NCBI GenBank assembly: GCA_013140805.1
Contig: JABFRW010000196.1
Coordinates: 1 to 40,911, forward strand
From: Candidatus Eisenbacteria bacterium
Lineage (GTDB): Bacteria; Eisenbacteria; RBG-16-71-46
Length of the DNA stretch: 40,911 nucleotides
Direction: 5' to 3'
Positions 1-40,911 of the stretch are shown here, piece after piece. Both the position numbers and the translations under genes were made by a program. The notes under the pieces are model-generated. The model ran no database searches. It saw nothing but the letters and a program-made list of their open reading frames with translations, and was not told the origin of the DNA. Position 1 is the stretch's first letter, and the number at the start of each line of letters is the position of its first letter.

Positions 1-288
1 ACATCGAGCCGGTCGCACGAGGAGGAACGGCGACCGCGGCGAACTTGCGACTGCGATGCCGGGCGCACAATCAGTACGAGGCCGAGCAGCTGTACGGAGT
101 GGCACTCATGCGCAGCAAGCGGGAGAAATCGCAGCGTGGCGCCGCGAAAGCAACGACCACGGCGAGTGCGACTGCGGAGCCGAATGCAACCGCACCGAGC
201 TGCCGGCACCAGGGCCCGCAGGTGGCGACAAGCCCTGCGTGACTCCGCGAATTGGTGAAGCCGGCGCGTTCGCACGCGTTCGTCTCGC
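1..288. other. Left edge, no confident gene
   Basis: No gene can be supported here. One minus-strand frame ending near 71 stays open with GC-rich third positions and contains a hydrophobic stretch (AFGSAVALAVVVAFAAP) after two close cysteines (CGPWC). A small membrane protein downstream of the cytochrome gene is therefore possible. Its only ATG lies inside the end of the neighbouring gene and no ribosome binding site is visible, so I leave it uncalled. Confidence 0.3.
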
Positions 289-3135
289 CTACCTCAACTT
301 GACCAGCGGCCGCGTCCAATGGCCGCCGTCGGTGACGAGTTTCACGTAGTAAACCCCACTCGCGACCGGACGACCGTCGGTGTCACGGCCGGACCACTGC
401 AGCAGTCGGGCGCCGGCCTCGAGGGTCTCCCCCGACGCGAGTGTCGCGACGCGACGTCCGAACAGGTCGAAGACTCCGCACTCGACGCGCGAGGCGCGCC
501 CGAGCGAGAACCGGATCTCGGTCGCAGCGCGGAACGGATTGGGACCGATCGAGTGCAACGCAAAGCCGCGGTCGCCGCGCGGCACCGAGACACTGCCGGG
601 AATCGAGGTCGGATTGGCTGGATCGCTGTGCGCGAGTCGCTCGTCACCATCAAGAAAACCATCGCGATCGCGGTCGATCCCCATGCGAGTACCGCTGCCG
701 CGCGGCACCGCTGTGATCGTCACTTCACTTCCGGTTCCGCCGAGTGCCCGCAGCGCAGCCGAGCCGATCTGCGCCTGCCCCGTGACGTCGGGCATCCACT
801 GGTCGCCGCCGAGATACAGCCAGCCGCGCGGCGCACCGGCGACGCGGCCCTTCGCGATCAAGTCCACGTGCAGACTGTCGTCGCTCACGCGGCGCAGCGT
901 GTCGAGGCGCGCGATCGCGACCGGATCGAGGTTGTTCGGACCGCGAAACGTCACCTGCACGCCGACCGCGGGGGCCATGCCGGTGTCGAACGCCATGAGG
1001 AACGCTTCGACGTCGCGGCGCTGCGGATCGCCGCCCGGAAACGTGAAGACCGGGAGTCGCAGGAAGTCGACCAGGTCGTCGAACGCGCCATCGTGGGTGA
1101 AGCCGAAGCCGCGCTTGTTCTGCGCACCCGGCGCGTCGTTGAAGCCGGACTTGGTGTAGAGGTTTCGCAGTTGTGGAACCTTCATGTCCTGGTCTTCGAG
1201 CAGCACGTCGTCCGGGAAGATCGCGCCGTTGGTGCCGGGCGCGAAGTTCGTGGCGGCGTGACACACGTTGCACGGCTGGCCGCCGTCGAGCGCCGCAAAG
1301 AAGTAGCTCTGCCGCCCGCGCTGAGCGCTCGGCTGCCCCGACGGCGCATCGGCGAAGCTCCGATCGATGAACTGATGTGGATTCGGCGGGTAGACCAGGT
1401 TGTTTACGAAGTCGCTGAACGCGGTCATCTGGCTGTCGGGCAGCGGAGCCGCACGCCCCATCAGATCGACGAACGCCACATTGAATGCGGCGAGGTTGGT
1501 GCGATCCGCGCGCCAGTGCAGGCGGCCGGTGTTGGGTACACCGCGCAGCGACTGCGTCATCATGGGCCCTTTCATCGGATGGAAGCCCTCGAGTCCGATG
1601 AAGCCGGGCGGCGGCGGCAGGTGCGCACCTTGCGGATTGCCGAGATCCCACGCGAGCTGGTCGAGATCGCCGAATAGATGACAGCTCGCGCACGACTGAT
1701 CGCCGTGGCCCGAAGTGAAGCCGCCATAGAAGAAGCGGCGACCGTTCACGATCTCGTTCGGCGTCGGGTCGAAGCCGAGCGTGGTGATCGCGAGCGATGT
1801 CAGAGAACTCGCCGCCAGCGTCTGAAGCTGCGCGCGATTGCGCCCCAACACGTAAATGCGCCCGCGCACCGCGTCGACCGCAACGCCGGTCGGCCCTGCC
1901 ACCACCGGGACGCGCGCGAGCACGACCGGCGTCGGCCCGCCGGCCAGCACGCCGAGACGATTGCTCGCAAGCGAGGTGACGTAGGCTCGCGCGCCGTCGG
2001 CCGACCAGGTCACACCGCTCGGAGTACCGATCGCGGAATCGGCCTCGCTCGCCGGCCCCGGAGTCACCGAGTAGTTGATGTGCGGATTCAAGTTCGCGAC
2101 AACCGCCGCGCCGGCCGGCGCCACGTACGCGACCCGCGTGTCCACGGTGTGCCCGCGCAGGTTGTTCTCGAAGCGCGTCAGGTTGCGCGCATCCAGCGAG
2201 GTGGCGGCGACGGCATCGGTGAGCGGATTGACCGCGAGCCCGAGCACCGAGCTTCCGAGCTCTCCGAGCACCCGCGTCACCGAGTTCGAGGCGGTGCTGA
2301 TCTCGGCGAGATCGGTGTCGAGTGCGGTGTACTTGATCTTCGAGTTCCACAGCTTGCCGGACTCGTCGCGCCAGTCGTTTCCCTGCTGCTGAACGATGAG
2401 CGCGACATGTGGTGCCGGCGGCAGCGTGATCGACATCGGCGGATTCGGCGACGGCAGCGAATCGAAAGCCTCCCCGAACGACAACACCGAGGTTCGATTG
2501 CCGCCGTTCAAGACCGCGACGTAGACCGTGGTGCGGCCCGAGTTGGTCGCCAGCGCCCGCGGTGCGCGGCCGGGAATCGCGATGGTGTTCGTGAGTGCGA
2601 GCGACACCGGGTCGTAGACCTTCACGACATCTTCCTGAGCAACACTCACGTACGCCCGAAGCGGCGTGCCGGCGAACACGACGTCCGCGGGTTCATCACC
2701 GACAGGGAGCGTCGCGCGCACGTGCGAGGTCTTGAGGTCGACCACGCTGACATTGTCCGACAGCTGGTTCACGACCCATACCGTGCTGTCATTGAGCGCA
2801 GCCACCGAGACCGGTTCGAGGCCGACCGGAATGTCGACCGACCGCGACGGCAGTCCACCGACGAACGTGAAAACACTCAGCCGGTTGTCGGAGGTGTTGA
2901 CCGCCAGCAACTTCGAACCACCCGGCATCAGGACCAGCGGATGCACGTGCGCGGACTCGAAGTGCGTGAAGTCGGGGTTGAGCGCGATGTGCGAAGTGAG
3001 GTGGCCTGGCAGCAGCAGCACGCCGAGCAGCAGGGCCAGGCAGGCGAGCAGGGCGGGCAGGCGGCGCAAGCGAGACCTCCGGTCCGGCCGCCAGGGAGAC
3101 GGCCGCACGTCACGGCGCGGGAGCGTGGGCCGCAC
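289..3135 (-). CDS. Secreted YncE-type beta-propeller fused to di-haem cytochrome c peroxidase domain, FlgD-like C-terminus
   Basis: A 948-residue exported protein. An arginine-rich N-terminus is followed by a hydrophobic segment (about residues 27-46) that fits a signal peptide or anchor. Residues about 60-450 carry YncE/lactonase-like propeller repeats (for example KLLAVNTSDNRLSVF). Residues about 455-720 form a MauG/cytochrome c peroxidase-like region with two haem c motifs, CASCH (C482, C485, H486) and CNVCH (C622, C625, H626). The last ~85 residues are a FlgD-like Ig module (DLFGRRVATL ... GVYYVKL ... RPLVKLR), which in related phyla replaces a plain C-terminus on exported proteins. The likely role is periplasmic or surface redox chemistry, peroxide reduction or cofactor oxidation; the substrate is unknown. 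It is divergent from the BNR protein at 3263. A weak minus-strand promoter (TTGACG at 3202-3197, 17-bp spacer, CACCAT) lies in the 127-bp gap. Confidence 0.85.
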   Translation of the reverse strand: MRPTLPRRDVRPSPWRPDRRSRLRRLPALLACLALLLGVLLLPGHLTSHIALNPDFTHFESAHVHPLVLMPGGSKLLAVNTSDNRLSVFTFVGGLPSRSVDIPVGLEPVSVAALNDSTVWVVNQLSDNVSVVDLKTSHVRATLPVGDEPADVVFAGTPLRAYVSVAQEDVVKVYDPVSLALTNTIAIPGRAPRALATNSGRTTVYVAVLNGGNRTSVLSFGEAFDSLPSPNPPMSITLPPAPHVALIVQQQGNDWRDESGKLWNSKIKYTALDTDLAEISTASNSVTRVLGELGSSVLGLAVNPLTDAVAATSLDARNLTRFENNLRGHTVDTRVAYVAPAGAAVVANLNPHINYSVTPGPASEADSAIGTPSGVTWSADGARAYVTSLASNRLGVLAGGPTPVVLARVPVVAGPTGVAVDAVRGRIYVLGRNRAQLQTLAASSLTSLAITTLGFDPTPNEIVNGRRFFYGGFTSGHGDQSCASCHLFGDLDQLAWDLGNPQGAHLPPPPGFIGLEGFHPMKGPMMTQSLRGVPNTGRLHWRADRTNLAAFNVAFVDLMGRAAPLPDSQMTAFSDFVNNLVYPPNPHQFIDRSFADAPSGQPSAQRGRQSYFFAALDGGQPCNVCHAATNFAPGTNGAIFPDDVLLEDQDMKVPQLRNLYTKSGFNDAPGAQNKRGFGFTHDGAFDDLVDFLRLPVFTFPGGDPQRRDVEAFLMAFDTGMAPAVGVQVTFRGPNNLDPVAIARLDTLRRVSDDSLHVDLIAKGRVAGAPRGWLYLGGDQWMPDVTGQAQIGSAALRALGGTGSEVTITAVPRGSGTRMGIDRDRDGFLDGDERLAHSDPANPTSIPGSVSVPRGDRGFALHSIGPNPFRAATEIRFSLGRASRVECGVFDLFGRRVATLASGETLEAGARLLQWSGRDTDGRPVASGVYYVKLVTDGGHWTRPLVKLR

Positions 3136-3262
3136 GACGTGGCGCGCGGCGCAGCTGCATCGAACGACGGTTCATGGTGCCGTTCGTACCCCGACGCGTC
3201 AATCGGCATACACTACAGCTCCCCACGCTCTCCTTACCCCCCGACTCGGAGGAGGCGGTCCC

Positions 3263-5347
3263 ATGAAGTCGATCGCACTGGTACTCGCGCTGACCCTCGC
3301 GCTCCCTTCCCTCGCCGCCGCCCAATGGGTGCGATCGCTCGGCCCCTATGGCGGGCACGTGCAGACGCTCTCGGTGCACGGCACCGCACTGTTCGCCGGC
3401 ACGCACGGCGGCGGCGTCTATCGCTCGACCGATGACGGCGTCACGTGGCGCTCCTCGAGCCTCGGGATCCCGACTCCGTTCGCCTACGCGCTCGGCTCGA
3501 TGGGCGGGTACGACTTTGCGGGCTGCCCGGGCGGCGGGCTCTATCGATCGTCGAATTCCGGCGCCGCCTGGCAGTGGTCGAGTTCGGGACTCCCCGGCAC
3601 TTCGTTCAGCGCCATCGTCACGCGCGGCGCGAACGTGTACGCCTCGCTGCACGACCAGGGCGTGTTCGTCTCGGCGGACAGCGGCGCGAGCTGGAGCCCG
3701 ATCAACTCCGGCATCACGAGCCCCGCCGTTGCATCACTCGCGCTCAAGGGGACGGATCTGTTCGCGGGGACGTTGGACGGCGGCGTCTATCGGCTCGCCG
3801 ACGGCGCCACCACCTGGAGCGGCCCCGGCACGGGCTTGCCCGGCAGCAACGTGAACGCGCTGGTCGCGGCGGGGTCGACGCTGTTCGCTGGCACCTTCGG
3901 TGGCGGCGTCTACCGCTCCCTCGACAACGGCACGAGCTGGACGATTGCGTCGTCGGGCATCGCACAGACCGCGATCGCGGCGCTGGCATTCGATGGCGTG
4001 CGCGTACTCGCGGCCACCTTCGACCTCGGCATCTTCGCGTCCACCGACAATGGAGTGACCTGGAACCCGGCGAGCTCCGGCGTCTCGGATCGGCGCATTC
4101 GCTCGATCGTGCAGAAAGGATCCGCGCTGTTCGCAGCCTCGACCGGAGGTGGCGTGTACCGCTCGACGAACGGCGCGGCGAGCTGGACCGCGGTCAGCAA
4201 CGGGCTCGCGGTCAGCAGTCTGTTCAGTCTCGCGGCGGACGGCTCCACGCTGTATGCCGGAACCAGCGGCGCCGGCGTCTTCAAGTCGACGACCGGCGGA
4301 GCGACCTGGCAGGTGACCGGCGCGATCGCCAACCCGAATGTGCTCGCGCTGAGCGCCCAATCCGGCGTGATCCTCGCCGGCACCTATGACGGCTTGTTTC
4401 GCTCGACCGACGGCGGCGCGCAGTGGGCCGATGCGAGCAGCGGACTCAATGTGCGCTACACGCTCGGCTTCGCCTCGCGCGGCGGTTATCGCTTCGCGGC
4501 GACCTCGGGCGGCGCGCATCGCTCGTCCGACGGCGGTGTGACCTGGACGCCGGTCAACAATGGGCTCACGAATTCCAACGTCTTCGGACTGCTCGCGAAC
4601 GGCTCCCTGTTGTTCGCCGCGACCTCGGGCGGCGGGGTATTCCGTTCGTCGAACGACGGCGACACGTGGGCGCCCGTCAACAGCGGACTCACGAACTCGT
4701 TCTGCTTCACGCTCGCAGCGATGGGTCGCTGGCGCTTCGTCGGCACTTCCGGTGACGGCGTGTTCCGCTCGTCGAACGAAGGCGATGCGTGGGCGCCGGT
4801 CAACGGCGGTTTTGGCCTCAACTTCGTGCGCGAACTGACCGTGAACGGCGGTGATCTGTTCGCCGCTACCGCCGTCGGCGTGTTCTGGAGCGCGGACAGC
4901 GGAGCGAGCTGGACCAGTCTCACCGACGATCTCGCGAACACGAACGTGGACGCGGTGCTGGTGTCGCAATCACGACTGATCGCCGGCTGCAACTGGACCG
5001 GCGTGTCGTATCGCGCCTATCCGGGCGCCACGCTCGATGCGCCGCCGGCGGTCACGCCGAGCGCGGAGCGCTCGCTGCGCTTCGATGTGCCACGACCCAA
5101 TCCCTCTGCGGGTCCGATGAGGTTCGAGTTCTCGCTGCCCCGACCCGGGCGCGCCACGCTCGAGGTGATCGACGTGCTCGGCCATCGCGTGCGTCGCTGG
5201 GAATGGAACGCGCTCGCGGCCGGATCGCACTCGATGGCGTGGGACGGGCGCGACGAAAGCGGCCGCCCGACTCCAACCGGCGTGCTGGTGTGCCGGCTCG
5301 AATCGGGCGGTGAGGTGCGGACTCGGAAACTGGTCGTGAGGCGTTAG
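3263..5347 (+). CDS. Secreted BNR/sialidase-type beta-propeller repeat protein with FlgD-like C-terminus
   Basis: 694 residues. The ATG at 3263 is preceded by a GGAGGAGG ribosome binding site (about 3248-3255) and followed by a clear signal peptide (MKSIALVLALTLALPSLAAA). Nearly the whole mature protein is a string of about 13 repeats of roughly 40-45 residues with the pattern LFAGTxGGGVYRSxDxGxxW, which is the BNR/Asp-box repeat of sialidase and photosystem-assembly-factor-like propellers. No catalytic residues are recognisable, so a binding or structural role is more likely than glycosidase activity. The last ~85 residues form a FlgD-like module (LEVIDVLGHRVRRWEW ... GVLVCRLESG ... RKLVVRR), shared with three other exported proteins in the window. 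It converges with lemA, 9 bp away. Confidence 0.85.
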   Translation: MKSIALVLALTLALPSLAAAQWVRSLGPYGGHVQTLSVHGTALFAGTHGGGVYRSTDDGVTWRSSSLGIPTPFAYALGSMGGYDFAGCPGGGLYRSSNSGAAWQWSSSGLPGTSFSAIVTRGANVYASLHDQGVFVSADSGASWSPINSGITSPAVASLALKGTDLFAGTLDGGVYRLADGATTWSGPGTGLPGSNVNALVAAGSTLFAGTFGGGVYRSLDNGTSWTIASSGIAQTAIAALAFDGVRVLAATFDLGIFASTDNGVTWNPASSGVSDRRIRSIVQKGSALFAASTGGGVYRSTNGAASWTAVSNGLAVSSLFSLAADGSTLYAGTSGAGVFKSTTGGATWQVTGAIANPNVLALSAQSGVILAGTYDGLFRSTDGGAQWADASSGLNVRYTLGFASRGGYRFAATSGGAHRSSDGGVTWTPVNNGLTNSNVFGLLANGSLLFAATSGGGVFRSSNDGDTWAPVNSGLTNSFCFTLAAMGRWRFVGTSGDGVFRSSNEGDAWAPVNGGFGLNFVRELTVNGGDLFAATAVGVFWSADSGASWTSLTDDLANTNVDAVLVSQSRLIAGCNWTGVSYRAYPGATLDAPPAVTPSAERSLRFDVPRPNPSAGPMRFEFSLPRPGRATLEVIDVLGHRVRRWEWNALAAGSHSMAWDGRDESGRPTPTGVLVCRLESGGEVRTRKLVVRR

Positions 5348-5356
5348 CGGATCGCG

Positions 5357-5932
5357 CTACGACGCCATCTTGAAGCTGATGTCGACATCCTGGCGATCCG
5401 ACTCCGCGACCTTGAACAGTTCGGCGGCCGCGAGCTTCATCCAGTCGCCGACGAACTTGTCGGGAATGCTTCCCAACCGCGTGTTGAAGATCGTCACGAC
5501 GTCGTTGTAGACCTCGCGCCGGTCGGCGATCTGGTTCTCGAGTTCCGTGATGCGGTTCTGCAGCTGGATGAACGACTGATTTGCCTTGAGGTCCGGGTAC
5601 GCCTCGGCCACCGCGAAGAATCCACCCAGTGCCCGGGTGAGCATGCCCTCGGCCTCGGCGCGCTGGCCGACGCTTCCAGCCTTCGCGAGCGCGGCGCGGG
5701 CCTCGCTCAGTTTGTCGAACACTGCGCGCTCGTGCTGCATGTAGCCTTCGCAGGTCTTCACGAGCTTCGGCAGCTCGTCGTGGCGCTGCTTGAGCGACAC
5801 GTCGATGTTCGCCCACGTGCGGCCGATCTGATTCCGCAGCTCGACGAAACCGTTATAGAGGGTGAGCGCATAACCCACCACCGCGAGCACCCCCAAGCCG
5901 ATCATCGCGGTCCAGACGATCTCACCCACCAT
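5357..5932 (-). CDS. lemA: LemA family membrane protein
   Basis: 191 residues, the usual LemA length. The ATG at 5932 has a GGAGGA ribosome binding site 5 bases upstream. Residues about 5-25 form one transmembrane helix, and the next residues carry the LemA core, YNGFVELRNQIGRTWANIDV followed by LKQRHDELPKLVKTCEGYMQHE. The rest is predicted helical (about 45-180) with the typical late motif ANQSFIQLQNRITELENQIADRR. LemA proteins are helical membrane-anchored proteins of poorly known function. It is the last gene of a minus-strand group after two GIDE-domain proteins (74 bp gap), which suggests a joint membrane-surveillance or stress role. That functional link is inference. Confidence 0.92.
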   Translation of the reverse strand: MVGEIVWTAMIGLGVLAVVGYALTLYNGFVELRNQIGRTWANIDVSLKQRHDELPKLVKTCEGYMQHERAVFDKLSEARAALAKAGSVGQRAEAEGMLTRALGGFFAVAEAYPDLKANQSFIQLQNRITELENQIADRREVYNDVVTIFNTRLGSIPDKFVGDWMKLAAAELFKVAESDRQDVDISFKMAS

Positions 5933-6006
5933 GACTTCCTCCGGGTTGTGCCGCGGCCCGCGGCCTCAGGGCTTCGCGCCCGTTTGGTGCTTCGTCACGA
6001 CGACGT

Positions 6007-6807
6007 CTACTGCGACAGCAACATCCACAGTCCGAACGCGGCCAGCAGCGGCCCACTCGCCAGCATCAGCTTCGACTGAATCGAGAGCCCGAACGCGAGC
6101 TGCGATTCCGAATCCATGCTCATCAGGAAGACCGGCGCGTGATCGCCCTTGCGGATCGTGGCCGCCACTTCGGCGTCCTGCGATCGCAGGCGAGTCGCGC
6201 GCATCGCCACCATCGACGGATCGTCGGTGCCGGTGGCGAGAAACGCCTCTTCATCATTGACCGCCGTCACGCGAGCGCGCGGGGTCGCGGTGCCGAGGAG
6301 GTAGACGAACGAGCTCTCCTCGAGCCGCCACTCCCGAAAACGCAACGTCCCGACGCGAGCCAGGAATCCGAGCCGGGGGCGGTACTCCCGCAGGTAATCG
6401 GCGTATCCGTCGGGCAGGTTGAGCCCGTGACAGACTTCCTGGTCGTGCACGCGCAACCGCGCATCGAGGCCCTTCGGGTAGACCATCGCGACGCCGGTGT
6501 CGTCGCGCAGGTAGAACGGGTTGCCGGAGCGGTTCCGGTGCACCGTCGACCAGCTGTCCCGCTTGCCCTTGACGCTGATATCGACCTGCCAGTAAACGCA
6601 CGGTTTGGCCGAGAATGGAGCCTGAATCGCGCTGCGACACTCCACTTTGCCCTGCACCTCGACGAGCCCCATCGCCATCGATCGGATCTTCACCGTCGGC
6701 GTGTTCTCGATCAGCCGCTGCATGCGCATGGTGCGCAGACCCATCAGCAGCAGCACCGGTCCGGACACGATCGCGAACCCGCCGATCGCCAGCGCCTGAG
6801 GATCCAC
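6007..6807 (-). CDS. GIDE-domain (MULAN/MUL1-like) membrane protein
   Basis: 266 residues from a GTG at 6807. An N-terminal transmembrane helix (about 6-24) is followed by the GIDE-like core: TPTVKIRSMAMGLVEVQGKV, then PFSAKPCVYWQVDI and YLRDDTGVAMVYPKGLDARL. A C-terminal hydrophobic helix (about 240-264) gives a two-helix topology. GIDE domains occur in the eukaryotic E3 ligase MUL1 between two membrane helices, and bacterial versions lack the RING finger, as here. It starts 7 bp after the stop of a divergent paralogue and is followed by lemA. The molecular function is not established; the family call rests on the conserved core. Confidence 0.8.
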   Translation of the reverse strand: MDPQALAIGGFAIVSGPVLLLMGLRTMRMQRLIENTPTVKIRSMAMGLVEVQGKVECRSAIQAPFSAKPCVYWQVDISVKGKRDSWSTVHRNRSGNPFYLRDDTGVAMVYPKGLDARLRVHDQEVCHGLNLPDGYADYLREYRPRLGFLARVGTLRFREWRLEESSFVYLLGTATPRARVTAVNDEEAFLATGTDDPSMVAMRATRLRSQDAEVAATIRKGDHAPVFLMSMDSESQLAFGLSIQSKLMLASGPLLAAFGLWMLLSQ

Positions 6808-6814
6808 GTACGAC

Positions 6815-7636
6815 CTAAAAGCGGCCGTGGGCGCGCAACTGCTCGGCCGCCCACGCCAGATAGAGCAATCCCATCCCGCTCAGCGCGGGTCCGAACACGA
6901 GACCGAGGAAGCGTGCCTTGAGGTGCGGCAGTCCCGGTCGCTCGTCGTCGCGATTGGAGACCAGCAGGTAGTCGGAGCCACCCGAGTCGTCGATCCACAG
7001 GTCGGGTTCGCGATCGGCCGCCACGAACGCGGTGGTGGTCTCGCCATCGGTGCCGGTGCGAAGGGCAAGTTCGGCCGCGACCGCGTGACCGCCTCGCATG
7101 CCGCGCACCTCGCCGACCACGTGACATTCGCTGCCGGGCTTGAGCGACAGTTCGACCAGCACCAGGGTGGCTCCCGCGCGTCGCACCCACGAGGCTTCGG
7201 GCGAGCGCGCCAGCAGCGATGCCAGATTCTGGCTCGGCTCCTCGGAGGCGTGCAGCTCGCGGCGTGCGGTCTCGCGCAGTCGCCACGGCATGCCGCTGGT
7301 TCCCACATGCGCGCTCACACCGTTCGAGACCAGGCGAAACGGCCGGCGCTCTTCGATGGTCGTGATCTGACCGCCGGTCGCCTGGAAGATGCGGAGTACG
7401 AATCCCGCGCACGGTTCGGCAGAGAGCGGAGCGAACAGCGGACTCTCGAGCGCGACCCGGCCCTTGACGCTCGCGAAGCCGCGCGGACGCGCGTCGACGG
7501 GCTGATCGTCGAGCGTCGCGAAGAGCCGCGAGAGTCGCAGCGCTCGAAGACCCTCTCCGAACAGCGGAGCGCCAGCCGCGATGGCTCCGATAGCGAGCAG
7601 CGCGCCGGGAAACGAAGGTTGGAAGGTGCCGTCCAT
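6815..7636 (-). CDS. Divergent second GIDE-like membrane protein
   Basis: 273 residues from an ATG at 7636. It has the same plan as the next gene: an N-terminal hydrophobic helix (about 10-28), a GIDE-like segment (VDARPRGFASVKGRVALESP, then APLSAEPCAGFVLRIFQ and a R-x-F-R-L-V-S segment), and a C-terminal helix (about 248-265). The middle is more divergent than in the neighbour, so it is probably an old duplicate with its own role. The ATG is only 3 bases from a 7-bp-stem hairpin (7639-7656), and no good ribosome binding site is visible, which may limit translation. It is 7 bp from the downstream paralogue, so almost certainly co-transcribed. Confidence 0.65.
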   Translation of the reverse strand: MDGTFQPSFPGALLAIGAIAAGAPLFGEGLRALRLSRLFATLDDQPVDARPRGFASVKGRVALESPLFAPLSAEPCAGFVLRIFQATGGQITTIEERRPFRLVSNGVSAHVGTSGMPWRLRETARRELHASEEPSQNLASLLARSPEASWVRRAGATLVLVELSLKPGSECHVVGEVRGMRGGHAVAAELALRTGTDGETTTAFVAADREPDLWIDDSGGSDYLLVSNRDDERPGLPHLKARFLGLVFGPALSGMGLLYLAWAAEQLRAHGRF

Positions 7637-7638
7637 GA

Positions 7639-7656
7639 CGGCCGAGTTATCGGCCG
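7639..7656 (-). promoter_or_regulatory. Hairpin directly upstream of the second GIDE gene
   Basis: Perfect 7-bp inverted repeat CGGCCGA / TCGGCCG around a 4-base loop. It occupies the place where a ribosome binding site for the ATG at 7636 should be. It could block initiation or act as a weak terminator after the upstream DUF6804-like gene (stop at 7667). There is no U-tract, so a pure terminator is less likely. Confidence 0.4.
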
Positions 7657-7666
7657 GCCGAGGTGA

Positions 7667-8002
7667 CTACTTGCGTCCCGGCAGGTGGTCGGCGACCAGC
7701 CAGATCGCACTGGCCGCGAGTGCCAATCGCCACATCTCGACGCTCATGGCGAACGGGCGCCACGGGTTCAATACCAGCGCCATCACGCCGTAGACGAAGA
7801 ACGGCATGCGGCGGCCGGAGCCCATGGCTCGGCCGGCCAGCAGGATCGCGGCGAACGTCAGCGCCCAGCGTAGCCCGCCGCGCAGGGGGGCCCCGAGATT
7901 CGTGAACGCCGAGGCGAATGCGAACAGCGCCAGCGCCCACGCACCCCACCTCAGCACGCCGTCGAAGGATCCCGAAGCGACACTTGCAGCGGCACGCGCC
8001 AT
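7667..8002 (-). CDS. Small multi-pass membrane protein, DUF6804-like
   Basis: 111 residues from the ATG at 8002, directly after the SDR stop at 8005. The protein is mostly hydrophobic: about four membrane segments and the late motif LNPWRPFAMSVEMWRLAL, which matches the N-P-x-x-P-F...W pattern I associate with DUF6804-type small membrane proteins. It ends PGRK. Function is unknown. Tight spacing after the SDR gene suggests one transcript running on toward the GIDE and LemA genes (30 bp to the next start). Confidence 0.65.
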   Translation of the reverse strand: MARAAASVASGSFDGVLRWGAWALALFAFASAFTNLGAPLRGGLRWALTFAAILLAGRAMGSGRRMPFFVYGVMALVLNPWRPFAMSVEMWRLALAASAIWLVADHLPGRK

Positions 8003-8004
8003 GG

Positions 8005-8781
8005 TCAGCGCGCGCTCACGAGTGCACGGCCCCCGTCGATCGAGTAGGTCGCACCGGTGATCCACCCTGCCTCTTCACTCAGCAGGTAGACGACCAGCGC
8101 TGCGATTTCCTCGGGCGCTCCGACGCGCCCGAGCGGGTGCGTGGACTTCGAATGCTCGAGAAATCCGGGGTAGTCCGGCACCGCATTCGCAACCGTGTGG
8201 AGTTCGGTCACTACCACTCCGGGATTCACGGCATTGACGCGCACTCCGGCCGGGGCGTACTCGAGCGCTGCGCACTTCGTGAACATATCGAGGGCCGCCT
8301 TGCTCACACAGTAGGGAGTGAGATTCGCATACGGGCGAATGCTCGCGACCGATGAGATCGAGACGATCGCGCCGCGCCGCTTCGCGAGCTCCGGAGCCGC
8401 TCGCCTGGTGAGCAGGAAGATCGATTTGAGATTGGAATCCATCACGCGATCCCACTCGTCGGACGTGGTGTCGGCGAGGCTGCCACTGCCGATCACTCCG
8501 GCGGCGTGCACCAGCGAGTCGAGACCGCCGAAGTGTTCGATCGCCGTGGTCACGGCGCGATCACACACCGCCGCCTCACGCACGTCCCCCGCCACCGCGA
8601 CCGCGCGAGCCCCCGAGCTCTTCAGCTCCCGCACCACTTCTTCGAGGCGCTCGAGTCGTCGGCCGACGGCCACGACGTCGGCGCCTTCTTCGGCCAACCG
8701 TCGAGCCGTTGCGCGTCCGATCCCGCTGGAGGCGCCGGTGACGAGCGCGCACTTCGAGGCAAATCGTTTGTGATTCGACAT
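8005..8781 (-). CDS. Short-chain dehydrogenase/reductase (SDR, classical)
   Basis: 258 residues from the ATG at 8781, typical for classical SDR enzymes. Visible signatures: the nucleotide-binding TGASSGIG (15-22), HAAG in place of NNAG (about 92-95), catalytic S144, Y157 and K161 (PYCVSK), and the C-terminal ITGATYSIDGG. The residue after the second beta strand (GRRLERL) carries arginines, favouring NADP(H). The natural substrate cannot be read from sequence. First gene of the minus-strand run that continues through the DUF6804-like and GIDE genes. The upstream 180-230 bp toward the CarH-like regulator is comparatively AT-rich and probably holds promoters for both. Confidence 0.93.
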   Translation of the reverse strand: MSNHKRFASKCALVTGASSGIGRATARRLAEEGADVVAVGRRLERLEEVVRELKSSGARAVAVAGDVREAAVCDRAVTTAIEHFGGLDSLVHAAGVIGSGSLADTTSDEWDRVMDSNLKSIFLLTRRAAPELAKRRGAIVSISSVASIRPYANLTPYCVSKAALDMFTKCAALEYAPAGVRVNAVNPGVVVTELHTVANAVPDYPGFLEHSKSTHPLGRVGAPEEIAALVVYLLSEEAGWITGATYSIDGGRALVSAR

Positions 8782-9013
8782 ATAAGAGGAGGCGTTGCTC
8801 CCGGTTGAGGGCCGCGGGCCGGCGCAGAATCTCTGCGGGTATCAGCTCGCTCGGAGTTCGATCACGCAAAACAAACGGAATCTATTGCCGATTCATAGCT
8901 GCTGCGCGAGACTCCGCGTTCCACAGTCACCCTTCTCGACCCCAATCACTCGCTGTCACGACGTGCTGCGGGCCGCGACGGTCGTTGCATGCAGTCCTCC
9001 CACCGAGGCCGCA
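8782..9013. promoter_or_regulatory. Divergent intergenic region between SDR and CarH-like regulator
   Basis: About 230 bp between divergent genes, with a locally AT-rich stretch at 8864-8900 unlike the surroundings. It contains a short inverted repeat GAATC-7-GATTC at 8878-8894. MerR-type regulators commonly bind such sites near their own promoters, so this is a candidate operator. No convincing -35/-10 pair could be fixed. Confidence 0.35.
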
Positions 9014-9991
9014 TTGCCGAGACCGGCACGTTACACGATACGCGCCGTCAGCGCGCTGACGGGCGTGAATGCGAATACCCTGCGCGCTTGGGAGCGGCGC
9101 TATCGCCTGCTCTATCCCGAGCGCACTCCGGGTGGCTATCGCCTGTACGACGAACGAGCACTCGTCACGTTGCGTCAGATTCAGACGCTGCTCGAAGCAG
9201 GCGTCTCCCTCGCGGACATCGTGGCCCGGTTTCGGGCGCGAGGCGGTCCGCTGCGTGAGAACGAAATGCGTCTCGAGCACTGGCCGTCGCTGCGGGCGCC
9301 GCGCCCCGGTGCTCGCTGGCTCGAAGGCGTGGTGCGCGCCACGCTGCTCGTCGACCGGCGCCGACTCGATCGCGACTATGGCCGAGCGGTCGGAGTGCTC
9401 GGACCGCGCGGCGCGTTCGGCAACGTCCTGGTGCCCGCGCGGCGCCTGTTGATCGCCGGGGGCTCGGAGCCCGGCGGACCGACGCTGACCGCGGCGGTCG
9501 AGCTCATCGACCGTTTCATGCGCGACCAGCTGGACGCGCTGCTCCGCGCCCTGCGGCCTTTGCATCAGCCGCCTCGCGTGCTGTTCCTGACCGGCTGTGA
9601 CGAGGGGCTCGAAGAGGTGCTGATGCAGATCGCGGTCGCCGTCGGCGTCGACTATGTCAGCTCGCGATTCATGGGTGTGGGCGCGGGCCACGATCGGCAG
9701 TGCGAAGCGATCCGCCAGGCGAGCCTTCGAGTCGTGGTGCTGACGTGCGCTCGTCCCGACGAATGCAGCTGTCTCATGCACTATCGGCGTGAGCGCAGAG
9801 TCGGAACGAATGCGCCGCTCCTTCTGCTGCTCACCCGCGACGCCGCAACCCAGGCGGGCCGCACGCCGGAAGCGGTCGAACAGGTGCTCGCACCCGATCC
9901 CGAGCTGGCCAGCGTCGGAGTCCTCGCGGCGTTCCGGCAATCCTCTCGATCGCGCGGACGGGTTCAGCGCCCGCGTTCGATGTCCTTGTGA
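9014..9991 (+). CDS. MerR-family regulator with CarH-like C-terminal domain
   Basis: 325 residues if it starts at the TTG at 9014, chosen because GAGG lies 5 bases upstream and the HTH begins soon after. An in-frame GTG at 8963 and a TTG at 8795 are alternatives. An N-terminal MerR HTH (YTIRAVSALTGVNANTLRAWERRY ends the first helix pair) with the GGYRLYDE wing is followed by ~200 residues laid out like the CarH/LitR helical cap plus Rossmann-like cobalamin domain. The expected E/D-x-H-x-x-G motif is absent: the matching place reads GCDEGLEEVL with no histidine. So it may sense another ligand or bind B12 differently. Its last 28 bp overlap the convergent 57-residue ORF. Confidence 0.78.
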   Translation: MPRPARYTIRAVSALTGVNANTLRAWERRYRLLYPERTPGGYRLYDERALVTLRQIQTLLEAGVSLADIVARFRARGGPLRENEMRLEHWPSLRAPRPGARWLEGVVRATLLVDRRRLDRDYGRAVGVLGPRGAFGNVLVPARRLLIAGGSEPGGPTLTAAVELIDRFMRDQLDALLRALRPLHQPPRVLFLTGCDEGLEEVLMQIAVAVGVDYVSSRFMGVGAGHDRQCEAIRQASLRVVVLTCARPDECSCLMHYRRERRVGTNAPLLLLLTRDAATQAGRTPEAVEQVLAPDPELASVGVLAAFRQSSRSRGRVQRPRSMSL

Positions 9992-10137
9992 CGCTGGTGG
10001 CGGCGCTCGTCGCTGCGCCCCTTGCGATACGCCCACGCGAACACGAATCCCACCGCGAGCGCGTGCAGCACCCACCAGCCGGCGCCGAGGAACGTAAGCC
10101 CTTCGGGAAGTACGACCCGAGCGGTATCCAGAATCAT
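9964..10137 (-). CDS. Small single-pass membrane protein (57 aa)
   Basis: 57 residues from an ATG that overlaps the stop of the Nudix gene as ATGA, indicating translational coupling. One hydrophobic helix (about residues 15-41, LTFLGAGWWVLHALAVGFVF) is followed by a strongly charged tail (RKGRSDERRHQRHKDIERGR). Such a plan fits a membrane-anchored small protein facing the cytoplasm. I do not recognise a family. It overlaps the convergent regulator gene by 28 bp. Confidence 0.55.
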   Translation of the reverse strand: MILDTARVVLPEGLTFLGAGWWVLHALAVGFVFAWAYRKGRSDERRHQRHKDIERGR

Positions 10138-10550
10138 CGAAGTTCCTCCGCGAGCTGCCGCACGAAGCGATGGTCGCCCTCGAGCACCAGACTCAGATCC
10201 ACCTGATCGGGTCGCCACCACGCGATCTCCGCGACTGCGGCACTGGGGCTCAGTTCACCCGCGACGATCTCGGCCTCGAGGAAGTGCAGTTCGACCGAGA
10301 CGCCATGCGCATAGGTATGGCGGTCGCGTGACAACAGCCGCAAGGCGCGCGCTTCGACCCCCAGCTCCTCGCGAAGTTCGCGAGTCAGCGCTTCGGACGC
10401 GGATTCCCCGACCTCGAGTTTCCCGCCCGGAAACTCCCACAGCCCGCCGAGCGGCCCGCCCGGGGGGCGGCGCGTGAACAGCACCCGATCCGCCCGGCGC
10501 ACCACCGCCGCAACCACTTCGATGGCCGCTCGAGGCGCGGTCGGCGTCAC
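10134..10550 (-). CDS. Nudix hydrolase, MutT/8-oxo-dGTP diphosphatase type
   Basis: 138 residues from a GTG at 10550 that overlaps the upstream stop as GTGA. This start fits the beginning of the Nudix fold (AIEVVAAVVRRADRVLFTRR). The Nudix box is complete, G-x5-E-x7-R-E-x2-E-E-x-G at residues 43-65, and is preceded by GGLWEFPGGK as in MutT proteins that clean oxidised nucleotides from the pool. The C-terminal AEIAWWRPDQVDL is also typical. Exact substrate is inferred from the MutT-like signature. It is the second gene of a three-gene coupled set with a metallopeptidase-like gene and a 57-residue membrane protein. Confidence 0.9.
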   Translation of the reverse strand: MTPTAPRAAIEVVAAVVRRADRVLFTRRPPGGPLGGLWEFPGGKLEVGESASEALTRELREELGVEARALRLLSRDRHTYAHGVSVELHFLEAEIVAGELSPSAAVAEIAWWRPDQVDLSLVLEGDHRFVRQLAEELR

Positions 10551-11329
10551 GACGGACGCCTCGCTCCGCTCACGCGCGTGACCAGCCGGCGCGCCTGAGC
10601 CATCGCCAGATCCAGCAGCGATGGTCCGGCCGCGAGCGCCGTGGCGAGCGCGCGGGAGCGCGGCGACCGGCGCACCCGCGGCGCCCCGTTGCCGAACTCG
10701 TTGGCCACCGCTTGCTCGAAGCGAAGCAGGTAGCGACGATCCCCCGCGGCGCGGGCCGCCACCGCTTCGCGGGCCAGCGTCGTCAGCCGGATGGCGCTTG
10801 CCGCCTCGAGCGGTCGCTGATGCCGCAGTGCGAACGGAAGTCGCAGATAGCCGGGCGCATGGTCGACCAGCAGCGGCGAGCGCGTGAGCGCGAACAGATC
10901 GCACGAGCGTTCGCCGCGTGGCACCAGTCCGCGCGCCTGCAGCAGATGAGTGAACTCGTGCGCAATCGTGAAGGTCTCGAGCCGCCGCGGGCGCACCCAG
11001 ATGCCCGGCTGCTCGGGGTCGAGCGATCCCCAGCCCAGTACGCCGCGGGCTTTCACGAGTCCTACTCGGATCGTGAGGCCGTCAAGCTCGGGGAAGAACG
11101 CGCGCACGAATTCGAGCCGCTCGCGGATGCGAGGCGCGTGAGGCGAGCCCACGACCAATCGTGAAAAGCGCCAGCGCGCGCGCTCGGGCCCGAGATCCAG
11201 CGCGAGCTGCTCGAGCGGATCGAGGGTCCGGCGGCGGCGCGGACGGCGGAGCGGGCGGAGCAGTGCGTTCAGTCGTACCTCACGGAGTGGATCGCGGCGC
11301 GTCCGCGCGCTTTTAGCACAGCGACGCAC
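10547..11329 (-). CDS. Putative zinc metallopeptidase (HEFTH, SprT/gluzincin-like)
   Basis: 260 residues if it starts at the GTG at 11329. No ATG fits without running through the divergent CDGSH gene, so the start is uncertain. The core is TFTIAHEFTHLLQARG, an HExxH zinc motif, followed about 15 residues later by GERSCDLFALTRSP, where an acidic residue could be the third zinc ligand. Upstream LDGLTIRVGLVKARGVLGWG resembles SprT-like beta strands. There is no signal peptide or membrane helix, so it is probably cytoplasmic. It may be a DNA-protein-crosslink or housekeeping peptidase, but that is speculation. It overlaps the Nudix start by 4 bp (GTGA). Confidence 0.6.
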   Translation of the reverse strand: MRRCAKSARTRRDPLREVRLNALLRPLRRPRRRRTLDPLEQLALDLGPERARWRFSRLVVGSPHAPRIRERLEFVRAFFPELDGLTIRVGLVKARGVLGWGSLDPEQPGIWVRPRRLETFTIAHEFTHLLQARGLVPRGERSCDLFALTRSPLLVDHAPGYLRLPFALRHQRPLEAASAIRLTTLAREAVAARAAGDRRYLLRFEQAVANEFGNGAPRVRRSPRSRALATALAAGPSLLDLAMAQARRLVTRVSGARRPS

Positions 11330-11382
11330 GTCGACCAAACCCCTGATTGCGCCACGGCCGGGGTCGGAGGCAGACTGCGACC

Positions 11383-11613
11383 ATGACCGACTCGCCCCCC
11401 CGCGGGCCCATCGATGCGAACGAGACCCCGGGAGTGTTCGCGTGGTGCCGCTGCGGACGGACGCGCCAGCCTCCGTGGTGCGACGGTTCGCACGGAGGAA
11501 CCGGCATCGAACCGCTGATCGTGGAACTGCAACACGCGGCGAGCGTTCAGTGGTGTGGATGTTCGCGAAGCACCACACCGCCTTACTGCGATCGATCCCA
11601 ATGTCTCTCCTGA
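11383..11613 (+). CDS. Tandem CDGSH-type iron-sulfur protein with degenerate second site
   Basis: 76 residues from the ATG at 11383. The first site is canonical: C22-x-C24-x8-C33-D-G-S-H37, a CDGSH 2Fe-2S site (three Cys, one His). The second repeat keeps C58-x-C60-x8-C69-D but reads CDRSQC, with glutamine (Q73) where the histidine should be. The two-site layout resembles CISD3/MiNT-type proteins. Loss of the second histidine would change or abolish that cluster; C74 might substitute. The gene overlaps the start of the glycosyltransferase gene by 13 bp, so it probably belongs to that operon. Confidence 0.78.
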   Translation: MTDSPPRGPIDANETPGVFAWCRCGRTRQPPWCDGSHGGTGIEPLIVELQHAASVQWCGCSRSTTPPYCDRSQCLS

Positions 11614-12392
11614 CTCACTCCGCCGAGCCCGTGCTTCGGGTTGGAAGCGAGCGTCCGCCGCACGCGGAGTCACGGCCCGCACCGGATCTGTCGGTGGTGA
11701 TTCCGCTCCGCGACGAGGCCGCGAACGTCACTCCCTTGCTCTCCGAACTTCGCGCCGCGCTCACGACGCTCGGGCGAACCTTCGAGATCGTGCTGGTCGA
11801 CGATGCGAGCAGCGACGGGACCGCCGAGCACATCGCGGTCGAGGCTGGACGCGACCGCGCGATCGTGAGCGTACGGCTCGAGGTCAACCTCGGACAGAGC
11901 CTGGCGCTCGCGGCCGGATTTGCCCGCGCTCAGGGAGCGATCGTGGTCACGCTCGACGGCGACCTTCAGAATGATCCGGCCGATCTTTCGCAACTGCTCG
12001 CGGCGCTCGAGTCGGTGGACGTGGTTTCCGGAGTGCGGACCGAGCGCCACGACCGCTGGACGCGACGGGTCGCCTCTCGCATCGCGAACTCGGTGCGGCG
12101 CGCGGTGCTGGGAGATCCGTGTACGGACATCGGCTGCGCGTTCAAGGCTTACCGACGCGAGGCGCTCGAGGGCCTGCCCATGTTCGTGGGCGTGCATCGG
12201 TTCCTGCCCGCGCTGTGTGTGTTCAGGGGCGCGCGCTACGCGGAGATCCCGGTGAGGCATCGCTCACGGCGCAGCGGACTCTCCAAGTACGGCGTCGGAA
12301 ACCGCCTCGGCCGGGGGCTGCGCGATCTCATCGGAGTGCGGTGGCTCAAGACGCGGCTCGGTCGCATGCCCGAACCCGAGGATCGATCATGA
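11601..12392 (+). CDS. Glycosyltransferase family 2, DPM1/ArnC-like
   Basis: 263 residues from the ATG at 11601, inside the end of the CDGSH gene. A GT2 fold starts LSVVIPLRDEAANVTPLLSEL; the nucleotide/metal motifs DDASSDG (67-73) and DGDLQ (119-123) are present, as is the later ALEGLPMFVGVHRFLPAL. It lacks the two C-terminal membrane helices of ArnC, so it resembles the short DPM1 type. It probably makes a polyprenyl-phosphate-sugar used by the GT39 enzyme two genes downstream. Stop and next start overlap as ATGA. Confidence 0.9.
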   Translation: MSLLTHSAEPVLRVGSERPPHAESRPAPDLSVVIPLRDEAANVTPLLSELRAALTTLGRTFEIVLVDDASSDGTAEHIAVEAGRDRAIVSVRLEVNLGQSLALAAGFARAQGAIVVTLDGDLQNDPADLSQLLAALESVDVVSGVRTERHDRWTRRVASRIANSVRRAVLGDPCTDIGCAFKAYRREALEGLPMFVGVHRFLPALCVFRGARYAEIPVRHRSRRSGLSKYGVGNRLGRGLRDLIGVRWLKTRLGRMPEPEDRS

Positions 12393-12667
12393 ACGAGTGG
12401 TTCCACTCACCCGCCGGCTGGTACGTGCTGGGCTTCGCCGGGCAGGTGTTGTTCGGATCGCGCTTCCTCGTGCAGTGGCTGGCTTCGGAGCGTGCGCGAC
12501 GCGTGGTGATCCCGCGGGCCTTCTGGCTTCTCAGCCTGTTCGGCGGCGTGGCGCTGTTGTTCTATGCCGTGCACAAGCGCGATCCGGTCTTCGCGGTCGG
12601 TCAGGTGATGGGGCTCGCGATCTACGCGCGCAACCTGGTGCTGCAGCGACGCGAGTCCGCGGCGTGA
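12389..12667 (+). CDS. LpxB N-terminal-domain (LAB_N) membrane protein
   Basis: 92 residues. A short protein of about three membrane helices matching the lipid-A-disaccharide synthase N-terminal-like family: W-Y-V-L-G-F-A-G-Q-V-L-F-G-S-R-F near the start, QWLASERARR, then PRAFWLLSLFGG and GQVMGLAIYARNL at the end. It is found in many Gram-negatives beside DPM1-like and ArnT-like transferases. The exact biochemical role is unproven; a lipid carrier or flippase-like function is often assumed. It is joined by 4-bp overlaps on both sides (ATGA, then GTGA). Confidence 0.88.
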   Translation: MNEWFHSPAGWYVLGFAGQVLFGSRFLVQWLASERARRVVIPRAFWLLSLFGGVALLFYAVHKRDPVFAVGQVMGLAIYARNLVLQRRESAA

Positions 12668-14265
12668 ACGAAACGCACGGCGGCGGGCCGTTTCGGGAAG
12701 TCGGCTCGCGGGCTCACGGCACCACCTGGCTGCTCCCCACCATCGCGTTGGCCTGGATCGCGTGCGCCGGACTCGGTGGCCTGCTGGAGCCGACCGAGAC
12801 GCGCTACGCCGAGATCGCGCGCGAAATGAACGTGACGCACGACTGGCTGTTGCCGCGCCTCAACGGCGTCCTGCATCTGCACAAGCCGCCGCTCGCTTAC
12901 TGGGCCACGGCTCTCGGCATGAATCTGTTCGGCCCCGAGGCGTTCGGCGCGCGGCTGTTTGCGGTGCTGGCCTCGCTGCTCATGGTCACCGGCCTGGTCG
13001 CGGCGGCCCAGCGCGGTCTCGCCCACTTCGCGCCGAACGCGACCGGTGCGGCGGCGATCCTCGCAACCACGGCGCTGGTCGCCGGGTTCGGTCGCTCGCT
13101 CGCCTCGGATCCATTCCTGGCCGGCGCGGTGGCGTGGTACTGGGCGCTGGCCCCTTCGCCGCTTGCGATCGCCGCGATCGGGGTCGGCTTCCTCGCCAAG
13201 GGTCCGGTCGTGCTGGTTCACACCCTGCTGCCGGTGCTGGTCGTCGCCGGCCTGTCGCGCGATCGCTCGGCGATGCGCTGGCTCGGCCCCGGGTCGGGCT
13301 GGCTGCTGGCCGGAGCCATCGCGTTGCCCTGGTACCTGCTCGCGATGACGCGGGTCAAGGGCCTCCTCGGATACTGGCTCACCGATCATCTGTGGGGCCG
13401 CTACGCCGCCACCATTCACGAACGAGGGGGCCCGCCGTGGTACTTCCTCGGCGTCCTCGCCGTCGGCGTGCTGCCGTGGCTGGCCTTGCTGATCGCCGGC
13501 ATCGCACGCGCATGGCGCGAGCGCGACCACGTCGCGCCGCGACTGGTGCTCGCGTGGCTGTTCGTGCCGCTCGCGTTCTTCTCGTTCTCGGGCTCCAAGC
13601 TGCCGGCCTATCTGCTGCCGGCGTTTCCGGCCGCCGCGCTGCTCGCCGCATTCGGCGCGCAGTCGCGCGTCGCGCGCATCGCGACCGCGCTCACGTGCGC
13701 CGGGCTCGGCGTTGCCGGGGCATGGCTCGGTCCGCGCGCGCTCGGCCACATCCAGCAGCTTCCGTCTCATGTGCCGGTCGGCGGGCCGCCGCTCGCGTAT
13801 GTGGCGTGCGCGCTGCTGGTGATCGCAGCGCTGCCGGTGTGGCGCGGTCGACTGGCACTCGGTGGTGCCTGCGTGCTGGCCGCGTGGACCGCGCTGATCG
13901 CGGCACTCGCGCCATTCGAGGCGCCGTTGGGTTCACCGCGTCCGATCGCGCGCCTGCTCGCCGAGCAGCGGGTCCCCGGCGAACGCGTGGTCCTCGTGAA
14001 CCAGTTCAATGCCGGGCTGCCGTTCTATCTCCGAGAGACGCTCCCGATGGTCGACGTGCCGCGCGAGACGCGTTTCGATTCCGAAGCGCTCAAGCACAGT
14101 CTCGAAGTGCCCGGCGATTCGGTGGCGGCATGGGCCGCGCGCTCCCGGCGCGTGTGGCTGTTCGGTCCCGAGCGGGGCTGCGAAGAACTGGCGGAACGCC
14201 ACGCGCTCACCTTCACACCGCTCGCACGCTGGCGGCGCTCGGTGCTGGGTTTCGCAGCGCGCTGA
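12664..14265 (+). CDS. ArnT-like membrane glycosyltransferase (GT39/PMT superfamily)
   Basis: 533 residues from a GTG overlapping the previous stop. The first periplasmic loop has the PMT/ArnT signature EPTETRYAEIAREM and then DWLLPRLNGVLHLHKPPLAYW. About ten membrane helices follow, with FLAKGPV and FSFSGSKLPAYLLPAFPA, both typical of ArnT-like proteins. The C-terminal ~100 residues are a soluble domain. It transfers a sugar from a polyprenyl-phosphate donor, probably to lipid A or another envelope lipid on the outer face of the inner membrane. The acceptor and sugar cannot be read. The stretch after ASDPFLAG is shorter than in typical members. Confidence 0.85.
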   Translation: MNETHGGGPFREVGSRAHGTTWLLPTIALAWIACAGLGGLLEPTETRYAEIAREMNVTHDWLLPRLNGVLHLHKPPLAYWATALGMNLFGPEAFGARLFAVLASLLMVTGLVAAAQRGLAHFAPNATGAAAILATTALVAGFGRSLASDPFLAGAVAWYWALAPSPLAIAAIGVGFLAKGPVVLVHTLLPVLVVAGLSRDRSAMRWLGPGSGWLLAGAIALPWYLLAMTRVKGLLGYWLTDHLWGRYAATIHERGGPPWYFLGVLAVGVLPWLALLIAGIARAWRERDHVAPRLVLAWLFVPLAFFSFSGSKLPAYLLPAFPAAALLAAFGAQSRVARIATALTCAGLGVAGAWLGPRALGHIQQLPSHVPVGGPPLAYVACALLVIAALPVWRGRLALGGACVLAAWTALIAALAPFEAPLGSPRPIARLLAEQRVPGERVVLVNQFNAGLPFYLRETLPMVDVPRETRFDSEALKHSLEVPGDSVAAWAARSRRVWLFGPERGCEELAERHALTFTPLARWRRSVLGFAAR

Positions 14266-14320
14266 TCCGACTCGCCGCGGCTCGAGCCCGTCGGGCCTTC
14301 CGCGCGCCTCAGGCCTGACG

Positions 14321-14326
14321 TATAGT
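14321..14326 (+). promoter_or_regulatory. Possible -10 box before the beta-barrel gene
   Basis: TATAGT is a good match to TATAAT, about 66 bp upstream of the ATG at 14392 in an otherwise GC-rich intergenic region. No clear -35 hexamer sits 16-18 bp upstream (TTCCGC is the best candidate). Confidence 0.3.
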
Positions 14327-14391
14327 CGCGGCCACTCCCCGGACCACGAAGCTTCCGGCCATCACGGATGACATCCCGCAGGAGACATCGC

Positions 14392-14940
14392 ATGCGTCGA
14401 GCAAGGATGCTCGCGTCGATCGTGTTGCTCGCGACCCTCGCGCAGCCCGTCGTCTCGCACTCCGCCCCCATCACCGGCGTCGAGGGCGTGTTCCACACCA
14501 TCTTTCAGCAGGATCAGAGCTCGTTCTCGGGGCTCGGCCTCCGAGTTCATCTCAAGTCGGCGAGCCTGATCGAAAACGTCACGATCACGCCCAGCATTCA
14601 GTTCTGGCGCAATCGGAATCGTGTCGAGTCGTTCGACATCACCTCGACGCGCTCGGATGCGCGCCTCGGCGCCGACGCTCGCTACACCTTTCTTCAGTAC
14701 AGCGTGCGCCCGTGGGTCGGCGCCGGCTGGGGACTCCACTTCCTCAGCAACGAGGTCAATGCGCCGACACTCGGACTCGTGAACGCCGAAGACTCGGTGA
14801 TTCGCGGCGGCATGAGCATCGGCGCCGGACTCTCCACTCCGATCGCCGGCAAGCTCGCGAACGACTTCGGGCTCGAGTACGACTTCCTCGGACGCGGCAG
14901 CCAGACCAAGCTGAACATGGGCCTCCACTACTCGTTCTGA
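14392..14940 (+). CDS. Outer-membrane beta-barrel-like exported protein
   Basis: 182 residues from an ATG at 14392, chosen because AGGAGA lies about 6 bases upstream. A signal peptide (LASIVLLATLAQPVVSHSAP) is followed by alternating hydrophobic/polar strands: LRVHLKSASLIENVTITPSI, LGADARYTFLQYSVRPWVGA, SIGAGLSTPIAGKLANDFGL. The protein ends LNMGLHYSF, a terminal phenylalanine as in many outer-membrane barrels. This is a small OmpA-like/porin-type barrel of about eight strands. The ligand is unknown. It is followed 22 bp later by the NTR-like gene. Confidence 0.7.
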   Translation: MRRARMLASIVLLATLAQPVVSHSAPITGVEGVFHTIFQQDQSSFSGLGLRVHLKSASLIENVTITPSIQFWRNRNRVESFDITSTRSDARLGADARYTFLQYSVRPWVGAGWGLHFLSNEVNAPTLGLVNAEDSVIRGGMSIGAGLSTPIAGKLANDFGLEYDFLGRGSQTKLNMGLHYSF

Positions 14941-14962
14941 GCTGCGGCTGCTGGAGCGACGC

Positions 14963-15469
14963 ATGACCGATCCCAGGCGGGCGAGAGCGGCGTTGAGCCG
15001 CATCGGGTGGCTGTGGATCGTCGCGGTGGTCGTGCCGTGGCACGCGACTCCGGTCGCCGCGTGCGATTGCGTTCGACTGCCCGCGCTCTCGCCTCGCGTC
15101 GTGATCGAGTCCGACGTGATCTTTTCGGGCAAGGCGCTCGAGGTGATCGAACGCAGCGAGCACGTTACGCGCACGCGCTGGGGCGGCTCCGAAGGCTCGA
15201 CGCGCTTCCTCGAGAATTGGGTGGTGTTCGCCGCGGTGCGCTCGTGGCGCGGCGTCACCTCCGACACCGTGGAAGTCGAGATCGACAACAGCGACTGCGC
15301 GTTCCAGTTCGAGCCCGGCTCGGAGTACCTCGTGTTCGCCGCGCGAAGAGTCCGTGCGCGGCCCTACACGATTGCGTGCATGCGCACCGCTTCGCTCGAT
15401 CGTGCGGATGCGGTGCTGCGCATGTTGGGGCGCGGCCGTACTCACGCGCCCGCCCGTGGTGCCCGGTGA
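14963..15469 (+). CDS. Exported NTR/TIMP-like protein
   Basis: 168 residues. A signal peptide (IVAVVVPWHATPVAA) is followed at once by CDCVRLPALSPRVVIES, the C-x-C start of netrin/TIMP-like domains, in which the first cysteine becomes the new N-terminus. Later pieces match an OB-fold: VIFSGKALEVIE, VVFAAVRSWRGV, and DNSDCAFQFEPGSEYLVFA. Eukaryotic TIMPs bind metalloproteinases; bacterial homologues have no proven role. Cysteines at the CxC, in NSDC and in TIACM could form disulfides. It follows the barrel gene closely and converges with the FG-GAP gene. Confidence 0.65.
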   Translation: MTDPRRARAALSRIGWLWIVAVVVPWHATPVAACDCVRLPALSPRVVIESDVIFSGKALEVIERSEHVTRTRWGGSEGSTRFLENWVVFAAVRSWRGVTSDTVEVEIDNSDCAFQFEPGSEYLVFAARRVRARPYTIACMRTASLDRADAVLRMLGRGRTHAPARGAR

Positions 15470-15484
15470 CGGAATCCGCTCCGC

Positions 15485-17275
15485 TTACCGCAGCAACGTG
15501 AGCCCGACGACTTCGCGAGCGCCCGCGACGTCGAGTCGCGCCCAGTAGAGTCCGGGGCGCAGATTTGCAGGCGCTTCAAAGCGTGAGCGATGCAGACCCG
15601 GCGATCGCCTGCCCGCATCGAGCGTCGCGATCTTGCGGCCGCCCAGGTCGATGACTTCGAGCGTCACGAGCGCCTCCTCGGTCAGTTCGTACGCCAGTTC
15701 GATCGCACCTCGAAACGGGTTCCGGGTCGTGATCCGCAGGCGCGCGCGCGCCGGATTCGGGGTCTCCACCCCGACCAGAGCCTGGTGCTCCGTGATCGTG
15801 ATCAGGCGTCCCGCCGGCACGGCGGTGAAGGTGTCGCGTGCTCCGGAGGGCCAGTTCACCAGCACCGAGTCGAGTTGCGTTGCGCCGCCGATTCCGAAGT
15901 GCAGCTCGAGGTTCTGACTGTTGTAGCCGGAAAGCGGCATGACCTCCTGCATCTGCCATCGCGGGGATCCGCCGATCGTCGCGAGCACGCGCAAGCGCGC
16001 GCCGACCCCGCTCCGGTTGGGCGTCGATCCGACGCAACGGAAGGCGGCCCAGCCTCCCACCGGTCCGTCGTTGTGGTAGAGGAAATTCGGCTGATTGAGA
16101 CGGTTGGCGACCCACAGGTCGAGAGCGCCGTCTCGATCGACGTCGGCAAAGCTGCAACCGAAGGAGTTGCCGATGTTCGCGATCTCGGCGCCGCTCGTCG
16201 CGCGCGTCAGCGCGAAGCCCGGGGGCCCTGCGTTCCGGTAGAGCGCGCTCGGCTCGCCGTCGTTGGCGACGAACAGGTCCAGGTCTCCGTCATTGTCGAT
16301 GTCACCCCACGCGCTGCCGACCGAATTCGCGGCGTCGGGTACGTAGACGCTGGTCGGGACCGGAGTGAGGGTGAATGCCGGAGCGCCGCTGTTGCGGTAG
16401 AGGATGCTGAACTCGTGGAGAAAGTTCGCGACGAACAGGTCGAGGTCGCCGTCGGCGTCGAAGTCCGCCCAGCTGGCGCCGAGCGTCGAGCTCTGGTCGG
16501 GGAACCCTCGCTTCGTGAACGTCAGATCGCCGCCATTCACGAACAGGTAGTCGTTCTGACTGCCGGCGTTCCCGACGAACAGGTCTTCGTCGCAGTCGCC
16601 GTCGAAATCCGCCCAGGCGCCGTGGATGGAGAACTCGTTCCCGGGCGTCAGCGTCGGAACGAGGGTGCGGGTCAGCGGCCAGTCGGGCGCTCCGCCGTTC
16701 AGGTAGAGGAAGTCGTCACCCTGGAAGTTGACGACGTAGAGATCGAGGTCCCCGTCCCGATCGATGTCCACCCACGAACCCGAATTCGAGTTCGCGAGAT
16801 CGGTCACTACCGCCCCGGCCGTCACCTTCACGAATGCGGTGTCGCCGAGCCCGCGGTAGAGCAGATTGCCGGCGTTGTTGCGGCGAGCGACGAACAGATC
16901 CGTGTGACCATCCTGATCGTAATCGCCCCACACGCCACCATTCGAAGGCCCGGCGTCGTTCGGAATGTCGCCGGTCACGACGCGCAGAAACGACATGCCG
17001 GAGGCGTGCAGGTAGAGTGAGTTGCTCTGACTGAGCGTGATGCCGTTCAGCACGATCAGATCGAGGAAGCCGTCACCGTCGAGGTCCGTCCACGACCCGC
17101 CGGCACTCTGGAGCGCATCGGTGACGATCGGGTTGTTCGGACCCGTGACGCGCGTGAAGACCGGCGGCTGCGCCAGGGCCCGCACCGGGCACGCGAGGGT
17201 CACGGCGAGGACGAAGAAGATTCGACCGGCAAAATGAAACAGGCGGTGGCTCGAGAAGGGGTTCGAAACAGGCAT
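15485..17275 (-). CDS. Secreted FG-GAP/VCBS repeat protein with ASPIC/UnbV domain and FlgD-like tail
   Basis: 596 residues from the ATG at 17275. Signal peptide (FFVLAVTLACPVRALAQ), then about seven FG-GAP repeats with calcium-binding-like D-x-D-x-D-G-x-x-D-L motifs (for example DQDGHTDLFVARRNNAG), forming an integrin-alpha-like propeller. Residues about 420-500 form an ASPIC/UnbV domain (NRSGVGARLRVLA ... GYNSQNLELHFGIG ... VNWPSGARDTF). The last ~80 residues are a FlgD-like module (VIDLGGRKIATLDAG ... GLYWARLDVAG). Probably a cell-surface or secreted binding protein; no catalytic residues are seen. Confidence 0.88.
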   Translation of the reverse strand: MPVSNPFSSHRLFHFAGRIFFVLAVTLACPVRALAQPPVFTRVTGPNNPIVTDALQSAGGSWTDLDGDGFLDLIVLNGITLSQSNSLYLHASGMSFLRVVTGDIPNDAGPSNGGVWGDYDQDGHTDLFVARRNNAGNLLYRGLGDTAFVKVTAGAVVTDLANSNSGSWVDIDRDGDLDLYVVNFQGDDFLYLNGGAPDWPLTRTLVPTLTPGNEFSIHGAWADFDGDCDEDLFVGNAGSQNDYLFVNGGDLTFTKRGFPDQSSTLGASWADFDADGDLDLFVANFLHEFSILYRNSGAPAFTLTPVPTSVYVPDAANSVGSAWGDIDNDGDLDLFVANDGEPSALYRNAGPPGFALTRATSGAEIANIGNSFGCSFADVDRDGALDLWVANRLNQPNFLYHNDGPVGGWAAFRCVGSTPNRSGVGARLRVLATIGGSPRWQMQEVMPLSGYNSQNLELHFGIGGATQLDSVLVNWPSGARDTFTAVPAGRLITITEHQALVGVETPNPARARLRITTRNPFRGAIELAYELTEEALVTLEVIDLGGRKIATLDAGRRSPGLHRSRFEAPANLRPGLYWARLDVAGAREVVGLTLLR

Positions 17276-17396
17276 GGTGAGTGCTTCCTCGGAGGGAGAC
17301 CCGGTCTGCGTCCGAGTTCAAACGCTAGCAGTCGAGCACGCCGCCCGACCGCGTCGTGGGGCGAGCGGGGGCATGAGGGGACACAGCAACGGAGCG

Positions 17397-17413
17397 CGGG
17401 GGCCGGCCGCCCC
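17397..17413. terminator. GC-rich hairpin downstream of the suf operon
   Basis: GGGGGC / GCCCCC inverted repeat with a 5-base loop, about 80-95 bp after the sufT stop on the minus strand and before the FG-GAP gene. No U-tract follows on either strand, so it is a weak terminator candidate. The rest of the 216-bp gap (17276-17491) shows nothing else recognisable. Confidence 0.3.
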
Positions 17414-17491
17414 CCGGCAGACGTTCAGCCGTCGCTATTCCGCACGGGCGAGCGCCACCGAACCTCCGACTGGAATCGTCACTTCGCGCCG

Positions 17492-17878
17492 CTAGAACGA
17501 GTAGCCGAGCAGCCCCGGGTCCGGCATCAGGTCGGGACTCCATGCGTCCGGCATGATCTCGACCTCGGTCTCCTGAGGCACCACGCTGGTCGCAGCCTGC
17601 TTCACGTCGGCGATCATCTGCGGCGCGTAGGGACAGAACGGCGTGGTGAGCATCATGCGGACCAGCGTCTTCCCCTCGGTGACGTTCACTTCGCGGATCA
17701 GACCCAGGTCGATGACCGACAGGTTGATCTCCGGATCCATCACGGTCTCGAGCGCACCGCGAATCGCCAGTTCCTGCTGACTCGGCGCGTTCGACGCTGC
17801 GGCCTCGCCCGCCGGAGTCGCGCCGGCAGCCGCGTTGGAAGTCGCGTTGGAAGTCGCGTCGTTCGGATTCTCGTTCAT
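17492..17878 (-). CDS. sufT: SufT-like DUF59/MIP18-family Fe-S maturation protein
   Basis: 128 residues from an ATG overlapping the Rieske stop (ATGA). The first ~35 residues are a low-complexity Asn/Ala/Ser linker containing a short duplicated TSNA. The DUF59 fold follows: ALETVMDPEINLSVIDLGLI and then MMLTTPFCPYAPQMI with the conserved cysteine C82. Family members help transfer Fe-S clusters to target proteins. Last gene of the suf operon, as in many bacteria that use a SufT at the end. It converts no substrate itself. Confidence 0.9.
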   Translation of the reverse strand: MNENPNDATSNATSNAAAGATPAGEAAASNAPSQQELAIRGALETVMDPEINLSVIDLGLIREVNVTEGKTLVRMMLTTPFCPYAPQMIADVKQAATSVVPQETEVEIMPDAWSPDLMPDPGLLGYSF

Positions 17879-18201
17879 GCCCACCCCACCTGGATTTCGT
17901 CGCCCTTGAGTCGCACCGAATAGGTCGGGACCGGCGCGGTCGCCGGCATGCACAGCACCGCACCGGTGCGGATGTCGAAACGCGCACCGTGTCGCGGACA
18001 CTCGATGACGTGTCCGTCGACCGTGCCGCTCGCCAGCTCACCGCCGTCGTGCGTGCACAGGTCGTCGAGCGCGTAGTAGCTGCCGTCCACGTGAAAGACC
18101 GCGACGGGTTGGTCCTCGAAGCGCACCACCTTCACGCCGCCCGAGGGGATCTCGCCCACTCGCGCGACGGTCACGAAGCCATCGGTCGTCGCACTCGTCA
18201 C
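17875..18201 (-). CDS. Rieske-type [2Fe-2S] ferredoxin
   Basis: 108 residues from a GTG overlapping the sufU stop as GTGA. It has one Rieske site: C49-T-H51 and C68-P-R-H71 (CTHDGGELASG ... ECPRHGARFD), spaced as in the ferredoxins of aromatic dioxygenases and in NirD. It has no catalytic oxygenase domain. Actinobacterial suf operons also carry such a protein. It may supply electrons for cluster assembly or accept the first clusters made; this is inference from location. It is followed by sufT with a 4-bp overlap. Confidence 0.92.
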   Translation of the reverse strand: MTSATTDGFVTVARVGEIPSGGVKVVRFEDQPVAVFHVDGSYYALDDLCTHDGGELASGTVDGHVIECPRHGARFDIRTGAVLCMPATAPVPTYSVRLKGDEIQVGWA

Positions 18202-18605
18202 GTCGTCGCCTCTTCTTCGCCGGGCCACGAAGTGAGCCCGTAGAGCCCCGCCTTGAGTGTCTTGAGCGCCAGCAGCGCGCACTTGAGTCGCACCGGACCC
18301 AGATCGATCCCGATCATTTCGAGCACGTCCTCGCGGCCCAGCGCCCGCAACTCCTCGACCGGCCGGCCCTCGACCGCCTCGCACAGCATCGAGGCCGAGG
18401 CCTGACTGATCGCGCAACCCTGGCCCGAGAACCGAACTTCGTCGAGCTTGCCGTCGCGCACCGACAGATCCATACGAATGCGATCGCCGCACAGCGGGTT
18501 CGCGTCTTCGAAGGTGTGCGTCGGAGCGTCGAGCGTGCCGCGACAGCGCGGGTTGCGGTAATGCTCGAGGATGTTCTCGCGGTAGATCTCGTCGAATCCC
18601 GTCAT
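18198..18605 (-). CDS. sufU: SufU-type Fe-S scaffold / sulfur-transfer protein
   Basis: 135 residues from the ATG at 18605, overlapping the sufS stop (ATGA). Cysteines C39 (NPLCGDRI, with D41), C64 (GQGCAISQASASML) and C109 (VRLKCALLALKTLK) match the three ligand cysteines of SufU, and the ISQASASML and RLKC contexts are SufU-like rather than IscU (no LPPVK-HC). But the C64-C109 spacing (45) is short: Bacillus SufU has about 62, because of an insertion. This protein lacks it, giving IscU-like spacing. It probably accepts sulfur from SufS via zinc-bound cysteine exchange. Confidence 0.9.
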   Translation of the reverse strand: MTGFDEIYRENILEHYRNPRCRGTLDAPTHTFEDANPLCGDRIRMDLSVRDGKLDEVRFSGQGCAISQASASMLCEAVEGRPVEELRALGREDVLEMIGIDLGPVRLKCALLALKTLKAGLYGLTSWPGEEEATT

Positions 18606-19867
18606 CGCGCGAAGGTGCGACGCACGCGCCACAGCCCCTCCACCAGCGCGTCCACTTCTTCCTCGAGCGAGTAGCAGTGGAACGAGGCGCGTGACGTGGC
18701 CGCGATCCCGAGTGCTTCGTGCAGCGGCATCGCGCAGTGATGGCCCGCGCGGACGCACACGCCGTCGCCGTCGAGCACCGCCGCCACGTCGTGCGGATGA
18801 ACGTCCGTCATGGTGAACGCCACCACCCCCCCGCGACGTTCGAGCGGCGGCCCGATGATGCGCAGGCCCTCGATCTCGGCGAGGCGATCCATGGTGTAGC
18901 CGGCGAGTGCCCGGTCGTGCGCGAACACATGCTCGCGGCCGAGTCGCTCGAGGTAGTCGACCGCGGCGCCGAGACCGACCGCTTCGGCGATCGGCATGGT
19001 GCCGGCTTCGAACTTCCACGGCAGCTCGTTCCACTGCGAGCGCTCGAGCTTGACCTCGCGGATCATCTCGCCACCGCCCAGAAACGGCGGCATCGCCTCG
19101 AGCAATGCGCGGCGGCCGTAGAGCACGCCAATGCCGGTCGGACCGAGCATCTTGTGCCCGGTGAAGGCGACGAAGTCGGCCCCCAGCGCCTGCACGTCGA
19201 GCGGCAGATGCGGGGCACTCTGCGAAGCGTCGGCCATCATCACACCGCCGACTGCGTGAACGGCACGCGCGATGTCGGCGATCGGGTTGATGGTGCCGAG
19301 CACGTTCGAGACGTGTACGCACGAGGCGAGCTTGACCCTGCCGTCCGCCAGCAGCCCGGTCAGCGGCTCCAGGTCCAGATCGCCGCTGCCGGTCACGCGC
19401 AGGAAGCGCAGCTCGGCGCCCTTTTCCTCGGCGAGCAACTGCCAGGGCACCAGGTTCGAATGGTGCTCCATCTCGGTGAGCAGCAGCGCATCACCGGCGC
19501 GCAGATTGGAACGGCCCCACGCATAGGCGACCAGATTGATCGCTTCGGTCGCGTTCTTCGTGAACACGATCTCGCGCGGGGTGGCGTTGACGAACGCCGC
19601 GACGCGGCGACGCGCGTCCTCGTAGGCGGCGGTCGCCTCCTCGGCGATGGTGTAGACGCCGCGATGGATGTTCGCGTTCGAGGTCGCGTAGTGGCGATTC
19701 ATCGCCTCGAGCACGGCATCCGGCTTCTGCGAGGTCGCTGCACTGTCCAGATAGCGCAGCGGCTTGTCCCGCGGGGTCCGGAAGATCGGAAACTCTTCAC
19801 GGATCGCACGCGGATCGAAGCCGCTCGAGGCCGGCATCACCGGCTGCGCCTGAACGGGAACCGTCAC
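18602..19867 (-). CDS. sufS: SufS cysteine desulfurase
   Basis: 421 residues. A GTG at 19867 is the longest start, one base after the sufD stop; an ATG at residue 11 is an alternative. It is a PLP class-V aminotransferase-fold enzyme that takes sulfur from L-cysteine as a persulfide. Key residues are visible: PLP lysine in FTGHKMLGPTG (K239), the catalytic cysteine in RAGHHCAMP (C378), EHHSN near 134-138 for PLP stacking, and NIHRGVYTIAEEAT near the N-terminus (66-79). The short lobe around C378 is the group II (SufS) type, matching the partner sufU next door. Confidence 0.96.
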   Translation of the reverse strand: MTVPVQAQPVMPASSGFDPRAIREEFPIFRTPRDKPLRYLDSAATSQKPDAVLEAMNRHYATSNANIHRGVYTIAEEATAAYEDARRRVAAFVNATPREIVFTKNATEAINLVAYAWGRSNLRAGDALLLTEMEHHSNLVPWQLLAEEKGAELRFLRVTGSGDLDLEPLTGLLADGRVKLASCVHVSNVLGTINPIADIARAVHAVGGVMMADASQSAPHLPLDVQALGADFVAFTGHKMLGPTGIGVLYGRRALLEAMPPFLGGGEMIREVKLERSQWNELPWKFEAGTMPIAEAVGLGAAVDYLERLGREHVFAHDRALAGYTMDRLAEIEGLRIIGPPLERRGGVVAFTMTDVHPHDVAAVLDGDGVCVRAGHHCAMPLHEALGIAATSRASFHCYSLEEEVDALVEGLWRVRRTFAR

Positions 19868-19868
19868 G

Positions 19869-21221
19869 TCACACGCCGATCTTGCGCTCGATCTCCGAGC
19901 GCAGCCGTTCGCGCACCGTCTCGAGCGGGATGCGATCCAGCACCGGCGCGAAGAAGCCCTCGACGATCAACCGCTGGGCTTCGACTCTGGGAAGTCCGCG
20001 CGCCATGAGGTAGATCTGCTGCTCGGGGTCGACGTGGCCGATCGTCGCGCCGTGCGTGCAGCGCACGTCGTTCGCGAGGATCTCGAGGCCCGGAATGCTG
20101 TCGGCGCGCGCGGTGTCGCTGAGCAACAGGTTGCGGTTCGCCTGGTAGGCGTCAGTGCGCTGGGCGCCCTCGGCCACCTGGATCAATCCCTGGTAGATGC
20201 TGCGCGCGTGATCCTTGAGGCAGCACTTGATCAGCAGGTCGCTGGTCGCGTGGGGTGCAAAGTGCCGCTGCAACGTGTGCAGGTGGAAGTGCTGGCGGGC
20301 GTCGCCGAACATGAAGCCGTGCACGAACGCCTGTGCGCCTTCGCCGGCGAGGTCGAAGTACGCGTGCGACTTGGCCTGCCGGGCCCCGAGCATGGTGTGA
20401 ATCCACTGCAGCTCGGCATTGCGGCCGACCCTTGCGCGTGCGTTGGTGTAGTGGAACAGGTGGCGTCCCCACTCCTGAAGCGAACCGAACACCAGCTTCG
20501 AATCGTCGCCGACGAACACCTCGGTGCCGCCGCCGTGGAACGAAATGCCGTCTGCATTGCCGGACACCAGCTCCTCGATCACGGTCGCCTTCGATCCGCG
20601 CCCCACGTGAACGACGGTGCGCGGCATCGTCACCGAGCCCGCACCCTCGTGCCAGTGCATGATGCGCACCGGGACTTCGGCTGCGACGCCGTCCGGCACC
20701 CACACGAATGCACCGCCGGTGCGCACGGCTTCGCTCGCCGCCACATACCAGTCGTAGTCCGGCGCGAGTGCCGAGCCCAATTCGGGGCGCAGCTTGTCGG
20801 CGTGGTCGCGGATCGCGCGATCCATCGAGCACACGATCACGCCCTGCTTCTGAAGCTCGGGGTGCGTCTGCGTCAGCACCACGGTGCCGCCGCGCTGAAC
20901 GATGAGGGCACTCGCCGTGGTGTCGCCGGCGAGGCGCTCGAGCAGTGCTGCCGGCAGGTCGTCGAGGTTACGGGCCGGCGGAACGCTCGCGAACGGATCG
21001 AGCCTCGGGAGTGCCGTCTCGAGTGAGCGGAAGTCCGTGCGACGCCACAATTCGTCGTCGCGCCTGGGGAACCCCAGCGACTTCATGTGCGCGGCAGCGA
21101 TGCGACGGCGCTCGAGCGCCCACTCGGGCTCTCCCGCCGTGCGCGCGGCCTCGGCCGCTCGCGTCGCCCACGCCGACTCGAATTCCGTCGCGGTGTTCGT
21201 CGCCATGGAAGTCGTCGTCAT
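19869..21221 (-). CDS. sufD: SufD, subunit of the SufBCD cluster scaffold
   Basis: 450 residues from an ATG overlapping the sufB stop (ATGA). The N-terminal ~90 residues are helical ([18 protein letters not shown]); the rest is the SufBD beta-helix core, ending with [22 protein letters not shown], where the histidine matches the conserved SufD cluster-region residue. SufD pairs with SufB and the ATPase SufC to build Fe-S clusters, and is linked to iron entry. It is similar in the C-terminal half to the adjacent sufB. Confidence 0.94.
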
Positions 21222-22627
21222 CCGACCGAGCCCTCCATCTGGAGCTGGATCAGTCGGTTCATCTCGACCGCGTACTCCATCGGCAGCTCCTTGACGATCG
21301 GCTCGATGAAGCCCGACACGATCATGGCGCCCGCTTCTTCCTGAGGAATGCCGCGGCTCATGAGATAGAAGATCTGGTCGTCGCCGATCTTCGACACCGT
21401 CGCCTCGTGACCGATCGTGACGCGATCCTCTTCGATCTCCATGTACGGGTAGGTGTCGGAGCGCGAGTGCTCGTCGAGGATCAGGGCGTCGCAGTTGACG
21501 GTGCTCTTCGAGTCGAAGGCACCCTTCTGCACCTTCACGAGTCCGCGGTAGCCGGCGCGCCCGCCGTCTTTGCTGATCGACTTGGAGATCACCTTGCTCG
21601 TCGTGCGTGGAGCGACGTGCACACACTTGCCACCCGCGTCCTGGTGCTGACCCTTGCCGGCGAAAGCGATCGAGAGGATTTCTCCGTGAGCCCCCGGCTC
21701 CATCATGTAGACCGCCGGGTACTTCATCGTGAGCTTGGAGCCCAGATTCCCGTCGACCCACTCCATGGTCGCGTTCTCATAGGCGACCGCGCGCTTGGTG
21801 ACGAGGTTGTAGACGTTGTTCGACCAGTTCTGGATGGTGGTGTAACGGCATCGCGCGTTCTTGTGCACGATGATCTCGACCACCGCCGAGTGCAGCGAAT
21901 CGCTCGACGAGATCGGCGCGGTGCAGCCCTCGACGTAGTGAACGTAGGCGCCCTCGTCCACGATGATGAGCGTGCGCTCGAACTGGCCCATGTCCTTCGT
22001 GTTGATGCGGAAGTAGGCCTGCAGCGGCACGTCCACGTGCACGCCCTTCGGCACGTAGATGAATGAACCGCCCGACCATACCGCCGAGTTGAGCGCCGCG
22101 AACTTGTTGTCGGTCGAAGGAATGATGGTGCCGAAGTACTTCTTGAACAGTTCCTCGTGGTCGCGCAGCCCGTGATCACACGACAAGAAGATCACGCCCT
22201 GCTTCTCGAGCTTCTCCTGGATCTTGTGGTACACGACCTCGGAGTCGTACTGCGCACCCACGCCGGACAGGAACTTCTGCTCGGCCTCGGGGATCCCGAG
22301 CTTGTCGAACGTGCGCTTCATGTCGGCCGGCACGTCTTCCCAGGTCTTCGCTTCCTTTTCGGTCGGCTTCACGTAGTAGTAGATATCCTGGAAGTTGATC
22401 GCGGCGACATCACCGCCCCACATGGGCAACGGCTTCTGTTGGAAGATCTCGTAGGCCTTGAGCCGGTAGTCGCGCATCCACTTGGGCTCGCCCTTCATGT
22501 CCGAGATCTGCGCCACGATTTCGGCGTCGAGTCCCTTGCGGCTCTTAAACACCGACTGCTCGGTGTCGTGGAATCCGTACTTCTCCGCGTAACCTTCGCG
22601 GACGTCGAGTTCGGGAGAGGTGCTCAT
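21218..22627 (-). CDS. sufB: SufB, Fe-S cluster scaffold subunit
   Basis: 469 residues, full length for SufB, from an ATG overlapping the sufC stop (ATGA). The sequence is highly conserved: [53 protein letters not shown], and late [20 protein letters not shown] with the cysteine equivalent to the E. coli C405 used in sulfur transfer. It ends QMEGSVG. It receives persulfide sulfur (from SufS/SufU here) and assembles a cluster on the SufBC2D complex. No sign of damage. Confidence 0.97.
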
Positions 22628-23427
22628 CGGGTGGCCATCTCCTTCGGGGCCTGAACCCAGTCGTAGCCGCGGGTTTCCAGTTCGACCGCGAGCTCGGGGC
22701 CGCCGGTCATCAGGATGCGGCCCTCCTTCATCACGTGCACCTGGTCGGGCTTGATGTAGTTGAGGATGCGGTTGTAGTGCGTGATCACGATCACGCCGAT
22801 CTCAGGCCCGGCGAGCGCATTGACGCCGTCGCTCACCACCCGCAGCGCGTCGATGTCGAGCCCCGAGTCGGTCTCGTCCATGATCGCGATCGTGGGCTTG
22901 AGCAGCGCCATTTGCAGAATTTCGGCGCGCTTCTTCTCGCCGCCGGAGAACCCGTCGTTCAGGTAGCGGCCCGCAAAGCTCTCATCCATCTTGAGCACTT
23001 CCATCTGCTGCTTGAGCAGGGCGCGGAACTCACGCGGCGGAATGCCCTTCTTGTGCGGCATGCGGCCATTCGCGTCGGCCTCCGGCGCCTGAAGCCGGGC
23101 GTTGAGCGCGGCGCGCAAGAAGTTCGCCACCGTCACGCCGGGAATCGCGACCGGGTACTGGAACGCCATGAACAGCCCGGCGCGCGAACGCTCGTCGGCT
23201 TCCATCTCGAGCACGCTCTCGCCCCGGAACAGGATGTTGCCGTCCGTCACTTCGTAGCGCGGGTGGCCCATGAGCGTGTTCGCTAGCGTGCTCTTGCCGG
23301 AACCGTTCGGGCCCATGAGCGCGTGAATCTCTCCCTTGCGCACCTCGAGCGAGAGGCCCTTGAGGATCTCCTTGCCTTCCACGGCCACGTGGAGGTCTTT
23401 CACCTGCAGTTCTGGGGTGGTGCTCAT
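22624..23427 (-). CDS. sufC: SufC, ABC-type ATPase of the SUF machinery
   Basis: 267 residues from the ATG at 23427; AGGA lies 7 bases upstream. All ABC ATPase motifs are seen: Walker [10 protein letters not shown] (39-47), Q-loop [10 protein letters not shown] (about 89-98), signature SGGEKKR (161-167), and Walker B with the catalytic Glu, [15 protein letters not shown] (E185). It is a soluble ABC protein that drives conformational change in SufBD, with no membrane partner. It ends close to the sufB start (4-bp overlap). Gap to sufA is 24 bp. Confidence 0.97.
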
Positions 23428-23451
23428 CTCGGTCCTTTCCGGTCCACGCGA

Positions 23452-23775
23452 CTAGGCGGAGAAACTATCGCCGCAGGCGCAGCTATGTCTCACGTTTGGA
23501 TTGTTGAACTTGAATCCAGCGCCCATCAGGCCCTGGACGAAATCGATCTCGGTGCCGGTCAGCAGGACCGCGCTCTTGAGGTCCACGAACAGCTTCACGC
23601 CGCCGGTGTCGAAGATTTCATCGCCCGGGCTTTCGGCTTCACAGAACTCCATGAAATAAGAGTTGCCCGAACAGCCGCCGCCGCGCACGCCGATGCGAAG
23701 GCCGCCCTCGGGAGTGCCGCGCTGCGTGAGCAGATCCTTCACCTTGCCCTTCGCCGCCTCGGTCATCGTGATCAT
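23452..23775 (-). CDS. sufA: A-type Fe-S carrier (SufA/IscA/HesB family)
   Basis: 107 residues from an ATG at 23775 with AAAGGAG about 11 bases upstream. The three A-type cysteines are present: C35 (RGGGCSGNSYFMEF) and C99-x-C101 (RHSCACGDSFS) near the C-terminus. A-type carriers pass Fe-S clusters from the scaffold to target proteins. The name sufA is given by operon context; ErpA- or IscA-type cannot be excluded. It lies between the MerR-like regulator (34 bp) and sufC, so it is co-transcribed. Confidence 0.92.
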   Translation of the reverse strand: MITMTEAAKGKVKDLLTQRGTPEGGLRIGVRGGGCSGNSYFMEFCEAESPGDEIFDTGGVKLFVDLKSAVLLTGTEIDFVQGLMGAGFKFNNPNVRHSCACGDSFSA

Positions 23776-23809
23776 TGCTGCCGGTGCTCCTTTCCCGCTT
23801 GCGTCGTCT

Positions 23810-24424
23810 TCATGCCCGGGACCGGGGTCCACGGGCGGGCGCGTCCATCGACTTCACTTCGGATCCCGCGATCTCGGCGAGCGGCACGAATGAGCTGCGA
23901 TTCGAACGCGCCCCCGATCCGCGCTCGGGCGCCGACTTGAAACCGGCGACCAGCACCGGTTCGCGGGCAACGCCGTGATCCAGCTCGCAGTGCACGCATC
24001 CCACCGCCGATTCGTTGGTGCCGCACTGATTGCAGGTCTCGAGATACGCGAGCCCCGCGAGCAGTTCGTGCTCGAGTTCGCGCTGCCGTTTGATCGTCTC
24101 GCGCGTCGCGATGAGCCGCTCCTCGAACACCTCGCGCAGGCGCTTCATGGCGTCGGGACCGAGATCCGCCTGCCACCACTCGCGCAAGACATCTCGCATT
24201 TCCTGAAGCGAGAATCCCAGACCGTGCAGCATGTCCATCCACTTGACGCGATCGATCGCGGAGCGATCGTAGAGGCGGAAGCCGCCGCTGGTGCGTGTGA
24301 CCGGCGTGAGCAGGCCCATCTCTTCATAGAGGTGGATCGCCCGCACGGTCTTGCCGGTCTCGCGTGCCAGATCGCCGACACGGATCCGATCGGTCTTCGC
24401 TCTCATCGGAGTGGCCAAGTTCAA
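23810..24424 (-). CDS. MerR-family regulator with C-terminal Cys cluster, heading the suf operon
   Basis: 204 residues from a TTG at 24424, favoured because GAGGG lies 7 bases upstream; an ATG at 24406 gives 198 residues. Residues about 14-85 are a MerR winged HTH (RVGDLARETGKTVRAIHLYE, GGFRLYDRSAIDRVKWM). A coiled coil follows (about 95-128). Then C131-x2-C134-x8-C143-x2-C146-x3-H150 (CNQCGT ... GCVHCELDH), resembling a zinc or Fe-S site, and a Ser/Pro-rich tail. Position first in the operon and the metal site suggest it controls suf expression by sensing a cluster, iron, zinc or thiol stress. SoxR has a different spacing (C-x2-C-x-C-x5-C), so it is not SoxR. Confidence 0.88.
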   Translation of the reverse strand: MNLATPMRAKTDRIRVGDLARETGKTVRAIHLYEEMGLLTPVTRTSGGFRLYDRSAIDRVKWMDMLHGLGFSLQEMRDVLREWWQADLGPDAMKRLREVFEERLIATRETIKRQRELEHELLAGLAYLETCNQCGTNESAVGCVHCELDHGVAREPVLVAGFKSAPERGSGARSNRSSFVPLAEIAGSEVKSMDAPARGPRSRA

Positions 24425-24428
24425 ACCC

Positions 24429-24442
24429 TCACGTATGCGTTA
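24429..24442. promoter_or_regulatory. Imperfect dyad, candidate operator of the suf operon
   Basis: TCACGTATGCGTTA reads as an imperfect palindrome around ACG-TATG-CGT. It lies just downstream of the expected start of transcription from the promoter at 24483-24455 and before the regulator start codon. It could be a binding site for the MerR-like regulator or just chance symmetry. MerR proteins classically bind between -35 and -10, so this placement would be unusual. Confidence 0.25.
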
Positions 24443-24454
24443 GAGTGCGTCTGT

Positions 24455-24483
24455 AATATAGCCGCTTCTAAGGAGTTCGCCAA
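24455..24483 (-). promoter_or_regulatory. Sigma-70-like promoter of the suf operon
   Basis: On the minus strand, -35 TTGGCG (24483-24478) is separated by 17 bp from -10 TATATT (24460-24455), 31 bp before the regulator start at 24424. The local AT richness stands out from the GC-rich background. The 17-bp spacer is normal; many MerR-activated promoters have 19-20 bp. So the regulator may repress, or act elsewhere. Confidence 0.6.
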
Positions 24484-24522
24484 GTCTCCACTGCTGCGGC
24501 CAGGCGCCTGCAAGTCAAGGGG

Positions 24523-24821
24523 TTATGCGCGCGCCTCGATCACGATGCTGTGCAATCCGAGCCGCACCGGTGCATCACCCAGCTCTGCCCGAAGGCTCTC
24601 GGCGACCGCCTCCTCGACCGTGTTCGGGTCTCCCGCAAGGCCCGGATTCAATTGGTCGTCGCAGCACCGTGATGGTCGCGTTCCCGCGCATCAGGCCGCG
24701 CCAGCGAATCGGGAATCGCCCCGCTCTCGTGAAAACCGAACCGAACGGCGAAGAACTTCGGCGGATCGGTCGGGAAGCGCTCGCTCACCGTGGCCTGTGC
24801 GATCCGGCAGAGCACGTTCCG
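24523..24821 (-). pseudogene. Decayed coding remnant with at least two frameshifts
   Basis: On the minus strand, coding-like pieces continue one another across frames. From about 24815, RIAQATVSERFPTDPPKFF continues as AVRFGFHESGAIPDSL; the next frame gives RGLMRGNATITVLRR; a third gives NPGLAGDPNTVEEAVAESLR and ends GLHSIVIEARA with a stop at 24523-24525. This looks like the tail of one gene broken by two small indels. I do not recognise the family. No intact copy lies nearby. The alternative is sequencing error, which would restore a partial gene. Confidence 0.5.
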
Positions 24822-24906
24822 CTACATCGACAGATCAGAGTTCCCCTTCGCGGGCCGGCGGGGGGAGGAAGGCACCGCCGGCCCGATAGATATCGCCGGT
24901 GGCGCG

Positions 24907-25098
24907 CTACCGAAAGCGCGACTTGATCTGGCCCCAGCTCGACGCGTGGGTTTCCGTGGGAGGGGCGCCGAATCTTTGCATGCGCTGGTTTTGGTTGTCG
25001 GCCACGAAGACGTTACCGGCGGCATCGGTCGCGAGACCGTGCGGCTGGTTGAACTGGCCGTTGCCGGAGCCCGCCGAGCCCCACTTTGACACGAACAC
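24907..25098 (-). pseudogene. NHL-repeat remnant
   Basis: An isolated 1-1.5 NHL repeats: FVSKWGSAGSGNGQFNQPHG followed by LATDAAGNVFVADNQNQRMQ. NHL repeats form propellers of 4-7 blades and one blade cannot fold alone. A stop codon (TAG) lies about 14 codons upstream of FVSKWGS and another ends the frame at 24907, so this is a leftover from a larger secreted NHL protein. The region from 25099 to 25205 has no other recognisable feature. Confidence 0.65.
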
Positions 25099-25205
25099 GC
25101 CGCCGCCGAGTCGGCGAGTTGTCGCCGGCTATTGCCACAAGAGTTGGCCGCGCTCTACGGCCGAATCAGGCTCGCCTCTCACGACGCGACCCGGTGCGCG
25201 CGTGT

Positions 25206-26324
25206 TCAGCGTACCCCCTTCCACGCCTCCCACGCTGGTTTCGGCGCACCCAGGGTGTCGCGCAGTCCCAGCGTTCCCAGGTAGCCGGCGAAGCCCGGCG
25301 ATACGAACCGGTAGTAATCGAAGAGGATCTGGAGCGTGCCGCTCGACCAGTCCGTCAGAAGAAAGTAGTTCGCGAACAGCGCCTCGGAGCGAGGCACCGC
25401 TCGAAAGTAGGTCTTGAAGCGCCGTACGAACTCCGCCTGCGCCGCATCGCTGCTGTTGCAAGCGGGTGACGACGCGTATCCGATCTCCGTGAAAGCGATT
25501 GGCTTGTTGAGCGCCCGAGCACGTGATCGCATTTGCGCCATGTCGGGCTCAAACGTAGCGGGCAGGCGATGCTGGAAGTCGGTCCCAGCGTCGAACGGAT
25601 AGTAGGTGTAGAGCACAATGTCGCTGTAGGCGTTCAGCGTGTCTCCGATCCACGCGTCTGGGTTTCCAACCGGGGCGCCGGTCACGATCCCAATCGGGAT
25701 GCCGGGCAACGCCGCGTGCAAGCGCGCGAGCGAGTGACGATAGAAGCGAATAAATGCCGGCAGTTCCGAGAGGTGTGACGAGAAGTACCCGTCGACCTCG
25801 TTGCCGACTGCAAGCGCGATCTGCGGAGTTTCGCGCACCAGCTCGATGAGCGAGTCCAACGCGACGTCCCAGCGCGCGAGCATCGTCGGATCGTCCCACG
25901 CGAGCCCGGCGAGATCGGGCGGCGTGCCCCGTTGATTCGTGTCGACCGGGCGCAGATTGACGAAGCTCGTGAAGCCGAAAGCGCGGAAGACCTGAAGGTA
26001 CAGCCGCTGGTTGGAAACGTTCAGCGCGCCGGGTACGTTTTCGATTTCGTTCCAGAGTGGGGTGATCATCTGGAACGACGCACCAGTGGCGAGCGCCGTC
26101 TGAAGCGCTGAGCCGATTGAATCTGCGAGCGTGAAATCACTGGGATTCGCAGTGAGACCGACGTGCGTCGTCGCGACCGGGCCGTTCGGGCCAGTGACCG
26201 AACGGGAGCAGCCCGCAGCCGCGAGGGACAATGTAAGCAAGCAGCGCAATGACCAGGAGATCCAGCCTCTCCGGGCCGCGGGGCGCTTCGCCGCGTGCTC
26301 CCGCGCGGCGTTCCTACCGCGCAT
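25206..26324 (-). CDS. Glycoside-hydrolase-like (clan A TIM-barrel) lipoprotein
   Basis: 372 residues from the ATG at 26324, which lies within the last codons of the upstream gene (11-bp overlap). A signal peptide ends in a lipobox LAAAGC (C39), so it is probably lipid-anchored. The rest resembles a TIM-barrel glycosidase: AVGNEVDGYF with E176 as possible acid/base and KPIAFTEIGYAS with E280 as possible nucleophile, placed on separate strands as in clan GH-A. It contains LYTYYPFDAGTDF near the active-site rim. The glycoside family and substrate are not identifiable by eye. It is last in an exoprotein operon. Confidence 0.7.
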   Translation of the reverse strand: MRGRNAAREHAAKRPAARRGWISWSLRCLLTLSLAAAGCSRSVTGPNGPVATTHVGLTANPSDFTLADSIGSALQTALATGASFQMITPLWNEIENVPGALNVSNQRLYLQVFRAFGFTSFVNLRPVDTNQRGTPPDLAGLAWDDPTMLARWDVALDSLIELVRETPQIALAVGNEVDGYFSSHLSELPAFIRFYRHSLARLHAALPGIPIGIVTGAPVGNPDAWIGDTLNAYSDIVLYTYYPFDAGTDFQHRLPATFEPDMAQMRSRARALNKPIAFTEIGYASSPACNSSDAAQAEFVRRFKTYFRAVPRSEALFANYFLLTDWSSGTLQILFDYYRFVSPGFAGYLGTLGLRDTLGAPKPAWEAWKGVR

Positions 26325-28779
26325 GCACCGTAAACAGAAGCACGCAGGCTCGATTGGCGGGAACATCCAGCCGCGCGTTCGCGACATTCTGGTTGCCGGC
26401 GTGAACCGTGCCGGCGCTGAATGCAGCCACGTCGCCGTCGATTCCGTCCGAGCTGGACGGCGCCGCGGCTGAGAGCGCGTACATCGTGGCCTCCTCCGCA
26501 GCGGTACAGTTGGCACCGAGGCAGTTCGACGGCGCCATCGTCACCCGTAGGGACCCCGGCTCGTACTCGAAGGCGGGGTCGAGGAGGTCGCGCAGCGTGA
26601 CGTCGTTCACGGCCGGTCCGTTGTTGCTCACGTAAAGCATGAATTGAAAGCGCGTCCCGCGCGGCAGGGTCATGCCGGAATTGAGCGGGGTACCGCCAGG
26701 CAGGAACGCACGCTTCGTGATCGCGAGCGGCCCCCCGCCGGCGGTCACGACGCGGTCGGCACCGAACTCCGAGGTGTTGCCTGATCCGTCGGTTGCGGTG
26801 CCGGTCACCTGATCCCCGGCCACCAGTCCGCTCACGCTGAGGATTCCCGAGAACTGGCCCGTTGCATTGGTCGTCAGGCTCCCAAGCAGACTGCGGCCCT
26901 CACCGAATCCGGTCCCGTCGAGATCGCTGCGAAACAGCTCGACCCGCGCGTTCGCGAACGTCGCCTGCCCCGGAGCCGATCCCACGTAGCCGGCCAGCGT
27001 CAGGGTTGAGAACGACAGGACGGCCGAGGTGAAGACCGGTGAGTCCATGGACAGGTTCGGTTGCCCAGCGGCTACCGTCCCGTTGTTCGGGGAGACGCCA
27101 TCGTTGCGGAGGTCGATTCCGAGCAGCTGGTTTGAATGGATCCGATTGCCGAGCACAGCGTTCCCAGATCCAGCCGCCACATTGACGCCGTTCAGCGCGT
27201 TGAACGCGATCAGATTCCCGTCCGCTGCGCCCGTGCCACCGATGCGGTTCCCGACCGCTCCATTAATCAGCTCGATTCCGTCGTCACTGCGCTGCCCGCG
27301 GTCGAGCGTTCCGGTCACGTCGGTTCCAACATAGTTCCCGATGATGACGTTATTCGGCGTTCCGATCTCGATGCCCTCGTAGTTCCTTGAAATCGAGTTG
27401 CGAGCCGCGGGCAATGGCCCGCCAATCGTGTCGTTCGCCCCGGCCAGGATCGCAATGCCGACGTCGCCGTTGCCTCCGCCCGACGCGCCGTTCGGATCAA
27501 GGCCGATGATGTTGCCCAGGATCACCGTCGCCACCGCGCCCCCGCCCGAAATGTTGATGCCTTCGTCCCCGTTGTTGGTGATCACGTTTCCGTCGTAGGG
27601 CCCGATGCCACCAATGTGCGCGGTACCACCTGCAATCTCGATCCCGTCGTCGGCATTCCCCACCAGTGTCGAGCCATTGCCGGTCGACCCGATCCAACAG
27701 CCCGCAACCGTGACCCCGCCTGCCCCGGCTTGAATCGACACACCGTCGCGGCTGAAGCGCGTGACGATCAGGCCACGGATCTCGGTGCCGAGCCCGCTCG
27801 CGGCCACCGAAAGCCCGTCAACCGCCCCGGTCGCCGCGGACCCATCGAGCCTCACGATCGGCGCGCTGGTCCAGCCCGGTTGAGTTTGCGCATCGAGCGC
27901 CAGCGGATCCGCAATCGCCGGGAGTGCGGTCGTCGGGGCGATGAGCGCGATACTCCCGCCAAACAGGTTGAAGGCCGCACGCAGCCCTGGGCTCGCGGTC
28001 CCGTTCGGAATCATCCAGATCGCGTGCTCGACACCCGGTGATCGGCCCACCTGCGCAAGCCCGCCGATCAGCAAAGCGTTCGAATTGACGAGCAACTGGC
28101 GCAGTGAACCCTGGCCGGCGCCGTTGGTATTGACGATCACGTCGAAACAGAATCCAAAATCCGCCTGACTTACGTCGGCGACACCGAGGGCGACGCGGGT
28201 GACCGACTGCGCGGTTCCTGACAGGCCGGACGTGAATGCGAACGTCGACGTGTTGAAAGACGCACCAACCCCCGCGTTGCCGGGGTCTGCAACGGCCGGG
28301 TTCGTGCCACCGACGAAATCCGTCACCGCGACCGGTGTTCCGCTGGTTGCGTCCGTGCGATGGGTTTGAACCGCCAGATGGACACCCGCAACGTAGCCGG
28401 AGCGGGAGGAACTCACAGAGGCATTGACGACTCTCACGAAATAGGTCCCGGCACCGAGCCCCGACAGGTTGAAGGCACCCGAGCCGTTCGTGCTGGTCGC
28501 GGTCGAGAACGCTCCCGTTGCGTCGTAAAGTTCCACGCGTGCGCTCGCGCGCGGAACGCCGGAAGCGGCGGCGAGGCTGCGACCAGCCCCTCCGCCGTAG
28601 TTCGGGTCTTCGAACACCGTCCCCGAGATGGCGGCGGCGCCGGCCGGGCCAGCAACGAACGCGAGCAGTTGCAGCGACATCGCGACGAGTCGCGCGAGGA
28701 GCGACGGCGTGTGACGCGCAGCCGCGCCACATCTGACCGCCGACTGCCCCGGAGTCCGATCGAGCGCTTGCAAGGTCAT
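26314..28779 (-). CDS. Secreted beta-helix protein with SdrD-B-like and DUF11-type domains
   Basis: 821 residues from the ATG at 28779, 7 bp after the upstream stop. N-terminal signal region (LLARLVAMSLQLLAFVAGPA), then a SdrD B/CnaB-like domain (GTVFEDPNYGGGAGRSL ... NGSGAFNLSGLGAGTYFVRV). The middle (about 220-600) is a right-handed parallel beta-helix with repeated DGIEIxxG and NVITNNGDEGINISGGGAVA units, preceded by a CSLREA-like piece (GAGQGSLRQLL). The last ~130 residues are a DUF11-like domain (LYVSNNGPAVNDVTLRDLLD). Beta-helix proteins often bind or cut polysaccharides, but no catalytic set is seen. No FlgD-like tail. Confidence 0.83.
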   Translation of the reverse strand: MTLQALDRTPGQSAVRCGAAARHTPSLLARLVAMSLQLLAFVAGPAGAAAISGTVFEDPNYGGGAGRSLAAASGVPRASARVELYDATGAFSTATSTNGSGAFNLSGLGAGTYFVRVVNASVSSSRSGYVAGVHLAVQTHRTDATSGTPVAVTDFVGGTNPAVADPGNAGVGASFNTSTFAFTSGLSGTAQSVTRVALGVADVSQADFGFCFDVIVNTNGAGQGSLRQLLVNSNALLIGGLAQVGRSPGVEHAIWMIPNGTASPGLRAAFNLFGGSIALIAPTTALPAIADPLALDAQTQPGWTSAPIVRLDGSAATGAVDGLSVAASGLGTEIRGLIVTRFSRDGVSIQAGAGGVTVAGCWIGSTGNGSTLVGNADDGIEIAGGTAHIGGIGPYDGNVITNNGDEGINISGGGAVATVILGNIIGLDPNGASGGGNGDVGIAILAGANDTIGGPLPAARNSISRNYEGIEIGTPNNVIIGNYVGTDVTGTLDRGQRSDDGIELINGAVGNRIGGTGAADGNLIAFNALNGVNVAAGSGNAVLGNRIHSNQLLGIDLRNDGVSPNNGTVAAGQPNLSMDSPVFTSAVLSFSTLTLAGYVGSAPGQATFANARVELFRSDLDGTGFGEGRSLLGSLTTNATGQFSGILSVSGLVAGDQVTGTATDGSGNTSEFGADRVVTAGGGPLAITKRAFLPGGTPLNSGMTLPRGTRFQFMLYVSNNGPAVNDVTLRDLLDPAFEYEPGSLRVTMAPSNCLGANCTAAEEATMYALSAAAPSSSDGIDGDVAAFSAGTVHAGNQNVANARLDVPANRACVLLFTVHAR

Positions 28780-28786
28780 GTGCAGA

Positions 28787-31700
28787 TCATTTGACCAGCA
28801 ACAGCTTGCGCGCCACGCGCGTCGCGCCGACATCGAGTTGCACGAAATAGACGCCCGAGCTGATTCGCCGGCCTGAATCGGAGTCGCCCTTCCAGTCCAT
28901 CCGATGGCGCCCCGGGCCGCGGACTTCGTCAACCACCGTCCTCACTCGGCGACCGGCTACATCGTGGACGGTCAGCCGAACGTGCGCCCGCTGCGGCAGG
29001 CTGAACTCGAGCGTCGTGCTGGCCCGGAACGGGTTGGGGAACACTCCGGTGAGTGCCGGCCGCGCATGGGACATCCCTTGAACCGGCGCGTCGACGGCGT
29101 CCGAGATCGTGAAACTCGCGGGGCTCACATCGAACGCAGTCTGCTGCAAGGCGTCGAAGGCGGTCACGCGAATGCGAGCGCGAACCGTGTTCGAGTCGGG
29201 TGTCATCCAGGCAAAGGTGGAGTCCGTGCCCGGCGCAGAACCGACGCGCGCGTACGTTGCGCCATCGTCCATCGACAACTCGACGCGTAGCGAGTCGATG
29301 CCGGTGTCGTCCGCGGCGTTCCACTGGATCAGCTGCGCGGAATTCGTCCGGTAGCGCTCGCCGCCGATCGGCGACTGCAGGCCGATCGCCGGCGGCACGC
29401 GATCTCCCACCATGATCACGCCATTCGACCGGCGCGTGAACGCGCCAGTCGGCGCGACCGTGCCTGCCACCGTTGCCTGCACCGCATAGTCGCCGTCCAT
29501 CGGCAGGGACAGGGCGGTGCTTCCGTAGATTCCGTCGCCGGCCGCGCCATCGCCGTGCGCTCCGTCGTCGAACAGAGGGACGAGGGTTGCACTCGAATTG
29601 GGTGCGACGACCTGCGCAGCCACGGTGCAGTCCGGGAGCGCTTGAGTGCCCGACTTCGCGACGACGACGAGCGAAAGCGTTTCGCCCGGCAGCAGCACGC
29701 GTGCGGGTAGAACGAGGTCCGCACGAACCGGTGACTCAACCGTGCAGAAGTTGACGAACGCGGCGCTCGCGCCCGGAAGGGTCGTCGCCGTCGTGGTGAT
29801 GCTCCATGCGCCCGCAGCGGGCGTCGTCACTCGATAGCTTTGCCACGTCCCTTCATCGCCGGGCAACTCGAGATAGTCGATCTGAGGATCGCCGGCGGCG
29901 TATGCAGGATCGATGATCTGCCCCGAGGGGTCGCGCAGCGTGAGCGTGGCCGCCCCCTCGAAATGAAACGTCCCGAACCAGGCCGTTGCCATCTCATCGA
30001 GCGCGACCGTATCCGAGACCGCTTCGCCCTGCTGCAGGCTGTGGCCTTCGATCAGCGCGACCGGGCGCAGCGGCAGCGAGTCGGCGATCGCCGAGGAGTC
30101 GGATTCGACTCCGGGAGCGAACGTCTGGGTGAAGCCACCGGTGCCGAGCGAATCCTCGAGTAGCCGATCTCTCACCCACGGCGCGACGTTCGTGAGGTCA
30201 TCGGGAAGATTGGGATGAAAGACCCCTGCGAAGAGTTGCTGCTGGCAGCCGTGCGGATACAGCGCCGAAAACAAGGGCACGAGGCCGTCGCTCACGTTTG
30301 GAAGCATGAAGGGGTCGAGGTTCGGGAAGAGCCCGGCGCCTAGGCGGTAGCTCGGAGGCGAGCACTGGGTCCAGGGAGTGCCGGTGTGCGGAGTGTCCTT
30401 GAGCCAGTTGTTCACGAGTCGCATGTACGGATACGACATCTCGAACAGCGGCAAGGCGAGCGTTCGCTGCGCAAGGAGACTCAAGAGCTGTGCGGCGAGC
30501 AGAATGTTGAGCGACGTCCCCGCGTGCGGACTGCCCAACGTGACGAGCGTGCCCACGCGGCGTCCCTCTCCCTGCACGAAGATGCGCGAAACGAGTCCGC
30601 CCATGCTGTGGGCCACGATGTCGACCGTGTCGGCCGCGACGCCGTACGTCGAGCCATACCATTGGGTCAGCGAGTCCACGAACGCCGACAAGCGACCCGC
30701 GCCATCGATCAGGTGCCCCCAGCTGTCGTACTCGACCCGCGAGACGTCCTGCGGCGCGTACGCCTCGGGCCCGAACGTCGTGAGGTACTGATTCATCGTG
30801 GCAAACGTGTTGAACCCAGCCAGGCAGCAACCGTGGACCATGACGAGCGGAAAGCGCGGAATTCCCACCGCGGCCGCGGTCGTGTCACCGCGCTCACCGC
30901 ACAGGTTGTAGGGCAGGATTCGATAGGTGTAGCTCGCTCCGCGGATCAGGAAGTCAGGGTCGAGCCACGACGGGCCCGCCACGTCGGCTACCGAGTCGTA
31001 GACGGCCTCGCGAGCCAGCGCCCGATAAATGATGTAGCGACTGGCCGAGGCCGTCGAGTCCGGGCCGGGCTGCCACTCGAGCTGCAGCTGGTGCCCGGTT
31101 CCAACGTTCGTCACCCTGAGCGACTCGGGAAGCTGCGGCGGCGTGCAGATGCCAAGGTCGTGGTACAGCTCGCCGCTGCACGGCGAGTCGGGCGCACGAT
31201 GATCGAGCCACACCGCATGCGCGCGATGCTCGTGGTCCACTGCAAGCCCGGTCGTGAGGATGAATCCCGACGCCACATCCCGCACTGGATCGCCATTCAT
31301 CCACAGCGAGTCTTTGGCGCTCCACTGGGCGTGATAGGTGAGATCCGATCCTCGGCCGGTGATTGCATGAAGGTCACCGAATCGGTCGGTCGCGAGGGTC
31401 GAAACGATCCCGCCCTTGAGCCCGGAGGGAATGCTTTCGGGCGCGAGCGAAAACGTCGGCCAGCCGTTCGGAGGGCCTGGAGTCGTCACGCCGACATAGT
31501 GCTGTGGACCGCCGCCCGCACGGATCGCGGACGGCGGGCGGCCGTCGAAGCAGGTGTCGAAGAGCAGATGCAGCCCGGCATTCGAACTGCCGATCGCCAG
31601 CCCGCACGGCGAGAATGCCGGGATGAAGTCGGTGCTGGCTTGTGTCTGCGACTGCCCCGAGGGTTTGATCATCACCATGCGATGCGCGACTCCTTCGCCT

Positions 31701-33088
31701 TCGCTCCCGAACTGGGTCCAGCCGAAGTGCGCAATACCGACCGCGGGCGACCGGACTTCCTCGATCGTCACCGAGACATCCGTCGTGCGACCGCTGGTGA
31801 GATTCGTGAGCTGCTGCGGGCTCGCGTTCCAGCTCTGCGTGGTGGCGCTCCACGTCGTCTGGAACACATTGCTGTGGCTGAGGTCGCCTTCGGCCCATGC
31901 CACATGCACGTTTCCGCGCAAGTCTGCTGCAATGACCGGAGCGCTCGACAACTGATCGGGAATCGCCCGAATCAGGAACGGAGCACTCCAGTTTCCTGAA
32001 GTGTCGCGACGGACGTAGAAGATCTGCCGGTCATCGTTCACGTCGAGCTGCGACCACACGACGTGCAGGTTGAAGAGCGAGTCGGCGGCGACCGCCACGG
32101 CGATCTGCCGGGTGGTCGGCGGAATGAACACTGCGAGCGTCTCCGGCAACCACGCCTGCGTGGTCGCGCTCCACACTCGGTGGTAGATCGAGGCTTCGGA
32201 GGTCCCAAAATACGGAGGAAAGCGCTCCACTCCGTAGGCGAGGTGAACGTTGCCCAGTGTGTCGACCGCCATGGACTGAGCGCCGATCACTTCGGGGCCA
32301 GGCGAGAGTGTCGCACGAATGTCGAGACCGAATTGGCGCGGGGGCGGCGGACCCGCGGCCGTCCGCCGCTCGTCGCCTCGCCTCACGAGCGGCGGCATCG
32401 GCGGATTGGCGTCGCAGTCGCGAACGTTTACTTCAAAAGGTCCAATCGCTGTATTGCCGCATGGGTCCGTGACCTCGAGCTGACCGAAGTAGGTGCCTTC
32501 CTGCGAGTAGACGTGCGAGGTCGTGGGACCTGAGCCCTGGCCGCCGTCACCGAAGGTCCAGTCGTAGGAGCTGATGTCGCCGAAGTAGCTGAAGGAAGCA
32601 GTGCCGTCGAACTGCGTGGAGAATCCCTGGTACGCGGCTCCACCCACGACATAGCTGAACACCGTCGGGGAACACTCGCACCGATAGGCCAGCGTGTAGC
32701 TGCCGCCGATTTCACCCTGAGTGCCCACCTTGACCACGAACGCTCCCGGGTAGGGCGCAGCCCAGCTCAGCTCGGAGAGCGTGTCGCACGTCGCGCCGGC
32801 CGAGGCAAGCTCCTCGGTGCAGGTCGAGTCCCACACCGAGATCGTGGTGGCGAATGCCGCCGTCGCGTTTGGCTGACAGAAGGAGAACGTCAGCTGGCAG
32901 CCGCCGCCGGCGCGAAAGCGCAGCCCGTGAGTGAAGCCGGGTGCAACGGCACCACTCACGAGTTGCCAGGCACTGCACTCCGCTCCGCACGTGGCGAGCT
33001 CGCCCTGGAAACACTGCGCAGCGAGCGGGCGCGCGCCCGACAGTGCGAGCAATGCTACGAGGAGCACGACGTGGGTACCGCGGCGCAT
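28787..33088 (-). CDS. Large secreted PKD/propeller/alpha-beta-hydrolase (lipase-like) protein with FlgD-like tail
   Basis: 1433 residues from the ATG at 33088, chosen because GAGGAG lies 7-8 bases upstream; an ATG at 33130 is less likely. Signal peptide ending ALSGARPLAAQ. Order: Cys-rich N-terminal domain; PKD domain (about 155-222, YDWTFGDGGQG); BNR/propeller-like segment (about 280-640); FN3-like segment (about 655-740); alpha/beta hydrolase (about 745-960) with VMVHGCC oxyanion region and VAHSMGGLVSR containing nucleophile S828; Ig-like and anchor-X-like domains; FlgD-like tail (VHDVAGRRVRTVVDEV ... GVYFVQLDVG ... ARKLLLVK). Likely an extracellular lipase/esterase; the substrate is unknown. 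First gene of a three-gene operon. Confidence 0.87.
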   Translation of the reverse strand: MRRGTHVVLLVALLALSGARPLAAQCFQGELATCGAECSAWQLVSGAVAPGFTHGLRFRAGGGCQLTFSFCQPNATAAFATTISVWDSTCTEELASAGATCDTLSELSWAAPYPGAFVVKVGTQGEIGGSYTLAYRCECSPTVFSYVVGGAAYQGFSTQFDGTASFSYFGDISSYDWTFGDGGQGSGPTTSHVYSQEGTYFGQLEVTDPCGNTAIGPFEVNVRDCDANPPMPPLVRRGDERRTAAGPPPPRQFGLDIRATLSPGPEVIGAQSMAVDTLGNVHLAYGVERFPPYFGTSEASIYHRVWSATTQAWLPETLAVFIPPTTRQIAVAVAADSLFNLHVVWSQLDVNDDRQIFYVRRDTSGNWSAPFLIRAIPDQLSSAPVIAADLRGNVHVAWAEGDLSHSNVFQTTWSATTQSWNASPQQLTNLTSGRTTDVSVTIEEVRSPAVGIAHFGWTQFGSEGEGVAHRMVMIKPSGQSQTQASTDFIPAFSPCGLAIGSSNAGLHLLFDTCFDGRPPSAIRAGGGPQHYVGVTTPGPPNGWPTFSLAPESIPSGLKGGIVSTLATDRFGDLHAITGRGSDLTYHAQWSAKDSLWMNGDPVRDVASGFILTTGLAVDHEHRAHAVWLDHRAPDSPCSGELYHDLGICTPPQLPESLRVTNVGTGHQLQLEWQPGPDSTASASRYIIYRALAREAVYDSVADVAGPSWLDPDFLIRGASYTYRILPYNLCGERGDTTAAAVGIPRFPLVMVHGCCLAGFNTFATMNQYLTTFGPEAYAPQDVSRVEYDSWGHLIDGAGRLSAFVDSLTQWYGSTYGVAADTVDIVAHSMGGLVSRIFVQGEGRRVGTLVTLGSPHAGTSLNILLAAQLLSLLAQRTLALPLFEMSYPYMRLVNNWLKDTPHTGTPWTQCSPPSYRLGAGLFPNLDPFMLPNVSDGLVPLFSALYPHGCQQQLFAGVFHPNLPDDLTNVAPWVRDRLLEDSLGTGGFTQTFAPGVESDSSAIADSLPLRPVALIEGHSLQQGEAVSDTVALDEMATAWFGTFHFEGAATLTLRDPSGQIIDPAYAAGDPQIDYLELPGDEGTWQSYRVTTPAAGAWSITTTATTLPGASAAFVNFCTVESPVRADLVLPARVLLPGETLSLVVVAKSGTQALPDCTVAAQVVAPNSSATLVPLFDDGAHGDGAAGDGIYGSTALSLPMDGDYAVQATVAGTVAPTGAFTRRSNGVIMVGDRVPPAIGLQSPIGGERYRTNSAQLIQWNAADDTGIDSLRVELSMDDGATYARVGSAPGTDSTFAWMTPDSNTVRARIRVTAFDALQQTAFDVSPASFTISDAVDAPVQGMSHARPALTGVFPNPFRASTTLEFSLPQRAHVRLTVHDVAGRRVRTVVDEVRGPGRHRMDWKGDSDSGRRISSGVYFVQLDVGATRVARKLLLVK

Positions 33089-33195
33089 GAGGCAGCTCCT
33101 CATCCCGGATCGGGGTGGAACGGCGTCCAAAGGGTAGCACGGGGCGACGCCGAACTCGGGTCAACTCCTCGCGTCGTCCGGACGATACCTCGGCC

Positions 33196-33975
33196 ATGGC
33201 TTTGCCCGAGCGAACCGCCGAGGCGGCGCACGACCCGCATCCCTTCCCGAAGGCGCCGCTCGTCCAGGGCTCCCTGCTCGCGGCGGGGCTCGCACACTCG
33301 TGGCGCGAACACTGGCAGCTGCTGCTCAATTCATGGCTAGCCACCATTCTGTTGTGCGCGGCGGCCGCGTGGTGGGGGCGTGGCATCTACTACTTCCTCG
33401 ACTTTCGCGACGGCTCGGGTCGGTGGTCCGGTTTGTTCAGCGTGCTCACCGCCGGATGCCTCGCGATGGGCGGCTTTGGCCTGTTGCTCGTAGGACGGCT
33501 GTCGCGCACCGACGCGGCCCGACGGGCCGAGGCCACCGCCTGGATTTTCGGCGGACTCGGCGGAATGTTCCTGGCACTCGACGAGCTGACTCAGCTTCAC
33601 GAGTCGCTGGCCCGCTGGCTCGGACGCCACGGTGTTCCTCCACCATTCGGTCTCGGCGATCAAGATGGCTACGTGTTCGCCGCATACGCCGCGTGCGCCT
33701 GCTACGCAGGGCTCACGGTTCGCGCGACGCTCGCCAACTGGCCGCGCACCTGGCTTCCGGGACTCGTGGCGGTCGCCTGCTTCGCGGCCTCGACCGCGGT
33801 GGACTTCGTGCCCTGGAACGCGCTCACACGACCGCAGCAAGAGTTCTGGGGATCGATCGAAGAGATCTTCAAGACGCTCGGCTGCGTGAACTTCGCGGTG
33901 TTCGCCGCACTGTTGGTGGATTGCGCGGCGAAGGATCGCGACTTCGCGAATGCGCGCCGCCTCGTTCGCTCGTAG
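33196..33975 (+). CDS. Polytopic membrane protein of unknown function
   Basis: 259 residues from the ATG at 33196. About six membrane helices, beginning after a ~35-residue soluble N-terminus (LLNSWLATILLCAAAAWW). Loop between helices 3 and 4 carries an acidic/His motif LALDELTQLHESLARWLGRHG, and another loop has VDFVPWNALTRPQQEFWGSIEE with several conserved-looking acidic residues. This D-E...H-E arrangement inside the membrane may bind a metal or be catalytic, but I know no matching characterised family. It is divergent from the lipase-like gene with 107 bp between. Confidence 0.6.
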   Translation: MALPERTAEAAHDPHPFPKAPLVQGSLLAAGLAHSWREHWQLLLNSWLATILLCAAAAWWGRGIYYFLDFRDGSGRWSGLFSVLTAGCLAMGGFGLLLVGRLSRTDAARRAEATAWIFGGLGGMFLALDELTQLHESLARWLGRHGVPPPFGLGDQDGYVFAAYAACACYAGLTVRATLANWPRTWLPGLVAVACFAASTAVDFVPWNALTRPQQEFWGSIEEIFKTLGCVNFAVFAALLVDCAAKDRDFANARRLVRS

Positions 33976-33987
33976 CGCACGGACCCC

Positions 33988-34030
33988 AGCGGAGCATTCT
34001 TTCGGCCGATCGTGCCGTGGAAGGTAGCCG
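33988..34030. repeat. 43-bp dispersed repeat, copy 1
   Basis: Matches 35266-35308 at 35 of 43 positions without gaps (begins AGCGGAGCATTC, ends GGAAGGTAGCCG). It is found just after the membrane protein stop. It contains CGGCCG at its centre and degenerate outer arms. See copy 2 for the intact inverted repeat. Confidence 0.6.
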
Positions 34031-34079
34031 GATCGGAGCGCCTCCCAGCTCGGCGCCCAACCCTTCTGAGGCGGGCTCC

Positions 34080-34382
34080 TCAATTCCGTTCGCGTCGCCG
34101 GATCCGCGCTCCCCGATCGCCCTGACGGTGCGATTTGTTCGCGCGATCCCGAGCGCGAAGCGGCGCGCAGAAGGGTGCTCGACCGTGCGGGGTGAGCACG
34201 CGGCGCATCTCCCGATAGATCGCGCCTTCGTCGGTCGGGAACATCACGCCGTTCTGCCACACGATCGCGTCGAAGCTCGCGTCGCCGATCGCGCCCACTC
34301 GCGCGGGCGACCCTCGCCAGAACTCGAGGCTCGACGACGAGCATGCAAGTTCCAGTCGTTTCCATTGCAGGACGCGCTCCAC
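34080..34382 (-). pseudogene. SAM-dependent methyltransferase remnant
   Basis: A 100-codon frame on the minus strand contains the end of a class I methyltransferase motif block: DASFDAIVWQNGVMFPTDEG, then AIYREMRRVLTPHGRAPF. The nucleotide-binding G-x-G motif and most of the fold are missing, and the end becomes basic, non-conserved sequence (RANKSHRQGDRGARIRRRER). A truncated, decayed gene. The rest of the 567-bp gap (33976-34542) holds the repeat copy 1 but no other recognisable gene. Confidence 0.6.
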
Positions 34383-34542
34383 CCGGAGTCGAGCGAGCCC
34401 AAGCAGGCCCGAAAGTCACAGGAAACTCGGGCATGTGTGCGAGTGGCCCGTTCATTGCGCTACTCGTGAGTATGGAGAGGGCGGAGGGGCCGCTGATGAC
34501 CATATCGGGAAGTTCGACATTGCAGGCTGGCGGGGGTTAGTC

Positions 34543-35052
34543 ATGAAGTTCATGGTAGAGAACGCAAAACGGTTCGCGCTGTTGGCTTTCGCAGTGATCG
34601 TCGCGACGTCAGTACTCGTTGCGCACGCGCACGCCGGCAAGAACAGCTCGGCGAAGAATCCGGTGCCCTCCGCGAAGAGCTCGGCCCTGATCGACGGTTC
34701 GGTCGGTGGCACACTCGTTTCGGGCAAGTGGAAGCTCGAGATTCCTGCCGGCGCGTTCAACGGCTCGGCTACGATCTCGATGCTCGAGGCGGTCACGACG
34801 GACGGCTCACCGACTGTTGATCTCTCCATCAGCGACCCCGCGCTCAACAGCTTCAGGCGCCCAGTCTGGCTCTCTCACACGGACTCGAGGAACAAAGACA
34901 AGTCCATCTACTGGTGGGATCCGGTCAACCTGGTGTGGTGCGAGGTGCCGGGAGAGTTGGTATCTCTGCTCGACGCGCTCAACATCGAGCTGAAAGTCCC
35001 GCTCTTCCACTTCTCGATCTACTCGGTGCGAGGAGGCAAAGGCGGCTGGTAG
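34543..35052 (+). CDS. Exported ZU5-like domain protein
   Basis: 169 residues from the ATG at 34543. Signal peptide (ALLAFAVIVATSVLVAHAHA), then a Lys/Ser-rich linker and a single beta domain that starts GSVGGTLVSGKWKLEIPAGA followed by FNGSATISM, the pattern of ZU5-like domains (G-G-t...l-e-v-P-x-G-A-f). It ends VPLFHFSIYSVRGGKGGW. No enzyme motif is seen. It is probably a small surface or periplasmic structural protein. It has no close partner gene. Confidence 0.65.
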   Translation: MKFMVENAKRFALLAFAVIVATSVLVAHAHAGKNSSAKNPVPSAKSSALIDGSVGGTLVSGKWKLEIPAGAFNGSATISMLEAVTTDGSPTVDLSISDPALNSFRRPVWLSHTDSRNKDKSIYWWDPVNLVWCEVPGELVSLLDALNIELKVPLFHFSIYSVRGGKGGW

Positions 35053-35441
35053 TTCAGACTCAATTCGTCCTCCTTCGCCCGCGCGGCGCCCCTCGCCGCG
35101 CGGGCGAAGCTGCTTCTGGGAGGCGGTCGGTGCACGTTTTTCACCGCGCAGAACCGATCCCGCGTGACCCGCAGTCCTTTTGACCGCGCCGACGACATGG
35201 AATCGCGTGCTAAACCAACCGTTTCGATGGCACGAGGCCCTGAAAGCGGAACTTCCTTCCGCTCAAGCGGAACAATCTTCCGGCCGATAGTTCCGCGGAA
35301 GGCACCCGCCTCGATGGGTCTCCCCCGAGACCCAGGGCGCCACCGCAAGGAATGCGTCGAAGCATCGGTGCCCCTCTACCCCGCTCGCAGCCGGTGACGG
35401 CGGCACGGCGGGGGCACATCCCGATCAGGGAGGATCCAGCG
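35053..35441. other. 389-bp intergenic region
   Basis: No coding region is supported. It holds repeat copy 2, several GCGGAA/TTCCGC words (35246-35300) and a 7-bp inverted pair GTGCCCC (35368-35374) / GGGGCAC (35411-35417) in the leader of the next gene. The promoter of the DUF11 cluster should lie here but no clear -35/-10 pair could be fixed. Confidence 0.5.
35266..35308. repeat. 43-bp dispersed repeat, copy 2 (REP-like)
   Basis: Identical to copy 1 at 35 of 43 positions. It contains a perfect inverted pair GCGGAAC (35267-35273) / GTTCCGC (35290-35296) around a 16-base spacer with the palindrome CGGCCG, so the RNA or single strand could form a stem. A partial unit (GCGGAAC at 35246 and TTCCGC at 35257) sits immediately upstream. 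It resembles a REP element in design; no transposase is nearby. Confidence 0.6.
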
Positions 35442-35957
35442 ATGCCTCACCCCTCGAAGGTCGCGCTGCTCCTTGCTGTGTGCGCAACGATGGCGACGCC
35501 GCTTGCGGCGTCGGCTTCTTCGGACGTGAAGGTGAACCTCACGGCTCACCGAGTCACGACCGACGCGCGCGGCAAGGAGAGTCTCGTTTCCGGCGATCAG
35601 GCCAAGCCGGGCGAGGTCATCGAGTACCAGGCCCGCTACCGCAACGATGGAACGACCGGCGTGCGCAAGCTCGTCGCGACGCTCCCGGTGCCCGCGGGTC
35701 TCGAGTACGTCGCGCGGACGGCAGCTCCGTCCGTCGTGCAGGCCAGTCTCGACGGCAAGACGTTCGCCCCGGTTCCGCTGACGCGCAAGGTGCGCCTGGC
35801 GGACGGACGCGAAGTCGTGCGAGAGGTGCCGGTGTCCGAATACCGCGTGCTGCGGTGGACGCTCGACACGCTCGACGGCCACGAGACCGAGATCGTGCGC
35901 GCACGCATGCGCGTGACCCCCGTGAATGCGGCGGCCACGAACACCTCGTCGCGCTGA
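35442..35957 (+). CDS. Exported DUF11-like (COG1361-type) small surface protein
   Basis: 171 residues from the ATG at 35442 with a strong GGGAGGA ribosome binding site (about 35428-35434). Signal peptide (MPHPSKVALLLAVCATMATP), then one DUF11-like beta domain: KPGEVIEYQARYRNDGTTG, LPVPAGLEYVARTAAPSV and a C-terminal strand LDTLDGHETEIVRARMRV. DUF11 domains form Ig-like units of bacterial surface layers. It is the first of three DUF11 genes in a row (109 bp to the next). No enzymatic feature is seen. Confidence 0.75.
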   Translation: MPHPSKVALLLAVCATMATPLAASASSDVKVNLTAHRVTTDARGKESLVSGDQAKPGEVIEYQARYRNDGTTGVRKLVATLPVPAGLEYVARTAAPSVVQASLDGKTFAPVPLTRKVRLADGREVVREVPVSEYRVLRWTLDTLDGHETEIVRARMRVTPVNAAATNTSSR

Positions 35958-35990
35958 CCGATCACCCCTGACCACGACGTTCGACGGCCT

Positions 35991-36006
35991 CCGCGCGCGA
36001 GCGCGG
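35991..36006 (+). terminator. Hairpin with GCGA tetraloop between DUF11 genes
   Basis: CCGCGC-GCGA-GCGCGG forms a 6-bp stem with a GNRA-type loop, 34 bp after the stop at 35957. No U-tract follows. It may partly terminate transcription or protect the 3' end, setting different levels of the first and second DUF11 genes. Confidence 0.4.
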
Positions 36007-36066
36007 CGGCATCAACGCGGGCCGGCGTGTGATCCACGCGTGTCCGCGCTACGGGAGTGCCCCTCG

Positions 36067-38673
36067 ATGACTGCAACACTCGTTTCGATTCGTTCCGGCG
36101 TGAGCCGGGCGTTCGGCGCCCTGCTCCTGTCCGGCGCCGTCGCGCTGGCTGCGGTGTTCCCGGTCGGCGATGCATTCGCCGCCCCGGTTGCCGGCACGCC
36201 GATCGGCAACCAGGCTTCCGCCTCGTATCTCGACGCATCCGGAACGTCGCGCACCGCGACGTCCAACTCGGTCACCACGATCGTGACTCAGGTCGCGAGC
36301 CTCACGCTCACCGCCAGCGGCAGTGTGGTGGTGGCGCCGGGCGGCCAGGCGTCGTTCCCGCACGTGCTGACCAACACCGGTAACGGTGTCGACAACTTCT
36401 CGCTCGCGATCGCCGCCCTGGTGGGTGACGACTTCAACCTGACCGGCGCGACCGTGTACGCGGACGCCGACGGGAACGGGCTGCCGGACAATTTCACGCC
36501 GCTGGCTTCGACGGGAGCCCTGAATCCGAATCAGGTGTTCCGCTTCGTGCTGGTCGGCAACGTGCCGGGCGCTCAGGTGGCCGGCGAAGTCGCGCAGACG
36601 CGCATCACCGCGACCAGCGGCTTCGACGCACTGCAGACCGCGTTCAATACCGACGTCGTGACGGTGACCGGCAATGCGGTCGTCAACGTGACCAAGGCGA
36701 TCAGCCAGAACGCGGGCCCCTCGCCGAGCGGACCGTGGACCTACACCCTCACGTACACCAACGCCGGCAATGCGACCGCCACTCAGCTGGTGCTGCGTGA
36801 CGCGCTCCCGGCCGGAATGACCTACGTCGCGGGCAGCGCGCGCTGGTCGGTGACCGGCGCGACGGTGTTGACCGACGCGGACTCGTCGGACACACACGGC
36901 GTGGGTGTGAACAACATCAAGTACGACTTCGGCGTCTCGACCGCGGGCTCGGTGCGCGCGGTGGTCAACCAGATTCCGGCCGGGGCATCGGGCACGGTGA
37001 CGTTTCAGGTCAACGTCAACCCGGGTCTCGCGCCCCAGACGCTCAACAACGCGGCGACCTACACCTACGCCGATCCGTTCACCACGCTGGGGCCGTTCAG
37101 CACCAACGTGGCGCCGTTCACGGTCAACCAGAGCACCTCGCTCACGTTCACCGGCCAGACCATCGCCGCAGCGAATCAGGGCTCGACTCTGATCTACACC
37201 AACACCCTGACCAACACCGGAAACGGCAGCGACGTGTTCGAGATCACGCTCACGAACAACACCTTCCCTGCCGGTAGCAGCGTGGTGCTGTTCCGTTCCG
37301 ACGGCGTGACGCCGCTCACCAACAGCAACGGCATCCCGACCGCGGACACCGGACCGCTCGCGGCCGGCGCTTCGACCACGATCGTGCTGCAGGTCACGCT
37401 CCCGCCGTCGGCGACGGGTGGACCGTTCTCGATCGACAAGCTCGCCGCCTCGGCGACCACGCCGGGCGTCACGGCGACCGCCACCGACGTGCTCACGAGC
37501 ATCAACGCGGCCGCGGTCGATCTCACGAACAACGCACCCGGGGGCCCCGGCGCGGGTGCCGGCCCCGAAGGCGCCCCGGTGGTACTCAACGCAACCAACC
37601 CCGGCACCACGACGCGCTTCACGCTGTTCGTCGCGAATACCGGCGCCACCGCGGATGCCTACGACATGACGATCAGCACCGATGCCTCGTTCGCGGCGAT
37701 CACGCTGCCGGCCGGCTGGTCGGTGACGTTCCGCAACGCCGGCAATGCGGTGATCACGAACACCGGTTCGATCGCTCCGGGCGGCAACGTGCAGGTGTTC
37801 GCCGACGTTTCGGTTCCGGCCGGATACGCGGCGGGAACGGTGAGCCTCTACTTCCGCTCGCGCTCGCCGGTTTCGCTCGCCACCGATCGCATTCACGACG
37901 CCGTCTCGGTCAATCCGCTGCGAAGCCTCGCGCTGGTTCCGAACAACGCACTGCAGGTCGCACCGGGTGGCACTGTGACGTACAGCCATCTGTTGTCGAA
38001 CACCGGCAACGTGATCGAAGGCGACGGCGTCGGCAGCTTCGTGGCGCTCACGGTCGGCGACGATCAGGCGGCATGGACTTCGGTGCTGTACGTGGACTCC
38101 AACAACAACGGAGCCTTCGACAGCGGCATCGACCAGCCGATCGGTGATCTCACCACGCTGGGCGGCCTAGCTCCGGGCGCGAATGTGCGGCTGTTCGTGC
38201 GCGTGTTCGCTCCGGCCGGTGCTCCGGTCGGCCAGGTCAATCTGACGACGGTGACCGCGGCCACGACCAACCTGGGCTACCCGTCCGCAGCTCCGCCTCC
38301 GACGGTGGCGACGGATCAGACCACGGTGCTGAACGGCCAGATCCAGATCAGCAAGCGCCAGGCGACCGACGGCAACTGCGACGGCACGCCGGAAGTGGCC
38401 TTCACGCTCGCGAATCTGTCTGCGGCCCCGGGCGGATGCCTGCGCTACGAGATCGTGGTGACGAACGTCGGCACCGCCTCGATCACGAATCTCGTGGTCG
38501 CGGATGCGACGCCTCCGAACACCACCTACTCGGCGGCGATTCCGGGCTCGACCACGCAGGGGACACTCAGCACTCCGGCGAACGGCGCCGCGGGCACCAT
38601 CAACGCCAACATCGGAACGCTCGCTCCGGGCGGATCGGTGACGATCGTGTTCGGAATCCGCATCGACCCCTAG
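36067..38673 (+). CDS. Large exported DUF11-repeat surface protein
   Basis: 868 residues from the ATG at 36067, with GGGAG about 9 bases upstream. Signal peptide (FGALLLSGAVALAAVFPVGDAFA) and then about seven DUF11/Ig-like repeats, each with N-T-G-N or N-A-G-N-A-T turns (VLTNTGNGVDNFSLAIAAL, YTLTYTNAGNATATQLVLRD, TLTNTGNGSDVFEITLTNNT). Starts mature sequence with APVAGTPIGNQASASY, as in S-layer-like proteins. Residues after 760 include one Cys pair (GNCDGTPEVAFTL, PGGCLRYEIV). No C-terminal FlgD module. It is probably a structural surface protein; it lies between two related genes. Confidence 0.87.
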   Translation: MTATLVSIRSGVSRAFGALLLSGAVALAAVFPVGDAFAAPVAGTPIGNQASASYLDASGTSRTATSNSVTTIVTQVASLTLTASGSVVVAPGGQASFPHVLTNTGNGVDNFSLAIAALVGDDFNLTGATVYADADGNGLPDNFTPLASTGALNPNQVFRFVLVGNVPGAQVAGEVAQTRITATSGFDALQTAFNTDVVTVTGNAVVNVTKAISQNAGPSPSGPWTYTLTYTNAGNATATQLVLRDALPAGMTYVAGSARWSVTGATVLTDADSSDTHGVGVNNIKYDFGVSTAGSVRAVVNQIPAGASGTVTFQVNVNPGLAPQTLNNAATYTYADPFTTLGPFSTNVAPFTVNQSTSLTFTGQTIAAANQGSTLIYTNTLTNTGNGSDVFEITLTNNTFPAGSSVVLFRSDGVTPLTNSNGIPTADTGPLAAGASTTIVLQVTLPPSATGGPFSIDKLAASATTPGVTATATDVLTSINAAAVDLTNNAPGGPGAGAGPEGAPVVLNATNPGTTTRFTLFVANTGATADAYDMTISTDASFAAITLPAGWSVTFRNAGNAVITNTGSIAPGGNVQVFADVSVPAGYAAGTVSLYFRSRSPVSLATDRIHDAVSVNPLRSLALVPNNALQVAPGGTVTYSHLLSNTGNVIEGDGVGSFVALTVGDDQAAWTSVLYVDSNNNGAFDSGIDQPIGDLTTLGGLAPGANVRLFVRVFAPAGAPVGQVNLTTVTAATTNLGYPSAAPPPTVATDQTTVLNGQIQISKRQATDGNCDGTPEVAFTLANLSAAPGGCLRYEIVVTNVGTASITNLVVADATPPNTTYSAAIPGSTTQGTLSTPANGAAGTINANIGTLAPGGSVTIVFGIRIDP

Positions 38674-38681
38674 CCGATGGC

Positions 38682-38703
38682 GGAGACGCGTTCGCGCGTC
38701 TCC
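38682..38703 (+). terminator. Strong hairpin with TTCG tetraloop after the second DUF11 gene
   Basis: GGAGACGCG-TTCG-CGCGTCTCC is a perfect 9-bp stem with a UUCG-type loop, 8 bp after the stop at 38673. It is the best terminator-like hairpin seen on this strand, but no U-run follows. In high-GC genomes such U-less hairpins can still terminate or stabilise mRNA. Confidence 0.55.
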
Positions 38704-38769
38704 ACTTCGGTTCCTCGCACCTCCGCGCCGGCCCCCTCCCCGGCGTCGGAGGACGCGGGGACTCCCCTC

Positions 38770-40911
38770 ATGACGGCTCGACTCGGCACCGCGCGAAGTT
38801 CCATCGTGAACCCGACCCCTCCAAGGGTCGGGTTCATCGGGCTCTTCGTGAGTGCGCTTTCGACTTTCCTGTTCGCCGGCTCGACGCTGATCCTCGAGCC
38901 ACTCGTATACGCGCGCGCGCTCGATTCCAAACTCGGGACCGCGCACGCCGGCCCGCTGCCGGGCACGCGCATCACCGGCATCGCGATCGGGCACGGACTG
39001 GTGGAACCGGCACTCACGCCGATCGCGTTCGAGTCCGACTCGGTGGTCGCGATCGTCTCCGCGCTCGAAGCGCTCGAGCTGTATCCGACGCACCGCGCCG
39101 TGCTCGCCGGCGGAGCGACCGGCGCGTTTGCGCATCGGCTGCGCAATTCCGGGAACGTCGCCGTCACCGCGCGCCTCGAACTGGCGAACCTCGCAGGCGA
39201 TGGCTACGACCTCGCGGACCTCGCCATGCTGCGCGATCTCGATCGCGACGGCGCGGTCAGCGCAGGCGATGCACCGCTCGTGTCCGGTGCGACCGTCGCG
39301 CTCGCGGTCGGCGATTCGGCCGACCTGGTGATCACCTTCGCGGTCCCGCTGAACGCGCCCGACCGCACCACCGCGTGGTTGCGCGTGCTCGCGAGCGCGG
39401 TCGGGTCGAACGTCGCCGCGCAAGTCACCGACTCGGTGTCGCTCGAGGCTGCCGCGGCGATCACGCTGATGGCCGAGAAGTCCGCCAGTCCCGAATTCGC
39501 GAGCTTCGGCGACGCGATCGAATATCAGGTGCGCGTCGCGAACCGCTCGGACTCAGCGCTCGCGAGCGTCCGCATCGAGGATCAGCTTCCGGCGGGATTC
39601 AGCTACGAGGTCGCAAGCGCGCGCCGCGACGGCGTGGGGCTCGCGGATCCGGCCGGAGTCACGGGCCGCACGCTGGCGTTCACGCTCGGAGCTCTCGGCG
39701 CACAGAGCAGCACGACGCTGCGCTACCGTGCGCGTCTCGGACCCGCGGTCCCGCTCGGCGACGCGGTCAACGAGGCGGTCGCGATCAGCGGCACCGCGCG
39801 CTCGAACGTGGCGCGCGCACGCGTGCGCGTGACCGGTGGCGTCTTCGCCGAGGAAGCGGTGGTGTTCGGCACCGTGTACCTGGATTCCGATCGCGACGGC
39901 CGGCGCAGCGCCGACGAACGCGGCGTACCGGGAGTGCGGCTCTACGCCGATCAGGGCAGCTGGGTGATCACCGATGCCGACGGGCGCTACAGCCTCACTC
40001 AGCTCGCGCCACGCACCCATGCACTCAAGCTCGACCCGCTGTCTCTGCCGTCGAGCGCGCGGCCGCGCGCCACGCGTCATCGCGACCGCGGAGCCGGCGG
40101 GCTGGCGTTCGTCGACCTGCAACGCGGCGACCTGCAGCGGGCCGACTTCGCACTCGAGGCCGACCTGCCGGCCGACAGCGTGCTGCGACCGCGGCGCGAA
40201 CACGTCGCGGGGCGCGATCCGCTCGGAGCCGCGGTGCGGCGCATGTTCAACGGCGAGCCCCTGCTCGAAGCGCTCGGAGACCCGAGGGCGCGACCCTCCA
40301 CCGGCGTACTCGACGCCGAAGGCCCGCTGCCGCTGTACCAGTCCGGAGCCATCGCTCCCGCGCATCCGAACGCGGCCGCGATCACTCGCGTCCCGGTCAC
40401 GCGCACACCGCGCGGCGAAGGTGAGATCGCGACCGAGATCGAGTCCTATTCCGTCACCAGTCGCGCGGTCGACGAAGTCGTGGCGAGCGGAGGCATCCCG
40501 GCCACCACCACCGAGCCGCCCAACACCGGCTCCCGACTCACGATGCCGCTCGAAGATCTGGTGCTGCAGAGCAATCGCGAACTGGTGTTCCTCGGATTGC
40601 GGGACGGCGACACCCTGAGCACCGATCGGGCGACGGTGGTGGTCAAGGGCGTCGAGAGCATCGGCTTCGAGCTGAGCGTCAATGGGGACAGCATCCCGCG
40701 TTCGCGCGTCGGCCGGCGCGTGCACTCGATGGCGAACGGGGTCGAGGCGTGGGAGTACTACGGCGTTGCCCTCGCGCCGGGCGTCAACGAGCTGGTGGTG
40801 ATGCAGCACGGCTCGGGCGGCGCGCGGCCGGCGAGCGCACGCGTGCGGGTGATCGCGCCGGACCACGTCGCTCGGCTCGAGCTGCGCACGCCGCGCTCCG
40901 CCCCGGCCGAC
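38770..40911 (+). CDS. Exported DUF11 and SdrD-B-like domain protein (partial, runs off window)
   Basis: At least 714 residues from the ATG at 38770; no stop before the window end. N-terminal hydrophobic signal (FIGLFVSALSTFLFAGSTLI). Two DUF11-like regions (RLRNSGNVAVTARLELANLA, FGDAIEYQVRVANRSDSALA) are followed by a SdrD-B/CnaB-like domain (VFGTVYLDSDRDGRRSADER, then ITDADGRYSLTQLAPRTHAL) and a linker region with Ig-like strands (VVKGVESIGFELSVNGDSIP). Similar proteins often continue into an outer-membrane or OmpA-like C-terminus, which cannot be seen here. No close ribosome binding site except GGGG. It follows the DUF11 gene by 96 bp. Confidence 0.83.
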   Translation, partial: MTARLGTARSSIVNPTPPRVGFIGLFVSALSTFLFAGSTLILEPLVYARALDSKLGTAHAGPLPGTRITGIAIGHGLVEPALTPIAFESDSVVAIVSALEALELYPTHRAVLAGGATGAFAHRLRNSGNVAVTARLELANLAGDGYDLADLAMLRDLDRDGAVSAGDAPLVSGATVALAVGDSADLVITFAVPLNAPDRTTAWLRVLASAVGSNVAAQVTDSVSLEAAAAITLMAEKSASPEFASFGDAIEYQVRVANRSDSALASVRIEDQLPAGFSYEVASARRDGVGLADPAGVTGRTLAFTLGALGAQSSTTLRYRARLGPAVPLGDAVNEAVAISGTARSNVARARVRVTGGVFAEEAVVFGTVYLDSDRDGRRSADERGVPGVRLYADQGSWVITDADGRYSLTQLAPRTHALKLDPLSLPSSARPRATRHRDRGAGGLAFVDLQRGDLQRADFALEADLPADSVLRPRREHVAGRDPLGAAVRRMFNGEPLLEALGDPRARPSTGVLDAEGPLPLYQSGAIAPAHPNAAAITRVPVTRTPRGEGEIATEIESYSVTSRAVDEVVASGGIPATTTEPPNTGSRLTMPLEDLVLQSNRELVFLGLRDGDTLSTDRATVVVKGVESIGFELSVNGDSIPRSRVGRRVHSMANGVEAWEYYGVALAPGVNELVVMQHGSGGARPASARVRVIAPDHVARLELRTPRSAPAD
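38807..38836 (+). promoter_or_regulatory. 12-bp perfect hairpin inside the start of the last gene
   Basis: TGAACCCGACCC / GGGTCGGGTTCA separated by CTCCAA, 37 bp after the annotated ATG. It would make a very stable RNA stem early in the coding region. Either it controls translation or the true start is downstream of it (an in-frame GTG lies at about 38848) and the hairpin is part of a leader or terminator. Confidence 0.5.

Follow-up and report, generated by a model that had tools for sequence, protein, structure and literature searches.

A putative MerR-type repressor with four invariant cysteines heads Fe-S biogenesis operons in Eisenbacteria and Myxococcota

The window, that is, the whole 40,911-nucleotide stretch of DNA analysed here (contig JABFRW010000196.1 of a Candidatus Eisenbacteria bacterium), carries on its reverse strand a gene for a MerR-type regulator (23810–24424), recognized from its open reading frame, its Pfam MerR_1 and MerR matches and its orthologues. 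This gene opens a same-strand run in the order merR-sufA-C-B-D-S-U-Rieske-SufT/DUF59, comprising a sufA-type A-type carrier (23452–23775; TIGR00049, 2.8e-34), sufC (22624–23427; TIGR01978, 6e-104), sufB (21218–22627; TIGR01980, 7e-218), sufD (19869–21221; PF01458, 7e-76), sufS (18602–19867; TIGR01979, 4e-164), sufU of the NifU_N type (18198–18605; PF01592, 2e-27), a Rieske-type ferredoxin whose start is approximate (17875–18198; PF00355, 1e-20) and a SufT/DUF59-type assembly protein (17492–17878; PF01883, 5e-18), all on the reverse strand. The matches of sufC, sufB and sufS lie over the model cut-offs. The original prediction, made from the letters alone, had placed the regulator first in the suf run and 34 bp before sufA, and the sufA start at 23775 indeed lies 34 nt past the merR stop; the upper coordinate of its interval, 24483, is the end of the −35 element of the promoter and not that of the gene, whose bound is 24424. 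A second MerR-type regulator is encoded at 8795–9991 on the forward strand of the window; its C-terminal ~250 residues have no Pfam match, and its layout is reminiscent of CarH/LitR-like regulators.

Translated from a TTG start at 24424, with an alternative in-frame ATG at 24406, the merR product has 204 aa. The MerR-type helix-turn-helix (HTH) anticipated for it was recovered as a winged HTH DNA-binding domain at residues 15–82 (24179–24382, reverse strand; PF13411, 4.2e-13; AlphaFold2 pLDDT ~95), and scores of 49.6 bits vs 21.6 for PF13411 and 39.8 vs 28.2 for PF00376 satisfy the HTH criterion for the MerR superfamily. Only MerR domains are matched above the Pfam cut-offs, and the HTH domain was detected in 56/56 relatives. 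In the AlphaFold2 model of the product (mean pLDDT 84), the HTH is followed by a long helix of the dimerisation type (residues 89–132; 24029–24160, reverse strand) that ends at the first CxxC; this helix and the best PDB fold matches, which are MerR-family proteins including SoxR (2zhg/2zhh), CadR and CueR, fulfil the long-helix criterion for the superfamily.

A putative sensor loop, CNQC-x8-CVHC-x3-H, occupies residues 131–150 (23975–24034, reverse strand). Cysteines 131, 134, 143 and 146 together with H150 form exactly the C-x2-C-x8-C-x2-C-x3-H cluster proposed for the window protein, and a search for homologues with the same cysteine spacing, suggested as a check, did find them: the four cysteines are invariant in 89/89 relatives, and the spacing C-x2-C-x8-C-x2-C recurs in 74 of the 89 aligned proteins, with small variations in the rest. 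The histidine could not be upheld as part of the motif. It lies within six residues of the last cysteine in 84/89 proteins, at varying distance, which rules it out as an obligatory ligand; the conserved site is therefore a Cys4 site, since the cysteines are invariant and the histidine is not. Along with these cysteines, a P-x-L-V-x-G tail is strictly or nearly strictly kept in the relatives. In the model the long helix terminates with the first CxxC, and the second falls in the loop that follows; from this and the fold matches we judge the predicted position to be the one where SoxR and the metalloregulatory MerRs carry their sites. Sites with two CxxC pairs frequently bind zinc. For this Cys4 site in MerR an Fe-S cluster is the most likely ligand, an inference made without spectroscopic data that does not exclude zinc or thiol redox chemistry.

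Searching 59 related genomes for merR orthologues yielded 26 clear ones including the window's own, the others being ~41–64% identical, followed by a sharp drop to weaker matches. Suf genes lie downstream of all 26 Eisenbacteria orthologues, which belong to families f1, f2 and f5. An alignment-based scan of 84,980 species, using search peptides from the HTH and none from the Cys region, returned matches in Eisenbacteria and Myxococcota. Among the 62 Myxococcota orthologues, for example in Sorangium, an iscS-type gene lies downstream in 60/60 evaluable loci, two loci at a contig edge not being evaluable; iscU and iscA follow iscS as a rule, and in the Sorangium isc run a DnaK-type (HscA-like) ORF comes next. 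A single strong orthologue was found in every one of 30 Myxococcota genomes, and in the deep-branching Eisenbacteria genome G022 the orthologue likewise precedes iscS. Loci L035–L050, L052 and L055, which repeat genomes already included, were counted once. Linkage to isc or suf, one criterion for an Fe-S biogenesis regulator, is thus met at 86/86 evaluable loci and in the deep Eisenbacteria isc case. The expectation of a regulator family devoted to Fe-S biogenesis stood in so far as all evaluable relatives head an Fe-S operon, and had to be widened in that the partner is not always suf but isc in Myxococcota and G022.

A promoter scan located a −35 element, TTGGCG (24478–24483, reverse strand), and a −10 element, TATATT (24455–24460, reverse strand), confirming the 17-bp spacer reported earlier (TTGGCG-N17-TATATT at 24483–24455). 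Between this promoter and the gene lies the putative operator ACTCTAACGCATACGTGAGGGT (24425–24446, reverse strand). The form common to the Eisenbacteria and Myxococcota groups is a 22–24 bp near-palindrome, AAC(C/T)CTnAC(G/C)(C/T)nTACGTAAGGGTT, and a 24-bp matrix with the consensus AACYCTNACSYNTACGTAAGGGTT scored at least 19 bits in 87/89 merR promoters, shuffled sequence reaching at most 9.8. As a guard against circularity, matrices trained on one phylum were run on the other: the Eisenbacteria-trained matrix recovered the operator in 61/62 Myxococcota promoters and the Myxococcota-trained matrix in 26/26 Eisenbacteria promoters, exceeding shuffle maxima of 5.1 and 3.5 bits. A conserved site at the operon promoter, a further criterion for Fe-S biogenesis regulators, is accordingly met, on sequence alone and without binding data. 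The two merR promoters without a match are L105, from G083, and L031, from G022; the latter has a TTGACGTTCACGTCAA-type site instead. In G083 (Nannocystineae), two operators precede the gene for an rpoH-type sigma factor (L172:244–322 and 379–1266), and it is the merR-isc promoter that lacks one.

Within its own genome the operator was found once, at 24425–24446, in a pattern search allowing up to two mismatches, and a reversed-pattern control gave zero matches; with this single site, no broad regulon was found there at ≤2 mismatches. When at most one mismatch was allowed, 18/20 family genomes and 26/30 Myxococcota genomes contained the operator; its place there is nearly always merR-suf or merR-isc, and in most cases it occurs nowhere else. 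Additional operator-like sites were recorded at G015:C201, G004:C133, G060:C243, G088:C367 and G088:C92. Strong matches away from merR also occur at L129:1500–1523 and L135:1500–1523, one of them at the end of a gene whose product, of 487 aa, carries a Tat-like signal.

In 17/18 family-f1 promoters, the distance from the start of the best-scoring −10 to the operator matrix is exactly 13 nt and the spacer 17–18 bp, and many Myxococcota promoters are similar, with the −10 about 2–25 nt before the operator. Metalloregulatory MerRs bind operators between the −35 and −10 of promoters with 19–20 bp spacers. The window departs from this arrangement of a typical MerR activator, having a 17-bp spacer and an operator that begins beyond the −10; only in family f5 is the operator inside the spacer, which is 18 bp there. 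An operator within a 19–20 bp spacer is a trait of many, not all, MerR members, and it is the fold that decides superfamily membership. Because the operator lies downstream of the −10 of a promoter with a normal spacer, binding should block transcription. The suggestion that the regulator represses rather than untwists DNA is thus in keeping with the shared operator position, again without binding data.

The distribution of Rrf2 proteins offers a complementary view. In Eisenbacteria families without MerR, a true Rrf2 protein is present in 16/16 genomes, adjoining iscS or sufBC in at least 9 of them (L238–L243, L251, L254, L258), whereas only 5/26 MerR-carrying Eisenbacteria genomes contain one, the best Rrf2 locus of each being non-adjacent (Fisher 2.4e-7, uncorrected for kinship; G022, which has both MerR and Rrf2, was excluded). 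The window's own genome has no Rrf2 protein (PF02082) above cut-off. Since the MerR-less Eisenbacteria families all carry Rrf2, MerR appears to replace IscR/RisR-type control in Eisenbacteria. Across Myxococcota strict mutual exclusion was not found, 26/30 MerR genomes holding an Rrf2 protein, and 0/30 examined Myxococcota Rrf2 loci lie near isc or suf.

A tree built from 71 proteins separates the suf-linked group by a branch (98/96) from the isc-linked proteins around it, and a single isc/suf switch therefore suffices. Five distant Cys4-MerR genes from other bacterial groups (L198, L199, L200, L201 and L203) are immediately followed by a sigma-70 family gene, and related palindromes occur at or close to the promoters of these MerR genes. 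Because these relatives adjoin sigma-factor genes, the scaffold and its autoregulation appear to predate the link to Fe-S assembly, and since the nearest outside relatives keep the Cys4 site in that setting, the ancestral signal need not have been Fe-S status. A wider scenario can be offered only tentatively, and we lean slightly against it: an old Cys4-MerR lineage might constitute a second Fe-S-binding MerR branch besides SoxR, autoregulated via a TTACG-n-CGTAA-type palindrome and coupling cluster status to expression, which would control sigma-factor genes in some phyla; Myxococcota would have recruited it to isc and Eisenbacteria, following a single switch, to suf, with displacement of Rrf2 control.

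Collectively, comparisons at the level of sequence demonstrate the family, its invariant Cys4 site, its operon linkage, the shared operator, which is nearly unique in each genome, and the promoter geometry. From these we infer, as the probable reading, that the merR product is a dedicated, autoregulating MerR-type repressor of Fe-S biogenesis with an Fe-S cluster as its signal; binding, repression, the Fe-S ligand and the direction of the switch are all inferred. A dimer would bind the near-palindrome at 24425–24446, which is predicted to cover the transcription start of merR-sufACBDSU(-Rieske-SufT) downstream of the 17-bp-spacer sigma-70 promoter, and would thereby block transcription. The four cysteines at the tip of the dimerisation helix most likely hold an Fe-S cluster, such that the holo-protein would repress suf when clusters are plentiful, and the apo-protein would release the operator when iron is short or the cluster is destroyed by oxidants.

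The identity of the signal is the point at which other readings are most easily accommodated. A structural or sensing zinc site, with the repressor answering zinc or metal status and adapting Fe-S assembly to interference of zinc with iron, is unlikely but remains tenable: the spacing C-x2-C-x8/9-C-x2-C resembles that of zinc knuckles, and the nearest sequence models are the zinc, copper, cadmium and lead MerRs, yet the scores fall far under the cut-offs of those families, the operon has no metal transport genes and the sole conserved target is Fe-S biogenesis. The two CxxC pairs might alternatively form disulfides under oxidative stress, releasing the operator and inducing suf or isc within a wider stress response. 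Such a thiol/redox switch, to which the sigma-70 family neighbours and related operators of the distant Cys4-MerRs and the two operators preceding the rpoH-type gene in G083 lend some weight, is nevertheless distinctly unlikely, given that conservation of four cysteines and the P-x-L-V-x-G tail is more than a redox pair requires and that almost every genome searched has no target other than Fe-S biogenesis.

The mode of action and the target itself can also be questioned. We give only slight credence to activation of the classical MerR kind, in which the protein would untwist the promoter and, like SoxR, turn suf on when Fe-S clusters are damaged; in family f5 (L023–L029) the operator does have a TRGACY/TGGAAT-like hexamer on one side and a TANGAT-like hexamer on the other, 18 bp apart, which is the position of a MerR activator, but the window and most genomes combine a 17-bp spacer with an operator downstream of the −10, where untwisting would be useless. 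It is barely credible that the regulator merely shares a transcript with suf, to which it would be unrelated, and controls other genes: co-transcription alone would allow it, but the operator lies at the regulator's own operon promoter and essentially nowhere else, and the same regulator accompanies isc in another phylum.

What is known of the control of Fe-S assembly comes mainly from Rrf2 proteins (IscR, RisR) and from the ArsR-like SufR. To these MerR adds a third, unrelated scaffold, across two phyla and including cultured Sorangium, for whose isc operon no described regulator was found in the open-access literature; the same regulator–operator pair, moreover, moves between the ISC and SUF machineries. 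The open-access literature likewise yielded no MerR protein as a regulator of suf or isc; subscription papers, regulon databases and supplements were outside the scope of the search. On present evidence the protein is very probably a repressor that has not been described before and that tunes the production of Fe-S clusters, with repression inferred and prior description not excluded. Because the operator is exact, about one site is present per genome and the cysteines are defined, the proposal can be tested at once.

Comparison with characterized systems places the protein within the MerR fold and outside its described families. SoxR, which binds [2Fe-2S], shares the MerR fold and a Cys cluster at the tip of the dimerisation helix; its cluster motif is C-x2-C-x-C-x5-C, and it activates stress genes and is not known to regulate isc or suf. 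The relatives do not meet this motif, having C-x2-C-x8/9-C-x2-C, as the original prediction had held in setting the cysteine spacing apart from that of SoxR, and SoxR membership is ruled out by a TIGR01950 score of 43.5 bits vs a cut-off of 116.9. The metalloregulators CueR, ZntR, CadR and MerR likewise have the MerR fold and cysteines at the end of the dimerisation helix but serve metal-resistance targets, and the CueR, ZntR, CadR-PbrR and MerR equivalogs are ruled out at 53.9, 44.5, 53.0 and 43.0 bits vs cut-offs of 147–168.

Functionally closer counterparts belong to other protein families. SufR of cyanobacteria and mycobacteria is, like the proposed regulator, a repressor of the suf operon and the first gene of that operon in Mycobacterium (PMC6034842); it is an ArsR-like HTH protein (PMC9973013), not a MerR, and membership is ruled out, as only MerR domains score above cut-off. 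Escherichia coli IscR resembles the predicted system as the first gene of an Fe-S biogenesis operon and a feedback repressor but belongs to the Rrf2 family, and the absence of a PF02082 match in the merR product rules out Rrf2 (IscR/RisR) membership. RisR of Myxococcus xanthus, an Rrf2 protein, represses isc and suf in its holo form, and its sites cover the −10 (PMC9973013, the main text of which does not mention MerR). Both RisR and the inferred MerR repressor are autoregulated repressors of Fe-S biogenesis found in myxobacteria, with sites overlapping the −10, Cys-based sensing, which for MerR is a prediction, and a first-gene position before suf; RisR differs in its Rrf2 winged helix, three cysteines and GAC-N7-GTC core site, protein family and operator being unrelated. 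By analogy, we propose that the MerR protein may fill functionally the role of RisR, IscR and SufR on an unrelated protein scaffold.
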